From: Acetobacter okinawensis
GTDB lineage: Bacteria > Pseudomonadota > Alphaproteobacteria > Acetobacterales > Acetobacteraceae
Assembly (NCBI RefSeq): GCF_002153655.1
Contig: NZ_JOPJ01000001.1
Location: forward strand, 1 to 64,000
Direction: 5' to 3'
Length of the DNA: 64,000 bases
This document shows positions 1 through 64,000 of the stretch, one piece after another. Positions within the stretch are counted from its first letter, which is position 1. The number at the start of each line of letters is the position of its first letter. Below the pieces are notes generated by a model, which had not been told where the DNA came from, did not search any database, and saw nothing but the letters and a program-made list of their open reading frames with translations. Position numbers and translations under genes: made by a program.

Positions 1-68
1 CCGTGGCCTGCTGTGCCGTGGCCTGCTGTGCCGTGGCCTGCTGTGCCGTGGCCTGCTGTGCCGTGGCC
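1..68. repeat. 15-bp tandem repeat, 4.5 copies
   Basis: The unit CCGTGGCCTGCTGTG is repeated four times without a mismatch at 1-60, and the first eight bases of a fifth copy follow at 61-68 before the sequence diverges. The array probably continues upstream of the window. It lies beyond the 3' end of the IclR-type gene; positions 69-213 hold nothing I recognise. There are no spacers, so it is a simple minisatellite rather than a CRISPR. Frames through it read PWPAV or AVACC repeats, but no gene can be supported. Confidence 0.9.
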
Positions 69-213
69 CAGAATGCTATGGGGAGCAATCCGATCCGTGC
101 ACTCAGGGCAAGCCCCCTCAGCCCCCTGCGGCGTGTGTTTTTCTGGCTTATTCCGGCCGCCAGATCACTGGCAAAATGCATACGTCTATCCCATCCGCCC
201 ATACTCAAAATGC

Positions 214-1014
214 CTACCCTACACGGTAGCCCAGGCGGAAAGAGACTGCCTCCGCCAGCCGTGCGGCAACAGCCCCAAGACGTTCAACACTGTACCGCCC
301 CAGTTCCGCCTGAGGCAGGCTAATCCCGATTCCTGCCAGTGCCCGCCCGGAGTGGTCTTTAACAGCCGCACCAAAACACCACAGCCCGTCGTGCACCTGC
401 TCATCGTCCACGGCGTAGCCGCGCTCCTTGATTTCACCAATTTCACGGACCAGTGTTGTTACCGAACAGATGCCGTTGGGTGTCAGCGGCTGGGGCCATG
501 TCGTAACCGGGTGCAGCGCCAGCCACTCCCGGAAGGAGGCATCATCCATACCAGCCAAAATGGCATTACCTGTTGCCGTAAATATGGCAGGCAGGCGCAT
601 ACCTACCCTAAAGGACGCCCCAAGCACGGTGGCGCTGTTACGGCAGGCCACATAAACAACCTCGGCCCCCTCCAGCATGGTAAGGGTTACAGTAAAGGCC
701 TCCACATCCGTGCGAGTCTCCAGCACGTGGTAGAACTCACTCACCAGATCACGTTTTTCTGTAACGTCTCCGGCCCAGTCGAGCAGCCGTGTGCCCAGCC
801 GGTAGCCTTGAGTAACCGTTTTTTCCAGCAAACCTAATTCCTGCATCACAGCCAACAGGCCGTGCGCTGTACTGCGCGGTAAATCAAGCTGTCTGGCCAC
901 GTCTGCCGCCAGAGGCGGTTTGGCGGCGTCCTTGACCATATCAAGAATGCGAACGGCCCGGCGAAGAGCGGGAACCGTATCCTGCGATTTGGACATGTTA
1001 TTCTTATTTTCCAT
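214..1014 (-). CDS. IclR-family transcriptional regulator
   Basis: A 266-residue protein with the two-part IclR layout. An N-terminal winged helix-turn-helix spans roughly residues 13-75 (VARQLDLPRSTAHGLLAVM is the recognition region). A GAF-like effector domain covers roughly residues 90-260, ending in the usual segment with IGISLP. Such proteins bind a small carboxylate or aromatic effector and control an adjacent or divergent operon; the effector cannot be read here. The ATG at 1014 has no strong ribosome binding site, and an in-frame ATG six codons later is an alternative start. The divergent neighbour is a peroxidase gene, and inverted repeats lie in the shared upstream region, so autoregulation is plausible. 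Confidence 0.88.
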   Translation of the reverse strand: MENKNNMSKSQDTVPALRRAVRILDMVKDAAKPPLAADVARQLDLPRSTAHGLLAVMQELGLLEKTVTQGYRLGTRLLDWAGDVTEKRDLVSEFYHVLETRTDVEAFTVTLTMLEGAEVVYVACRNSATVLGASFRVGMRLPAIFTATGNAILAGMDDASFREWLALHPVTTWPQPLTPNGICSVTTLVREIGEIKERGYAVDDEQVHDGLWCFGAAVKDHSGRALAGIGISLPQAELGRYSVERLGAVAARLAEAVSFRLGYRVG

Positions 1015-1060
1015 GTTGACAGGAGGGGCTCATATCTTCATATTCCACATACGGGATCGA

Positions 1061-1076
1061 GTTCAACATAATGAAC
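1061..1076. promoter_or_regulatory. Inverted repeat upstream of the IclR-type gene (candidate operator)
   Basis: GTTCA at 1061-1065 and TGAAC at 1072-1076 form a perfect inverted repeat with a 6-base spacer, about 50 bp upstream of the regulator start. A second inverted repeat, ATCTTG/CAAGAT, lies at 1095-1113. IclR-type proteins commonly bind imperfect palindromes in the region between divergent genes. Assignment as an operator is inference. Confidence 0.3.
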
Positions 1077-1258
1077 AACAAAAAGCAGAACACGATCTTG
1101 CCGCGCACAAGATGTGGTGGAAGTCTGGCACAAGAACCCGCAACAGGGCAGCAGGCTTCCACCCACTACTTGCAGACTTCATAACATCTCGCTCCTTCTC
1201 TTGTGGTGCGCTACACAGGATGTCTTTCCTGCCACAAAAGCAGCAAGAGGGCAGCACC

Positions 1259-1747
1259 TTGGCTACAAACATATACGATTTTACCCTACCCGCACTGGAT
1301 GGCACCACCATTGACCTGAGTGCCTACAGGGGACAACCCATCCTGATTGTGAATACCGCCTCCAAATGTGGTTTTACCCCACAATACGAAGGCCTGCAGG
1401 CGCTGTGGACACAGTTCCATAAAGCCGGGCTGGTGGTAATTGGCGTTCCCAGCAATGATTTTGGCCAGCAGGAACCCGGCACATCGGAAGAAATCGGGGC
1501 ATTCTGCCAGAAAAACTATGGTGTGAGTTTTCCCATGGCAGCGCGTAGCGTGGTCAGGGGGCAGGAGGCCATACCGCTTTTTGGCTGGCTGGATGCGGAG
1601 CTTGGTTTTCTGGCACGGCCAAGATGGAATTTTTTCAAGTATCTGATCGGGCGTAACGGCCAGCCTGTTGCGTGGTTTTCCAGCATTACACCACCAACAT
1701 CGGCACGTGTACGCAATGCAGTAGAGCGCGCCCTGCTGCCCGCCTGA
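1259..1747 (+). CDS. Glutathione peroxidase family thiol peroxidase
   Basis: A 162-residue thioredoxin-fold peroxidase that reduces hydroperoxides, in bacteria usually with thioredoxin as donor. The peroxidatic Cys37 sits in NTASKCGFT. The [10 protein letters not shown] block supplies the conserved Gln, a WNF motif the Trp, and a second Cys lies in the [11 protein letters not shown] segment, as in two-cysteine members. I chose the TTG at 1259 because AAGAGG lies 8 bases upstream and the protein then begins like other family members. The frame is open further upstream, including an ATG at 1220, but that start has no usable ribosome binding site. A strong terminator follows. The gene is divergent from the IclR-type regulator. 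Confidence 0.88.
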
Positions 1748-1764
1748 GCAGCTCCATACTTATG

Positions 1765-1797
1765 CTCCACCCCGCCATGGCAGGGTGGAGACTTTTA
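1765..1797 (+). terminator. Rho-independent terminator of the peroxidase gene
   Basis: CTCCACCC (1765-1772) pairs perfectly with GGGTGGAG (1783-1790), followed by ACTTTTAT. The hairpin starts 18 bp after the stop codon of the peroxidase gene. The U-rich side is only on the plus strand. Confidence 0.8.
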
Positions 1798-1799
1798 TC

Positions 1800-2486
1800 T
1801 TACCGCGGAACCAGCAGGCCGTCACGCAGGGTCACAACCCTGTCCATGCGGGGCAGCAGTTCTTCGTTATGCGTGGCAACCAGTGCGGCCAGACCGCGCT
1901 TGCGCACCGCGTCAAGCAGTTCGGTGAACACGGCATCTGCCGTATGCACATCAAGGTTACCCGTCGGCTCATCCGCCAGCAGGAGCGATGGGGCATTGGC
2001 CAGCGCACGGGCAATGGCCACGCGCTGCTGCTCCCCGCCCGATAACTTGCCCGGCAGGTGATCAACCCGGTGCGCCAGACCAAACATGCCGAGCAGACGC
2101 TCGGCCTCCTGTTTGGCCGCCCGTTTGGACACGCCTGCAATCATTTGCGGCAGAACCACATTTTCCCGCGCGGTGAACTCCCCCAGCAGATGGTGGAACT
2201 GGTAGACAAACCCGATCTCATCACGCCGCAGGGCAGTGCGCCCGGCATCCGCCATGGTTCTGGTCGATTGTCCGCCAATCATAATATCACCCGCATCTGG
2301 CGTATCCAGCAGTCCCGCCAGATGCAGTAAGGTGGATTTACCCGTGCCCGATGGCGCAACAAGGGCCACAATTTCCCCCGCATGCAGGGTAAAATCGGCG
2401 CCTTGCAAAATAGGCAGCACATCATGCTCCCCACTGCGGTAGGTTTTTTGCACGCCATCAAGGCGTAACACAACGCTATTACTCAT
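1800..2486 (-). CDS. lolD: LolD, lipoprotein-releasing ABC transporter ATPase
   Basis: A 228-residue ABC ATPase that powers release of lipoproteins from the inner membrane to the LolA carrier. Walker A is APSGTGKST at residues 44-52; the first glycine of the P-loop is alanine, as I recall for other alphaproteobacterial LolD proteins. The signature LSGGEQQR and Walker B LLLADEP with the LolD-like follow-on GNLD are present. I chose the ATG at 2486, which overlaps the permease stop by 8 bases and implies translational coupling. The open frame extends 12 codons upstream but only inside the permease gene. It is the last gene of the minus-strand run. Confidence 0.93.
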
Positions 2487-3729
2487 GACGGAGCGCCTCG
2501 ACCGGGTCTGTTCTGGCTGCACGCCATGCCGGATACAATGTTGCCAGAAGCGAAAGCAGAAGCGCCATGCCTATGACCTCCCCGACCTGCCCCCATTCCA
2601 GCTTGGCTGGCAGGTGTTCAAGGTAATACACTTCCGGGTTGAACAGGTTTGTACCCGTCAGGCTTTGCAACAACTGGCGAATACGCTCGATGTTCATGCA
2701 GAACACAATGCCAAGGGCTGTTCCCGCAACCGTGCCGGTAACCCCCACCGATGCGCCACACATCAGAAAAATACGCATGATGGCACCACGGCTGGCCCCA
2801 ATGGTGCGCAGCACGGCAATATCCGCCGTTTTATCCTTGACCATCATAATCAGCGAGGAAATGACATTGAACGCGGCCACAACAATAATCAGGGTCAGGA
2901 TCAGGAACATGACGTTCTGCTCCACCTGAACAGCCCCGAACAGAGCGTTGTTGGCGGTAGTCCAGTCCAGCACCCGCAGACCGGGGTCATCTACCGTTCT
3001 GGTAATGGCCTGCGTGACCATGCGCACATGCTGCGCATCTTTGGTGGCGACCTGAATCTGCGTCACTTTACCCGGCATCTGAAAATAGATCTGGGCCGCG
3101 TGCATGGGCAGGAACACCACGCTGGAATTATAGTCGTTTACCCCGGCATCAAATATGGCACTGACACGGTAGGAGCGCACACGCGGCACCGTGCCAAAAG
3201 CCGTTGCAGCCCCCTCGGGTGAGACCAATGTCAGGCGTGAGCCAATATACAGCCCGGCCCGCTCGGCCATGGTCACACCCACCACAATGGAGTCATCCCC
3301 CTGACCAAACTGGTCCAGCGAGCCTGCAACAAGGGAGGAACTCACAGCCTTAAGGTCCTTCAGCCCCTGCGCCGTAATGCCATGCACCACGCCACCGGCA
3401 CTGTACCCCCCAGCACTGAGCAGCACCTGCCCCTCTATAATGGGGGTAGCACTCAGCACATCGGGAACACTGCGGACCTCCTGCGCCACATCCTCATACT
3501 GGGAGATGGTACGACCTGCGCCATAAATGGTCAGGTCGCCATTCAACCCCAGAATGCGGCCCATCAGATCGGCCTGAAAGCCATTCATCACCGCCATGAC
3601 AATAATCAGCGTGGCAACGCCCAAGGCAATGCCGACCAACGAAAATATGGCGATGATGGAGACAAACCGCTCCCCGCGCCGCGCGCGAAGGTAGCGGCCA
3701 GCCACGGCACGCTCGAATGGACCAAACAT
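2479..3729 (-). CDS. lolC: LolC/LolE-family lipoprotein-releasing permease
   Basis: A 416-residue inner-membrane permease of the FtsX/MacB fold. It has one N-terminal membrane segment (about residues 22-48), a large periplasmic domain, and three C-terminal segments (about residues 270-300, 315-340 and 380-400) with the family ending PVEALRHE. It extracts mature lipoproteins and hands them to LolA, driven by LolD, whose gene overlaps its 3' end. Only one permease gene is present here, whereas Escherichia coli has LolC and LolE. This fits a homodimeric transporter, or a second copy elsewhere. The gene lies 5 bp after proS. Confidence 0.92.
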
Positions 3730-3734
3730 GGTTA

Positions 3735-5057
3735 TCAGCCTGCCAGAACCAGAGCCAGCGCTTCGTCCACGCTCAGCTCCTGCCGCTCACCCGTTGCACG
3801 GCGTTTGAGCTCTACACGCCCTTCCTTTGCACTGCGGGGGCCAACAACAATCTGCCATGGGTGCCCCATAAGGTCGGCATCCGCAAACTTCACACCAGCA
3901 CGCTCTGCCCGGTCATCGTACAAAAATGCCTCTGGCGCTTTGGCGTAAATCTGCTCGCACACCGCATCGCACACCGCATCACCCGACTTCAGGTTCAAAA
4001 TGGCAGCGCGGAAAGGCGCCACGGAATCTGGCCAGATAATGCCGTTTTCATCGTGGCAGGCTTCAATAATGGCCCCGGCAAGGCGGGAGACGCCAATCCC
4101 GTAAGACCCCATTTCTGGGTAGAACTGTGCGCCATCAGCACCGCTTACGCTTACGTCCATAGCCTGCGTGTATTTGGTGCCAAAGTAGAAAATATGCCCG
4201 ACTTCCACCCCGCGCCCCTCGCGCTTGCGGTCATCTGGCACGCCGTCCCATGCGGTGACGTCATGCATTTCGTCCGTGGCCGCATAAGGGGTGGTCACGC
4301 GGTTAAAGAAGGCTTCCAGCGCCTCTGCGCTGTTGGTATCCACCGGCTCGTCCAGCCAGTCCTGATCTTCCAGCGCTGCGTCATAGAACACGCCGCTCTC
4401 ACCCGTTGGGGCCAGAATCAGGAATTCGTGGCTGAGTTCGCCCCCGATCGGCCCCGTATCGGCCCGCATGGGTACAGCGCGCACCCCCAAACGCTGGAAG
4501 GTGCGCAGGTAGGCCAGCATCATGCGCCGGTAGGTTGCAACAGCCGATGCATAGTCCACATCAAAGCTGTAGGCGTCCTTCATCAGGAATTCGCGGCCAC
4601 GCATCACGCCAAAGCGGGGGCGCATCTCGTCCCGGAACTTCCATTGGATGTGGTACAGAACCTGAGGCAGATCCTTGTAGGATTTGACCGTCTGCCCGAA
4701 CAGGTCGGTCACCATTTCCTCATTGGTCGGCCCGTAGAGCAGTTCACGCTTGTGGCGGTCCTGAATACGCAGCATTTCCGGCCCATAGGCATCGTAACGA
4801 CCGGAGCGGCGCCACAGGTCGGCGGATTGCAGGGTTGGCATCAGCACTTCCTGCGCATCGACCCGGTCCTGCTCTTCACGCACGATCTGACTGATGTTGC
4901 GCAGCACCTTAAGCCCGGCGGGCAGCCATGCATAAATACCCGAAGCCGTCTGGCGGATCAGTCCAGCACGGAGCATGAGCCTGTGAGAGACGATTTGCGC
5001 CTCTGCCGGATTTTCCTTGAGAGTGGGAAGAAAGCTGCGCGAAAGACGCATGTGCAT
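3735..5057 (-). CDS. proS: Prolyl-tRNA synthetase, short form
   Basis: A class II aminoacyl-tRNA synthetase that charges tRNA-Pro. Motif 2 appears around [17 protein letters not shown], preceded by the characteristic GPTNEEMVT. At 440 residues it is about 130 shorter than the bacterial ProRS of E. coli. The segment after motif 2 runs straight on without the insertion (INS) editing domain, as in other alphaproteobacteria, so mischarged Ala-tRNA-Pro must be cleared in trans. ATG at 5057 and ATG at 5051 are both possible; the latter gives the usual MRLSRSF start with AAGG ten bases upstream. The gene lies between rnj and lolC. Confidence 0.95.
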
Positions 5058-5139
5058 TCAGCCTTGTGTAAGGGCAGACCTCCGGCAAAAGAGAGGCAGC
5101 CTGTGTTGTCTGTCATTGAGCTGTAAAACAGCCCCGAAC

Positions 5140-5165
5140 AAAAGAAAACCCGGCAGAACCGGGCT
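5140..5165 (-). terminator. Terminator downstream of rnj
   Basis: Read on the minus strand, CCCGG-TTCTG-CCGGG is followed by TTTTCTTTTG (stem arms at 5149-5153 and 5159-5163). It lies 30 bp after the rnj stop codon and would at least partly separate rnj from proS. Confidence 0.65.
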
Positions 5166-5194
5166 CTCTTGCTTTCTGGCGTTAACCTGTGCGC

Positions 5195-6838
5195 TTAGAC
5201 GCGGAGCACGTGCACGTCCACCAGCGGACGCTTTTGCAGCTTGCGGCCAAGAGCACGGCGCAGGGCTGTTTTGGCAGCCTCGCGGAAGGCGCTGTCCTCA
5301 TTGCGCAACTCGTCGGGAATAACATCCAGCGCGTTGGCAAACTCTTCACGCACCCGCACGCTTTCAAGGTCATCGGGGTCCAGCAGGCCGGGCGCGCTGA
5401 CCTTGGGGTCACCAATTACAAAGCCTTCGTCATCCACGGCAAAGCTGCCAATGACAATGCCGTTGAACAGCATCTTGCGCCGCGCAGCCAGCACGCCACC
5501 ATTCATGGGCAGCAGGCGGTTGCCATCAAGCGCCAGACGGCCGGTCGGGGCAGTATCGACCACCTCCAGCTTACCGGGGGACAGACGCAGGATATCACCA
5601 TCTTCAAGCAGAATGGGGGCAATCCCCATTTCCTGCGCCAGAGCGGCCTGGGCGGTCAGGTGCCGCCATTCGCCATGCACCGGCACAACATGCTGGGGCT
5701 TGAGCAGTTCATACATCTTCTGCACATCGCCACCTGTGGCATGGCCGGACACATGTACAAAATGTTCGCGGTCGGTAATCACCCGCACACCGCGCTTGGC
5801 CAGATTGTCCTGCACACCCATGATTGCCCGCTCATTGCCCGGAATCATGCGGCTGGAATAAATGACCGTATCCCCTTCCCCGAGGGAAATATTGGGGTGC
5901 ACGTCCATGGAAATACGCGACAGGGCAGACCGCGGCTCACCCTGACTGCCCGTGATGATCATGAGCAGCTGGTCATCTGGCACATCATTCACATCCTGCT
6001 CGCTCAGGAACGGCAGCACACCGGAGAGGTACCCGCATTCGCGCGCAGCCGTATCCAGATTGCGCAGCGAGCGCCCGACCAGCACAACCGTACGCCCCGC
6101 TGCCTGCGCAGCCATGGCAATGGTTTCCACCCGCGCCACGTTGGAAGCAAAGCAGGTCACGGCAATGCGGCCCTTAAGGCTTGCGACCAGTTCGGTCATG
6201 CTCACGCGCACTTCGGATTCGGAGCGTGAGGGGCCGGGCTTCATGACATTCGTGCTGTCGCACACCAGCGCCAGAACACCTTCCTCGCCAATTTCGGCCA
6301 GACGGTTCAGGTCCGTTGCGGGGCCGACCAGTGGTTCGGGGTCAAATTTCCAGTCGCCTGTGTGGACCACAATACCCGCAGGAGTGCGCAGCACCATGGA
6401 CTGCGCCTCGGGCACGGAATGCGTGACCGGCACGAACTCGATGTCAAACGGCCCGACGTTAAAGCGCGCACCGGGCATGATCACGCGGATAGGCACATCC
6501 ATCAGGCGGGCTTCTGCCAGCTTGCGGCGCAGTACGGCACTTGCAAATGGCGTTACGTAAACGGGGCATTGCAACATGGGCCAGACATGGGCCACAGCAC
6601 CAATATGGTCTTCATGGGCATGGGTAATAACCAGCCCGGCCAGCTTGTTCCTGCGCTCAACAATAAAGGCGGGGTCTGGCACCAGAATTTCTGCCTCTGG
6701 CGTATCATTCCCGCTAAAGCCAATACCGCAATCAATTGCCAGCCATGTATCACCCTGACGATACAGGTTGAGGTTCATGCCGATCTCACCCGTTCCACCC
6801 AAGGGCAGAAAGGCCAGATCGCCGTTCTGTTCTGTCAT
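5195..6838 (-). CDS. rnj: Ribonuclease J
   Basis: A 547-residue metallo-beta-lactamase-fold nuclease with endonuclease and 5'-exonuclease activity in mRNA decay and rRNA maturation. The N-terminal sequence is the family's FLPLGGTGEIG. The zinc motif HAHEDH is at residues 73-78, and DSTN, SGH and VHGE blocks of the beta-CASP region follow. The length matches RNase J1/J2. The gene lies 9 bp after coaX and likely shares its transcript with birA and the complex I operon; a terminator follows it. Confidence 0.95.
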   Translation of the reverse strand: MTEQNGDLAFLPLGGTGEIGMNLNLYRQGDTWLAIDCGIGFSGNDTPEAEILVPDPAFIVERRNKLAGLVITHAHEDHIGAVAHVWPMLQCPVYVTPFASAVLRRKLAEARLMDVPIRVIMPGARFNVGPFDIEFVPVTHSVPEAQSMVLRTPAGIVVHTGDWKFDPEPLVGPATDLNRLAEIGEEGVLALVCDSTNVMKPGPSRSESEVRVSMTELVASLKGRIAVTCFASNVARVETIAMAAQAAGRTVVLVGRSLRNLDTAARECGYLSGVLPFLSEQDVNDVPDDQLLMIITGSQGEPRSALSRISMDVHPNISLGEGDTVIYSSRMIPGNERAIMGVQDNLAKRGVRVITDREHFVHVSGHATGGDVQKMYELLKPQHVVPVHGEWRHLTAQAALAQEMGIAPILLEDGDILRLSPGKLEVVDTAPTGRLALDGNRLLPMNGGVLAARRKMLFNGIVIGSFAVDDEGFVIGDPKVSAPGLLDPDDLESVRVREEFANALDVIPDELRNEDSAFREAAKTALRRALGRKLQKRPLVDVHVLRV

Positions 6839-6847
6839 ATTATCCGA

Positions 6848-7660
6848 TTATCCTTCAGCCAAAAAATCTCGTTCTACTGTCAGTTTCGGCAGGGGGTTCC
6901 TCCCCGCCAGCAAGCGCAACCCATTGAGGGTCAGCATTGAATCCACATGGTCAAAAACCGTCGTCCCTTCCGAGAAGAGCGGAGCCAGACCGCCAGTTGC
7001 GAGCACCTTCATGGAAGGCCCCACTTCACGGCGGATCCTCTCAACGATCCCCTCGATCAACCCTACATACCCCCAGAACACACCTGAGCGCATGGCGGCA
7101 ACCGTATTCCGCCCGATGGCGGATTCCCCCACCGGACGGCCAATGCCAATACGTGGAAGCCTTGCTGCTGCCTGATGCAATGCCTCGACCGACAGATTGA
7201 TGCCGGGCGCAATAACACCACCGCAGTAGCTTCCCTCCTGATCCACCACATCAAACGTGGTGGCTGTTCCAAAATCGATCACCGTCAGCGGGCCACCATA
7301 GGTGTAATGCGCGGCAAGCCCGTTGAGCAGGCGGTCTACCCCGACCTCATCAGGGTTATCCATCTTGATGGCAAACCCCCAGTCCAGCCGGGCCGAGGCC
7401 AGTAGAGGTTCCACCGCAAACCACTGGCGGCACAAAGTGCGTAGATGGTACAGTGCGGCAGGCACCACCGTGCCAATGACCGCACCCTCAACATCATCCG
7501 GTGTCAGGCCCTGTGTTCTGAGCAGTGCCTGCAACCACACACCATATTCATCCGACGTGCGCTGAGGCTGCATGGTAATACGCCAGACACCACGCCACTT
7601 CTCACCATCATGCACGGCAAACACAACATTGGTATTCCCTGCGTCTATGACAAGTAGCAC
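6848..7660 (-). CDS. coaX: Type III pantothenate kinase
   Basis: A 270-residue cytosolic kinase of the ASKHA fold that phosphorylates pantothenate, the first step of coenzyme A synthesis. The P-loop-like [14 protein letters not shown] lies at the N-terminus. A central [14 protein letters not shown] block with GGVIAPGI and a late GGLAPLF complete the family signature. It begins with GTG, giving [10 protein letters not shown]. It sits 2 bp after birA and 9 bp before rnj, an arrangement I recognise as common in Rhodospirillales. Confidence 0.95.
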
Positions 7661-7662
7661 TC

Positions 7663-8412
7663 CTACGCGCCCTTTTCCATAAGCAGAATATCCCCTGTTG
7701 CGATTGTCTTCATTCCACGTTCCGTATCCAGCAGCAGGCGCCCGTCTTCGGCCAGCCCAGCAAACAGCCCCTTCTCATAAGTAGTCCCGCCCTGAACGAC
7801 AAGGGGGGTCCCCAAAGGATGCGCCCTTTCCAGCCAGGCATTACGGATGGGGGCAAACCCTTTTTGCCGCCATTGCCTGCACCACAGGGCTAGCCCATCA
7901 AGCACATGGCGGGCCACAATTTCCACATCCGGGACCATGCCACATTGCGCCAGACAGGCTACTGGCCGCTCCAGCTGGCTTTGCTGGGGAGCCGCCGCCA
8001 GATTGGCCCCAAGCCCCACAAGAACATAATCGCCTTCCCGCTCAATGAGGATTCCCCCCATTTTCCGCCCGTCCAGCAGAATATCATTTGGCCATTTGAT
8101 CGTCAGGTGGCCCTGTGCAGCGGGAACAGCGCGCAACAGCCCATCGTAAAACCCCAGAGAGGCGACAAAGGGCCAGCCCCCCAGAGCATCCGGCCCGGCC
8201 TGCGCCCCAGCCTGCACAACGCTCAACGCAAGCCCCTGCCCTCCGTCCAGCCAGCTCCGGCCACGGCTGCCGCGCCCTTTGGTCTGGCGGCGGGCCAGCA
8301 CAGCAAGCCCTGTAACATCTTCCTCCGTGCGGCAGACATTCAGGCAATAGTCGGAGGTCGATGGCAGCTCATCAAAACAGGTCAGCCGCCAGACATCACT
8401 TTGCCCGCTCAT
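7663..8412 (-). CDS. birA: Biotin--[acetyl-CoA-carboxylase] ligase, no DNA-binding domain
   Basis: A 249-residue biotin protein ligase that activates biotin with ATP and attaches it to the carboxyl carrier protein of acetyl-CoA carboxylase. It shows GRGSRGRSW (biotinyl-adenylate loop), [18 protein letters not shown] and a C-terminal SH3-like cap. No N-terminal winged helix is present, so this is the monofunctional type and not a repressor of biotin genes. Its ATG overlaps the nuoN stop by 4 bases, so it is translationally coupled to the complex I operon. Confidence 0.93.
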
Positions 8413-9851
8413 CCCGCCAGAGCTAGGGCCGCCTGATGCGCAACCGACATAAGTGGGCCAAGCATGATGGCAAAAACAACAGTGGCAACACCCATCCCGC
8501 CCGACACAAACAGCAGGCTGGGAGCCGGCCGGTCCAGCGTAGGCGCTGGCGCATCAAAATACATAACTTTCACAACCCGCAGATAATAATAGGCTCCGAC
8601 TATGCTGGACAATGCGCCAATGCTGACCAGCACGTAAAGACCAGATTGCCACGCAGCTGCAAAAACCATGAACTTGCCAAAAAAACCGGCAAGTGGTGGC
8701 GCTCCCACCATGCTGAACATGAAAATAGCCAGAGCAAGCGCCATACCCGGATCGGTGCGGCCTAGTCCGGCAAGGTCGGCAATGGAATTGACCTCCCGCC
8801 CGTTCCGCCGCATGGCGGTAATGCCTGCAAAAACACCGGCATTCATCACAAAATAGGCGGCAAGATAAATCAGTGTGGCCTGTATGCCTGCGGTGCTGGC
8901 CGCTGCAAGCCCCATCATGGCGTACCCCATATGCCCGATGGAGGAATAGGCCATCAGCCGCTTGATATTGGTCTGCGGGATTGCCGCAAAAGCACCATAG
9001 ACCATAGACAGCACAGATACCGCCTCAATCAGTATCTGCCAGCGTGGAGCAACCGAGCCGAACGGCCCCGCCATAACACGCAGGAACAGCGCAAACGCCG
9101 CAAACTTGGGTGCACCAGCCATGTAAGCTGTAACCGGTGTGGGAGCGCCCTGATAAACATCGGGCGTCCACATATGGAATGGCACAGCGGAGAGCTTGAA
9201 GCACAACCCCACAACAACAAACACAATACCAACAACCAGCCCCATGGGGGGCAGCCCGGAAGCACGCACGGCCTCAACCAGCCCACTATACTCCATGGTG
9301 CCCGCATACCCGTAAACGAGCGAAATGCCATAAAGCAGCAGGCCAGATGCCAAAGACCCCAGAATAAAATACTTCATCCCCGCCTCGGAGGAGAGGACAT
9401 TGTCCCGCTCCACCGCACACAGGATGTAAATGGAGAGGGAAGACAGTTCCAGCCCGACAAACAATGTCATCAAATTGGCCGAGGACGCCATAAGCATGGC
9501 CCCCAGTGTGGAGAACAGCATGAGCACCGGCGTCTCAAACGGCAGGGACTGCCGCTCAGGCGTGCGGTAGCTTACACTCAGGGCCACAGCCACAAAGCCG
9601 CCCGCCAGAATAAGCTCCTTCATAAACCGGGCAAAACCGTCATTCACAAATGTTGCGGCATACCCTGCCCCTGAAGGCGCAAGCACAACCAGAAAACCAC
9701 AGAGCACAAACGCAGCAAGGCTGAGTATGGCAGCGGGAAAAAAGCCTTCCCCCTTTTTGCAGAGCACACCAGCTACAAGAATGATGATACCCGATACAGC
9801 AAGAACAATTTCGGGCAGGGCCACAGCCCAGTTGAACACTGTCACACTCAT
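8409..9851 (-). CDS. nuoN: NADH-quinone oxidoreductase subunit N (NuoN)
   Basis: A 480-residue polytopic membrane protein, one of the three antiporter-like proton-pumping subunits of complex I. Conserved features include the segment with GLELSSLSIYIL in the N-terminal half, whose Glu lies in the proton path. The later KLSAVPFHMWTPDVYQG supplies the lysine and HMW block. The length is normal. Its start overlaps the stop of a 20-codon frame just upstream (ATGA), which appears to be all that remains of nuoM. Confidence 0.95.
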   Translation of the reverse strand: MSVTVFNWAVALPEIVLAVSGIIILVAGVLCKKGEGFFPAAILSLAAFVLCGFLVVLAPSGAGYAATFVNDGFARFMKELILAGGFVAVALSVSYRTPERQSLPFETPVLMLFSTLGAMLMASSANLMTLFVGLELSSLSIYILCAVERDNVLSSEAGMKYFILGSLASGLLLYGISLVYGYAGTMEYSGLVEAVRASGLPPMGLVVGIVFVVVGLCFKLSAVPFHMWTPDVYQGAPTPVTAYMAGAPKFAAFALFLRVMAGPFGSVAPRWQILIEAVSVLSMVYGAFAAIPQTNIKRLMAYSSIGHMGYAMMGLAAASTAGIQATLIYLAAYFVMNAGVFAGITAMRRNGREVNSIADLAGLGRTDPGMALALAIFMFSMVGAPPLAGFFGKFMVFAAAWQSGLYVLVSIGALSSIVGAYYYLRVVKVMYFDAPAPTLDRPAPSLLFVSGGMGVATVVFAIMLGPLMSVAHQAALALAG

Positions 9852-9910
9852 CGCGCGGCACTCCGCTGAGGATAGAAAGAGAACAAGGTCGGAATGGTGG
9901 CGTTGGTCAT
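9848..9910 (-). pseudogene. nuoM: Apparent nuoM remnant (20 codons)
   Basis: This is the only open frame between nuoL and nuoN, where nuoM lies in a standard nuo operon. It starts with ATG 6 bp after the nuoL stop, with GGGTGA as a ribosome binding site, and encodes MTNATIPTLF followed by SFYPQRSAAR. Its TGA overlaps the nuoN ATG. A normal NuoM has about 500 residues and 14 membrane helices. Operon-like junctions at both ends suggest the start and end codons of nuoM survive while the body has been removed in frame. That the two halves derive from NuoM is inference; I cannot align them. Confidence 0.55.
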
Positions 9911-9916
9911 GTTAAA

Positions 9917-11869
9917 TCACCCGCACAGCGCAACAGTCAGCAGCACCACAAGCCCTGCCAGCATGGTAAAGGCGTAAATGGCAATGGAGCCGCTCTGGAG
10001 CCTGACAGCCTGCAACGCGCTGTCATGCGTGGCACGCACGATGTCCAGCGGCAGACCTTCCACAACACCTTCGTCCGCCCCTTTCCACAGCACACGTGCC
10101 AGCGCTGCATAGGGACGCACGAAAATCCTGTCGTACAGCTCGTCAAAATACCATTTATTGAGCAAGAAGCGGTAGATTGGCCCAAAGCTACGGGCGAGCG
10201 CCGCTGGCACCTGCGGTGCACGCACATACAGGACAAAGGCCAGCGCAATCCCCGCAAGCCCGGCAATGCTGGGCAACAGGGCGATCAGGGACGGCACGTG
10301 CTCAAACGCTTCCATAATGTGGTTGGTAGGCGCATTAACGATAGCGCCGTTCCAGAACGCCCCCTGATGTGCACCAATGTAGTATGGCGCCAGCGCCACG
10401 CCTGCCACAACCGCCCCCACGGACAACACCAGTAACGGCACGGTCATGACTGCCGGGCTTTCATGCGCGCCATCATGTGCATGAGCGTCATGCGGTGTGC
10501 CATGAAAAACCAGAAACAGCAGTCTCCAGCTATAAAACGCTGTCAGAAAAGCCGTAATACTGCCCAAGGCCCATGCATAATGGCTGTAGGAAGCATCGGA
10601 CGCCCACAACGCATTCAGAATGGCATCTTTGGACCAGTATCCGGCAAACGGATAAACCCCGGCCAGCGCCAGACTGCCCAGCCACATAACCACATAGGTT
10701 ACGGGCAGTTTTTTCCATAAGCCCCCCATGCGGAACATGTTCTGCTCGTCGTGCATGGCATGAATGACGGAGCCTGCGGCCAAAAACAGAAGTGCCTTGA
10801 AAAAAGCATGCGTGGTCAGATGGAAGACAGCAGCCTGATACGCCCCCACCCCAACGGCTGCAAACATATAGCCAAGCTGCGAGCAGGTGGAATAGGCAAT
10901 GGTCCGCTTGATGTCTGGCTGCACCATGCCAACGGTTGCCGCAAAAAAGCAGGTTGTAGCGCCAATCAGAATAACAAAGCAGCGTGTGCCGGGGGCAAAC
11001 TCCAGTAAGGGAGACATGCGCGCCATCAAAAACACACCTGCGGTTACCATGGTTGCAGCGTGGATCAGGGCCGATACAGGCGTTGGCCCTTCCATCGCAT
11101 CCGGTAGCCATGTGTGCAGGAACAACTGGGCCGACTTGCCCATAGCACCCACAAACAACAGGAAGCAGATGACCTCCAGCATACGGATGGATACGCCGCA
11201 TATGGTATAAGGCACGTTCAGCACATCTGGCACGGCTGCAAACACGGCATCATACTGCACTGTGTGGAACAGAACGTAGATCAGCCCGATGCCGACAATA
11301 AAAAACAGATCCGCCACGCGGTTGACCACAAATGCCTTGATAGCCGCTGCCGTGGCCGCCGGGCGGTCATACCAGTAACCGATCAGCAGATAACTGGCCA
11401 GGCCCACACCCTCCCAGCCAAAAAAGAGCTGGATCAGGTCATTGGAAGAAACCAGCATAAGCATGGCAAAAGTAAACAGCGACAGATAGGAGAAGAACCG
11501 ATAGGTCGGCATGCTCTCGTGGCTCATGTAGCCAATGCTGTAGCAATGCACGAGCAGGGACACCACAAGCACCATGGCCACCATGGTAACGGAGAGCGTG
11601 TCAAACCGCAGGGTCCATGTGGCGTCAAACCCACCAGCGTGCACCCATTGCGCCAATGGCACGCTGGCGTGCGGAAAACCACTCTGCCACGCACCGCACA
11701 GAGCGCCCACACCACATAGGGCCGCAACTGCCATACAGGCTATGGTTACAACCTTGGCGAGAGCATCGCCCATAAACCGCCCGCCAAGCCCCGCGACAAC
11801 AGCCCCCGCCATGGGAGCAAGCACGGCAACGGAAAACAGGTTGAGTTCTGTTTGCATAACGCTGCTCAT
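9917..11869 (-). CDS. nuoL: NADH-quinone oxidoreductase subunit L (NuoL)
   Basis: A 650-residue membrane subunit at the distal end of the complex I arm. It is antiporter-like, with the block [16 protein letters not shown] carrying the conserved Glu, and with [25 protein letters not shown]-type sequence. The C-terminal part contains the long lateral helix region and ends in a hydrophobic helix. The ATG overlaps the nuoK stop by 4 bases (ATGA). In a normal operon nuoM would follow; here nuoN begins only 65 bp after the nuoL stop. Confidence 0.95.
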
Positions 11870-12189
11870 CCCTTCATCATCGTCACGTCTTCGACCTGGA
11901 TGGAGCCGCGGTTACGGAAGTAGACCGTAACAATAGCAAGCCCGATGGCCGCTTCTGCCGCTGCAATGGTCAGTACGAACAGCACCATGACCTGCCCCGA
12001 CAGGTCCCCGTGAGCCGAGGAAAATGCCACCAGATTAAGGTTGGCCGAAAGCAGGATCAGCTCCATGGACATGAGCAGAACAATAATGTTCTTACGGTTC
12101 AGAAAAATGCCAAACACCCCCAGAACCAGAAGTGCAGCACTAACAAACAGGTAAGGTCCAAGCCCCACAGACGCGATTGCCGGGTTCAT
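11866..12189 (-). CDS. nuoK: NADH-quinone oxidoreductase subunit K (NuoK)
   Basis: A 107-residue, three-helix membrane subunit of complex I that contributes to the E-channel between the quinone site and the pumping subunits. The conserved glutamate of the second helix lies in [18 protein letters not shown], and a second in [10 protein letters not shown]. It overlaps both neighbours by 4 bases (ATGA), typical of tightly coupled nuo genes. Confidence 0.95.
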
Positions 12190-12899
12190 GCGCCTTTCTC
12201 CTCGGTTTCCGTCTTATCCGGCTCACCCGCACCATAGGAGCCGGGAACCGCAATTTCGTAATAGGAGCCTTTGGGGCGCAGGAAACCGCCCTGTTCAAAC
12301 ACATTTTCGCCAAGTGGCAGATTAACCAGCTCCAGCGTTTCTTCACGTGTGCGTGCATGCTGCCGACCAATGTTCTGGCGGCGGCCAGTTGCGGTGCTGC
12401 GCAGCGTCAGCACGATCGCCCCGATCATGGCGACCAGCAGGACAAGCCCGCAGGCCTGAAAAAGCAGCACATAATGCGTGTAAATAACCGTACCCAGAGC
12501 GGCTGTATTGGTCAGCGCCGGGTCCACCGCCAAAGGCGCGACCACACCCGCAGGCGCCATGCGCCAGTTGCTAAAGGCCATGAGCAGTTCAGCCAGCAGC
12601 ACACCCCCGATGCACAGGCCCAGAGGCGCATAACGCTGGAACCCCTCGCGCAGGCGACTGAAGTCTATATCCAGCATCATCACCACAAACAGGAAGAGAA
12701 CCGCTACCGCCCCGACGTAAACAATGACCAGAAGCATGGCCAAAAACTCGGCCCCCGCGACCAGAAACAGCCCCGCAGCGTTAAAAAAGCCCAGAATGAG
12801 GAACAACACCGCATGAACGGGATTGCGGGCACTAATGACCATGGCGGCCGAAAGCAGCAGCACTGCCGCAAAAACATAAAAAACGAGCTGTGCCATCAT
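12186..12899 (-). CDS. nuoJ: NADH-quinone oxidoreductase subunit J (NuoJ)
   Basis: A 237-residue membrane subunit with five predicted helices, containing the pi-bulge helix segment [19 protein letters not shown] that links quinone reduction to pumping. The last 60 residues form a hydrophilic tail longer than in E. coli (about 184 residues), as in other alphaproteobacteria. AGGAGG lies 7 bases before the start. It sits 36 bp after nuoI. Confidence 0.94.
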
Positions 12900-12935
12900 T
12901 GGCCAACCTCCTGCCCTGACGTGGTCTGCATCTGC

Positions 12936-13424
12936 TCAGCGATACGGCGCATCAAGTTCGAGCCTCCGTGCCAGCAGAGACTCCCAGCGATCTCCGTTCG
13001 CAAGGAGCTTGCCTTTGTCGTACATCAGCTCTTCGCGGGTTTCCGTAGCAAATTCGTAGTTGGGGCCTTCAACAATTGCATCTACGGGGCAGGCTTCCTC
13101 GCACAGTCCACAATAGATGCATTTGGTCATGTCAATGTCATACCGCGTGGTGCGGCGCGACCCGTCATCACGCTCTTCGGCCTCAATGGTAATGGCCTCA
13201 GCCGGGCACGTGGCCTCGCACAGTTTGCAGGCAATGCAGCGCTCCTCCCCGTTGGGGTAGCGCCGCAGAGCGTGCTCACCCCTGAACCGGTGGGACAACG
13301 GACCTTTCTCATACGGATAGTTCAGCGTGACCTTGGGCTTGAACATCATACGGAATGTGGAAACCATGCCCGCCGCCAGTTCCTTGAGCAGGAAAGACCG
13401 CAATGTGGTGCCAAGAGCGCTCAT
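12936..13424 (-). CDS. nuoI: NADH-quinone oxidoreductase subunit I (NuoI)
   Basis: A 162-residue ferredoxin-like subunit holding two [4Fe-4S] clusters, N6a and N6b, on the way from NuoG to NuoB. The motifs are [12 protein letters not shown] (Cys63, 66, 69 and 73) and [12 protein letters not shown]. The start at 13424 overlaps the nuoH stop by one base (TGATG) and gives the usual family length. A longer frame of 195 codons reaches into nuoH but has no support. Confidence 0.95.
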
Positions 13425-14452
13425 CAATTCACCCCTCCCATATGGGGCAGCAGACCTGTTGCCATAAGAAAGCCAGCCGTACCGATCATCCACAGTAAAG
13501 AGAACGGCAAGAACACCTTCCATCCAAGCCGCATCAACTGATCGTATCGGTAACGCGGGAACGTCGCGCGCACCCAGATAAAGACAAACAGACAGAACAG
13601 GATTTTAAAAATCAGCCACAGCGGGCCGGGTACCCATGTCAGTGGCGCAATACCCAGCGGGGGCAGCCACCCACCAAGGAACAGAATGCTGACCATGGAG
13701 GACATAAGGATCATGTTCGCGTATTCGCCCAGAAAGAACAGGCCGAAGGCGAGCGATGAATATTCTACAAAAAAGCCTGCAACCAGTTCACTCTCCCCTT
13801 CGGGCAAGTCAAACGGGGCACGGTTGGTTTCCGCCAACGCGGAGATAAAAAACACGATGAACATCGGGAACATCGGCACACAGAACCATATGTGCCGTTG
13901 CGCCAGCACAATATCGTTCAGGTTAAGGCTACCAACCGCGAGCAGGACCGACACGATCACCAGCCCGATGGACACCTCGTAGGAGACCATCTGCGCTGCC
14001 GAGCGCAAACCGCCCAAAAACGCATAACGTGAGTTGGATGCCCAGCCCGCAATGAGCATGCCATAAACCCCAAGGGAAGACATGGCGAGCAGGTAGAGAA
14101 TGCCAACATTGATGTTGGCCACCGCCAGCCCGTTACCCGTTGGAATAACGGCCCAGGCGGCCATGGCGAGCGAAAAGGTCAAAAACGGTGCGAACAGGAA
14201 CAAGGCCCGGTTGGCCCCTGCCGGGATAACCGTTTCCTTCACAATCATCTTGATCGCGTCTGCAAAGGCCTGCAACAGACCGAATGGTCCATTCACATTG
14301 GGGCCGCGCCGTTGCTGCATGGCCGCCATGACCTTGCGTTCCATCAGGGTCAGGTAGGCAACGCCAATCAGCAGGGGCACCAGCACCGCCAGTGTTTCCA
14401 GCAGCATCAGCAGGATCTGGCCCGCAAGGGTTTGGTAGAAAAAATATGCCAT
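13424..14452 (-). CDS. nuoH: NADH-quinone oxidoreductase subunit H (NuoH)
   Basis: A 342-residue subunit with eight or nine helices that forms the quinone entry site with NuoB and NuoD. Family blocks visible are [21 protein letters not shown] and [24 protein letters not shown], the latter carrying the acidic quinone-proximal loop. I chose the ATG at 14452, five bases after the nuoG stop. The frame extends 17 codons upstream into nuoG without a family match. Confidence 0.95.
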
Positions 14453-14457
14453 TGCCC

Positions 14458-16539
14458 TTACTCCGCCGCCACCGCAGGTGCCTTGCCATAAACCCTTGAG
14501 CACTCAGCCATGGTCTGGCTGGCGCGGCTTATGGTGTTGGTCTGGTAATAGTCCTGAACAACAGGTCGCAAAGGCGTTGCCATAAGCGTGCCATCGCGCA
14601 CACTGGCAGGTGTTGCCCCACTTTCCTGCTCACCGACCAGAAGCGGAACAGCCGTGTTGCCACAGGCAAAAACAGGATTGATCTGCGCCATATGGGCACG
14701 CAGTTCTTCCAGCGTGTCATACGGCAGGGTATGGCCTACCACCTCGGAAAAAGCCCGGATAATCCGCCAGTCTTCCCGCGCTTCCCCCGGAGCGAACACG
14801 GCGCGGAATGCGCGCTGCACCCGCCCTGCGGTGTTGACGTATGTTCCCGCTTTTTCGGTATAGGCCGCACCGGGGAGGATAATATCGGCCCGCTTGGCCG
14901 CTGCATCCCCATGATGGCCCAGATACACCACAAATGTTTCCGGCGGAATGCGGTCCAGCTGCACCTCATCTGCCCCCAGCAACCACAGGATTTCCACCCC
15001 GCCACGGAGCATACTGGCTGCATCACACCCATGGGGGCCGGGTACAAACCCAAGGTCCAGCGCCCCGACGCGTGACGCCGCCGTGTGCAGAATGTTCAAA
15101 CCCTGCCACTGCGGCGTTATGGCGCCACAGGCATGTGCAAGATCACGGCAGGCAGCATAAATGGCTGGAGCATCCCGCCGGGTCAGGGCCGCATGGCCCA
15201 GAATAATCATGGGCTTTTTGGCGTTTTTCAAAACTTCGGCAAACGCATGTTGCCCGTCCAGCAGCTCAGCCAGTGTATCCGGCCCGCTGCCTAGCACGCT
15301 CACATCATAGGTCATATCCGCCGTTGGCGTGCCGATCATGCCAATGGGGAAGCCCCCACGTCCTGCGTCGACAAACCGTTTGCGGATACGCGCATTGAGC
15401 ACCGGCGCTTCATGCCGGGGCATGGTGCCAACCAGCAACAGCGCATCGGCCTGATCAATCCCGCTTATATCGCTGTTGAACAGGTAGCCGGAACGGCTTG
15501 AGGTATCATACCACGCACCGTCCTGCCGACAGTCCAGATTGGATGACCCCATACCTTGCAAAAGGTCTTTTATTGCACACAGGCTTTCTGCATCACACAG
15601 ATCACCCGCTATGGCCCCGATCTTATCACCCGGCACACCGTCAAACCGACGGGCCAGAGCGATCAGCGCATCTTTCCATGATACGGAAGACAGTTTTCCA
15701 TGCACCCTGACCCACGGCCTATCCAGCCGCTTACGCTTGAGTCCATCAATGGAAAAACGTCCTTTATCAGACAGCCATTCTTCGTTGACCTCATCATTCA
15801 CGCGGGGGACAATCCGCATGACTTCCCCCCCACGGGCCTGGACCTGAATATTGGTGCCCAGCGCGTCCATGACATCAATGCTGTCGGTCTTTTTATATTC
15901 CCATGACCGGGCATGGAACGCAGCGGGCTTGGCTGTAAGGGCACCAACGGGGCAGACATCAATCAGATTACCGGAGAGTTCGGATGTCAGGGCTTTTTCC
16001 ACATAGGTGGTGATTTCAGCATTCTCCCCGCGGGAGACAAGCCCGAGTTCGGGTGTGCCGGCCACTTCCGTACTAAAGCGCACACACCGCGTGCACTGGA
16101 TGCAGCGCGTCATAACCGTTTTGACCAGTGGCCCCAGATCCTTGTCCGTGACCGCCCGTTTATCTTCCTTGTAACGCGAAATACCAGACCCATACCCATA
16201 GGCCTGATCCTGCAGGTCGCACTCCCCACCCTGATCGCAGATCGGGCAATCCAGCGGGTGGTTGATCAGTAGGAATTCCATAACAGCCCGGCGGGCGCGG
16301 CGCACCATCTCGGTGTCCGTAAAAATCTGCATGCCATCAGCCACAGGAAAACCGCAGGAGGCAACAGGCTTGGGTGCACGCGCCACTTCCACCAGACACA
16401 TGCGGCAATTCCCCGCAACAGACAGGCGCTCGTGGTAACAAAAGCGCGGAATTTCCTTACCCGCCGCCTCGCAGGCCTGCAACGCGCTGGAACCGGGAGG
16501 AACGTCTACTGGCGTGCCGTCAACTATTACCCTCACCAT
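14458..16539 (-). CDS. nuoG: NADH-quinone oxidoreductase subunit G (NuoG)
   Basis: The 693-residue largest peripheral-arm subunit. The N-terminal [2Fe-2S] ligands are Cys34, Cys45, Cys48 and Cys62. [27 protein letters not shown] and CPVGALT then carry the [4Fe-4S] clusters. The C-terminal two-thirds is a molybdopterin-oxidoreductase-like domain without cofactor function. The start at 16539, five bases after the nuoF stop, gives MVRVIVDG. The longer frame to 16677 runs inside nuoF and is rejected. Confidence 0.95.
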
Positions 16540-16544
16540 TGCCG

Positions 16545-17873
16545 TTACTCCACTGCTGCCGGAACGCCACCGGCGGGCACCTGCACCAGCCCGGTGCTGC
16601 CATACGCCGCCTTGTACTGGCGGATACGTGCTTCCATTTCTGGGCGAAAATGCCGGATAAGCCCCTGTATGGGCCATGCCGCTGCATCCCCCAGCGCACA
16701 GATCGTATGCCCTTCCACCTGCCGGGTGACCTGCTCCAGCAGATCTATTTCCTCAATATCCGCGCGGCCCTGAACCATGCGGTCCATCATGCGCATCATC
16801 CAGCCCGTTCCTTCACGGCAGGGGGTGCACTGCCCACAGCTTTCATGCTTGAAAAACTTTGAGAACCGGGCGATCGCTTTTATAATATCGGTCGATCTGT
16901 CCATAACAATCATGCAGGCTGTGCCAAGGCCTGAGCGTTCGGCGCGCAGGCTGTCATAATCCATAAGAACAGTCTCACACACAGCTTTTGGCAATAGCGG
17001 TACGGAACAGCCACCCGGAATAACCGCCAGCAGGTTGTCCCACCCACCGCGCACACCACCACCGTGTTTTTCAATAATATCCCTGAGCGGCACGCCCAAT
17101 TCTTCCTCAAACACACAGGGTGTGTTGACATGGCCCGATATGGCCATGAGCTTGGAGCCCGCATTGTTGGGACGACCAAGCCCCGCAAACCACTCGGCTC
17201 CACGCCGCAAAATGGTGGACGTAACGGCAATGCTCTCCACATTGTTTACAGTTGTGGGGCAGCCATAAAGCCCTACCCCGGCAGGGAATGGCGGCTTCAT
17301 GCGGGGCTGGCCTTTTTTACCTTCAAGACTTTCCAGCAAGGCCGTTTCTTCACCGCAGATATAGGCACCCGCGCCACGGTGGATACGAAAATCAAAATCC
17401 CATCCGCTGCCAGCTGCATTTTTCCCGAGCAGACCTGCTGCGTAAGCCTCGTCAATAGCCGCCTGCAAACGCTCGGCTTCTCGGAAAAACTCCCCACGAA
17501 TATAGATATAGGATGCATGAGCCCCCATCGCAAAAGATGCGATCAGCGCACTTTCTATCAGTTTGTGCGGCTCATGGCGCATGACCTCGCGGTCCTTGCA
17601 GGTACCGGGCTCGGACTCATCCCCGTTGATCACCAGATAATGCGGCCGTCCATCGGACTGTTTGGGCATGAAGGACCACTTCAACCCGGTAGGGAAGCCC
17701 GCACCACCTCGCCCACGCAGGCCAGAGGCCTTCATTTGTGCAATAATGGTATCGCGGCCTCTGGCAAGAATTTCTGCCGTGTTGCTCCAGTCACCCCGCT
17801 TGCGTGCGGCCTCCAGCCGCCAGTCATTCTGACCATACAGATTGGTGAAGATCCGGTCCTTGTCAGCCAGCAT
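16545..17873 (-). CDS. nuoF: NADH-quinone oxidoreductase subunit F (NuoF)
   Basis: The 442-residue NADH-binding subunit holding FMN and cluster N3. The glycine-rich [15 protein letters not shown] contacts NADH, and [19 protein letters not shown] belongs to the FMN site. [15 protein letters not shown] plus a later Cys ligate the [4Fe-4S] cluster. The start has GGAGAG six bases upstream. It is preceded by nuoE after 11 bp. Confidence 0.96.
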
Positions 17874-17884
17874 GGCCGTCTCTC

Positions 17885-18520
17885 CTATTCCTGTTCCACC
17901 GTGGAAGATGGCAGCAATGTCTTGCGCCCACCCAGTGGAGCCGAAACACTACGGTTAACAGTCGGTCCGGGCTCTGGCCGCCGCCCTGCCCTCAACTCGG
18001 CTATAACGGCCTGCGTGCGTTCGGCATTCATATCTTCATAGTAATCATCATCAACTTGCAGGATTGGCGCATTGGCGCAGGCCCCAAGACATTCCACCTC
18101 TGTCATGGTAAAAAGACCATCAGCACTGGTGCCACCAAAATGCTGGATACCTGTCGCTTTCTGGCAGGCCTCCACCACGTCATCCGACCCACGCAGCCAA
18201 CAGGGCGTGGTGGTGCAAACCTGCAAATGGTAACGCCCGATGGGGCGCGTGTTGAACATGGTGTAAAACGATGCGACTTCATAAACCCGCATGGCGGCCA
18301 TATCCAGGCGCTGGGCAATAACGTCCATGGCGACTACGGGCACCCAGGCGCTCCCCGTTACACGCCCCATCTGGCGTTGCGCGATATACAGCAGTGGCAT
18401 AACGGCACTTGCCTTGCGCTCTTGCGGATACTTGCTGAGAACACCAGCAATTTCCTCTTCCGATGCGGCATCGAAAACAAAGCTGTCCGGCTGTTCTGCC
18501 GGGGTCCAGACTGTGCTCAT
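17885..18520 (-). CDS. nuoE: NADH-quinone oxidoreductase subunit E (NuoE)
   Basis: A 211-residue thioredoxin-like subunit that carries the off-pathway [2Fe-2S] cluster N1a, ligated by two Cys in CTTTPC and two in ECLGAC. The C-terminal 35 residues are a hydrophilic, proline-rich tail beyond the core domain. Its ATG overlaps the nuoD stop (ATGA). Confidence 0.95.
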
Positions 18521-19800
18521 CGATCGACTTCTCCAAACACAAGATCAAGCGACCCGATAATAGCCACCATGTCGGCCAGCATACCGCGCCGCGAAAGCTC
18601 ATCTATGGCCTGTAGATGTGCAAATCCCGTCGGACGGATTTTGCAGCGATACGGCCTGTTGCTGCCATCGGCCACAAGATAGACGCCAAATTCTCCCTTA
18701 GGACTTTCCACCGCCGTGTAGGTTGAGCCCGCAGGAACGTGATAACCCTCGCTAAAAAGCTTGAAGTGATGGATCAGGGCTTCCATGGACCGCTTCATTT
18801 CCGCTCTGGGCGGCGGGCTGAACTTGGGGTCCTGCACCTTGATGTCACCCGCCTGCATCTGGCTCAGGCATTGCTCAATAATCCTGACACTTTCACGCAT
18901 TTCCGCAACACGGATCAGATAACGATCGTAGGAATCACCTTGACGTGTGACTGGCACCTTAAAATCAACCTTATGATAATTATCATATGGCTGGTTGCGC
19001 CTTAAATCCCATGGAACGCCAGAAGCACGCAGGCACGGGCCACTAAACCCCCATGCCAGAGCCTGTTCGGTTGTAAAAACACCAATACCGACCGTGCGCT
19101 GTTTCCATATCCTGTTTTCAGTCAGCAGACCTTCAAGCTCATCAATCCACGATGGGAACTCTCTGGCCCACACCCCAATCCTGTCTTCCAGACTGGTGGG
19201 TATGTCACGCGCAACACCACCGGGGCGAAAATAGTTGGCATGAAAGCGCGCACCGGATGCAGCTTCATAAAACTCCAGAAGTTTTTCGCGCTCTTCATAG
19301 CCCCACAAAGCTGGCGTTACCGCACCACAATCCAGCCCCATGGCGGTCAGATTGAGAATATGGTTAAGAATGCGGGTAATTTCCGCAAACATGACGCGCA
19401 GCCATTTGGCGCGCTCTGGAATATCAATCCCCAGAAGTTTTTCCGTGGCCAGAGCAAAAGCCTGCTCCTCGCACATGGGGGAGACATAATCCAGACGGTC
19501 AAAATATGGCAGGGCTTTTTGATACGTCTTGTATTCAATCAGCTTTTCCGTACCCCGGTGCAAAAGTCCTATATGGGGGACGGCACGGGCGACAAGCTCG
19601 CCTTCCATCTCAAGCACAAGACGCAGCACACCATGCGCTGATGGATGCTGAGGCCCAAAATTAAGAGCATGGGAGTCAATTTCGACAACCCTGTTTTCAA
19701 TTTCAAGCGCCTGCTGTTCTGGCAAAAGGCTTTGAGGAATATCCTCTTGCGGGACAGTTTGGGCAAACGCGAGGGATGGTGTGTTTTTCTGCTCGGTCAT
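18517..19800 (-). CDS. nuoD: NADH-quinone oxidoreductase subunit D (NuoD)
   Basis: A 427-residue subunit homologous to the [NiFe] hydrogenase large subunit, lining the quinone cavity. The family block [21 protein letters not shown]-type sequence begins near residue 45, and [15 protein letters not shown] follows. The first 40 residues are a variable extension. I chose the ATG at 19800, which overlaps the nuoC stop by one base (TGATG). The open frame further upstream lies within nuoC. Confidence 0.95.
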
Positions 19801-20459
19801 CAGCCAGACCTCTTCATACCCTGCCGGACCTCGTGTGCTTTTTCGTCTCCCGGTAGGGTCAGCATACCTTCCCACGGGGAAACAAAATCAAAATCACGAA
19901 AATCCTGTGTTAACGAAACAGGTTCCTTAACAACCTGCCTACGCTCCACGTCGTAGCGGACCTCCTCATACCCCGTCAGTGGGAAGTCCTTGCGCAGCGG
20001 ATGGCCTTCAAACCCGTTATCAGTGAGGATGCGACGCAAATCAGGCTGACCGGAGAACAAAACCCCGAACAGGTCATAACATTCCCGCTCCCACCAGGTC
20101 GCACAGGGCCACAGATGATGCACCGATGGCACCGCACCATACTCATCAGTCGTCACCACCACGCGGATACGCCGGTTATAGGTCACGGACAGCAGGTTAT
20201 AGACCACGTCAAACCGCTCTGCGCGGGCGGGAAAATCCACACCACACAAGTCCATCAACTGCTCAAACCGATAACGCGGGTCATCACGCAAAAGAGTCAG
20301 AAACGCCAGAAGATGCGAACGTGTTGTATGCACCACCAACTCCCCCTTCTCCACCGCTGCGTAAGAGACATGCGGCTGGGTTGAGAGGAATGTAAACGCC
20401 AAAGAGCATAACTGCCCTTCGAGCCTAGCCTGCATTGGATTTACAGAAATATCAGCCAC
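19800..20459 (-). CDS. nuoC: NADH-quinone oxidoreductase subunit C (NuoC)
   Basis: A 219-residue peripheral-arm subunit. Family blocks include [22 protein letters not shown] and a [24 protein letters not shown]-type segment, then [18 protein letters not shown]. It starts with GTG inside the last codons of nuoB (8-base overlap), suggesting translational coupling. NuoC and NuoD are separate genes here, not fused as in E. coli. Confidence 0.95.
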
Positions 20460-21015
20460 GGAGAATGGTCCCTGTCCGACGAATTTTTTTCTGGAGCAGC
20501 ATAATGCCGTAGATCAGCGCTTCTGCCGTAGGCGGGCAGCCGGGCACGTACACATCCACCGGCACAATACGGTCACACCCACGCACAACAGAGTAGGAGT
20601 AATGGTAATACCCCCCACCATTAGCACATGACCCCATGGAGATAACCCAGCGCGGCTCAGCCATCTGCTCATAGAGACGACGTAGAACCGGAGCCATTTT
20701 GTTGGTCAGTGTGCCTGCCACAATCATAACGTCTGACTGACGGGGTGACCCACGGGGGATAATGCCCATACGGTCCAGATCATAGCGCGGCATGTAAGCG
20801 TGAATCATTTCCACAGCACAGCATGCCAGCCCGAACGACATGGGCCACAAGCTACCCGTACGCCCCCAGTTAACCAGCTTGTCCAGGCTTGCAACCACAA
20901 ACCCTTTTTCTGCCAGAACCCCGGTAATGCCACGGACAACTGCGTCCTGCTCGGGGCCGGGGGGCAAAGCCTCCCTGTTCCACATAATGGCGTTTTCATC
21001 GTGATGTGTGGTCAT
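20452..21015 (-). CDS. nuoB: NADH-quinone oxidoreductase subunit B (NuoB)
   Basis: A 187-residue subunit carrying the terminal [4Fe-4S] cluster N2 that reduces quinone. The ligands are the tandem Cys65-Cys66 in [10 protein letters not shown], one Cys in [10 protein letters not shown] and one in [11 protein letters not shown]. The segment around [21 protein letters not shown] is typical. GGAGAG lies upstream of the ATG. It follows nuoA after 12 bp. Confidence 0.96.
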
Positions 21016-21027
21016 GCTGGCCTCTCC

Positions 21028-21393
21028 TCAATCCCAGTCCAGCGCGCCTTTGCGCCATTCATACAAAAAGCCGATCCCCAGCACGGCCAGAAAACCAAGC
21101 ATGGATAAAAAACCAAACAGCCCGATCCGCCCCAGACTAATGGCCCATGGGAACAGAAAAGCGACTTCCAGATCGAAAATAATGAAAAGAATGGCGACCA
21201 GATAAAAGCGCACGTCAAAACGGCGTCTGGTGTCATCAAAAGGTCCAAACCCGCATTCGTATGCTGTGAGTTTTTCTGGGTAGGGCTTCTGGTGTCCGCA
21301 GAGCAAAGCCATACCAAGCATTGCCGCCGCAATAACGACCGAAACACAACCAAAGATCAGGACCGGAGCATAGTCGCCTAGAACAGACTGCAT
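21028..21393 (-). CDS. nuoA: NADH-quinone oxidoreductase subunit A (NuoA), first gene of the operon
   Basis: A 121-residue, three-helix membrane subunit. The family block LTAYECGFGPFDDTRRRFDVRFYLVAILFIIFD-type sequence (the loop Cys lies in YECGF) is complete. The ATG at 21393 gives the standard length; a GTG five codons upstream is possible. It is the promoter-proximal gene of the 13-kb nuo operon. An inverted repeat lies just upstream. Confidence 0.94.
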   Translation of the reverse strand: MQSVLGDYAPVLIFGCVSVVIAAAMLGMALLCGHQKPYPEKLTAYECGFGPFDDTRRRFDVRFYLVAILFIIFDLEVAFLFPWAISLGRIGLFGFLSMLGFLAVLGIGFLYEWRKGALDWD

Positions 21394-21416
21394 GGAAAAT
21401 TCCCGCACGCATGAAA

Positions 21417-21431
21417 AGCTTGTAACAAGCT
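21417..21431. promoter_or_regulatory. Inverted repeat immediately upstream of nuoA
   Basis: AGCTTGTAACAAGCT has 7-base arms around one central base and ends 24 bp before the nuoA ATG. It lacks a T-run, so it is not a terminator. The position suits an operator or a leader stem-loop of the nuo transcript. Function is inference. Confidence 0.35.
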
Positions 21432-21562
21432 GTTTGATGCAGTCACCCTAGACCCGCAGCATGCGGACGACCATGCACGAACGCGTTTGGTTACGGCCAC
21501 TTTGTTGTGAGTAACAATTTTTGATGAAAAAAAATGGCACCATGCTTTTGCAGCACAGGGCC

Positions 21563-21587
21563 AAAAAGCAGGATTTTAAAATCCTGC
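21563..21587 (-). terminator. Terminator of the tRNA-Val gene
   Basis: A perfect 20-bp palindrome (GCAGGATTTT and its complement, 21568-21587) lies 23 bp beyond the tRNA 3' end. On the minus strand it is followed by TTTTTGG. This is a typical rho-independent terminator for the tRNA transcript, separating it from the nuo promoter region. Confidence 0.8.
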
Positions 21588-21610
21588 ACCACAACACAGA
21601 ATGTTGGGAA

Positions 21611-21685
21611 TGGTGGGCGATGACGGGATCGAACCGCCGACCCTCTCGGTGTAAACGAGATGCTCTACCGCTAAGCTAATCGCCC
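21611..21685 (-). tRNA. tRNA-Val (UAC anticodon)
   Basis: On the minus strand the acceptor arm GGGCGAT pairs with ATCGCCC, followed by A and an encoded CCA (21611-21613). The D-arm (GCTTAGCGGTAGAGC), the anticodon stem TCTCG/CGAGA around loop TTTACAC (anticodon TAC) and the T-arm with GGTTCGATCCC are all present. Total length is 75 nt with CCA. Confidence 0.96.
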
Positions 21686-21701
21686 GCGCCCTATGTGTCA
21701 C

Positions 21702-21749
21702 AAAACAAAACGGCCGGCAACCCCTTTTTTAAAGAAATTGCCGGCCGTT
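21702..21749 (-). terminator. Terminator of the HU gene
   Basis: AACGGCCGGCAA (21709-21720) and TTGCCGGCCGTT (21738-21749) form a 12-bp perfect stem. On the minus strand it is followed by TTGTTTTGT. It lies 25 bp past the HU stop codon. Confidence 0.88.
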
Positions 21750-21773
21750 CTGAAATCAAAGTCTAAAGGCGGA

Positions 21774-22061
21774 TTATTTGCTTACCGCGTCCTTCAGTGC
21801 CTTGCCCGGTTTGAAGCGGACAGAGGTAGAAGCCGGAATATCAATTTCCTCGCCGGTACGGGGGTTACGGCCTTTGGCGGCCTTGCGGGTTGCGGTCACA
21901 AATGTGCCAAAGCCCACCAGACGCACTTCCTGCTTTGTGGACAGAGCTTTTTCAATCGCACCGAATACGGCGTCGACCACTTCTCCGGCCTTAGCCTTCG
22001 GCAGGTCAACGGCCTCTGCTACTGCTGAGACGAGCTCCTGCTTGTTAAGCGGCTTCTCCAT
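21774..22061 (-). CDS. hup: HU-type nucleoid DNA-binding protein
   Basis: A 95-residue histone-like protein that bends and compacts DNA as a dimer. N-terminal helices (LNKQELVSAVAEAV) are followed by VRLVGFGTF and the DNA-binding arm GRNPRTGEEIDIPA, then VRFKPGKALKDAV. I chose the ATG at 22061 with AAAGG six bases upstream; an upstream in-frame TTG is rejected. It lies 3' of lon on the same strand, an order widespread in proteobacteria, with its own promoter-like sequence and a strong terminator. Confidence 0.95.
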   Translation of the reverse strand: MEKPLNKQELVSAVAEAVDLPKAKAGEVVDAVFGAIEKALSTKQEVRLVGFGTFVTATRKAAKGRNPRTGEEIDIPASTSVRFKPGKALKDAVSK

Positions 22062-22134
22062 CTTACGCCTTTCACTTTCTTTCAATTCATAGGAGCGGCG
22101 GGCGGGTTTCGTCCGCCTCTCCGCTGCCTGAACG

Positions 22135-22163
22135 CACTATGAAGCCGTTTTTTCTTACGTCAA
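22135..22163 (-). promoter_or_regulatory. Candidate sigma-70-type promoter of the HU gene
   Basis: On the minus strand TTGACG (22158-22163) is separated by 17 bp from TAGTGC (22135-22140). The -35 match is good and the -10 match poor. It lies about 75 bp upstream of the HU start. The 141-bp gap between lon and hup holds nothing else I recognise. Confidence 0.35.
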
Positions 22164-22202
22164 CCAAGCAAACGCAAACTTCGGTCTTCTCATGCATTTT
22201 GG

Positions 22203-24704
22203 TTAATGTGGCAGCACGGGAACGGCTGTCTGGGCACCATTCGCGGGCACGGCATCCGGCACGTCTTCCCAGTGAATCGGCGTAGGCTGACTGACCAGCG
22301 CACGTGCCAGAACTTCGTCCACATGCGAAACGGGTACGATTTCCAGATTCTTCTTCACGCTGTCAGGAATTTCCGCCAGATCTTTCTCGTTTTCCTGCGG
22401 AATAAACACCGTGCGGATACCAGAGCGAACAGCCGCCAGCAGCTTTTCCTTAAGCCCGCCAATAGCAAGCACACGCCCCCTGAGCGTGATTTCACCCGTC
22501 ATGGCAACATCACGCCTGATGGGAATGCCCGTCAGAACACTTACCAGAGATGTCACCATGGCAACGCCCGCCGATGGTCCATCTTTAGGAGTCGCGCCTT
22601 CGGGGACATGCACATGAAAACTGCGCTTGTCGAAAATGGTAGGAACGATTCCAAAGCTAGTCGCCCGACTCCGCACAAACGAGAACGCAGCAGAGATGCT
22701 CTCCTTCATGACGTCGCCCAGCTTGCCGGTCTCCACGATTCCGCCCTTACCCGGCACCATAACGCTCTCAATGGTCAGGATTTCCCCGCCCACTTCGGTC
22801 CAGGCCAGCCCGGTGACAACACCAACCATGTCCTCGGCTTCGGTCTCACCGTAGCGGAAGCGCTGCACACCTGCGTATTTTTCCAGATTACGGGCCGTGA
22901 CCGCCACCTTTTTGGCTTTGCCGGTCACGATCTCCTTGACCGCCTTACGGGCAAGCTTGGCCAGTTCGCGCTCAAGGTTACGCACACCCGCCTCACGCGT
23001 GTAGTAACGAATCACATCGCGCAGGGCTTCCTCATTGATCGACCACTCGCCCGGCTTGAGGTTATGCGCCTCCACCTGCTTGCTGATGAGGTGCCGCTTG
23101 GCAATCTCGACCTTTTCGTCCTCCGTGTAACCGGAAAGGCGGATGACCTCCATGCGATCCAGCAACGGCTGGGGCATATCCAGACTATTGGCCGTTGTTA
23201 CGAACATGACATCGGACAGGTCGTAATCAACTTCCAGATAATGGTCCGCGAACGTGCCGTTCTGCTCGGGGTCCAGAACCTCCAGCAGAGCCGATGCCGG
23301 GTCACCCCGCCAGTCGGAGCCAAGCTTGTCAATTTCATCGAGCAGGAAAAGCGGGTTGGAGACCTTCGCCTTTTTCATGCCCTGAATGATCTTGCCCGGC
23401 ATGGAGCCAATATAGGTGCGCCTGTGCCCACGGATTTCGGCTTCGTCCCGCACCCCGCCCAAGGACATGCGCACATAGTGCCGCCCCGTGGCCTTGGCAA
23501 TGGACCGTGCGAGAGAAGTCTTGCCCACACCCGGTGGCCCGACAAGGCACAGAATCGGCCCTTTGAGCTTTTGTGCACGGCTCTGGACAGCCAGATATTC
23601 TAAAATACGTTCCTTGACCTTTTCCAGACCGTAGTGGTCCTCGTCCAGAACGCCTTCTGCTTCGGCCAGATCATGGCGCACTTTGGTCCGCTTTTTCCAC
23701 GGAATGCTCAAAATCCAGTCCAGATAGTTCCGCACAACCCCAGACTCGGCAGACATCATGCTCATGCCGCGCAGCTTTTTCAGCTCGCTCAGGGCTTTTT
23801 CCCGCGCTTCCTTGGAGAGCTTGGTCTTGGCGATCCGCTCTTCAATTTCGGCAGTTTCGTCCTTACCGTCCTCGCCTTCGCCCAGTTCTTTCTGAATGGC
23901 TTTAAGCTGCTCGTTCAGATAGTACTCGCGCTGTGTCTTTTCCATCTGACGTTTGACACGGTTGCGGATCTTCTTTTCCACCTGAAGCACGTCAATTTCT
24001 GCTTCAATGTGGCCAAAAACCTTTTCCAGCTGCCCCTGTACCGTGGGTGCTTCCAGAATTTCCTGCTTTTCGGAAATCTTGAGCGACAGATGGCTGGTCA
24101 CCGTATCCGCCAGCTTGGACAGATCGTTGATCTGGTTCAGTGAGACCAGAACCTCGGACGCAATTTTCTTGTTGAGCTTCATATACTGCTCAAACTGCGA
24201 CACAATGGAACGGCCCAGTGCTTCAGCCTCCGGCCCTATGGCCGCTTCGGCTGGCATTTCCTCAATATCGGCCTCAAAGTGGCCATTCACTTCATGCAGC
24301 GCCTTCACGCGCACACGGCGCACCCCTTCGACCAGCACCTTGACTGTACCGTCGGGCAGCTTGAGCAACTGCAAAATGGTGGAGAGCGTACCAACCCGGT
24401 AAATATCATCCGGTGTTGGGTCATCCTGCGCGGCATCTTTCTGGGCGACCAGCAGAATATGCCGGTCATCCTTGGTGACCGAGTCCAGTGCGCGCACGGA
24501 CTTTTCCCGCCCGACAAACAGCGGCACAATCATGTGGGGGAAAACCACAATGTCGCGCAGTGGCAGAACGGCCACATGTGTGCTTTTGGGTTCGGTTTTT
24601 ACTGCCGTTGCTTCAACCGCAGAAGCAGACTGCCCGGACACGACCGGGGCAACCTGATCGCTCTTGCGCCTGCGCCGTGGTGCCGGTTTTTCGTTATCAG
24701 CCAT
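22203..24704 (-). CDS. lon: Lon ATP-dependent protease
   Basis: An 833-residue soluble AAA+ serine protease for misfolded and regulatory proteins. The N-terminal substrate-binding domain starts with [21 protein letters not shown]. Walker A is GPPGVGKTS and Walker [10 protein letters not shown]. The C-terminal protease domain shows the Ser in [13 protein letters not shown] and the Lys in [10 protein letters not shown]. The ATG at 24704 is eight bases after GGAGG; the ATG six bases upstream sits too close to it. A basic, variable head of about 45 residues precedes the domain. Confidence 0.96.
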
Positions 24705-24848
24705 CGTCATGACCTCCCGATAAGGACGATCGGTGCCGGGGCACCCGTCTGACGGCATACCCCCGCACTGAAGAAGGTACCCACAAAGAGTACCCCTGTG
24801 TTTCTCTTATGTTGTTATGCCCACAGCCCGGAACAATAGGGCAGAGGC

Positions 24849-24882
24849 AAGAACAGCACGAACAGGTGACCCATTCGTGCTG
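24849..24882 (-). terminator. Terminator of clpX
   Basis: CAGCACGAA (24854-24862) and TTCGTGCTG (24874-24882) form a 9-bp perfect stem. On the minus strand it is followed by TTCTTG. It lies 24 bp beyond the clpX stop and gives lon its own unit. Confidence 0.6.
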
Positions 24883-24906
24883 CTTACTTCAAAACTCCAG
24901 CCTGCC

Positions 24907-26172
24907 TCAGGCAGACTGCTCTGCTGGCACGTCTTTTTTCTTGCCATAAACATAGACCGGGCTGGCTTTGCCGTCCGCCACATCGCGGTTGACGACAACC
25001 TCCTCGACCGTATCAAGTCCCGGCAGATCAAACATGGTGGACATGAGAATACTCTCCAGAATGGAGCGCAACCCACGGGCACCCGTCTTGCGCACGATGG
25101 CCCTGTCCGCAATGGCCTTGAGCGCATCCTCCGTGAAGGACAGCTCAACATCTTCCATCTGGAAAAGGCGCTGGTACTGTTTGACCAGAGCATTTTTGGG
25201 CTCGGTCAGGATCTGGATCAGAGCTGCCTCATCCAGATCACCCAGCGTTGCCAGCACAGGCAGACGCCCGATAAATTCGGGAATAAGGCCAAACTTCATC
25301 AGATCTTCAGGCTCGACATCATGGAGGATTTCCCCCATCCGCCGGTCGTCAAGGGAGCGGACATCGGCACCAAAGCCAATACCCGTGCCCTTGCCACGTG
25401 CAGAAATGATCTTGTCCAGCCCTGCAAACGCACCACCGCAGATAAAGAGCATGTTGGTCGTATCCACCTGCAGGAATTCCTGCTGCGGATGTTTACGCCC
25501 GCCCTGCGGAGGAACCGAGGCAACGGTACCTTCCATGAGCTTGAGCAGGGCCTGCTGCACGCCCTCGCCGCTTACGTCACGCGTAATGGAGGGGTTGTCG
25601 GACTTTTTGGAAATCTTGTCGATTTCGTCAATATAGACAATCCCGCGCTGCGCGCGTTCCACGTTGTAGTCAGAGGCCTGCAACAGCTTGAGGATGATGT
25701 TCTCGACATCTTCCCCCACATACCCTGCTTCTGTCAGGGTTGTGGCGTCCGCCATTGTAAAAGGCACATCCAGAATACGCGCCAGCGTCTGGGCCAGCAG
25801 CGTTTTACCCGAGCCTGTCGGCCCGATGAGCAGGATGTTTGATTTGGCGATTTCCACATCACCAGCCTTGGTCACCTGCGACAGACGCTTGTAGTGGTTA
25901 TGCACCGCTACGGAGAGCACCTTTTTGGCCTGCATCTGGCCAATAACGTAGTCGTCCAGAACCTTGCAGATTTCCTTGGGAGTAGGAACACCCTCGCGCG
26001 ATTTGACCTGCATGGTCTTGTTCTCTTCACGGATAATATCCATGCAGAGTTCAACACATTCATCGCAGATAAACACGGTGGGGCCAGCAATAAGCTTGCG
26101 CACTTCGTGCTGTGACTTTCCACAGAACGAGCAATACAGCGTGTTCTTGGAATCTCCGGACTTTGCACTCAT
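24907..26172 (-). CDS. clpX: ClpX, ATP-dependent unfoldase of ClpXP
   Basis: A 421-residue AAA+ protein that unfolds substrates and feeds them to ClpP. The N-terminal zinc-binding domain has YCSFCGKS and ICDECVELC. Walker A is [12 protein letters not shown], and the sensor and pore-loop region [11 protein letters not shown] follows. Walker B is IVYIDEIDK. An IGF-type ClpP loop is represented by [10 protein letters not shown]. It is downstream of clpP by 120 bp. Confidence 0.96.
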
Positions 26173-26292
26173 CAGCCCACTCCCCCGATCACCCCAGACA
26201 CCACGGAACCGGACGCCAAGCTCCGGAATTTTCCTGCATGCCTGAGGACAGACGGCCTCCTTATTGTAACAGGACGATTAAAGTATGCCAGA

Positions 26293-26955
26293 TTAAGGAT
26301 GACTTTTATCCTTTTTATCTGCTTCCGTCGCTTTGTGGTGGCTGATGACCTCATCCACAATACCAAAAGACTGGGCTTCAACTGCGGACATATAGCTGTC
26401 GCGCTCAAGCTTCTGCTCGATTTCTTCGAGTGTGCGACCTGTGTGCTCACGATAGATCTCGTTCAGGCGCTGACGGATAATCAGAATTTCCTTGGCCTGA
26501 ATTTCTATATCGCTGGCCTGCCCCTGCGCGCCGCCAGAAGGCTGGTGCACCATGACCCGCGCGTTAGGCAGAGCGAACCTGCGCCCTTTTTCCCCACCTG
26601 CCAGCAACAAGGAGCCCATGGAGGCTGCCTGACCGATACACACCGTGCTGACCGGGCTGCGGATGTACTGCATGGTGTCGTAAATGGCCAAACCAGCCGA
26701 TACAACGCCACCGGGACTATTGATGTAAAAGGAAATTTCCTTGGTCGGGTTCACACTTTCCAGATACAGAAGCTGCGCGGAAATAAGCGAAGCAACCTGA
26801 TCATAGACAGGCCCGGTCAGGAAGATGATCCGTTCCTGCAAAAGGCGGGAATAGATATCAAAAGCCCGTTCACCGCGTGAGGTCTGTTCGACCACCATCG
26901 GCACCAGTGCATTGCTGAAAATCTCAACGGGATCACGATCCCTCATACCACTCAT
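26293..26955 (-). CDS. clpP: ClpP, ATP-dependent protease proteolytic subunit
   Basis: A 220-residue serine protease that forms the double-ring chamber of ClpXP. The catalytic Ser112 lies in [15 protein letters not shown], His137 in [11 protein letters not shown], and the Asp in a later D of the [16 protein letters not shown] region. The substrate-binding [18 protein letters not shown] is present. ATG at 26955 or the ATG three codons later may be the start; neither has an obvious ribosome binding site. It sits between tig and clpX, the usual order. Confidence 0.95.
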
Positions 26956-27079
26956 TCCCGTACAAAAAACTTAATCACCCCTCCCTGCCTCTGCCGTGGA
27001 CAGAACCAGGGTCAGGCACACTGATTTCAAGATAGAGATAAAGTGGCAATATGCCACCCCAGAAACGAAAAACAGCTCC

Positions 27080-27115
27080 AAAAAGAATGTCCCGCCAGTT
27101 CACACTGGCGGGACA
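27080..27115 (-). terminator. Terminator of tig
   Basis: TGTCCCGCCAGT (27088-27099) and ACTGGCGGGACA (27104-27115) make a 12-bp perfect stem with a 4-base loop. On the minus strand it is followed by TTCTTTTTGG. It starts 11 bp past the tig stop codon, so clpP needs its own promoter within 26956-27080. Confidence 0.9.
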
Positions 27116-27126
27116 GAGCCGTTTTA

Positions 27127-28461
27127 TCAGATATTAGCTGGGGGAATATCTGATAGCTCCTCCAAGCTCACGTCCTTGTCCGTGACCTTGGCGAGTTCAA
27201 TCAGATAATCGACAACCTTGTTTTCAAAGATCGGTCCGCGCAGGGACTCAGCAGCCTGCGGATTCTTCTGGAAGAATTCAAAGACCTCTTTTTCCTGACC
27301 AGAATAACGCATGGCTTCAGCACGCACCGCACGGCCCAGCTCTTCCGGGCTGACGGAAATGCCGTTCTTACGACCAATTTCGGCCAGCAGCAGACCAAGC
27401 CTTACACGACGTTCCGCAATTTTGCGGTAATCGGCACGCAGGGTGTCTTCGTCCTTGTCCTTGTCTTCGTCATCAAGCTGACCAGCCTTGCGGTCGGCTT
27501 CCACCCGATTCCAGATCTGCTGGAACTCGGCTTCAACCATACCTTCGGGAGCAGGGAAGTCTGCTTTGCTGGAGAGAATGTCCAGCAGATCACGCTTGAT
27601 ACGCAGGCGCGACATCTGGTCGTATTCGCCTTCGATCTGCTTGCGCACCAGATCCTTGAGCTGCTCAAGGCTTTCAAAGCCCATGTTCTTGGCCAGGTCT
27701 TCGTCAACCGGGGCGTCCACAGCTTTTTTAAGCTGCTTTACCTTGATGTCGAAGGTCGCTTCCTTGCCTGCCAGTTCTTCTGCGCCGTAATCTTCGGGGA
27801 AGGTCACGGTGATGACTTTTTCTTCGCCCGGCTGCATGCCTTCGATCTGCTCGGCAAAGCCCGGAATAAAGCCTTCACCACCGATCTCGACATTCACGTC
27901 TTCAGCCGTGCCGCCATCAAAGGCAACGCCGTCCTGCTTACCCACAAAGTCAATGGCGACAACATCGCCCTTGGCTGCGGGGCGAACTTCCTCAATCACC
28001 TCAAAGGTACGGCCACGCTTGGCAATATCTTCCAGCACCTTGTTGATGGCTTCGTCAGCAACAGGGGTCTTCAGGCGTGTCAGAGCAAGGTCGGAAAGGT
28101 CCGGCACGGTGATTTCTGGCAGAATTTCGCTTTCCACCTTAAATTCCAGATCGCCACCCTTGTCATCCTGACCAGAGATCAGGTCGACCTTGGGCTGACC
28201 GGCCGGGCGCAGGCCGCGCTCTTCAAACACGGTACGGATAGCATCGGAGACAGCCTGCTCAAGCACTTCGCCCCAGACGGCCTCACCATAGCGCTGGCGC
28301 GCCAGAGAAACAGGCACCTTGCCCGGACGGAAGCCCGGCAGGTTCAGATTGCCAGCGACTTCCTTAAGGCGCGCATCACGCTTAGCCTCAAGTTCCGTAG
28401 CCGGAACCGTAACTGTGAAACCACGCTTCAGCCCTTCAGAAAGGGTCTCGGTAACCTGCAT
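27127..28461 (-). CDS. tig: Trigger factor, ribosome-associated chaperone
   Basis: A 444-residue chaperone and peptidyl-prolyl isomerase that binds nascent chains at the ribosome exit. The ribosome-binding motif is in NLPGFRPGKVP (G-F-R-x-G-K). The FKBP-type domain includes GDVVAIDFVGKQDGVAFDGG and GFIPGFAEQIEGM. A helical C-terminal substrate-binding domain ends in a tail. I chose the ATG at 28461, eight bases after GAGGAAGG; the frame opens 11 codons earlier. It heads the tig-clpP-clpX-lon-hup series. Confidence 0.95.
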   Translation of the reverse strand: MQVTETLSEGLKRGFTVTVPATELEAKRDARLKEVAGNLNLPGFRPGKVPVSLARQRYGEAVWGEVLEQAVSDAIRTVFEERGLRPAGQPKVDLISGQDDKGGDLEFKVESEILPEITVPDLSDLALTRLKTPVADEAINKVLEDIAKRGRTFEVIEEVRPAAKGDVVAIDFVGKQDGVAFDGGTAEDVNVEIGGEGFIPGFAEQIEGMQPGEEKVITVTFPEDYGAEELAGKEATFDIKVKQLKKAVDAPVDEDLAKNMGFESLEQLKDLVRKQIEGEYDQMSRLRIKRDLLDILSSKADFPAPEGMVEAEFQQIWNRVEADRKAGQLDDEDKDKDEDTLRADYRKIAERRVRLGLLLAEIGRKNGISVSPEELGRAVRAEAMRYSGQEKEVFEFFQKNPQAAESLRGPIFENKVVDYLIELAKVTDKDVSLEELSDIPPANI

Positions 28462-28558
28462 CGGCCAGGCCTTCCTCTCGGTACAAAAAATCACTCACCC
28501 GCTGCAATAACGCCCAAAAGGCGGCGGCGGACTGCGGACGGGAGCATGAAAATTCATT

Positions 28559-28643
<85 letters not shown>

Positions 28644-28683
28644 GCACACTCGTTACTCACCGTCGGCAAGATGCGTGGACTTA

Positions 28684-28705
28684 GCTTAAAGTGCCGGACA
28701 CGGCA
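28684..28705 (-). terminator. Candidate terminator downstream of nnr
   Basis: On the minus strand TGCCG-TGTC-CGGCA is followed by CTTTAAG (arms at 28692-28696 and 28701-28705). It lies between the nnr stop and the tRNA-Leu gene. The stem is short and the T-run weak. Confidence 0.4.
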
Positions 28706-28738
28706 AGTCACCGCGTATGGATTTATGCGTAACGCCCG

Positions 28739-30169
28739 TTACCCTTGCATCTGCTCGGCCTTTTGCCGGGCTAACCCCAGATAACGGTCGAGGTCCTCGG
28801 CCACGGGCCATGGCCCGGCCTGCTGCCCGGCTTCTCCATGCAGCCACACACCGGCACATGCCGCCTCCCACGCAGGCATGCCCGCCGCCAGCAGGGCTGC
28901 AATGACGCCCGACAGCGTATCCCCCGATCCGGCGGTACCCAGCGCAGCAGTAGCATGGGTGTTGATTGCCAGCCGCCCATCGGGGGCAGCAATCAGTGTG
29001 GACGCACCTTTGAGCACCACCACCGCGCCCGTCTCCTCTGCTGCTTGGCGCACCTGTTCGGGCGGATTACATCCTAGTGCACCAAATACGCGCGCAAACT
29101 CGCCGGTGTGTGGCGTTATAACCGATACCCCACGCAATCTGGCGGGCTGACCAGCACAGGCGGTTAACGCCCCGGCATCGGCCAGCACCGTGCGCCCCGA
29201 GTCCACCAATGCAGGCAGGGCATCCCCCACCTCTGCCTCGCTCAGCCCCGGACCGCAGACCCAGACGTGCCTGCGCGTGTCCTCCAGCAAGGTTGCCAAA
29301 GGTGCGTCGTCCACTATCAATCCGGGCTGACCAAGCCTGTAGGCTGGAGCAGCCGCACCCGCAGCCACCCGCACAAGCCCTGCCCCCACAGCCCGTGCCC
29401 CAGAGGCACAAAGCCGCGTGGCACCGGGCATGGACTGTCCCGCGCAAATACTGACCACACCGCGCGTATATTTATTGCTCTGCGCGCCCAGCACTGGCAG
29501 CGCCCACAAACCCGGCTCATTCTGCCACGTATTGGCTGGCACCGCCGCAAGCACGGAATCGGGCACACCGATATCAGCCAGAATAAGACGCCCCAACATA
29601 CCACGCGCAGGGTAAAGCAGATGTCCGGGCTTGAAGCGGCAGAACGTCACAGTCATAACCGCCTGCGGCGCGTAACCACGCACCTGCCCCGTTGCTCCGT
29701 CCAGACCTGAAGGAATGTCCACGGCCACAACCCTGCGGGCCGCACGCAGGGTTTCCGCCACCAGCCCCCCCACATCCCGGCTCAGGCCCGCGCCAAACAC
29801 GGCATCAACGACCAGATCGGCACGCTCCGCCTCCACTGCCGCAAAGGGCACATATGGACCAGCATAGGCAGCACGGGCACGACCTGCATCCGTCTGCACA
29901 CCCGGAGTGCTCAGTTCTGCAACACTGACCGGCCAGCCCATGGCGGCAAGGTGCCGGGCCGCCACATAACCATCCCCACCATTATTGCCCGGACCGCACA
30001 ACACCAGCACGCGGGCGGGCCGCTCATGGCGGCGGATCGCCCGCGCAACCGCCCGTCCGGCATTTTCCATCAGGGTGGAAACGGGCACATGGGCAACGCT
30101 CAGCCTGTCTACCTCCCCCATTTGCGCGGGTGTATAAAGGCTCAGGGATGATGGGTAACTGGACTGCAT
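28739..30169 (-). CDS. nnr: Bifunctional NAD(P)H-hydrate epimerase / ADP-dependent NAD(P)H-hydrate dehydratase
   Basis: A 476-residue metabolite-repair enzyme that restores damaged NADHX and NADPHX. The N-terminal epimerase (about residues 1-215) has GPGNNGGDGYVAARHL and DIPSGLDG. The C-terminal ribokinase-like dehydratase (about 225-470) has VITPHTGEFARVFG and the nucleotide-binding GTAGSGDTLSGVIAALLAAG. Both catalytic halves look intact. The ATG at 30169, with GGAG upstream, gives MQSSYPSSLSLYTPAQM; the open frame 25 codons further upstream has no family match. Confidence 0.93.
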   Translation of the reverse strand: MQSSYPSSLSLYTPAQMGEVDRLSVAHVPVSTLMENAGRAVARAIRRHERPARVLVLCGPGNNGGDGYVAARHLAAMGWPVSVAELSTPGVQTDAGRARAAYAGPYVPFAAVEAERADLVVDAVFGAGLSRDVGGLVAETLRAARRVVAVDIPSGLDGATGQVRGYAPQAVMTVTFCRFKPGHLLYPARGMLGRLILADIGVPDSVLAAVPANTWQNEPGLWALPVLGAQSNKYTRGVVSICAGQSMPGATRLCASGARAVGAGLVRVAAGAAAPAYRLGQPGLIVDDAPLATLLEDTRRHVWVCGPGLSEAEVGDALPALVDSGRTVLADAGALTACAGQPARLRGVSVITPHTGEFARVFGALGCNPPEQVRQAAEETGAVVVLKGASTLIAAPDGRLAINTHATAALGTAGSGDTLSGVIAALLAAGMPAWEAACAGVWLHGEAGQQAGPWPVAEDLDRYLGLARQKAEQMQG

Positions 30170-30331
30170 GTATGGCTCCGCACAATGCGTGTGAATGACA
30201 TCAGGCAACAATAGCCCCTTGCACCCGCCCCGTCCCCTTGGCAATCAGTCAGGCAGATACGCACCGGGCATGACGCTTTGCAAAACAGGCCTTGCTCCAC
30301 CCCAGCCCCAACCGTACCAAGCGGAGACAGC

Positions 30332-30787
30332 ATGCCACATTCCATTTTCTGGAGCCTTGTGCTCACCCTCCACCTCGTCAGCATCATCATGTGGGTGGGT
30401 GGTGGCGCCTATGCAGCCGTTGTGCTGCGCCCGAGCCTGAACCTGCTGGACCAGACGCAGCGCAACTCCGTGCACCTGCAAACCATGGCGCGCTTTTTCA
30501 AGGGGTTGACCCACGCCATCCCTACAACACTCATTACCGGGTGGCTGCTTATTCTGCACGAAGGTGGTTTTGCCAACGCACCATGGACCACCAACGCCAT
30601 GCAGCTTCTGGGCTTGATTATGGCCATACTGTTCGCACGGATGTACATGGGCACATACCAGAAGCTCCGCCGCGCCATCCGCCCGCAGGCATCCGGCTTC
30701 GACTCGGTTCGTAAGCAGGTGCTGATTATTGTGGCACTGGGAATCCTTGCGGTGCTCTGCGCCAGCCTTGGACATCCTTTTGTGTGA
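30332..30787 (+). CDS. Small four-helix membrane protein, CopD-like
   Basis: A 151-residue integral membrane protein with predicted helices at about residues 7-31, 56-76, 88-108 and 128-147. The first helix carries HLVSIIMWVGGGAYAAVVLRP, which resembles CopD-superfamily proteins (H in the first helix, W-V-G-G). The exact function is unknown. GGAGA lies upstream of the ATG at 30332; the open frame 18 codons earlier is less likely. It is divergent from the NAD(P)HX repair gene and followed after 172 bp by the helicase. Confidence 0.65.
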   Translation: MPHSIFWSLVLTLHLVSIIMWVGGGAYAAVVLRPSLNLLDQTQRNSVHLQTMARFFKGLTHAIPTTLITGWLLILHEGGFANAPWTTNAMQLLGLIMAILFARMYMGTYQKLRRAIRPQASGFDSVRKQVLIIVALGILAVLCASLGHPFV

Positions 30788-30959
30788 AGAATGCAAGTAT
30801 TCCTGCCAAAAACTTGATTTTAAGCACAAAGACCTTTATCGGGACTAGCGCCTGAGTGGCTTTGCAATACCTTGGACACACGGCAAGCGGTCTTTGCCGG
30901 TTCCATGAACAAAGCCACCAGTCAAGCTAAGCAACGACAGACCTAGTTCCGAGAGCATA

Positions 30960-32984
30960 TTGACAGCCACAACAACCGCCCGCCCCCGCAAGACGACAAC
31001 TCGCAGCCGGAAAAAGGCGGCGGTTCCCGCCAGTTCAACCGCATTGGACACTCAGGAAGCAGAGGTGGAGAGCACCGTGCCCGCCGTTGAGGCTGAGGCC
31101 AAACCTGCTCCCAAAAAGCGCGCGCCCCGCCGCCGCACGGCACCAAAGGCTGAGGCCGACTCTGCCAACACCGAATCGCCTGTTGAGCCTGTAGGCGAGC
31201 AGGACGAACCTGCTGCAAAAGCAGCCCCCAAAGCAAAACGCGCCCCGGCCCGCCGCCGCACCAAGGCGGAACCCGTAGCCAAGACTGCAACCACACCTGC
31301 CGTTGAGGCTGAAGTTGTGGTTGAGGCGGAGCAAAAAGCACCCTCCGCCCCAGTGGCAGACGCAACAGCCGCTGAACCCGCACAGGCGGAAGTGGTTGGC
31401 GCGGAAAAAGTGGCCGAAGAACCCGACATAACCTTTGCCGACCTTGAGCTCTCCAAACCTATTCTGCAGGCCATTGAGGAAATGGGGTACAAACACCCCA
31501 CCCCCATTCAAGCGCAGGCCATTCCTGCTGTGCTCATGGCGCGCGATGTACTCGGGGTTGCACAGACCGGCACAGGCAAAACAGCCTCCTTTACCCTGCC
31601 TATGCTGGAAATTCTGAGCGACTCCCGCGCCCGTGCCCGTATGCCGCGTTCGCTCATTCTGGAACCCACGCGCGAACTGGCACTTCAGGTTGCCGAAAAC
31701 TTTGTGCAGTACGGCAAGCACCTCAAGCTCAACCATGCCCTGCTGATTGGCGGGGAAAGCATGGCCGACCAGAAGGAAGTGCTCAACCGTGGCGTGGACG
31801 TGCTGATTGCAACGCCCGGACGGTTGCTGGACCTGTTTGAACGCGGCGGACTGCTGCTGAACCACACCAAAATTCTGGTCATTGATGAAGCCGACCGGAT
31901 GCTGGACATGGGGTTCATCCCCGACATTGAAAAAATTGTCGGCCTGCTCCCGCCTACCCGTCAGACCCTCTTCTTTTCCGCCACCATGGCGCCGCCCATT
32001 CGCAAGCTGGCTGACGCGTTCCTGCATTCCCCCAAGGAAATTACGGTCGCACGCCAGTCCTCCGTAGCGTCAACCATCACAACCGGGATGGTCATTGTCG
32101 ATGAATTTAGCAAGCGCGAAACACTGCGCCTGCTGCTCAAGGACCCCGACCTCCAGAACGCCATCGTGTTTTGCAACCGTAAGCGTGATGTGGATGTCCT
32201 GACCAAATCGCTGACCAAACATGGCTTTTCTGTTGGTGCCCTACACGGTGACCTGCCGCAGTCTGTCCGTTTTTCCACGCTGGAAAAATTCAAGAATGGC
32301 GAACTCAAGGTGCTGGTCTGCTCGGACGTAGCAGCCCGCGGCATTGATATTGGCGGCCTGTCGCATGTGTTCAACTTTGACCTGCCATTCCATGCGGAAG
32401 ACTACGTGCACCGCATCGGACGTACCGGGCGCGCAGGGCGGGAGGGCCATGCTTTCAGCATAGCCACGCCCTATGACAAAACACTGGCAGACGCCATTGA
32501 ACAACTGACCGGAAAATCCATCCCGCGTCTTTCCATTGATGGTCTGCCACAACTGGAATGGTCGGAAGAAAAGCGCCCACGGGGTGCTTCCTCCAGAGGT
32601 GGGCAGAACCGCAAGGACAGGTCCGCACCCCAACGTGGTGACCGCGAAGCTGCCCGCACGACGGCAACGACGACGACGCGTGAACCCGCTACGCGTGAGC
32701 CGGAGAACACGCGCGAGCGTACTCCCGTGCGCGAACGTGACGTGCCGCGTCACGCTCAGTCTCAGCAGCCTTCCACCAGCAACAGCCAGCCGCATAAGGG
32801 TGGCCGTAACCAGCGTGATGAAATTCCGCCCGCACCTGCTGGTGAATTTGCAGGCTTTGGGGACCAGACGCCTGCCTTCATGCTGCTGCCCCGCCGCAAC
32901 TCCTCCCGCCCCGCAACACCGGGAGCACAGGAACATGCAGAGACCGCGCAGGATACGCACCAAGTCCCTGACACGGCCCCCTGA
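30960..32984 (+). CDS. DEAD-box RNA helicase with long low-complexity tails
   Basis: A 674-residue RhlE-like ATP-dependent RNA helicase. The Q-motif region starts at about residue 158. Motif I is AQTGTGKT (201-208), PTREL is at 236-240, motif II DEAD (309-312) and SAT 340-342. FCNRKRDVD, ARGIDI and HRIGRTGR complete the core. The first 155 residues are A/P/E/K-rich with basic patches. The last 130 are R/T/Q-rich, as in RNA-binding tails. The start is TTG; a 13-codon frame at 30905-30946 precedes it. It probably shares a transcript with the methyltransferase 14 bp downstream. Confidence 0.92.
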   Translation: MTATTTARPRKTTTRSRKKAAVPASSTALDTQEAEVESTVPAVEAEAKPAPKKRAPRRRTAPKAEADSANTESPVEPVGEQDEPAAKAAPKAKRAPARRRTKAEPVAKTATTPAVEAEVVVEAEQKAPSAPVADATAAEPAQAEVVGAEKVAEEPDITFADLELSKPILQAIEEMGYKHPTPIQAQAIPAVLMARDVLGVAQTGTGKTASFTLPMLEILSDSRARARMPRSLILEPTRELALQVAENFVQYGKHLKLNHALLIGGESMADQKEVLNRGVDVLIATPGRLLDLFERGGLLLNHTKILVIDEADRMLDMGFIPDIEKIVGLLPPTRQTLFFSATMAPPIRKLADAFLHSPKEITVARQSSVASTITTGMVIVDEFSKRETLRLLLKDPDLQNAIVFCNRKRDVDVLTKSLTKHGFSVGALHGDLPQSVRFSTLEKFKNGELKVLVCSDVAARGIDIGGLSHVFNFDLPFHAEDYVHRIGRTGRAGREGHAFSIATPYDKTLADAIEQLTGKSIPRLSIDGLPQLEWSEEKRPRGASSRGGQNRKDRSAPQRGDREAARTTATTTTREPATREPENTRERTPVRERDVPRHAQSQQPSTSNSQPHKGGRNQRDEIPPAPAGEFAGFGDQTPAFMLLPRRNSSRPATPGAQEHAETAQDTHQVPDTAP

Positions 32985-32998
32985 GCCAAGGAAAATTT

Positions 32999-34294
32999 GT
33001 GTCTGACATTCTGGAAGTCACCATCTCCCATCTTGCAACTCAGGGGGATGGTGCAGCGCGCCTGCCAGACGGGCGCCCTGTTTTTATTGCCGGCACACTC
33101 CCCGGTGAGCGGGTCTCCATTCAGCTCCAAGGCAATGGACGCGGCCAACTGGTCGATATTCTGGCGCCATCTGCGCAGAGAACAACACCCCCATGCCCTT
33201 TGTTTGAACAGTGTGGCGGTTGCTCCTTACAGTATATGGAACTGCCTGCGCTGCTGGCGTGGAAAACCGGCCTTGTCAGCCATGCGCTGGAAAAGGCGGG
33301 GTTTGATGTTCCCTCTGACATAACCAGCTTTCAGGTTCCCCCCAACAGCCGCCGCAGAGCGGATCTGGCGGTAAGGCGGACCGAGCAGGGCATCATTATC
33401 GGCCTGCACGCCAAGGGGAGCCAGGACGTTACGGATATGACCAGTTGTGCAGTACTGCACCCTGCCATTGTCTCCTGCCTGCCTGCGTTGCGGACCACCC
33501 TACGCAGCCTGAACGCCGTGCACAAAACGGCTGACCTGCACATCAATCTGCTGGATTCGGGGCTGGATATTCTGCTCAGCACCGATTCGCCCCTTATTGC
33601 CACTGACCGCCAGCGCTTAACAGCCTTGGCTGAAGAACTGGATATTCCACGCATAAGCTGGCAGCGGCTCAAAACAACTGGCCCGTATGAGACAGCCGTG
33701 CAACGCACCCCTGTTTATCAGACCATTGCAGGGCATCAGCTCACGCCGCCGCCCGGTGCTTTTTTACAGGCCACCGCCCAAAGCGAACATGCCATTCAGC
33801 AGGCTGTGCTGGACGCACTACCAGCCCGCCTTGGCAAACGCGCAACGCTGATTGAACTCTACGCCGGGTGCGGCACGCTCAGCCTACCGTTGGGCGACCG
33901 TTGCCAGGTGCAGGCTTACGAGGGGTATGAACCCGCTCTGGCCGCCCTTAAATCCGTTGGCAAGTCACGCATTACCCCCACATGCCGCGACCTGAACCGG
34001 CAGCCGATCATGGGCAAGGACCTTGGCAAGGCTGATGTGGTTGTACTGGACCCACCCCACGCGGGGGCCAAGCTGCAAATGCGCCAGATCGCTCTGGGCA
34101 AGCCGGATTACGTAATTTACGTCAGCTGTAACCCGGCGGCTTTAAGCCATGATGCCAGCATGCTGGCTACTGCCGGTTACAGGCTGGAGACGGTTTCGGT
34201 CATTGACCAGTTCCTCTGGTCGGCCGAAACCGAGGCCGTGTGCTGCTTTAAACGTGAAAGCTCTCGCCGCAGCCGCAACGCCCTTTCTCATTAG
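32999..34294 (+). CDS. TrmA/RlmD-family RNA m5U methyltransferase
   Basis: A 431-residue SAM-dependent uracil-C5 methyltransferase, probably acting on 23S rRNA. An N-terminal TRAM domain (about 1-60) precedes a [4Fe-4S] site formed by Cys66, Cys72, Cys75 and a Cys near 152. The SAM motif is ELYAGCGTLSLPL. The catalytic Cys lies in YVSCNPAAL. GTG start with AAGGA upstream. The last 16 residues extend beyond the expected end and are encoded across the 3' end of sufA on the other strand (47-bp convergent overlap). Confidence 0.9.
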   Translation: MSDILEVTISHLATQGDGAARLPDGRPVFIAGTLPGERVSIQLQGNGRGQLVDILAPSAQRTTPPCPLFEQCGGCSLQYMELPALLAWKTGLVSHALEKAGFDVPSDITSFQVPPNSRRRADLAVRRTEQGIIIGLHAKGSQDVTDMTSCAVLHPAIVSCLPALRTTLRSLNAVHKTADLHINLLDSGLDILLSTDSPLIATDRQRLTALAEELDIPRISWQRLKTTGPYETAVQRTPVYQTIAGHQLTPPPGAFLQATAQSEHAIQQAVLDALPARLGKRATLIELYAGCGTLSLPLGDRCQVQAYEGYEPALAALKSVGKSRITPTCRDLNRQPIMGKDLGKADVVVLDPPHAGAKLQMRQIALGKPDYVIYVSCNPAALSHDASMLATAGYRLETVSVIDQFLWSAETEAVCCFKRESSRRSRNALSH

Positions 34295-34616
34295 GGTTGA
34301 TGAACACAAACCCTTCTTCCAGATCGGTCTCGCGGTAGTCCATCTGCGTCCCGATCAGGAAGAGTGTGGCTTTGCGGTCCACCAGCAGGGTCAGGCCATG
34401 ATCTTTTACAACCTCATCCCCCTCCCCGCTCTGCGCTACAAATTCCATATCATAGGCTTTGCCTGAACAGCCTTTGGTGGAAACCGAAATACGCAACAAC
34501 TCGCCCGCATGGGCCGTGGCGTACAGGTGCCGCAGGCGGGTCGCGGCTGTATCGGTCAGCCGCATAAGTGGCGGCAGTTCCTTTTTGGGTGATGAAATGG
34601 TCGCAGTTTGTGACAT
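34248..34616 (-). CDS. sufA: SufA, A-type Fe-S carrier
   Basis: A 122-residue HesB/IscA-family protein that takes clusters from the SufBCD scaffold to target proteins. Three conserved cysteines are present: Cys50 in KGCSGKAY and Cys114/Cys116 in GRCGCGESF. The first 18 residues are variable. It is the last gene of the suf operon, 18 bp after sufT, and its 3' end overlaps the methyltransferase gene on the opposite strand. Confidence 0.93.
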   Translation of the reverse strand: MSQTATISSPKKELPPLMRLTDTAATRLRHLYATAHAGELLRISVSTKGCSGKAYDMEFVAQSGEGDEVVKDHGLTLLVDRKATLFLIGTQMDYRETDLEEGFVFINPNEKGRCGCGESFHV

Positions 34617-34634
34617 GTCACTCCATCCTTTCGG

Positions 34635-35135
34635 TCAAAACATATTCAGGGCCAACCGGGCCTCATCGCTCATACGCGACATATCCCATGGCGGATCCCA
34701 TACAACGTCCACTTCCGCCGATTTGACACCGGGTATTTTTTCCACCGCATCCTTGACCTGAATAGGCAGTTCCTGCGCACTCGGGCAGTTGGGGGCGGTC
34801 AGGGTCATCTCAATATGCACGCGCCCATCGTCGTACAGATCGATCGCGTAGATCAGCCCCAGCTCGTAAATATTAACCGGAATTTCCGGGTCATGCACGG
34901 TGGCAATCGCCTCTATCACCGCATCTTCGGAGGCGGGGCCAACGGGTCCATCGCCCTTTGGCGCGGCTGCTTCGGTCAAGGTGGGCTCATCCCCATCCGG
35001 GGTCCAGCCTTCCACTTTGGCAGCGGGGCCGTCCTCCGGAGTATGTCCGGCGTGCAGCACGTCCTGCTCAGGCCGCTCCTGCGCGGGAGTAGCTGCCTGT
35101 GTGTGCGCCTGAACGCCTTCTTCAACCATCGACAT
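34635..35135 (-). CDS. sufT: SufT-like Fe-S assembly protein (MIP18/DUF59 family)
   Basis: A 166-residue protein. Residues about 68-166 form the MIP18/DUF59 domain with HDPEIPVNIYELGLIY and APNCPSAQELP, the latter holding the conserved Cys. SufT proteins help mature Fe-S enzymes. The first 65 residues are acidic and disorder-like (A/E/P/D-rich), longer than in many homologues. AAGGAGG lies nine bases before the ATG, and the start lies inside sufU (14-base overlap). Confidence 0.9.
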   Translation of the reverse strand: MSMVEEGVQAHTQAATPAQERPEQDVLHAGHTPEDGPAAKVEGWTPDGDEPTLTEAAAPKGDGPVGPASEDAVIEAIATVHDPEIPVNIYELGLIYAIDLYDDGRVHIEMTLTAPNCPSAQELPIQVKDAVEKIPGVKSAEVDVVWDPPWDMSRMSDEARLALNMF

Positions 35136-35580
35136 GAGAAAAAGCCTCCTTCAGCGCAATCCAAGGCAGTTCTGCGCAGCGTATTCGAGCTTTATGGGAG
35201 CGTAACGGAGCAAAAACCTCCAGCGCGCCCAAAGGTGCAGGCAGGTCATCTGCCACCGCCAACGGCGATGGCCCGACCAGCATGGCCATAAACCGGTCCG
35301 ACATATCCAGCGCCTGCACTATGGTGCTCCCCTGCACCTGCTCCGCCATAAGGTCGGCAGCAGCAGCACAGATAGCGCACCCACGTGTCTGGTGCCGGAT
35401 GGCCTGAATATGGTGCCCATCAAGCACAATATCCAGATGTGTTTTATCCCCGCACAAGGGGTTACGGCCATCGCCCTGCACGTCCGGCCTGTCCAGCCGA
35501 CCGGCATGCAGGGGCGTGCGCGCACGCTCCACAATCAGCCTGTCATACAGGGCATCGCGCTCTGCCGTGGCGGTTTTCAC
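35122..35580 (-). CDS. sufU: SufU-like sulfur relay / scaffold protein
   Basis: A 152-residue IscU-fold protein. Cys43-Gly-Asp45 in NPLCGD, Cys68 and Cys71 in RGCAIC, and Cys134 in CAELPW match the zinc-binding, SufU-type pattern. SufU accepts persulfide from SufS by a zinc-ligand swap and activates it. No SufE gene is seen in the operon, so SufU probably plays that part. The ATG overlaps the sufS stop by four bases. Confidence 0.92.
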   Translation of the reverse strand: MKTATAERDALYDRLIVERARTPLHAGRLDRPDVQGDGRNPLCGDKTHLDIVLDGHHIQAIRHQTRGCAICAAAADLMAEQVQGSTIVQALDMSDRFMAMLVGPSPLAVADDLPAPLGALEVFAPLRSHKARIRCAELPWIALKEAFSHVDG

Positions 35581-36824
35581 ACAAAAAAGTCCCTGATCCG
35601 CACCAGCGTGTCTGCCAGCACGTCAATTTCTTCCTTGAGCGTATAAATGCCAAAGCTAGCGCGGGCTGTTGCACTCAGGCCCAGACGGCGCATGAGCGGT
35701 TCCGCACAATGGTGCCCTGCCCGTATGGCAATGCCGTTACGGTCCAGCAGAGTTGCCATATCATGCGGGTGAACATCTGCCATGGTGAAGGAGACAACAC
35801 CCCCGCGTACGCGCGGATGCCCCACAATATTCAGCCCCGGCACTTCGGCCAGTCGGTGCAGGGCGTGGGCTGTCAGCTCCGCCTCATGCGCGGCAATTGC
35901 GTCAAACCCGATTTTGCCCACCCATTCGATTGCGGCACCCAGACCAATTGTTTCCACGATCGCGGGTGTGCCCGCCTCGAACTTATGGGGAATATTGGCC
36001 CATGTGGAGCGCTCGAAGGTCACTGTGGAGATCATATCCCCACCACCCAGAAAAGGCGGCATGTCTTCAAGCAATGCCCGGCGGGCCCATAACACGCCAA
36101 TGCCGGTTGGCCCGTACAGCTTGTGGCCGGTAAAGGTATAAAAATCTGCCCCAAGCGCCTGCACGTCTGTCCTGTGGTGGACAACGGACTGGCTGCCATC
36201 AAACAGCACCAAAGCCCCGGCAGCATGGGCCTGCTCGGCTATCTGCTGCGCTGGCGTTATGGTGCCCAGCACGTTGGACATATGCGTTATGGCAACAAGG
36301 GCGACCTTGCCATCGGCCAGCAGGGCCTTGTACGCCTCCATGTCCAGATCACCCTCATCGGTAATCGGGGCTACGCGCAGCTCAATCCCTGCGCGGTCAC
36401 GCAGCATCTGCCACGGGACAAGGTTGGCGTGGTGCTCCATCTGCGAGATCAGCACCGCCTGACCGGGCCGGAGCAATGCACCAAAGGAGTGGGCCACCAG
36501 ATTGATGGCCTCCGTGCTATTGCGGGTGAACACAATTTCCTCGCGCGAAGGCGCGTTGAGAAAATCTGCCACAAGGTCCCGCACACCTTCATACGCCTCT
36601 GTCGTGCGCTCGCTCATCCAGTGCAGGCCACGGTGGATGTTGGCATACTGGTGGCGCATGGTGTTGGCCATGCTCTCGATCACCGCATCGGGCTTTTGGG
36701 CCGATGCAGCACTGTCGAGAAAAACTAGCGGGCGGTCATGCACTTTTTCCCCAAGAATGGGGAACTGACGGCGAATGGCCTGCACATCCAGTTGTGAGGC
36801 GGGGCGGGTTGTATGCGTGCTCAT
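35577..36824 (-). CDS. sufS: SufS cysteine desulfurase
   Basis: A 415-residue PLP enzyme that takes sulfur from cysteine for cluster assembly. The PLP-binding Lys is in FTGHKLYGPTGIGVLW, and the persulfide Cys is in RAGHHCAEPLMRRLG. The N-terminal FLDSAASAQKPDAVI is typical of group II desulfurases. ATGA overlaps link it to sufD upstream and sufU downstream. Confidence 0.95.
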   Translation of the reverse strand: MSTHTTRPASQLDVQAIRRQFPILGEKVHDRPLVFLDSAASAQKPDAVIESMANTMRHQYANIHRGLHWMSERTTEAYEGVRDLVADFLNAPSREEIVFTRNSTEAINLVAHSFGALLRPGQAVLISQMEHHANLVPWQMLRDRAGIELRVAPITDEGDLDMEAYKALLADGKVALVAITHMSNVLGTITPAQQIAEQAHAAGALVLFDGSQSVVHHRTDVQALGADFYTFTGHKLYGPTGIGVLWARRALLEDMPPFLGGGDMISTVTFERSTWANIPHKFEAGTPAIVETIGLGAAIEWVGKIGFDAIAAHEAELTAHALHRLAEVPGLNIVGHPRVRGGVVSFTMADVHPHDMATLLDRNGIAIRAGHHCAEPLMRRLGLSATARASFGIYTLKEEIDVLADTLVRIRDFFV

Positions 36825-38101
36825 GCCACATCTCCCTTACCGGCAAACCGGGCAGCCAGAACCGCACGGCAGAAGGTCTGTGCAGTTGCGTCCGTGACAA
36901 GCGCTATGGCTTCGTCCAGAAATGCATCAATCAGAATCTGGCGCGCTTCATGCTCGGGTATGCCACGGCTGCGCAGGTAAAAAAGCTGGTCATCATCCAG
37001 CGCACCAACGGTTGCACCGTGGCTGCACCGCACGTCATCTGCATAGATTTCCAACTCAGGTTTGGCGTCTATCTCCGCATCGGGGGACAGGAGCAGGGCC
37101 TGATTCATCTGGTAACCGTCCGTCTTCTGGGCGATACGCTCCACCAGCACCTTGCCCTGAAAAACCCCACGCGCATGACCGTCAAGCACATTCCGCACCG
37201 TCTGACGCGATGTGCAGTCCGATGCTACGTGGGTGATCACGCTGGTAATATCCCCAACCTGCTGCCCGGCCAGACGCTGTGCGCCATTGACATGCACCAC
37301 ACCACGGGTTGCTCCCAGACGGGCATGTACCTCGTGCCGCGCAAGCTGGCCACCAAGCCCCAGTACAAAGCTGTCATACACACTCTGGTGGCCCACATGC
37401 GCATACAGTGTACCAAGGCTGATGGCCTGGGCCGCCTCGGTCTGCACAGTCACATGTTCCAGCGTTGCGCCATCTTCCACCACAATATCCGTGACGGGGT
37501 TATGAAAATACGCCCCCTGCCCGGCCTGCACACAGATCAGACGCAGATGCGCTTCCTTTTCCACCACCACCGTATGGCGTGGATGAAACGAGACAGGCTC
37601 CGCCCCCGCAACACCAAGGGAGACGAGCATAACATGCCCCCCATCCACCCCAGCGGGCACGCGCACGTACAGACCATCCTCCGCCAGAGCGGTGTTCAGG
37701 GCAACAAGCGGGTCACGGTCGGGGGCTGCCTGCAAGCCAAACCGGGGTGCCTGTGCAAAAAAAGCAAGGTCCACATCATCGGGCAGGGCGCTGAAGGCAG
37801 GCGCGTGGCGACCATTGACAAACACAACACGCGGCAGACCGGCCATGGCCGGATGTGCGCACAAAACCCCATCAAGCAGGGTACGGACCGCGCCGTCATC
37901 CACCTGAGCGGGTGGGGCCGCATAGTCCTGCTTGCCCAGCGCGCGCAGGGCCGTGTAGTGCCATGCCTCGGACTTGCGGTCAGGCAGACCTGTTCTGGCC
38001 AGAGCCCCGGCGGCGGCCTGCCGCTCCGGCCCGGCAAGGGTGTTCAGCCGGTTTGCAAACAGCGCCAACGGGCCGGACATATCTTTGCTGAGTGCGTTCA
38101 C
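36821..38101 (-). CDS. sufD: SufD, Fe-S scaffold complex subunit
   Basis: A 426-residue beta-helix protein that forms the SufBC2D scaffold. The C-terminal half shows the SufB/SufD core, including DVRCSHGATVGALDDDQLFYLRSRG-type sequence with its conserved His. The N-terminal half is a helical variable domain. It overlaps sufC and sufS by four bases each. Confidence 0.93.
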   Translation of the reverse strand: MNALSKDMSGPLALFANRLNTLAGPERQAAAGALARTGLPDRKSEAWHYTALRALGKQDYAAPPAQVDDGAVRTLLDGVLCAHPAMAGLPRVVFVNGRHAPAFSALPDDVDLAFFAQAPRFGLQAAPDRDPLVALNTALAEDGLYVRVPAGVDGGHVMLVSLGVAGAEPVSFHPRHTVVVEKEAHLRLICVQAGQGAYFHNPVTDIVVEDGATLEHVTVQTEAAQAISLGTLYAHVGHQSVYDSFVLGLGGQLARHEVHARLGATRGVVHVNGAQRLAGQQVGDITSVITHVASDCTSRQTVRNVLDGHARGVFQGKVLVERIAQKTDGYQMNQALLLSPDAEIDAKPELEIYADDVRCSHGATVGALDDDQLFYLRSRGIPEHEARQILIDAFLDEAIALVTDATAQTFCRAVLAARFAGKGDVA

Positions 38102-38868
38102 GCCACCTCCGCCAGAAACTTGGTGTAACCTTCCTGATCGATCTGGCGTGCAAGCTCTGGCCCACCGGACAGAATAATGCGCCCGCGCGCCATAACGTGG
38201 ATACGATCGGGCACCAGATAATCCAGCAACTTCTGATGGTGTGTAATGACCAGAGCGGAGAATGTAGGCGCACGTAGGCGGTTCACACCTTCTGCCACAA
38301 TACGCAGGGCATCCACGTCCAGCCCGCTGTCTGTTTCGTCCAGAATGGCAAAGGTCGGCTGGAGCAGGGTCATCTGCAACACTTCGTTGCGCTTTTTCTC
38401 CCCGCCGGAAAAACCGACATTTACATTACGCTTGAGCATGTCCGGCGCCATGGACAGCGCCTTGGCGGCCTCACGCGCCATTTTAAGGAAGGCTACGGCA
38501 TCCAGCTCATCCTGCCCGCGGGCACGCCGCACGGCATTGACCGCGGTGCGCAGGAAGTTGGCGTTATTGACGCCCGGCAGTTCAATGGGAGACTGAAAAG
38601 CCAGAAACAGACCCGCAGCCGCACGCTCCTCCGGCTCCATGGCCAGCAGGTCCTGCCCGTGGAAGGTGGCGGTCCCTGCCGTGACCTCATAATCCTCGCG
38701 CCCGGCCAGCACGTAGGACAGTGTGGATTTACCAGAACCGTTTGGCCCCATGATCACATGGACCTCACCGGGTGGAATGCTCAGGTCCACACCACGCAGA
38801 ATCTGCTTTTCCTGTCCATCTGCATCAATCCGTGCGCACAGGCCGGAAATTTCCAAAAACTGGCTCAT
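38098..38868 (-). CDS. sufC: SufC, Fe-S assembly ATPase
   Basis: A 256-residue ABC-type ATPase of the SufBC2D complex. Walker A is GPNGSGKST (41-49), the signature region is FSGGEKKRNEVLQM and Walker B is FAILDETDSGLD, all family-specific. I chose the ATG at 38868, with GGAGAG upstream; the frame is open 23 codons further but those codons lie in the end of sufB. It follows sufB after 13 bp. Confidence 0.95.
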   Translation of the reverse strand: MSQFLEISGLCARIDADGQEKQILRGVDLSIPPGEVHVIMGPNGSGKSTLSYVLAGREDYEVTAGTATFHGQDLLAMEPEERAAAGLFLAFQSPIELPGVNNANFLRTAVNAVRRARGQDELDAVAFLKMAREAAKALSMAPDMLKRNVNVGFSGGEKKRNEVLQMTLLQPTFAILDETDSGLDVDALRIVAEGVNRLRAPTFSALVITHHQKLLDYLVPDRIHVMARGRIILSGGPELARQIDQEGYTKFLAEVA

Positions 38869-38881
38869 ACTCTGCTCTCCC

Positions 38882-40366
38882 TTAACCCACGCTGCCTTCA
38901 AGGCTGATCTGCAACAGTTTTTGCGCTTCCACGGCAAATTCCATGGGCAGTTCCTTCAGAACATCACGGCAGAAACCATTGACGATCAGGCCGACGGCGT
39001 CTTCCTCGGACAGGCCACGCTGGCGGCAGTAAAACAGTTGGTCTTCTGAAATCTTGGATGTTGTCGCTTCGTGCTCGATGCGCGCGTTCATATTGCGGCT
39101 TTCAATGTAGGGCACGGTGTGTGCCCCGCACTGGTCGCCTATGAGCAGGCTGTCACACTGGGTAAAGTTGCGCGCGCCCGACGCCTTGGGCTGCACCCGC
39201 ACCAGCCCACGGTATGTGCTGTCCGAGCGGCCTGCGCTGATAGTTTTGGCAATAATGGTGGAACGCGTGTTGCGGCCAAGGTGGATCATCTTGGTGCCGG
39301 TATCGGCCTGCTGGTGGTTGTTGGTGACGGCTACGGAATAGAACTCCCCCACCGAACCTTCACCTTGCAGAATGCACGATGGGTACTTCCACGTAATGGC
39401 GGACCCGGTTTCCACCTGTGTCCATGAAATTTTGGAGCGTGCACCACGGCAGGCGCCACGCTTGGTCACAAAATTGTAAATGCCGCCGCGCCCGTTTTCA
39501 TCCCCCGGGTACCAGTTTTGCACCGTGGAATATTTGATCGAGGCATCATCCATAGCCACCAGTTCCACCACTGCCGCGTGGAGCTGGTTTTCATCACGCA
39601 TGGGGGCTGTGCACCCTTCCAGATAGGAAACCGAAGCACCTTCCTCCACCACAATCAGGGTCCGCTCAAACTGCCCCGTATTTTTGGCATTGATGCGGAA
39701 GTAGGTGGACAGCTCCATGGGGCAACGCACCCCTTTGGGCACGTAAACAAACGACCCATCCGTAAACACGGCGGAGTTCAGAGCAGAAAAAAAGTTGTCC
39801 CCCGCAGGCACAACCGTGCCCAGATACTTGCGCACCAGATCGGGGTGTTCCTTGACCGCCTCGGAGATCGGGCAGAAAATCACCCCGGCTTCCTCCAGCG
39901 TCTTGCGGAAGGTGGTGGCAACGGACACGCTGTCAAACACCGCATCAACGGCTACGGGCATGCGCTCGCCCTCGGGCACTTCCACCCCGGCCAGCAACGC
40001 CTGCTCATGCAGGGGAATACCCAGTTTTTCGTACGTACGCAGCAGTTCGGGGTCGACCTCGTCCAAGGACTTGGGACCGGGCTTTTTGCGCGGGGCCGCG
40101 TAGTAATGCGCATCCTGATAATCAATGGGAGGATAGGCGACCTTGGCCCATTTGGGCTCGGTCATGGCCTGCCATGTTTTATAAGCCGCCAGACGCCATT
40201 CCAGCATCCATTCCGGCTCTTCCTTACGGCTGGAAATCAGACGGATAATGTCCTCATTCAGCCCTTTGGGAGCCATATCCATTTCAATGTCAGTCTCAAA
40301 GCCCCATTTGTAGGTGGACTGGCCCAGCTTCTCTACGGCTTCGCGCGTTTGTGTAACTGCTGGCAT
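38882..40366 (-). CDS. sufB: SufB, Fe-S scaffold subunit
   Basis: A 494-residue scaffold protein on which the cluster is built. Landmarks are [15 protein letters not shown] near residue 50, [18 protein letters not shown], and the C-terminal segment [21 protein letters not shown] with the catalytic Glu/His region. It begins three bases after the regulator's stop codon and is the first structural gene of the operon. Confidence 0.96.
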
Positions 40367-40369
40367 TGT

Positions 40370-40834
40370 TCAGGCCCCTTCCCGTACTGTCTGGGTGGCG
40401 TTGAGCTTGTTGATCTGGGCGAGAACCGTGGAACATGCCTCCTTGGGGCGCATGCTCTCGAGCGAAATTCCCTCCAGCGTCGAGCGTATTGCCGTGTTGA
40501 TAACATCCCAGCTACCGCACAAACCGCACGACAGACCGGTGTCACACTCACGCCCACCCACGCAGGCGGTCAAGGCGATCTCTCCATCCACGGCGGCAAT
40601 AACGCTGGCAACAGACATGTCTGCCAGTGAGCGGGCCAGGCGATAGCCCCCTTTTGCACCGCGCTGGGACAACACAAAACCATGCGCGGACAAAACCTTG
40701 AGCACCTTGGCCACCGTGGGTTCGGGCACCCCGGTAATGGCAGCAAGGGCTGGAGATGTGACCACGCCGTCCTGTTCTCCCAGTTTAACAAGGATGACGA
40801 TCGCATAGTCCGCCAGACGGGAAAGTTTCAGCAT
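40370..40834 (-). CDS. sufR: Rrf2-family SUF operon regulator
   Basis: A 154-residue Rrf2/IscR-type repressor. An N-terminal winged helix (MLKLSRLADYAIVILVKLG) is followed by a cluster-binding loop with Cys91, Cys97, Cys103 and Cys106. That is one Cys more than IscR and matches the family annotated as SUF system regulators in alphaproteobacteria. It leads the suf operon and probably senses Fe-S status. Palindromic GACC-TGAAT-GGTC lies about 25 bp upstream of the start at 40858-40870 and could be its operator (inference). Some databases use the name iscR. Confidence 0.9.
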   Translation of the reverse strand: MLKLSRLADYAIVILVKLGEQDGVVTSPALAAITGVPEPTVAKVLKVLSAHGFVLSQRGAKGGYRLARSLADMSVASVIAAVDGEIALTACVGGRECDTGLSCGLCGSWDVINTAIRSTLEGISLESMRPKEACSTVLAQINKLNATQTVREGA

Positions 40835-41098
40835 AATCCGGCTTTCACCTAATTAAAGACCTGAATGGTCCTGTTTCGGATACATGGCGACAAGCGGTGC
40901 CAACGTCAACCCAAAACGTCCTGTTACCAGCGATCCATTCCGGCCTTTCAACGCATATGTGATCTGCGGTTCCCCGCATGACCGCCTTTATTGCAAGCTT
41001 ACGCCCATCCTTGCGGTGCAAGCCTTTCCATATCCGCTCAAGTGCTATGCAAGTAAAAAACGGCGCCCCGATAAGCTGTTGGCGTAATAAAAAACAAC

Positions 41099-42397
41099 CT
41101 ACTGGGCGTTAATGCCAAATGTCAGCCTGAGGGCCGCAAACAGCAGAGCACCCACGGCAAAACCCACCAGCGTGCCGTTAAAGCGGATGAACTGGAGGTC
41201 CTTGCCCACACGCAGCTCCAGTTTTTCAGCAATTTCCACCGCGTTCCAGCCTGACACCACCCGCGCAATAAATTCGGCCATCTGGTCACGCACAAATGGC
41301 AGAGCTTTGCCAATTGTACTGTCCACGCGCTCCACTATGCGCTGGCGCAGCACGGCATCCTGACGTAGCTGCCCGGCCATGCGCGCCAGAGCATCGCGCA
41401 GGAGGCATGCGGTGCGCCCCTGCGGGTCCTCCACATCGGCCTCCACCATCCGGCGAAAACGCAGCCAGATATCACCCCACCAGCCCACCACACTCTCGTG
41501 CGACAGCACGGAGGTTACAGCCTGCGTAAACTCCCGTCCGCGCTCGGGGTCTGTCTCTATCCGGTCAATCTGGAGTCTGACCCAGCTTGTAAAGCCTTCC
41601 CGCAGGCTGGAGTTTTCGGGGTCGATTCGGTCCAGTTCCTGTGCTGCGGCTGTCAGCACCTTGGTGGCAATGGAACCCCCAATGGCCCAGCCCAGAATAC
41701 GCCCGCCCTGCTCGCGCACGCGGTCCTCGATCATGTCACGCAGGGCACCTTCCTTGGCCTTTAGCCCATCCTTGAGCTGGCTGAGGAAGTAGGACAGCAC
41801 CTCCTGATGCCGGTCATCATCCACCAGACTGCGCAACGCCTTGGCAATAACGGGGGACAGGTCACTCCCCCCCAGCAGGCCGGGCATGATCCGGCCGATG
41901 GCATTGCTGGCACGCCCATCTTCCAGCCGGTCCAGCAGTTGGGGCATGGAGCGCGTCATGGCCCCGACGACCGCATCCTGTGTTGCCGGGTCTTCCAGCA
42001 GATTGGCAATGCAACCCGGCACATCCACCTTGGAGAGAACACGCTCAACCTCTTTGGCCGTAAAGACCTGCGAGGCCACAAACCGCCCCAAAGCCCGCGC
42101 CAGACGGTCCTTTTGTGCTGGCAGGATGGCGGTGTGCGGTATGGGCAGCCCCAGCGGGTGGCGGAACAGGGCCACAACCGCAAACCAGTCGGCCACCCCA
42201 CCCACAACACCCGCCCGCGCCCCGGCGCGGAACATCTCGACAAAAAAACTATCCTCAACCCAGCCCGCAGCAGGGGCTGCGTAGCCCAGAACAGTCAGCC
42301 CCCCCATAAGAACCAGCAACCCCGTGGCCGCATTCTGGTAGCGACGGAGTGTCTGCCGGGCGGCGATGTCTGCTTCCGTGTCGATATGCGCTGTCAT
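41099..42397 (-). CDS. DUF445-family membrane protein
   Basis: A 432-residue protein of the YjiN/DUF445 family, function unknown. A predicted membrane segment lies near residues 20-45, followed by GVVGGVADWFAVVALFRHPLGLPIPHTAILP, the family's best-conserved block. A long helical middle carries repeated DUF445 units, and the last 20 residues form another membrane helix. The start is uncertain: ATG at 42397 or the ATG at 42469; neither has a good ribosome binding site. The 264 bp between this gene and sufR contain no gene I can support. Confidence 0.85.
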   Translation of the reverse strand: MTAHIDTEADIAARQTLRRYQNAATGLLVLMGGLTVLGYAAPAAGWVEDSFFVEMFRAGARAGVVGGVADWFAVVALFRHPLGLPIPHTAILPAQKDRLARALGRFVASQVFTAKEVERVLSKVDVPGCIANLLEDPATQDAVVGAMTRSMPQLLDRLEDGRASNAIGRIMPGLLGGSDLSPVIAKALRSLVDDDRHQEVLSYFLSQLKDGLKAKEGALRDMIEDRVREQGGRILGWAIGGSIATKVLTAAAQELDRIDPENSSLREGFTSWVRLQIDRIETDPERGREFTQAVTSVLSHESVVGWWGDIWLRFRRMVEADVEDPQGRTACLLRDALARMAGQLRQDAVLRQRIVERVDSTIGKALPFVRDQMAEFIARVVSGWNAVEIAEKLELRVGKDLQFIRFNGTLVGFAVGALLFAALRLTFGINAQ

Positions 42398-42547
42398 GGG
42401 AGCATGAATAGCACTCCACCCGCGCCACCCCAAGTGTGCGTGAAGCGGTTGCGCACATAAAGCAGACATGAAAAGCTGGGGGTATAAATTGTTGCCCGAC
42501 CGTTTTGTTTCTTTTCCGATTCAATCCGCAAGGATATAGAGCGCGCC

Positions 42548-45346
42548 ATGAACATGGATTTTTCTGCCCTTCCCCCTCGCATCGGGAGCGTGCTCGCCTC
42601 CATTGCCAATACGTCCTCCACCGGCACCCCGGCGGAGGGCACCAACCCCGTTATGGGCAACGCCCTGCGGCTGAGTGATGCACTGGAAAGTGGGGCAATC
42701 ACGTTCGAGGATGTGACCCAACTGGTACGGACCCTGCGCGATCAGGCATTTTTAAGCCGCTCGCGCCGCCTGCACCGCTACGTGGGCGGGGCCGCACTGG
42801 ATACCGCGCAGGAAAAACTGCGCCACGTTGCCGAGCAGCTTTGCGCAAACCTGCCCGAGCCCTCCTTTGCCGCATATCGCCAGCTTGTGAGCGCCACCCG
42901 CTTTGCCGCCGTGTTTACGGCCCACCCAACATTTGCACTGGCTAACCCGGTGTACGAGGCACTAGCCCAGAGCGCATCGCACGACGTACCGCCTGAAACA
43001 GCACCTTTTTTCAAAACACACCGCCGCAGCGTCCACCCGACACTGGAAGAAGAATTCACGCTTGCGGCACAGGCCATTACCCGGGCGCGCGACGCCATAG
43101 ACCAGTTGAATGCCGCCCTGCTCTCCACCGCAAAAAAAACCTGGCCGGAGGAATGGAGCACGCTGTGCCCCGGCCCGGTCATTGCCACAAGCTGGGTCGG
43201 CTACGATACGGACGGACGGACAGACATAGGGTGGTGGGACACGCTGCGCCTGCGCCTGCGCATGAAGCTGTTCCAGCTTATGCGGCTGGAGCGCCAGATT
43301 GCGCATGAGGGCGTACTGGCCCCTGAACTGATCGAAACACTGCAAAACGCCATAGACTGCGTAAAAGCGCAGATCAGCGCCGTGCCCAACGGAGCCACAG
43401 ATGGGCAGGCCGTCGCCCGCTTTGCGGAGTTGATGGTCAACGGGCGCACAACAGCGCTCACCGCTGCATCCGACCTGAACGCCCTGCTGCAATCCGCCAT
43501 AGAGGCAGCACCACCATCTGCACAACTGCCACTGGCTGTAGCCCGTGCAGGGTTTATGGCCCACGGTCTGGGGCTGGCTCACACGCATGTGCGGCTTAAC
43601 GCCAGCCAGATCCATAACTTTGTCCGCCAGAAGCTCAACCTGCTGGACGACCCGACCAACCCCGCCCAGCGCCGCGCCCTGCTCAACCGCGTGAACGACG
43701 CGCTGGATGGCGTAACCCCCGTACCCGTGGATTTTGGCGCCCTGCTGAGCGACCCCTCATCGGCCGGGCGGCTGATGATGACAATTGCCCAGATTGTCAA
43801 ATACGTGGATTCCGACACGCCCGTACGCTTCCTGATCGCCGAGACCGAAACAGGCTACACCCTGTTGAGCGCACTCTGGATTGCCGCGTATTTTGGCGTT
43901 GCCGACCGCATTGAAATTTCTCCGCTGTTTGAAACCGAACACGCACTCGTCAAGGGCGAACATATTGTAGAGGAAGCCCTACGCTCCCCCGCATGGCGCG
44001 ACTATGTACGCCGTATGGGGCGCATATGCTTCCAGTTCGGCTATTCGGATTCGGGGCGTTACATCGGCCAGCTTGCGGCCTCCTACCAGATCGAGCGCCT
44101 GCGCCTGCATATTCATGACCTGCTGGTCCGCTGGGACCTGAGCGATGTGGAAGTCGTGTTTTTTGATACACACGGCGAAAGCATAGGCCGTGGTGCGCAC
44201 CCCTTCCGCATGGCGGACCGGCTGGACTATCTCTCCCCCGCTCATGTGCGCAAGCGCTTTGCCAGCAGCAACATTCACTGCCGCGAGGAAACCGCTTTTC
44301 AGGGTGGGGATGGCTACCTGCTTTTTGGCAGCCCTGAGCTGGCCACAGCCACTATGGCCACTATTGCGGAAAACCTGTTCCTCAGCGACCAGCAAAACAG
44401 CGACCCGATTTACGATCACCCCGACTTTTCGGCCGACTTTTTCTCCAGCGTGATCGATAATATGAAAGGGCTGGTCGCGGACCCCGGTTACGCTGCCCTG
44501 CTGGGCGCATTTGGCCCAGCACTCATCGACCGTACAGGTTCGCGTCCGCCAGCACGCCAGAGTGCGGAAGCCGCAACCCGCAGTCGCATTACCCACCCCG
44601 GCCAGTTGCGGGCGATCCCCAACAACGCCATTCTCCAGCAGCTTGGCTGGTGCGCCAACACGCTGCAAGGTCTTGGGGCCGCCGCCCAACGCCACCCCGA
44701 GACATTTGAGACACTCAACACCTCCAGTCCCCGCTTCCACCGCGCACTGGATTTTGCACGCCACGCTCTGGCCAGTTCGGACGACAAGGTGCTCAAGAGC
44801 GTTGTGTGCATGCTCGACCCCGGCTTCTGGCTGGACCGGGCGACGGAAGAGACATCCCCCAAGCGGCAGAAGGCTTTTCTGGCCCTTATGACCGGGCTGG
44901 AAGGGCTAAATCTGTCGGCTGAGTTGCACACCATGTTCCGCCGCATTCAGGCCGATCATCTGGCCCTGCGTGAGGCATGGCAGCACGCCCCGCGCACCGA
45001 GCCGCGCATCCGCCTGCTGCATGCCATACGGATCATGCTGATTGAGCGGATATGGCTGCTGGCCTGCCGTATTCCCTTCTTTATGCCTCGTGGCGGCTTT
45101 AACCATGAGATGATGATGCAGCATATCCTGTGCCTGGACATCCCGACCGTTCTTAAGGAAATGAAGCACATCTTCCCCACCGGCACGGGTCCATCCGAGC
45201 TTGATTTTCATGAACCACGCGGCCCGCGTGAAGAAGGAATTTACGTGCGCGAGCACCGCGACATCTTCACCCCCATGAGTGAGATGTTTGAACTCCTGCG
45301 TGAAATCAGCGTTGCACTGATGCACGACATTGGGGCGTTTGGCTGA
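42548..45346 (+). CDS. ppc: Divergent phosphoenolpyruvate carboxylase family protein
   Basis: A 932-residue protein of the PEP carboxylase family, whose classical members fix bicarbonate onto PEP to give oxaloacetate. FTAHPT (123-128, with catalytic-type His126) and GYSDSG (near residue 497) are recognisable. Other active-site blocks differ from the E. coli enzyme as I remember it. The Lys-Asp after GYSDS is Arg-Tyr, HGRGG near residue 537 reads THGES, and only IGRG is kept after it. The C-terminus ends in IGAFG rather than the usual NTG. Activity is therefore uncertain. Divergent from the DUF445 gene and followed by hairpins. Confidence 0.75.
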   Translation: MNMDFSALPPRIGSVLASIANTSSTGTPAEGTNPVMGNALRLSDALESGAITFEDVTQLVRTLRDQAFLSRSRRLHRYVGGAALDTAQEKLRHVAEQLCANLPEPSFAAYRQLVSATRFAAVFTAHPTFALANPVYEALAQSASHDVPPETAPFFKTHRRSVHPTLEEEFTLAAQAITRARDAIDQLNAALLSTAKKTWPEEWSTLCPGPVIATSWVGYDTDGRTDIGWWDTLRLRLRMKLFQLMRLERQIAHEGVLAPELIETLQNAIDCVKAQISAVPNGATDGQAVARFAELMVNGRTTALTAASDLNALLQSAIEAAPPSAQLPLAVARAGFMAHGLGLAHTHVRLNASQIHNFVRQKLNLLDDPTNPAQRRALLNRVNDALDGVTPVPVDFGALLSDPSSAGRLMMTIAQIVKYVDSDTPVRFLIAETETGYTLLSALWIAAYFGVADRIEISPLFETEHALVKGEHIVEEALRSPAWRDYVRRMGRICFQFGYSDSGRYIGQLAASYQIERLRLHIHDLLVRWDLSDVEVVFFDTHGESIGRGAHPFRMADRLDYLSPAHVRKRFASSNIHCREETAFQGGDGYLLFGSPELATATMATIAENLFLSDQQNSDPIYDHPDFSADFFSSVIDNMKGLVADPGYAALLGAFGPALIDRTGSRPPARQSAEAATRSRITHPGQLRAIPNNAILQQLGWCANTLQGLGAAAQRHPETFETLNTSSPRFHRALDFARHALASSDDKVLKSVVCMLDPGFWLDRATEETSPKRQKAFLALMTGLEGLNLSAELHTMFRRIQADHLALREAWQHAPRTEPRIRLLHAIRIMLIERIWLLACRIPFFMPRGGFNHEMMMQHILCLDIPTVLKEMKHIFPTGTGPSELDFHEPRGPREEGIYVREHRDIFTPMSEMFELLREISVALMHDIGAFG

Positions 45347-45428
45347 TACGCCTCCCCCCCAACTGGCGGCAGACACACCATCGTTTGCCGCCAGACTGAC
45401 GGGTCCGTAGCACCCGCCTGAAAATATC

Positions 45429-45460
45429 AGGGCCGTCTGGCCCTCCCTCTCCTTCTTTCT
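45429..45460 (+). terminator. Candidate terminator of the PEP-carboxylase-family gene
   Basis: AGGGCC-GTCT-GGCCCT (arms 45429-45434 and 45439-45444) is followed by a pyrimidine tract CCCTCTCCTTCTTTCT. A second hairpin, CTGGCGGCA/TGCCGCCAG (45363-45394), lies between it and the stop codon but lacks a T-run. Convergent with the EF-G terminator. Confidence 0.5.
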
Positions 45461-45523
45461 CATTCTCAGCGTGGCCAGAGCAGATGCTGGCCCGCCCCTT
45501 ACGTCTGCCTGAAAAAAGGCAAC

Positions 45524-45553
45524 AAAAAAGCCGCTTCCCCGGAAGGAAGCGGC
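45524..45553 (-). terminator. Terminator of the EF-G gene
   Basis: On the minus strand GCCGCTTCC and GGAAGCGGC (arms 45545-45553 and 45530-45538) are followed by TTTTTTGTTG. It lies 35 bp past the stop codon of EF-G. Confidence 0.88.
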
Positions 45554-45587
45554 CTTGATGTCTGCTTTCAACCCGAAGGATGAAAAC

Positions 45588-47675
45588 TTAGCGGGACTGC
45601 GCCATGATTTCGTCTGCCACGTTGCGCGGCACCGGATCATAGTGGTGGAACTGCATGGTAAAGGACGCACGGCCCTTAGTCATGGAGCGCAGGTGAGAAA
45701 TGTAGCCGAACATTTCCTTCAGCGGCACATGAGCACGCACCATAACCGTGGAACCCGAAGTTTCCTGGCTCTGGATCATACCACGGCGGCGGTTAAGATC
45801 GCCCACCACGTCACCAACGTGATCGTTCGGGGTGGTCACTTCCACGTCCATGATCGGTTCCAGAATAACCGGACCAGCGTTCTTCATGCCATCACGGAAG
45901 CAGGCCTTTGCCGCGATTTCGAACGCCAGAGCGGACGAGTCAACGTCATGGTACTTACCGTCAAGCAGGGTGAACTTGAAGTCAACCGTGGGGAAGCCAG
46001 CCAGCACGCCCGTGGAGGCCTGCATGCGGATACCTTTTTCAACCGCAGGAATATATTCCTTCGGCACGGTACCACCGACAACCTTGTTTTCGAACGAGAT
46101 ACCTTCGTTGCGTTCAACCGGTTCAAAGGCAATCTTGACTTCAGCGAACTGACCCGAACCACCAGACTGCTTCTTGTGGGTATAGGTTTCCGTGTGCGGC
46201 TTGGAGATGGTTTCGCGGTATGCCACCTGCGGTGCACCCACGTTGGCATCCACACCATATTCACGACGCAGACGGTCGATGATGATGTCAAGGTGCAGCT
46301 CGCCCATGCCCGACAGAATAATCTGCCCGGTTTCCTGGTCGGTCTTGAGGTGCAGGGAGGGATCTTCACCAGCCAGCTTCTGCAGGGCCAGTGTCATCTT
46401 TTCCACTGCGTCCTTGGTTTTCGGTTCGACGGAGATGTCGATAACCGGAACCGGGAAGGACATACGTTCCAGAACCACCGGATCAGAGGCATCTGCCAGC
46501 GTGTCACCCGTCTGGGAGTCTTTCAGACCCACGAACGCGGCAATATCACCGGCATGCACTTCGCTCAGTTCCACGCGCTTGTCTGCGTGCATCTGGTAGA
46601 TACGACCGATACGTTCCTTGTGGCCTTTGGTGGTGTTCAGAACCGTATCACCGGTTTTGAGAACGCCACGGTAGACGCGCACAAAGGTCAGCGTGCCGTA
46701 TTTGTCGTTAATGATCTTGAACGCAAGACCAGCGAACTTGCCGTTGGGGTCAACCGGCAGGATGGGCTGTGCGTTTTCGTTTTCTTCTTCACCTTCGGGC
46801 GGAGCGCAACGAATGCCTTCCACGTCGTTCGGGGCGGGCAGGTAGTCGACAATCCCGTCGAGCAGGGGCTGCACACCCTTGTTCTTGAAGGCCGTACCGC
46901 ACAGAACCGGACGGAATTCGCCCGAAATCGCGCCTTTTTTGATGCAACGCTTCAGGGTTTCGACGGAAACGTCGCCCTTTTCGAAGTATTCTTCCATGGC
47001 CGCTTCATCAACAGCCAGGGCGGTGTCCAGCAGGTTCTGGCGCGCTTCCGCTGCCTTTTCCTTCAGGTCGGCCGGGATTTCTTCGTCATGGAACTTCGCA
47101 CCGAGTTCACCACCTTCCCAGATGATGGCCTTCATTTCCACCAGATCGACCACACCAAGGAACTGGTCTTCAGCACCGATAGGCAGCTGCAGCGGAATAG
47201 CCACGATGTCCAGCTTTTCCTTCAGCGTGTCGAATGCACGGTAGAAGTCTGCGCCGGTACGGTCGAGCTTGTTGATGAAGATGATGCGCGGAACGTTGTA
47301 GCGGTCAGCCAGACGCCAGTTGGTTTCGGACTGCGGCTGAACACCGGCAACACCTTCGATGATAAACACGGCACCATCGAGCACGCGCAGCGAGCGGTTC
47401 ACTTCGATGTTGAAGTCGATGTGTCCGGGGGTGTCGATGATGTTGATCCGGTGATCTTTCCAGTCACAGGTCACGGCGGCGGAGGTGATGGTAATACCAC
47501 GCTCACGTTCCTGCGCCATGTAGTCCGTGGTGGTGTTGCCTTCGTGCACTTCACCAATCTTATGGGACACGCCGGTGTAGTACAGAATGCGTTCGGTCGT
47601 GGTTGTCTTACCAGCGTCAATGTGCGCGGTGATACCGATATTACGGATCTTGGACAGATCAGTTGTGGCGGACAC
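45588..47675 (-). CDS. fusA: Elongation factor G
   Basis: A 695-residue translational GTPase that moves tRNAs and mRNA through the ribosome. G1 is AHIDAGKTT (17-25), G3 DTPGHIDF and G4 NKLD; domain IV and V sequences are complete to the C-terminus. GTG start with GGAGG five bases upstream. It is not beside rpsL, rpsG or tuf, where fusA usually lies. The switch I region reads GNTTTDYM instead of the common GAATMDWM, and G-domain blocks such as [14 protein letters not shown] differ too. It may be a second EF-G or a relocated sole copy. Confidence 0.92.
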
Positions 47676-47697
47676 GAAAACCTCCAGAAAACAGGTA

Positions 47698-47724
47698 AGG
47701 CGCGACAGGAAAACCCTCGCGCCT
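47698..47724 (-). promoter_or_regulatory. Stem-loop in the EF-G leader
   Basis: AGGCGCGA (47698-47705) and TCGCGCCT (47717-47724) pair perfectly around an 11-base loop. The stem ends 23 bases upstream of the GTG start, leaving the ribosome binding site free. The rest of the 226-bp gap to the L28 gene holds a short GCCGG/CCGGC hairpin (47780-47792) and an A/T palindrome near 47755. No gene is seen in it. Confidence 0.35.
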
Positions 47725-47901
47725 GTGGCCGCCGAACGCCGTAAGTGCCACCTGAAAATATTTTCTCAGGAAGCCGGCTGCCGGACACCGGCCGATAGAC
47801 AAAAGCGCCTGACAAGGAGTGGCAGACGCCTGAACCGCACAAACCGGGTTCTACCCTCTAAGTGGCAGCCCCCGGCTCATACGGATAAACAAAGCCCTGA
47901 A

Positions 47902-48207
47902 TCAGGCGCCAGCGGCGGCCTGTTTCTTGGCCTGCACGCGCAGTACGCGGCGCTTGATAACCTGCGCTTCCGTGGGGAGCTTGCGGTTAGGCGTGCTCAG
48001 CAGGAAGGAATCCAGGCCACCATTGTGTTCAATGGTACGCAGGCCGCGCGTGCTGACACGCATACGAACGGCGGAACCCAGGATTTCAGACGTCAGGGAT
48101 GCTTCCTGCAGGTTAGGCAGAAAACGACGACGGGACTTGTTGTTGGCATGACTGACGTTATTTCCGGTCAGCACGCCTTTGCCGGTGATCTGGCAACGAC
48201 GGGACAT
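47902..48207 (-). CDS. rpmB: 50S ribosomal protein L28
   Basis: A 101-residue ribosomal protein of the large subunit. The N-terminal [21 protein letters not shown] and the RRRFLPNLQ block are typical of L28. Later [17 protein letters not shown] also matches. The basic tail ends AKKQAAAGA. It stands alone here, without rpmG, as in many alphaproteobacteria. Confidence 0.95.
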
Positions 48208-48326
48208 TGTCTCATCCTTGTCTTAAACAAAAAAGGAACTTGAGGGCCGAGACAAACGCCCGGCGACCACATTCAGGATTGGCGCGGCTTATGACTGAGC
48301 CATCGCCTCCAGTCAAGGGTTGAAGC

Positions 48327-48641
48327 TCAGGCTTTGTCGCTTTCATCGCCTGCATCGGCCATGACGGAGGCATGAACATCGCCCAGACGCACGCTTTGCG
48401 CGGCTGAGTCGAGAATGCGCAAAATGGTTTCCTTGTCCATGCTGCGCGCCATCACACCCAGCGATCCACCAAGCAATGCCGAGGCCACAGCCACAGGCGG
48501 GAACTTTTCGTTCCGCAGGTGATCAATGGCATGTTCGACCACCATGGCGCAGCGCGCAAGGTCTTCGGGCACATCCATGTGCTGTCCGGCACCGGCTGCA
48601 TTTTCTGGCTCTGTCGTGGCGTGTGCGTGGGTATCCGCCAT
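48327..48641 (-). CDS. Hypothetical protein, 104 residues
   Basis: I do not recognise this protein. The ATG at 48641 follows AAGGAG by seven bases, so it is well supported as a gene. Residues 1-28 are His/Ala/Glu-rich and probably disordered. Residues 29-95 look like a helical domain (VPEDLARCAMVVEHAIDHL, then FPPVAVASALLGGSLGVMA), ending in an acidic tail. It lies between the L28 gene and the ATM1-type exporter on the same strand. A longer frame reaches into the exporter gene but only because that frame is open. Confidence 0.7.
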   Translation of the reverse strand: MADTHAHATTEPENAAGAGQHMDVPEDLARCAMVVEHAIDHLRNEKFPPVAVASALLGGSLGVMARSMDKETILRILDSAAQSVRLGDVHASVMADAGDESDKA

Positions 48642-48705
48642 GTTTATGCTCCTTACGTTTTGTGCAGCATCGACCGGATTCGGCGCGATGGCAACGGCCT
48701 GTGGG

Positions 48706-50511
48706 TCAGGCCTCCCCCGTAGCCTGCGCAGCCCACATGGCCGCATACTGGCCCTGTGCGGCCAACAGTTGCGCATGTGTGCCACGCTCCACAACCAGCC
48801 CCTGCCCCATGACCAGAATTTCGTCTGCATCCACAATGGTGGAGAGCCGGTGGGCGATCACAAGGGTTGTCCGGCGGGCCGAAACGGTTTTGAGGGCAGC
48901 CTGAATTTCTTTTTCCGTATGTGTGTCCAACGCACTGGTAGCCTCGTCAAGCACAAGAACGCGTGGGTCTTTTAAAATCGTGCGGGCAATGGCGACGCGC
49001 TGTTTTTCGCCCCCCGAGAGCTTGAGCCCGCGCTCGCCCACCTGTGTTTCGTAGCCCTCGGGCAGGGTCATGATAAAATCGTGGATCTGGGCCAGACGGG
49101 CCGCCTCCTCCACCTGCGCGGGGGTCGCCCCCAGCCGCCCGTAGGCTATGTTGTAGCCTATGCTGTCATTGAACAGCACGGTGTCCTGCGGCACAACGCC
49201 TATGGTGGCCCGCAGGTCCGCCTGACGGTAGCAGCGCACGTCATGCCCATCCACCAGCACGGCGCCGGACCATGTATCGTAAAAACGGAACAGGAGGCGG
49301 CTTATGGTTGATTTGCCTGCCCCTGTACTGCCCACAATGGCAACCTTGTGCCCGGGCAGGGCATCAAAACTGACGCCGTGCAGAATTTCACGCTCAGGGC
49401 GGTAGCCAAAATGCACGTCGCGGAACTGCACATGCGCAGGAGCCGCATCCGCCAGCCGTGTGGCAATGGGCAGAGGTGTTGCGGGGTCGGCAACCTCGAC
49501 CGCCTCCTCTGTCAGGCCCAGCATATGCTCCAGATCAACCAGTGCGGTGCGGATACCCGAATACACGGACCCCAGAAAGTTAAGCGGGCCATAAAGCTGG
49601 AGCAGGTAGGTGTTGACCATAACAAACTCACCCACCGTAATATGCCCGCTCTCCACATCATGCCCGCCCAGCAGCATGACTGCGGCAAGGGATATGGCAA
49701 TAATGGCTGCCTGACCAAAGTTGAGCAGCCCCAGAGAATACTGGGTTTTCATGGCGGCTTTTTCGTAGCGGGCCTGCGCGTTGTCGTAGCGTCTGGCCTC
49801 GTGCTCCTCATTGCCAAAATATTTTACGGTTTCGTAATTCAGCAGGCTGTCCAACGCTCGGCCTGCGGCCTCGCTGTTTGTATCGTTCATGCGACGGCGA
49901 ATACCCAGCCGCCATGAGGTAAAGCGTACCGTAAAGACAATGTAGCTCACAATCATGACCGCGATCATGGCAACATAGGACCAGTTGAACAGCCGCCAGA
50001 TCACACACATGACCAGCAGCGCCTGCAACAGCGTGGGGGAGAGGGACATCAGCATCCGCAGCAGTGTCTCCACTGCCTCCGTGCCACGCTCTATGGCCCG
50101 CGTAACGCCACCTGTACGCCTGTCCAGATGAAAGCGCAGGGAGAGCCTGTGCATATGCACAAAGCTGCGATAGGCGGCCTGCCGCGCCACACGGAAGCGC
50201 ACCGGAGCAAACAGGGAATCCCGCAGGTTGGTCAGTGCGCCGGATACAAGGCGCACAAGCCCATACCCCACAATGAGCAATGCCGGAGCCATACCCAGAC
50301 TGTTGGGGTGCACGAACCTGTCAATGACCTTGCTGTACACAATCGGCACGGCAAGTGTTGCCAGTTCGCCTGCCACAAGAACCACCAGCACCAGCGCAAC
50401 ACGCCAGCGCAGCGCCCTGTTTTCTTGCGGCCAGAGGTACGGCAACAAACGGGAAAAAGTATGGGAAACCGGCCTGTTCAGTGGGCCAGACACTGCTCTA
50501 CGGGGGGACAT
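48706..50511 (-). CDS. ATM1-type ABC exporter (fused membrane and ATPase domains)
   Basis: A 601-residue half-transporter that works as a homodimer. Six membrane helices span about residues 30-300. In the ATPase domain Walker A is GSTGAGKST, the signature LSGGEKQRVAIAR and Walker B VLVLDEATSALD. LLNYETVKYFGNEEHE and the surrounding region match the ATM1/HMT1 group, which exports glutathione-linked sulfur or metal compounds and is tied to Fe-S biogenesis. I chose the ATG at 50511; an ATG 18 codons upstream is possible. It is divergent from the Nudix gene. Confidence 0.88.
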   Translation of the reverse strand: MSPRRAVSGPLNRPVSHTFSRLLPYLWPQENRALRWRVALVLVVLVAGELATLAVPIVYSKVIDRFVHPNSLGMAPALLIVGYGLVRLVSGALTNLRDSLFAPVRFRVARQAAYRSFVHMHRLSLRFHLDRRTGGVTRAIERGTEAVETLLRMLMSLSPTLLQALLVMCVIWRLFNWSYVAMIAVMIVSYIVFTVRFTSWRLGIRRRMNDTNSEAAGRALDSLLNYETVKYFGNEEHEARRYDNAQARYEKAAMKTQYSLGLLNFGQAAIIAISLAAVMLLGGHDVESGHITVGEFVMVNTYLLQLYGPLNFLGSVYSGIRTALVDLEHMLGLTEEAVEVADPATPLPIATRLADAAPAHVQFRDVHFGYRPEREILHGVSFDALPGHKVAIVGSTGAGKSTISRLLFRFYDTWSGAVLVDGHDVRCYRQADLRATIGVVPQDTVLFNDSIGYNIAYGRLGATPAQVEEAARLAQIHDFIMTLPEGYETQVGERGLKLSGGEKQRVAIARTILKDPRVLVLDEATSALDTHTEKEIQAALKTVSARRTTLVIAHRLSTIVDADEILVMGQGLVVERGTHAQLLAAQGQYAAMWAAQATGEA

Positions 50512-50630
50512 GCCCACGGATGTGGCACGTTGGGCGGTTTTTGCAACCCCCCGGCACCTTGCCATGCCCGTTTTATGCCCCGATAACAGCAGTCGTGTTT
50601 TGGCACAAAAAGAACTGGACCTTTGCCCCC

Positions 50631-51509
50631 ATGCCCTCCGATGCAAGCCCGTTCCTGAGGCACCTGACAGACTGCAACACCGCCAGCCCCGAGGGAAAAC
50701 GCAGCCCCCTGAGCCTTGGCGGCGTCCCTTCGGGCTGGCTGGCCCCCGAGTTGTTCACCCGCATGGAAGCCGCAGGCTTTGGCACGCGCGACAAGGGGTT
50801 TAACGTGCCCCACCCCGCAAAGCTGGAAGCACTGGGGGAAACTCTGGCGGAGGAAGGTTTTTACAAATCCCACCACGAACTGTTTGACGTCTGCACGGAC
50901 ATGGACCAGCCGGTTGTAGGCCGCATTGACCGCGGCGCACTCCCCCTGTTCGGGTTTGTGGCAACCGGGGTGCACATGAATGGTCTGGTCCGTAAGGCAG
51001 ACGGGCTTTACCTGTGGACAGGCCGACGGGCCGCCAACAAAAGGCTGGACCCTTCCAAACTGGACCATCTGGTGGCAGGGGGCATGCCCGCAGGCCACAC
51101 CCCGCGTGAAGCACTGGTGAAGGAAGCAGCCGAGGAAGCCAGCATTCCCGCAGCACTGGCGGAACAGGCTGTGCAGGCCGGACGGCTCGTGTATGCGCTG
51201 GACCGCCCGGAAGGGCTGCGCCGCGATATTTTATACTGCTACGACCTGTACCTGCCCGAAAGTTTTGAACCCACGGCGGCTGATGGCGAGGTGGAATCCT
51301 TCGCGCTCCTCCCGCTGAGCGAGGCGTACCGCATTGTGCGCGATACGGATGCGTTCAAGTTCAACGTCAACCTTGTGCTGATCGACTTATTCCTGCGCAC
51401 CGGGCTGATTGACCCGCGCAGCACGCAGGGCATGGCGCTGCGCACCGGGCTGGACAGAGGGCTATCCCCCGTCAGCCCGGGGCAAAGCGTTACGCTTCAG
51501 GCCGAGTAA
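50631..51509 (+). CDS. Nudix hydrolase with DUF4743-type N-terminal domain
   Basis: A 292-residue protein. The N-terminal domain (about 1-120) resembles the DUF4743 region found in Tnr3-like Nudix proteins. The Nudix box is VAGGMPAGHTPREALVKEAAEEAS, in which the EAAEE core is kept. Substrate is unknown; relatives act on oxidised thiamine diphosphate or other nucleoside diphosphate derivatives. The ATG at 50631 is chosen because the family match begins there, although no ribosome binding site is obvious. The last 13 bases overlap the end of glnD on the other strand. Confidence 0.82.
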   Translation: MPSDASPFLRHLTDCNTASPEGKRSPLSLGGVPSGWLAPELFTRMEAAGFGTRDKGFNVPHPAKLEALGETLAEEGFYKSHHELFDVCTDMDQPVVGRIDRGALPLFGFVATGVHMNGLVRKADGLYLWTGRRAANKRLDPSKLDHLVAGGMPAGHTPREALVKEAAEEASIPAALAEQAVQAGRLVYALDRPEGLRRDILYCYDLYLPESFEPTAADGEVESFALLPLSEAYRIVRDTDAFKFNVNLVLIDLFLRTGLIDPRSTQGMALRTGLDRGLSPVSPGQSVTLQAE

Positions 51510-54442
51510 CGGGCGTTGGCACAGGCGGAAGCCTCGGCCTCCGCCTCTTTCAGCCCGGCCAGCAGCCGCTCGCGGATTTCCTCCAGCCGTTTTTTGTCGG
51601 TAATTTTAAGGCCGAACAGGTCTTTGACGTAAAACACGTCCACCGCCCGCACTCCGTAGGTTGTAATATGGGCGGAGGCGATCTGGAGGTTCTCCCGGCT
51701 CATGGCGGCGGTCACGTCATGCAGCAGGCCGGGGCGGTCACGACCATTGATTTCAATCACCGTGTAGGTGTTGGACACGCCGTTATCCACGACCACACGG
51801 GGTGGTACGTGGATGGCGCGCATACGCAGCGGCATGTGGCCAAAACCCGCACGGGCTATTTCCGCCCCAATATCAAGTTGCCCGCTCAGCCCCTGCTCAA
51901 TGAGTGATGTCAGGCGCGCAAGGCGGTGCGTCTCCTCATACGCCTGACCCGACGTATCCTGAATCCAGAACGTATCCAGCGCCATGCCGTGGGTCATGGT
52001 GTGGATGCGCGCATCCACAATGGAGGCCCCGGCCAGCGCCAGTGCGCCAGCAATTTTGGAAAACAGGCCCGGCACGTCCACCGTATAGACGGTCACTTCC
52101 GTAACACCACGCGCTGGCAGGGGTAGCACCTCAACCGTAAGGGGGGCGCCACGGGCATCTGCCTCGCGGATCAGGCGGGCGTGGCGGCTGTGCGTTTCAT
52201 AATCGAACGACAGCCAGTACCCTGCGTAACCCAACCCGAGAAAGTGCTCGATATCGCGCTGGGGAACACCTTCCTCACCCAGAATTTGTGCTGTTACGTC
52301 CTTGGCATGGCGCACGCGCACATCGCGCTCCGTGGTGGACAGGCCGCCTGCCAGCACTTCCGCCACCCGCATGTACAGCTCACGCAGGAGTGTCGCTTTC
52401 CATGCGTTCCAGACGCGCGAACTGACCGCGCGCATGTCCACAATGGTCAGCAGCAGCAAAAGACGCAGCCGCTCGGGCGACTGGACAATATCTGCCACAT
52501 CCAGAATGGTTTTGGGGTCGTCAATATCGCGCTGGAAAGCCGTGTGGCTGAGCAGAAGGTGGTGCAGCACCAGCCAGGAGACTGTCTCCGTCTCTTCGCC
52601 CGACATGCCAAGGCGGGGGCACAACTCGGCAGCGATTTCCGACCCGATTTCCGAATGATCTCCCCCACGCCCCTTGGCCACGTCATGCAAAAGCACGGCC
52701 ATGTAGAGCGCACGGCGCGAGTGCAGGCCACGGATCAGCTCATAGGCAATGGGAATTTCATCCGCCATACGCCCTGCGGCCACTTCGTCCAGAATACGAA
52801 TGGCCTCTACCGTGTGCTCATCCACGGTGAACACGTGGTACGTATCAAACTGCATCTGCCCGACAATGCGCGCCCAGTCGGGTATAAGGCGGCCGAAAAT
52901 GCCTGTCTCGTTAAGGATATGCAGCCAGTAGGAGTGACCCGATGGCGGGTGGCTGCCATAGGCTGCCGAATAAACGGGGCTGTTTTCTTCCGCGCTGGGG
53001 GGCGGCAGCGCTGCGCCACGCCTGCGGGGGCGCTCCTCCTCCGTTGTGTCGCCACACAGCAGGTCAAGGAAGATGCGGGCCGCCTCGGGGTTGTCACGCA
53101 GGGTGGTGGCCCTGCGCTCCCAGCGGATAAGCTGGTGCCGCGCGAGTGGGTGCAGTGGACGGCGGCGCAGGCGCGCCCAGTCCAGAATCTGCATCATTTT
53201 AATGGGGTCCTGATCGAAGGAGACACCCCGGTCAGGCAATATCTGCCCATCCAGCAGGGTAAAGCCCGCCTCCCGCATGGCCTCATCCGGCTTGGCTGCG
53301 TTGGCGACCGGCCCCTGTGCCTGCCGCAGCACGGCGGGTTCGAGCACATGGGTCAGGCGCATGACTTCCCGCGCGGTCAGGAAGTAGTGGCGCATAAAGC
53401 GCTCCACCCCGTTCTGGCGGCCATGGCGGGTGTAGCCCATGCGCGCGCCAATAACGGGCTGCATGTCAAACGTCAGCCGTTCCTCCGCCCGCCCGGCCAC
53501 GTAGTGCAGGTGCAGGCGTACAGTCCACAAAAAGTCCCACGAGCGGCGCGCCCGCGCGGCTTCCTGCTCTGTCAGCAGGCCCATCCATATGAACTCGGGG
53601 GCCAGCAGGTCGCTTACATGGCGGGTACCAAAGGTGTTGCGGCACATCCAGTAAAGGGTTTGCAGGTCCCGCAGGCCGCCGCGGCCTTCCTTGATGTTGG
53701 GCTCGACCAGATACGGGCTATCCCCAAAACGGCGGTGCCGCTCCAGCCGCTCGCGCCGCTTGTCATGGATAAAGCCCGCAGCCCCCGCCTCCACACAGGA
53801 GAGGATGTAGCGGGCCTCAAACATGGCAAAGAGTGCGGTATCCCCATCCAGCAGGCGGGCATCAAGCAGGGCCGTGCGGACTGTTGTGTCCTTGGCTGCT
53901 TCGGCAATACATTCATCAATCGTGCGGGTGGCGTGGCCGACCTTGACCCCCAGATCCCACAGAAAATACAGAACATATTCAACCACAGGGTGCGCGCGCT
54001 CACCTGCCCCCTGCGCAATAAGGAACAGCAGGTCAATATCGCTGAATGGCGCCAGAAGCCCCCGCCCGTAGCCCCCTGTTGCCGCTACGGCAAAACCGGA
54101 ACGCGCCCCAATGGCCAGCGGCTCGCTTGGCGTAGTTGCCCGCACGGCCAGATCCACAATGGCGCGCAGCATAACATCGGCAAAAGAGGCCAGCGTCTTG
54201 GCAGCGGCTGCCCCTTTAAGCTCGTAACTTTCAAACCGCTTGCGAATATCGGCCTGATACCGGCCCAGATGCCGCCGGAAAATGGCCACGGCCTCATCCC
54301 GCGGGGGAATGGCCGCATCATCGGGTGTGGCATCCCTCAGCTCCCGCGTCAGGCACGCGGCAAGGGATTCTGGCGTCAGGGTCGCCAGAACGGACATGTC
54401 GGTCTGCTGCCCGGCGGCAGCCTGTGCGGAAGAGGTGGGCAT
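51497..54442 (-). CDS. glnD: Bifunctional PII uridylyltransferase / uridylyl-removing enzyme
   Basis: A 981-residue nitrogen sensor that adds UMP to PII when glutamine is low and removes it when high. The nucleotidyltransferase domain has GGYGRGLLAPFSDIDLLFL. The HD hydrolase domain has LLHDVAKGRGGDHSEIG. Two C-terminal ACT domains bind glutamine (TEVTVYTVDVPGLFSKIAG and TVIEINGRDRPGLLHDVT). I chose the ATG at 54442, 47 bases after the mutS stop; ATG at 54397 is an alternative. mutS-glnD order is usual in alphaproteobacteria. Confidence 0.94.
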   Translation of the reverse strand: MPTSSAQAAAGQQTDMSVLATLTPESLAACLTRELRDATPDDAAIPPRDEAVAIFRRHLGRYQADIRKRFESYELKGAAAAKTLASFADVMLRAIVDLAVRATTPSEPLAIGARSGFAVAATGGYGRGLLAPFSDIDLLFLIAQGAGERAHPVVEYVLYFLWDLGVKVGHATRTIDECIAEAAKDTTVRTALLDARLLDGDTALFAMFEARYILSCVEAGAAGFIHDKRRERLERHRRFGDSPYLVEPNIKEGRGGLRDLQTLYWMCRNTFGTRHVSDLLAPEFIWMGLLTEQEAARARRSWDFLWTVRLHLHYVAGRAEERLTFDMQPVIGARMGYTRHGRQNGVERFMRHYFLTAREVMRLTHVLEPAVLRQAQGPVANAAKPDEAMREAGFTLLDGQILPDRGVSFDQDPIKMMQILDWARLRRRPLHPLARHQLIRWERRATTLRDNPEAARIFLDLLCGDTTEEERPRRRGAALPPPSAEENSPVYSAAYGSHPPSGHSYWLHILNETGIFGRLIPDWARIVGQMQFDTYHVFTVDEHTVEAIRILDEVAAGRMADEIPIAYELIRGLHSRRALYMAVLLHDVAKGRGGDHSEIGSEIAAELCPRLGMSGEETETVSWLVLHHLLLSHTAFQRDIDDPKTILDVADIVQSPERLRLLLLLTIVDMRAVSSRVWNAWKATLLRELYMRVAEVLAGGLSTTERDVRVRHAKDVTAQILGEEGVPQRDIEHFLGLGYAGYWLSFDYETHSRHARLIREADARGAPLTVEVLPLPARGVTEVTVYTVDVPGLFSKIAGALALAGASIVDARIHTMTHGMALDTFWIQDTSGQAYEETHRLARLTSLIEQGLSGQLDIGAEIARAGFGHMPLRMRAIHVPPRVVVDNGVSNTYTVIEINGRDRPGLLHDVTAAMSRENLQIASAHITTYGVRAVDVFYVKDLFGLKITDKKRLEEIRERLLAGLKEAEAEASACANARYSA

Positions 54443-54488
54443 AGGGGTACGGGTTCTGCTCCTGAAAACGGTCGGGGGAAAAGGGGAT

Positions 54489-57158
54489 TCAGTCGTCAGC
54501 GGGCGCTGCGGCATCCTGCACGGCCTGCCTGCGCAGGTCATACAGCATATCCAGTGCGGCCCGTGGGGTCAGACTGTCCGGATCAATCTCCATCAATCGT
54601 TTACTTAACGTATTTTCGCATGGTGGGGGTAATGTCTTCTGTGTGTCAAAAAGCGGTAAGGGTTCGGGTATGGTATTTTCAGCACGTTCGAGTTCACGCA
54701 GCAGCCGCCCTGCCCGCTCCACCACATTGACCGGCACACCAGCCAGACGCGCCACATGCACACCCCAGCTTTTTTTTGCTGATCCTGCAAGCACTTCGTG
54801 TAAAAAAACGATCTGCCCACGCCACTCCCGCACAGCCATTGTATGCAGGCACAGGCGTGGCAGCGTATCCACAAGACGTGACAGTTCGTGGAAGTGGGTT
54901 GCAAAAATTGCACGACAGCGCACCGTTGAATGCAGGGCCTCCAGCACGGACCATGCAATGGCCAGCCCGTCCAGCGTTGCCGTACCCCGCCCGATCTCGT
55001 CCACCACCACAAGCGAGCGCGGCCCGGCCTGATTGAGAATGGCGGCTGTTTCGGTCATTTCCACCATAAAGGTGGAGCGCCCGCGCGCCAGATCGTCCGA
55101 TGCCCCTACGCGGGAGAACAACTGGTCCACAACCCCGATGCGCGCACTGTCTGCCGCAACAGGAAAGCCCCCTTGCGCCAGAATAACGGCCAGTGCGGTC
55201 TGGCGCAGGAATGTTGACTTACCGGCCATGTTGGGGCCGGTCAGCAGCATAACGCGCCGCTCGGGGGCCAGCACGCAGCCATTGGGCGTAAAGCGCGTAC
55301 CCGGCGGCAGGGCCGCCTCCACCACAGGATGGCGGCAGCCTTGCAGGTCAAACGCCGTGTCCTCGCTGACTTCTGGCCTGCACCATGTGCCCCCTGCCGC
55401 CAGCGCAGCGCACGACTGCAACACATCGAGCACCGCAAGGGCCTGCGCAAGCCGGGGCAGGTCACGCTCGGCCAGCACTTTGGCCGTAAGCTCCGCAAAC
55501 ACTGCTTTTTCGCGCTGGGCAGCTTTTTCTGCCGCCTCGGTAATGCGCACGTTCAGGCTGGCCAGTTCTTCCGTGGCAAAGCGTGCGGTGCTGGCCGTAC
55601 CCTGACGCAGAATAAGGTCTGCATTATCCTTGAGCCGCGCACTCACCCCTACGGGGACTTCCATCACATAACCAAGCTGTGCGTGATGGCGGATTTTGAG
55701 GTTGGAGACACCAAAGCGCGTTGCGTACTCAGCCTGCAAGGCGGCAATCAGACGGCGCGAGTTATCACGCAAGGTCCGGTGCTCATCCAACGCGCTGTCA
55801 TAGCCTGTGGCAATAACCCCACCATCATCCAGCCGGGCGGGCAATTCTTCCGCCAGCGCCACGCGCAGTTCGGCCTCCAACGACTGTGCAGCCCCAAGCC
55901 ATGCAAAGGCATCGGCCAGAATAACCGGCAGTCCGGCAGCTTGCGCCGCATCGCCCTGCCCCAGCAGAATACGGGCCGCCTCACGCGCGGCACCCAGCCC
56001 GTCCCTGACCCCTGCCATATCGCGCGGCAACCCACGCCCGAGGGAAAGGCGGCCCAATGCACGGGCAATATCGGGCGCACGCTTGAGCGCATCACGCAGG
56101 GCCGTGCTGCGGGCCGTATGCTCCTTAAGCCACCACCAGCCACTCTGGCGCGCGGCAATAGCTTCCACCTGCGTAAGGGGGGAGGCCAGCCACTCGGCCA
56201 GCATACGCGCACCTGCCGCACTGACCGTGCGGTTCATGGCGGCAAACAGCGTGTGCTCCCCGCCCCCATCGCGCGCGCGCAGAATATCCAGACTGGCGCG
56301 GGTCGCAGGGTCAATCCCCAGCACACCGCTCTGGCTTTGCGGAATGGGGTGTGTCAGGCGTGGCAATCTGCCTGCCTGCGAGCGACGGACATAGTCCACC
56401 GCCATGGCCGCGGCCATGCTCTCCTCATCCGAGAAGGTCCCAAACGCCTCAATACTCGCCACATCAAAAGCTGCGGCCAGTCGCTGGCGTGCACTACCTG
56501 CGGCAGGCAATGTGGCCTCGGGGGCGCGCCGGGCATCATAATCCCCCAGATCCACCCCCGCAGTAGCCAGAATTTCCGCCGGGTCCAAGCGGCCAAGCAG
56601 GGCGGGCAATGCTGCTACAGGCAGGTTTGCGGTCTCAAACAGGCCGGTGGACACATCAATCCACGCCGCCCCAAGCTGGTCTGCCTCCTGTGGTGCGCTC
56701 TCTTTCCTGCGTTTGCCTCTGGCGGCCTCTTCGGGGCGGACCAGTGCGAGCAGCAGGTTGGAGCGCCCGGGCTCCAGCAGTTCATCCTCGGTCAGGGTTC
56801 CGGGGGTGACAACCCGCACAATCGCACGGGCCAGCGGCCCCTTGCTGGCGGGGCGCCCCTTGTGTGGCACCTCTGTCTGCTCAGCCACAGCCACCCGAAA
56901 ACCACGGCGAATCAGGCGGGACAGATAAGCCGGAGCCGCACCAACCGGCACACCGCACATGGCTATGGGTTCGCCCCCATGGTTGCCTCTGGCGGTCAGG
57001 GCGATGTCCAGCGCGGCGGCGGCGGCAATGGCGTCATCAAAAAACAGCTCGTAAAAATCACCCATCCTGAAAAACAGAAGAGCTTCGGGGTTTTCTGCCT
57101 TGAGGGCGAACCATTGCGCCATAGCTGGCGTAGCGCCATCGGGAGAGATACGTGTCAT
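54489..57158 (-). CDS. mutS: DNA mismatch repair protein MutS
   Basis: An 889-residue mismatch-recognition ATPase. The N-terminal FYE motif that stacks on the mismatch lies in FRMGDFYELFFDDA. The C-terminal ATPase has Walker A TGPNMAGKSTFLRQ, then GASDDLARGRSTFMVEM and Walker B LVVVDEIGRGTATLDG. The middle connector and lever domains are complete. No mutL gene is in the window. glnD follows it on the same strand. Confidence 0.96.
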   Translation of the reverse strand: MTRISPDGATPAMAQWFALKAENPEALLFFRMGDFYELFFDDAIAAAAALDIALTARGNHGGEPIAMCGVPVGAAPAYLSRLIRRGFRVAVAEQTEVPHKGRPASKGPLARAIVRVVTPGTLTEDELLEPGRSNLLLALVRPEEAARGKRRKESAPQEADQLGAAWIDVSTGLFETANLPVAALPALLGRLDPAEILATAGVDLGDYDARRAPEATLPAAGSARQRLAAAFDVASIEAFGTFSDEESMAAAMAVDYVRRSQAGRLPRLTHPIPQSQSGVLGIDPATRASLDILRARDGGGEHTLFAAMNRTVSAAGARMLAEWLASPLTQVEAIAARQSGWWWLKEHTARSTALRDALKRAPDIARALGRLSLGRGLPRDMAGVRDGLGAAREAARILLGQGDAAQAAGLPVILADAFAWLGAAQSLEAELRVALAEELPARLDDGGVIATGYDSALDEHRTLRDNSRRLIAALQAEYATRFGVSNLKIRHHAQLGYVMEVPVGVSARLKDNADLILRQGTASTARFATEELASLNVRITEAAEKAAQREKAVFAELTAKVLAERDLPRLAQALAVLDVLQSCAALAAGGTWCRPEVSEDTAFDLQGCRHPVVEAALPPGTRFTPNGCVLAPERRVMLLTGPNMAGKSTFLRQTALAVILAQGGFPVAADSARIGVVDQLFSRVGASDDLARGRSTFMVEMTETAAILNQAGPRSLVVVDEIGRGTATLDGLAIAWSVLEALHSTVRCRAIFATHFHELSRLVDTLPRLCLHTMAVREWRGQIVFLHEVLAGSAKKSWGVHVARLAGVPVNVVERAGRLLRELERAENTIPEPLPLFDTQKTLPPPCENTLSKRLMEIDPDSLTPRAALDMLYDLRRQAVQDAAAPADD

Positions 57159-57173
57159 GCCTGCATCATAAAG

Positions 57174-59102
57174 CTAGATCTGGTCGGGGCAACCACCCTG
57201 CGCCATCTGCGCCAGCCACTCTGCCGCAACAGCGAGTGGCTGGTGCCAACTGGCCACCCCCTCCGAAAAAGCAGGCTGGCGGGTGATCCGCACCGAAGGG
57301 TACCACAGACTGCGCGCAAACGCACCGCCTTGCGCGGCAGCCTGCCCGGGGGAATCTGGCACCACAACAGAGCCCGCAGCCCAGCGCCAGTCCCCACCAA
57401 AGCGGTCCAGCAGCAGGGTTGGTTTGCCAAGCAGACCGGCCAGATGAACAATCATGGTATCCACGCTCACAACCACATCCAGACCGGCCACAAGCTGTGC
57501 AGTGGCCAGCAGGTCCCCTTTGGGCAGGGGGGCGAGCGGCAAGGGAAGGCTGGCAAGACCGTCATGCGGTTGCAGGGCCTGAAAACACACCCCGTCCACA
57601 CCCCCCAGTTGCGCCAGCAAAGAAGGGGCAAGAGAGCGCCGCCGGTCAAACTGATACACCGGATTGCCCGACCAGCACAGCCCGACATGCAGCCCCTTGC
57701 GTTCGCGCACAGCACCAGCCCCGCCAAAACAGGCGGGGTCAGGCTGCCAGGCAAATGGCTCTGCCACGCCAAGGCGGTGGGGCAGGCTTAACAGGCTACA
57801 ACGGGCATTTGCCCCGCCTGCCTGCGCGGGGGAGACCAGTTGCACACGCCCGTTCCATCGGGGGAGCAGGCAGGCTGCAAACCGCTGCATGCTTTGGGGG
57901 AGCATAAGGCATATCCGCGCCCTGCTGACCGCCTGCTCCACGTAACGCAGGAACTGTAGCGTGTCGCCCAGCCCCTGCTCGGCATACAGCAGCACGGTTT
58001 TATCCGTGGCCTTACCGTCCCACTCTGGCAATGCGGCAATGCCTGTGGGCGGCGCAAGCAGGTCCCTGCGGGCCTCCCACAACGCCCAGCCCTGCGCAAA
58101 GCGGCCAGTCGCGAGGTACAGCCCACCCAGATCAAGCGCAGCCCGCGCCCGGTCCTCCACAGTGCGCGCCTGCTCCATGGCGTGGGCGAACATATTCTGT
58201 GCCGCCTGCGTACGACCAAGGTCCATCAACACCGAGCCATAGTTCAGCGCCAGACGGGCATCATGCGTGCGTAGCCTGTATGCGGCCTCCAGCTCCTGCA
58301 CGGCCATATGCAGCCTGCCCTGCGCCATATGGACAAGCCCGAGATTGCTGCGGGTTTCCGCCACATTGGGGGCTAAAGCTGCCGCGCGTTGCAGTGTCTG
58401 CTCCGCCTCCTCGTATTTGCGTTGGGCAAACAGTGCCGCACCGTGGTTGGCCAGCGCCTGCGGGTTATCCGGCATGGCGTGGGCAACGGCGGCAAAATGG
58501 GGCTCGGCCTGCGCCATACGACCATCGCGCTCCAGCACCATGGCGTGCAGGTTATGGGCAAGCACCGCCTCCCCCTCCAGTGCAAGGGCGCGGGCCGATA
58601 CGGCTACAGCCTCCGCCCCCCGCCCGCAACGGGCCAGAAATGCGGCAAGCGCCATGTGCCGCTCCTGCTCCAGAGGGCGGAGGGAGAGCGCTTTTTGCAG
58701 CGCCCGCTCGGCATCGGGCAGACGCCCGGCTGCCTCCATAACCCGGGCCATGGCATCATGCGCACGGGGGTCCGCCGGTGTGGACATGACCGCCACATTG
58801 ACTGCCGCACGCGCCGGCTCCACGTGCCCCTGCTCCAGCAGGGCCAGCCCGAGCGTGATATAAAAAAACGGTTCAGCAGCAAGCTCCACGGCCTTGCCTG
58901 CAAGGGCTATGGCGGCGGCGGAATTCCCCCCCGCCCGCGCAACACAGGCCATGGCGTGCCAGCCCTGCGCATCCACCGGGTAAGAGCGCAAATGCTCGCG
59001 CAGGAGAGATTCGGCCTGCTCCGCATCCCCCCGCGCCAGACAGGCCAGCGCCCTGTCTGCTACCGACTGCGGGGGCAAAGCCTGCGCTTTTTTTCCACCC
59101 AT
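57174..59102 (-). CDS. TPR-repeat protein with GT9-like C-terminal domain
   Basis: A 642-residue protein. Residues about 15-330 consist of tetratricopeptide repeats (for example NHGAALFAQRKYEEAEQTLQRAAALAP). The C-terminal 250 residues resemble a heptosyltransferase/GT9-like fold, with GLHVGLCWSGNPVYQFDRRRS and VVSVDTMIVHLAGLLGKPTLLL. Such fusions are found in proteobacteria and are thought to act in protein or cell-surface glycosylation; donor and acceptor are unknown. The ATG at 59102 follows GGAGG by ten bases. It is divergent from the M32 peptidase and 15 bp past the mutS start. Confidence 0.78.
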   Translation of the reverse strand: MGGKKAQALPPQSVADRALACLARGDAEQAESLLREHLRSYPVDAQGWHAMACVARAGGNSAAAIALAGKAVELAAEPFFYITLGLALLEQGHVEPARAAVNVAVMSTPADPRAHDAMARVMEAAGRLPDAERALQKALSLRPLEQERHMALAAFLARCGRGAEAVAVSARALALEGEAVLAHNLHAMVLERDGRMAQAEPHFAAVAHAMPDNPQALANHGAALFAQRKYEEAEQTLQRAAALAPNVAETRSNLGLVHMAQGRLHMAVQELEAAYRLRTHDARLALNYGSVLMDLGRTQAAQNMFAHAMEQARTVEDRARAALDLGGLYLATGRFAQGWALWEARRDLLAPPTGIAALPEWDGKATDKTVLLYAEQGLGDTLQFLRYVEQAVSRARICLMLPQSMQRFAACLLPRWNGRVQLVSPAQAGGANARCSLLSLPHRLGVAEPFAWQPDPACFGGAGAVRERKGLHVGLCWSGNPVYQFDRRRSLAPSLLAQLGGVDGVCFQALQPHDGLASLPLPLAPLPKGDLLATAQLVAGLDVVVSVDTMIVHLAGLLGKPTLLLDRFGGDWRWAAGSVVVPDSPGQAAAQGGAFARSLWYPSVRITRQPAFSEGVASWHQPLAVAAEWLAQMAQGGCPDQI

Positions 59103-59187
59103 GCTGGCCCCACCTCCACGCCTTGCACCCCGGTCACGCACAAGAGGTGCTGACGCATGGTTTCGCTCACCTGCATGATGCTGTACC

Positions 59188-60702
59188 ATGGGCTGCATGA
59201 ATAAAGCCTATCTTTCCCTCGAACGCCACTTTGCGCGCCTTTCCTCCCTCAATGATGCTCTGGGCATTCTGGGGTGGGACAAGGAGGTCATGATGCCCTC
59301 GGGCGCTGCCGAGAGACGGGCGGAAAATCTGGCCATGCTCGAAGGCCTGCGCCACGAAATCCTGACCGCACCCATTATGGCCGACCTGCTGGGGCAAGCC
59401 GATGCGGGGGATGACGTCTGGCGCGCCGCCAATCTGGAGCAGATGCGCAGGCAGCATGCGCAGGCAACCGCCCTGCCGGGGGATCTGGTGGAAGCCAGCG
59501 CACAGGCAACCGCCCGCTGTGAAATGGCATGGCGCACCGCGCGGGAGGAAAGTGACTTCAAAAGCCTTGAGCCCCATCTGGCCGAAGTGCTGCGCCTGAC
59601 AAGGGAGAGCGCCCGCGCCACGGGTGAGGCCGTGGGCCTGAACATGTATGATGCCCTGCTGGACAGCTTTGACCCCGGCACACGGCAGACGGATATAGAC
59701 CCCATATTCACCTCTCTGGCCGCCAGCCTGCCCGAGTTGATTGGCACCGTGCTGGAGCGGCAGAAAAGCCTGCCTGCGGTTTTATCCCCCACCGGCCCCT
59801 TCCCCGTTGCGCAACAGGAGGCACTCGGCCGCCGCCTGATGCAGCGCATGGGGTTTGATGCAACACGCGGCAGGCTGGACGTTAGTGCGCACCCCTTTTG
59901 TGGCGGGGCCACGCATGATGTCCGCCTGACCACCCGCTACGTGGAATCGGACTTTATTCCCGCTCTGATGGGTGTGCTGCACGAAACCGGGCACGCCCTG
60001 TACGAGCTGGGCCTGCCCGCCCAATGGGCCAGCCAGCCCGTAGGCCAGTCCGGCGGCATGACCCTGCATGAAAGCCAGTCCCTGCTGATGGAAATGCAGT
60101 TCTGCCGCTCTGCCGCCTTTGCAGGCTGGCTGGCGCCACAGGTCCGTGCAGGCTTTGGTGTTGCGGATGATGCCGCAGGATGGGACGCTGCCAGCCTGCA
60201 CCGCCACTTAACGCATGTTGAACCCGGCTTTATCCGTGTTGATGCGGATGAGGTTACATATCCTGCCCACATTCTTGTGCGTTATGAGCTGGAAAAAGCC
60301 CTGATCTCGGGCGATCTGGCGCTGGCTGACCTGCCTGCGGCCTTTAATACCCGCCTGCACGCCCTGCTGGGCCTGAGCGTGCCAGATGACCGGCGCGGCT
60401 GCCTGCAGGACATCCACTGGCCCGCAGGGCTGTTCGGTTACTTCCCTTGCTACGCCCTTGGCGCCATGACAGCGGCCCAGTTGCGCAATGCGGCCTGCGC
60501 CGCCAACCCCGCCATTCTGCCTGCCATTGGTCAGGGCGATTTTGCACCACTGCTGGCATGGCTGCGCCAGAACGTGCATGGCCGCGCACGCAGCGCCAGC
60601 ATGGCCCAGATTGTGAACGATGCCACCGGCAAACCACTGGATGCCTCGGCGTATCTGAACCACATCCGCCGCCGCTACGTGGACCGCGCGCCGGATGCAT
60701 AA
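59188..60702 (+). CDS. M32-family metallocarboxypeptidase
   Basis: A 504-residue zinc carboxypeptidase of the Taq type that removes C-terminal residues from peptides. The zinc motif HETGH lies in GVLHETGHALYELGLP. HPFCGGATHDVRLTTRY and HESQSLLMEMQ (third ligand Glu) are also conserved. The ATG at 59188 or the ATG nine bases later may be used; neither has a clear ribosome binding site. The 147 bp that follow hold no gene. Confidence 0.92.
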   Translation: MGCMNKAYLSLERHFARLSSLNDALGILGWDKEVMMPSGAAERRAENLAMLEGLRHEILTAPIMADLLGQADAGDDVWRAANLEQMRRQHAQATALPGDLVEASAQATARCEMAWRTAREESDFKSLEPHLAEVLRLTRESARATGEAVGLNMYDALLDSFDPGTRQTDIDPIFTSLAASLPELIGTVLERQKSLPAVLSPTGPFPVAQQEALGRRLMQRMGFDATRGRLDVSAHPFCGGATHDVRLTTRYVESDFIPALMGVLHETGHALYELGLPAQWASQPVGQSGGMTLHESQSLLMEMQFCRSAAFAGWLAPQVRAGFGVADDAAGWDAASLHRHLTHVEPGFIRVDADEVTYPAHILVRYELEKALISGDLALADLPAAFNTRLHALLGLSVPDDRRGCLQDIHWPAGLFGYFPCYALGAMTAAQLRNAACAANPAILPAIGQGDFAPLLAWLRQNVHGRARSASMAQIVNDATGKPLDASAYLNHIRRRYVDRAPDA

Positions 60703-60849
60703 TCTACCCGCTCCTGTGCCCTGCCAGCCCGCCCCCTGCCCTGCGCCAGCAGGCGGGCGCATCCGCCCTGCGCATAAGGCGTTTGCATGGCAGGCGCATG
60801 GAGCGGACACTCATACCCATGTTTGTATGCCTGACGTTTTACTGACCGG

Positions 60850-62013
60850 ATGCCCGCGCGCATGACCACTTCCTCCCCCCGCCTTCCTCCCCGCTCCCGC
60901 CGCGCAGTTTTTGGCCTGCTGGCAGCCATGCTGACCCTACCACTGGGCGGCACACCCGCATGGGCGCTGCATATGCCCAAGGTGGCGGAGCTGCCTGCCA
61001 GCGCGCTCCAGCCCTTCATGCAGTCCAGCAGCCAGATATGGGACGCCATTGTCCCCCTGCCTGACGGCCGCATGCTGCTGGAAGCCCCGGCGTGGGTTGG
61101 CAATACCGGTCCCCAGCTTTTTGTACGCAATACAGACGGACAACTGGCGGCGTGGCCCAATGCCGCGTGGAACGCAACACAGGGCGCACCAGACCAGCGC
61201 TTTGTTGCCCTTGGCGGGCTGACCCGAACGGCTGATGGGCATATATGGGTGCTCGACAGCGGTGTGCCCAACCGCAAAAACCCCGCCGTAGCGCCCCCCA
61301 AACTGATAGAAATTGACCCCGCAGCCAACGCGGTGCTCCGCACTGTGCCTGTGGACCCCAATGCCCTGCGGCCCGGCAGCATTCTGTCCGGCATTGCAGT
61401 CCATGGCAGCACGGCCTATGTGCCGGATTCAGGCGTTGCCGGTCTGCTGGTGATCAACACGGCCTCCGCCACGACAAAGCGCTTTTTAGACCACCACCCG
61501 GACCTGGTCGCCAGCCGCCCGATTGTAACACCCAGCGGCCCGGTGCGGGACAGCACAGGCCACTACGCCGCTGTGGACGCCAGCATGATCGCGGTCAGCC
61601 CGGACGGGTCCTGGCTTGTGCTGCAAGCGCCGGGGCAATACCTCTCCCGCGTGTCCACCGCCATTTTTACCGACCCGGACATAACGCCCGCAGCGTTTGA
61701 GGAAAGTGTGACACAATGGTTCAAGACCCCCTCACTCGGCGGGCTGACCATTGATGATGACGGGACACTCTACTGGTCCGACATCACAACATCGAGCATC
61801 CTCAGCTACACCACCGGGCGGGTGCCGCGCAGGCTTGTCACTGACCCACGCCTGCAATGGCCCACAACACCGGGGCTGGACGGGCACGGCCACCTGTATG
61901 TCTCAGCCAGCCAGCTTGACCACAGCACGGCCTTTGGCGCGCCCTCGGCCTCCATCTCATGGCCGGTCACCATTTACAGGCTGACCTTGCCCACAACGCC
62001 CCCGCCGGGCTAG
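60850..62013 (+). CDS. Secreted beta-propeller, major royal jelly protein (yellow) family
   Basis: A 387-residue protein with an N-terminal signal sequence to about residue 40; the n-region contains SRRAVFGLL, which weakly resembles a Tat motif. The mature part has repeated blocks such as GLTRTADGHIWVLDSG, SGIAVHGSTAYVPDSGVAGLLVI and GLTIDDDGTLYWSD, matching the six-bladed royal jelly/yellow propeller. Bacterial members are of unknown function. ATG at 60862 is an alternative start. It is followed after 65 bp by threonine synthase. Confidence 0.78.
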   Translation: MPARMTTSSPRLPPRSRRAVFGLLAAMLTLPLGGTPAWALHMPKVAELPASALQPFMQSSSQIWDAIVPLPDGRMLLEAPAWVGNTGPQLFVRNTDGQLAAWPNAAWNATQGAPDQRFVALGGLTRTADGHIWVLDSGVPNRKNPAVAPPKLIEIDPAANAVLRTVPVDPNALRPGSILSGIAVHGSTAYVPDSGVAGLLVINTASATTKRFLDHHPDLVASRPIVTPSGPVRDSTGHYAAVDASMIAVSPDGSWLVLQAPGQYLSRVSTAIFTDPDITPAAFEESVTQWFKTPSLGGLTIDDDGTLYWSDITTSSILSYTTGRVPRRLVTDPRLQWPTTPGLDGHGHLYVSASQLDHSTAFGAPSASISWPVTIYRLTLPTTPPPG

Positions 62014-62078
62014 GCACACCCGAATATATCGTACAAGACCACTTCGCGGCATCCGTCATTCAGGATATAATCGCCCAC

Positions 62079-63479
62079 ATGCGCTACATTTCCACACGCG
62101 GGAATGCTCCCGTTCTCTCGTTTTCCGATGTTCTGCTGACCGGCCTTGCCGAAGATGGCGGGCTGTACCTGCCGCAAACATGGCCCGAGTTCTCGCTGGC
62201 GGACTGGCAGGCCATGCGCGCCCTGCCCTACCCGGAGCTGGCGGCACGTATTCTGGCCCGCTTTACCGGCTCCGACATTGATGAAGACACGCTCAAAACC
62301 CTGTGTGCAAAAGCCTATGCAGGCTTTGACCACCCGGCCATTGTGCCGCTGACACAGGTTGAAGACGGGCTGTTTGTACAGGAGCTGTTCCACGGCCCGA
62401 CCCTTGCCTTCAAGGACATGGCCATGCAGGTGCTTGGCCAGCTTTTTGAGCATGTGCTGACCCAGCGTGACGACCATGTGACCATTGTCGGTGCCACCTC
62501 GGGCGATACGGGCTCCGCCGCTATTGAGGCCTGCCGTGGCCGCAAGCGCCTGTCCGTTATTATTCTGCACCCCAAGGGCCGCACATCCGAAGTGCAGCGC
62601 AGGCAGATGACCACCGTGCGCGAGCCCAACGTGACCAACCTTGCGGTTGAAGGCACGTTTGATGACTGCCAGGATCTGGTCAAAAGCCTGTTCGCGGACC
62701 TGCCCTTCCGGCGCGAGATGCACCTCTCCGCTGTCAACTCCATCAACTGGGCGCGTATTGCTGCGCAAATTCCCTATTATGTGCATGCAGCCCTTGCACT
62801 GGGTGCGCCCGAGCGTGAGGTCTCCTTTGCCGTGCCTACGGGCAACTTCGGCAATATTCTGGCGGCATGGGCTGCACGCAAGATGGGCCTGCCCATCCGC
62901 CAGCTTTGCGTGGGTTCCAACCGCAACGATATTCTGACCCGCTTCCTCAATGCCAATGACATGACCATCAAAGGGGTGGTGCCCAGCCTCTCCCCCTCCA
63001 TGGACATTCAGGTCTCCTCCAACTTCGAGCGGCTTCTGTTTGAACTGCTCGGGCGCGATGCCACCGCCTGTGCACGCATCATGACCGGCTTCCGCAGCAC
63101 GGGGCACATGGATGTGCCGCCAGAAGTGTGGGAGAACGCACGTACCCTCTTCTCCGGTCTGGCGCTGGATGACAGCCAGACCGAGGCCGAAATCCGCGCC
63201 CTGCACCAGCGCTCGGACTATATGGCCGACCCGCACTCCGCCATTGGTATTGCCGCTGGCCGCCGCTTCCGCCAGCCGGGCATACCCATGGTGGCCGAGG
63301 CCACGGCACACCCGGCCAAATTCCCCGACGCCATGGTGGCCGCCACGGGTATTCATCCCGCACTCCCCGTACATCTGGCCGACCTGTTCGAGCGTGAAGA
63401 GCGTTACCGCACGGTCCCCGCGACCGAAAACGCCATCAAGGACGCGGTGCGCGCAGCAGTCCTCTCCAACGCTGGCTAA
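62079..63479 (+). CDS. thrC: Threonine synthase
   Basis: A 466-residue PLP enzyme that converts O-phosphohomoserine to threonine. The N-terminal MRYISTRGNAPVLSFSDVLL is typical of the long (class with N-terminal domain) form. The PLP Lys is in GPTLAFKDMAMQ, the phosphate loop in GATSGDTGSAA. The ATG at 62079 gives this start; the frame opens 40 codons earlier without homology. The M16 peptidase follows after 63 bp, an order common in alphaproteobacteria. Confidence 0.95.
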   Translation: MRYISTRGNAPVLSFSDVLLTGLAEDGGLYLPQTWPEFSLADWQAMRALPYPELAARILARFTGSDIDEDTLKTLCAKAYAGFDHPAIVPLTQVEDGLFVQELFHGPTLAFKDMAMQVLGQLFEHVLTQRDDHVTIVGATSGDTGSAAIEACRGRKRLSVIILHPKGRTSEVQRRQMTTVREPNVTNLAVEGTFDDCQDLVKSLFADLPFRREMHLSAVNSINWARIAAQIPYYVHAALALGAPEREVSFAVPTGNFGNILAAWAARKMGLPIRQLCVGSNRNDILTRFLNANDMTIKGVVPSLSPSMDIQVSSNFERLLFELLGRDATACARIMTGFRSTGHMDVPPEVWENARTLFSGLALDDSQTEAEIRALHQRSDYMADPHSAIGIAAGRRFRQPGIPMVAEATAHPAKFPDAMVAATGIHPALPVHLADLFEREERYRTVPATENAIKDAVRAAVLSNAG

Positions 63480-63542
63480 CCAGCCCACTCCCCCAAGCGC
63501 AGGGCTACCCATGTGGTGGCCCTGCTGTTCCTCAGGACAAGA

Positions 63543-64000
63543 ATGACAGACCCCATCCAGCTGACCCGCCTGCCCTCCGGCCTGACCGTTGTGACCGAAC
63601 GCATGGACCGGGTGGAAACCGTTTCCTTCGGGGCCTATATTTCCGCTGGGACCCGCAATGAAACTGCGGCGGAAAATGGCGTATCCCATTTTCTGGAGCA
63701 CATGGCCTTCAAGGGCACCACCAGCCGCTCCGCCCTGCGTATTGCCGAAGAAATTGAGAACGTGGGCGGGCACATCAATGCCTATACCGCCCGCGAGCAG
63801 ACGGTGTTCTACGTCAAGCTTCTCAAGGAAAACCTTGATCTGGGGATCGACATTATTGGCGATATCCTGACCCACTCCACGTTTGACGCCGCCGAACTGG
63901 AACGCGAACGTGGCGTGATTTTGCAAGAAATCGGTCAGGCGAACGACACACCCGATGACGTGGTGTTTGACCATTTTCAGGAAACCGCATTCCCCAACCA
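63543..64000 (+). CDS. M16-family zinc peptidase, N-terminal part (cut by window end)
   Basis: The first 152 residues of a pitrilysin-type peptidase, similar to mitochondrial processing peptidase beta. The inverted zinc motif HFLEH (HxxEH) lies in VSHFLEHMAFKGT, and the third ligand Glu in AELERERGVILQEI. The N-terminal LPSGLTVVTERMDRVETVSFG is typical. AGGA lies upstream of the ATG. The gene continues past 64000. Confidence 0.92.
   Translation, partial: MTDPIQLTRLPSGLTVVTERMDRVETVSFGAYISAGTRNETAAENGVSHFLEHMAFKGTTSRSALRIAEEIENVGGHINAYTAREQTVFYVKLLKENLDLGIDIIGDILTHSTFDAAELERERGVILQEIGQANDTPDDVVFDHFQETAFPN

Follow-up and report, generated by a model that had tools for sequence, protein, structure and literature searches.

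The nuoL-nuoN junction of Acetobacter okinawensis

The window, a stretch of 64,000 nucleotides from Acetobacter okinawensis, carries on its minus strand a complex I (nuo) operon that lacks nuoM. The genes nuoA to nuoL and nuoN lie in the usual order, as an earlier sequence-only reading had stated, and every product except NuoA clears the curated threshold of one or more NCBIfam models. The features are:

21028-21408, minus strand: nuoA, matching NuoA models below their cut-offs
20452-21015, minus strand: nuoB (ORF and NCBIfam)
19800-20459, minus strand: nuoC (ORF and NCBIfam)
18517-19875, minus strand: nuoD (ORF and NCBIfam)
17885-18520, minus strand: nuoE (ORF and NCBIfam)
16545-17873, minus strand: nuoF (ORF and NCBIfam)
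14458-16677, minus strand: nuoG (ORF and NCBIfam)
13424-14503, minus strand: nuoH (ORF and NCBIfam)
12936-13523, minus strand: nuoI (ORF and NCBIfam)
12186-12899, minus strand: nuoJ (ORF and NCBIfam)
11866-12189, minus strand: nuoK (ORF and NCBIfam)
11866..21408, minus strand: nuoA-nuoK, the upstream block of the operon (ORFs and family models)
9917..11869, minus strand: nuoL, 650 aa (TIGR01974, 785 bits)
9917..9922, minus strand: Shine-Dalgarno-like GGGTGA of the minigene, with the nuoL stop codon inside it (sequence)
9848..9910, minus strand: minigene of 20 codons in the nuoL/nuoN gap, MTNATIPTLFSFYPQRSAAR (ORF read from the sequence)
9861..9864, minus strand: GGAG, the nuoN Shine-Dalgarno, within the minigene (sequence)
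9848..9851, minus strand: ATGA overlap of the minigene stop (TGA) and the nuoN start (ATG) (sequence)
8409..9851, minus strand: nuoN, 480 aa, its 3' end sharing 4 nt with birA (ORF and family models)

The gap between nuoL and nuoN leaves no room for a NuoM-sized gene. Six bases on from the nuoL stop codon (TGA, 9919-9917) stands the minigene ATG (9910-9908), followed by 20 sense codons and a TGA (9850-9848) that overlaps the nuoN ATG (9851-9849). Both the absence of nuoM and the short ORF with its GGGTGA had been noticed in the sequence-only reading, and the coordinates agree with it. A second genome of the nearest relative (G022) has the same junction, bar one spacer base.

NuoM encoded in trans

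A search of the rest of the genome, which the earlier reading had proposed together with the option of a NuoM encoded elsewhere, finds an intact NuoM of 506 aa on another contig, downstream of mutL. The protein scores 556.7 bits against TIGR01972 (cut-off 263.8) and falls slightly below one equivalog model (575.9 versus 585). Its residues 5-484 align to Paracoccus NuoM, with the E/K/K/E motif residues of the proton path retained. The E. coli residue numbers were assigned to these residues by way of their motifs. The Glu/Lys/Lys/Glu residues are invariant across 12 aligned trans and lone NuoMs; in E. coli NuoM numbering the proton-path residues are E144, K234, K265 and E407 (PMC9271201). With these residues retained and these family matches, the lone trans NuoM very probably serves as the middle antiporter subunit in a complex I of the usual kind. 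Near nuoM no sigma-70-like site was found, and a search for a motif common to the upstream regions of nuoA and nuoM gave nothing beyond 10-of-12 matches.

A separate nuoM in A. pasteurianus is already in print. Published gene lists give nuoM as APT_00690, separate from APT_01737-01725 (PMC5158111), and APA386B_2247, not called nuoM there, separate from 556-567 (PMC3751514). In a proteomic study of A. pasteurianus, NuoM was detected, rising and falling together with the other Nuo proteins, under a gene number far from those of the other nuo genes (PMC10742644), an indirect sign of its assembly into complex I. In the two gene lists one locus of complex I lies outside the nuo operon, as in the genome studied here; distribution, history and minigene do not appear in the passages that list these loci.

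Distribution and origin of the trans nuoM

NuoM is present in all 49 Acetobacter genomes examined. NuoN was found in 48 of these, and a comparison of the junction in related strains, also proposed earlier, puts nuoL immediately upstream of nuoN in every one (48/48); none of the 33 Acetobacter NuoM loci examined contains NuoN. In a draw of 130 genomes from the family, 10 further genera share this arrangement, most of those drawn keep nuoM in place, and one genus has a lone nuoM besides the cis copy. The script counted 17 trans genomes, of which two were reassigned to cis by reading (G099, split over contigs after nuoL-nuoM, and G135, with hits 905 nt apart), leaving 15; in a further 6 genomes just one protein of the pair was present. 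Membership in the same lone line was considered, and rejected, for four more genomes with two NuoMs: two have nuoL or nuoN beside the second copy and two form a line of their own.

The branch separating the trans NuoMs is long (0.63 + 0.36 in the NuoM tree, versus 0.18 for NuoN), and horizontal gain from outside the family was therefore considered. In a NuoM tree with 28 alphaproteobacterial outgroups, the cis and trans rows of Acetobacteraceae fall on one side (support 100/99). Among the best 80 matches listed from the named collection, 13 trans loci come first, followed by 67 others; these are labelled Alphaproteobacteria, or in four cases Proteobacteria alone, with one Mycobacterium and one Marinimicrobia exception, perhaps mislabelled. 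The trans nuoM is therefore better explained as a copy of the gene native to the family that has evolved fast, though it may have come from an unsampled donor.

Conservation of frame and overlap

At 46 of the 48 Acetobacter junctions, an ORF of 13-47 codons runs up to the nuoN start and overlaps it by 4 or 1 nt. Where the second nuoN codon begins with a base other than A, the overlap is re-formed as TGATG or TAATG. The two exceptions are G046, with a 14-nt overlap in another phase, and G037, whose ORF falls 7 nt short. Such an ORF, opened by the first ATG, occurs at 43/48 junctions versus 14.1 expected from dinucleotide shuffles, and at 46/48 versus 14.6 when every ATG close to the start is admitted. 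Most of this expectation comes from 16 junctions in which the start codon overlaps the nuoL stop, so that the shuffles keep the frame; in the remaining 32, split by hand, 27 are observed versus ∼1.6 expected. The ORF is thus present at Acetobacter junctions more often than chance provides.

Mapped on the NuoN tree (47 of the 48 rows, G030 being left out), the phase changes 11 times for the total gap, 10 times for the spacer and twice for the minigene-to-nuoN distance, against at least 14 changes of length. Were phases free, the minigene-to-nuoN count would have P = 8e-5, an approximate value, since the 14 length changes include mere shifts of the start codon. The mean anti-Shine-Dalgarno energy at the minigene starts (46/48 junctions) is -7.0 versus a background of -3.0, a comparison tilted towards the minigene by taking the best of several in-frame ATGs and no more than suggestive of its translation.

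Outside Acetobacter, 10 of 12 trans-nuoM genomes lack an ORF of at least 7 codons ending on nuoN; the other two have one started by ATG (7 codons) and one by TTG (13 codons). In seven of the 12, a gap of more than 20 nt separates every nuoN ATG from what precedes it, and five of these seven have no relay ORF of at least 7 codons, which indicates that a trans-nuoM bacterium can live with uncoupled nuoN. As only two of the 12 relatives have such an ORF, a later gain of the minigene in or near Acetobacter would be the cheaper history.

Selection on the minigene peptide

The codon-position test covered 37 of the 48 sequences, the other 11 belonging to no same-length clade; the start codon and the last 15 nt were excluded, and one of the seven groups is deeply diverged. 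The 113 variable columns are spread over the three codon positions as 37/38/38 (of 114 each), and the synonymous share is 0.29 versus 0.28 expected. With the codon positions equally variable, the peptide looks free of selection on its sequence. Phe and Ser are abundant in many of the peptides, and across clades they have little in common beyond RSA, which in part of them is encoded by the nuoN Shine-Dalgarno.

A probable ribosome relay

Gene pairs coupled by termination-reinitiation are described with overlaps of -4 (ATGA) or -1 (TGATG) (PMC6728339, PMC10666635); overlaps of these sizes permit coupling, while gaps of ∼20 nt nearly abolish it (PMC10666635). The minigene resembles such pairs in its 4- or 1-nt overlap with nuoN (46/48) and in that the products of nuoL and nuoN belong to the same complex, and differs in that the upstream partner apparently encodes no useful protein and the coupling is a predicted one. 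Short uORFs that merely deliver the ribosome to the next gene, including the mycobacterial MIRUs with their -4 spacing, have been reviewed (PMC12548453). Like these, the minigene is short, has a stop/start overlap and an apparently irrelevant peptide, and would keep two flanking genes coupled; unlike them, it stands mid-operon in the place of a lost gene, at 46/48 junctions of one genus. The pattern expected of a ribosome-delivering uORF, frame kept and peptide not, is found here, with 2 phase changes versus 11 in the total spacing. Among the matches listed from open-licence PMC papers, no account of a minigene between nuoL and nuoN appeared.

With NuoM encoded in trans, the minigene at the old nuoM site is therefore read here, with fair confidence, as a probable ribosome relay coupling nuoN to nuoL. 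Ribosomes finishing nuoL, or binding the minigene's own Shine-Dalgarno, would translate it, terminate at the ATGA/TGATG overlap and reinitiate at the nuoN start. Selection would then act on translation as far as nuoN (start codon, frame and overlapping stop) and spare the peptide. Three points in this are inferences: translation of the minigene, a rise in nuoN translation as its effect, and a balanced supply of NuoL and NuoN as its purpose. Since nuoN has its own Shine-Dalgarno, it could start uncoupled. Whether the minigene is in the strict sense a gene without protein function, its codons drifting while it ties NuoN stoichiometrically to NuoL, we consider evenly poised.

Alternative explanations

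The sequence-only reading had taken the ORF as a scar, that is, the first and last codons of nuoM joined by an in-frame internal deletion, which could hold with or without coupling. The ORF does lie exactly at the nuoM site of relatives; it begins just past nuoL and reaches onto the nuoN start, a placement shared by cis nuoM in many relatives inspected. In the proposed comparison of the 20 codons with NuoM, the window peptide is weakly like cis NuoM N-termini (equalled by 0.053 of shuffles); three of 16 representatives fall below 0.05 (G004, G027 and G041) and the other 12 do not. For the 3' end the comparison was visual. Peptides of basal Acetobacter (G002, G021, G008 and G037) do no better than many shuffles, so that a consistent likeness to the NuoM N-terminus is not seen. 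The ATGA overlap is dictated by the second nuoN codon and hence no proof of descent, and the absence of the ORF from 10 of the 12 relatives outside Acetobacter would require its repeated loss. A scar is thus rather unlikely.

A regulatory leader, in which the uORF responds to some condition and turns nuoN on or off by attenuation or stalling, is unlikely. Small ORFs with their own Shine-Dalgarno before a gene are typical of leaders, and in Salmonella an intergenic small ORF promotes translation of a Mg2+ transporter (PMC8092293). The minigene would likewise be an intergenic small ORF acting on the next gene; the title of that paper says that the Salmonella ORF aborts translation, however, and the minigene bears no sign of aborting. 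Neither a conserved peptide nor a conserved codon run is seen among lengths of 13 to 47 codons, all codon positions vary equally, and ten junctions that were folded share no common structure as judged by eye.

A functional micropeptide, such as a small complex I subunit or assembly factor, could account for the conserved ORF and for the many Phe- and Ser-rich versions, and is very improbable given the even spread of variable columns, a synonymous share as without selection and the little that the clades' peptides share. A complex I without NuoM, and so without one antiporter channel, or an assembly collapse or laboratory deletion, all raised in the sequence-only reading, is hardly credible: no point in its favour was found, NuoM is encoded in every Acetobacter genome examined and reported in the A. 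pasteurianus proteome (PMC10742644), nuoN comes immediately after nuoL in each of the 48 genomes where NuoN was found (that of the window included), and G022 repeats the junction bar one base.

Implications

The junction offers a natural test, run in many species, of whether a gene can be worth keeping for translational coupling alone: in the minigene, frame and overlap persist and the peptide does not. In most family members examined nuoL, nuoM and nuoN stand side by side, and in several genera of vinegar bacteria the middle pump subunit of complex I comes from another locus. A trans nuoM in several genera, and the pairing of a cis with a lone copy in another, open the relocation and replacement of a complex I subunit to direct study.

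The nuo operon and its detached nuoM

In the window the nuo genes lie on the minus strand in the order nuoA-B-C-D-E-F-G-H-I-J-K-L-N, and nuoN overlaps birA by 4 nt. The sequence-only reading had proposed that nuoM is reduced here to a 20-codon scar, and named a NuoM encoded elsewhere among its options. Its description and coordinates of the nuoL-nuoN junction are borne out by our reading of the window:

9919-9917, minus strand: TGA stop codon of nuoL
9910-9848, minus strand: the sole ORF between nuoL and nuoN, 20 codons
9851, minus strand: start of nuoN

The TGA of the 20-codon ORF and the ATG of nuoN overlap as ATGA.

NuoM is indeed encoded elsewhere. The window belongs to a 2.72 Mb genome (147 contigs, 100% complete) in which PF00361 matches three genes. 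Besides nuoL and nuoN, both in the window, there is one on contig 118. The latter encodes an uninterrupted protein of 506 aa, assigned to NuoM by TIGR01972 (556.7 bits vs a cut-off of 263.8), alignable to Paracoccus NuoM (residues 5-484) and 96% identical to the NuoM of an A. lovaniensis genome (G016). This trans nuoM lies ∼117 nt from the end of mutL and is followed by a reversed rhtA-like gene and then a parE-like gene. A candidate element, GAACGTGAAC-N8-GCTGG, is located about 60-85 nt upstream of the lone nuoM (locus L140:4206-4228). Among the nuoM loci examined, 18 Acetobacter genomes carry an exact match to it ahead of nuoM; a longer form of the pattern has only two weaker matches elsewhere in the window's genome (2 mismatches each). 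The element may serve the trans nuoM as a promoter or an operator.

The separate nuoM of A. pasteurianus is already known in print. The SKU1108 genome paper lists nuoM away from the operon, conserved in three strains (PMC5158111), and the 386B paper lists one more complex I locus away from the operon (PMC3751514). In a proteomic study, a NuoM with a gene number distant from those of the other nuo genes co-varies with them, with ratios of 0.62, 0.33, 2.16 and 1.78, and 0.39, 0.24, 2.72 and 2.05 for one NuoB entry (PMC10742644). A nuo tree of acetic acid bacteria is described as built from nuoHIJKLN, leaving out nuoM (PMC4596401). No literature on a minigene between nuoL and nuoN was found, judging by descriptions, among the matches listed.

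Distribution and history of the trans nuoM

NuoM is present in 49/49 Acetobacter genomes and NuoN in 48/49; nuoL is immediately 5' of nuoN in all 48, and NuoN is absent from all 33 Acetobacter NuoM loci examined. The one genome without NuoN (G018, 3.1 Mb, 99% complete) carries a full-length lone nuoM (C63:12129-13634, locus L032), and neither NuoN, NuoL nor NuoD was found when looked for, reflecting either a missing contig or loss of the nuo operon with nuoM left behind. In another genome (G030:C214:26025-27462) the nuoN matches fall in three separate pieces, which would reflect either errors in the sequence or decay of the gene.

Both NuoM and NuoN were detected in 103 of 130 genomes drawn evenly from the Acetobacteraceae. 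Automatic calling placed 81 of these in cis and 17 in trans, and gave the other 5 a cis NuoM together with an additional one. Two of the trans calls were contig-split or partial cases and were reassigned, which leaves 15 trans genomes, from 11 genera including Acetobacter. Among the best 80 loci of a named collection, 67 have nuoL, nuoN or both adjoining nuoM and 13 are trans (Acetobacter, Gluconacetobacter, Komagataeibacter, Commensalibacter and an uncultured Acetobacteraceae). Within the flanks examined, mutL is near the trans nuoM in 18/23 loci, some deep-branching, and in 9/13 of the named trans loci, which suggests a single relocation with later moves; the loci without nearby mutL (5/23 and 4/13) include other Acetobacter.

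Each of three genomes of one genus (g100: G147, G180, G181) encodes two NuoMs. In G147 and G180, one nuoM lies within a complete nuoL-nuoM-nuoN and the other hundreds of kilobases away (cis and lone loci L138 and L139 in G147, L149 and L271 in G180); mutL was not found in the flanking stretches examined around the lone copies. The lone g100 NuoM clusters with trans NuoMs (support 100/100); in G147 the cis protein falls among cis NuoMs. The simplest history is that nuoM was duplicated and its cis copy later lost. Transfer of a lone nuoM between lineages is also possible, since the NuoN of G147 clusters with cis genomes (84/86) and is not sister to the trans clade. A long branch separates trans from cis NuoM (0.99 changes per column, vs 0.18 for NuoN), so the trans copy is either fast-evolving or from an unsampled donor; outgroups favour fast evolution as the probable cause. 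Second nuoM copies in two further genomes (L267 in G059, L270 in G149), with no nuoL or nuoN found in the stretch examined, form their own line, separate from the trans nuoMs.

A conserved minigene between nuoL and nuoN

The 20-codon ORF represents a conserved minigene. In each of 48 Acetobacter junctions the minigene was taken to begin at the first ATG between -4 and +25 of the nuoL stop with an open frame of at least 7 codons. By this definition 46/48 end at the nuoN start codon with a -4 or -1 overlap, at lengths of 13 to 47 codons. The exceptions are G046 (14 nt overlap with nuoN, in another phase) and G037 (stop 7 nt short of nuoN). If the second codon of nuoN starts with a base other than A, the minigene stop takes the form TGATG or TAATG, with the phase unchanged. 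The first-ATG rule holds in 43/48 junctions vs 14.1 expected from dinucleotide shuffles, and an any-ATG rule in 46/48 vs 14.6. Mapped on the NuoN tree (47/48 genomes), the nuoL-to-nuoN distance has undergone 17 length and 11 phase changes and the spacer ahead of the minigene 10 phase changes; the minigene-to-nuoN phase has changed twice despite at least 14 changes in minigene length (P = 8e-5 for ≤2 of 14 if phases were free, an approximate value, since a number of these length changes are shifts of the start codon). In G020, G032 and G035 (loci L128, L131, L134), with a nuoL-nuoN gap of 148 nt, the 47-codon minigene is still open and overlaps nuoN.

Outside Acetobacter, the nuoL-nuoN distance is -4 to 34 nt in 12 trans-nuoM genomes. 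One of the 12 has an ATG-started ORF of 7 codons; another, G057, which is the closest sister on the NuoN tree, has a 13-codon TTG-started ORF ending at nuoN. The most economical history has the minigene gained in the common ancestor of Acetobacter or shortly before it. Resemblance of the peptides to the N-termini of NuoM is weak and uneven (below 0.05 against shuffles for 3/16 representative peptides, 0.053 for that of the window). A scar of nuoM is possible though less likely.

Proposed translation of the minigene and coupling of nuoN

In seven same-length groups (37/48 sequences, start codon and last 15 nt left out), variable columns number 37, 38 and 38 at codon positions 1, 2 and 3, each of 114, and synonymous changes make up 0.29 of the single-step changes vs 0.28 expected. 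By these counts the peptide looks unselected; the frame is preserved and the peptide is not, and what is under selection appears to be translation as such. Mean Shine-Dalgarno energies, computed with what we take to be the 16S tail, are similar for minigene starts (-7.0) and nuoN (-7.2), with -3.0 for background (best in-frame ATG taken); ∼8% of background stretches attain the minigene median.

Counting against a role in coupling, 7/12 of the other trans-nuoM genomes have a gap of >20 nt to every nuoN ATG, and five of these lack a relay ORF of at least 7 codons, so nuoN can go uncoupled in those bacteria. Reporter results described for Haloferax and E. coli indicate that gaps of ∼20 nt nearly abolish coupling of neighbouring genes and that coupling occurs at overlaps of -4 and -1 (PMC10666635; PMC6728339). 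The Acetobacter nuoL-nuoN gap is 37-72 nt in 45/48 genomes and 148 nt in three, which without the minigene would uncouple nuoN from nuoL. As a review passage notes, a short ORF may have ribosome delivery as its only role (PMC12548453). From these gap sizes, the reporter results and the review, we infer that the minigene would act as a relay from nuoL to nuoN.
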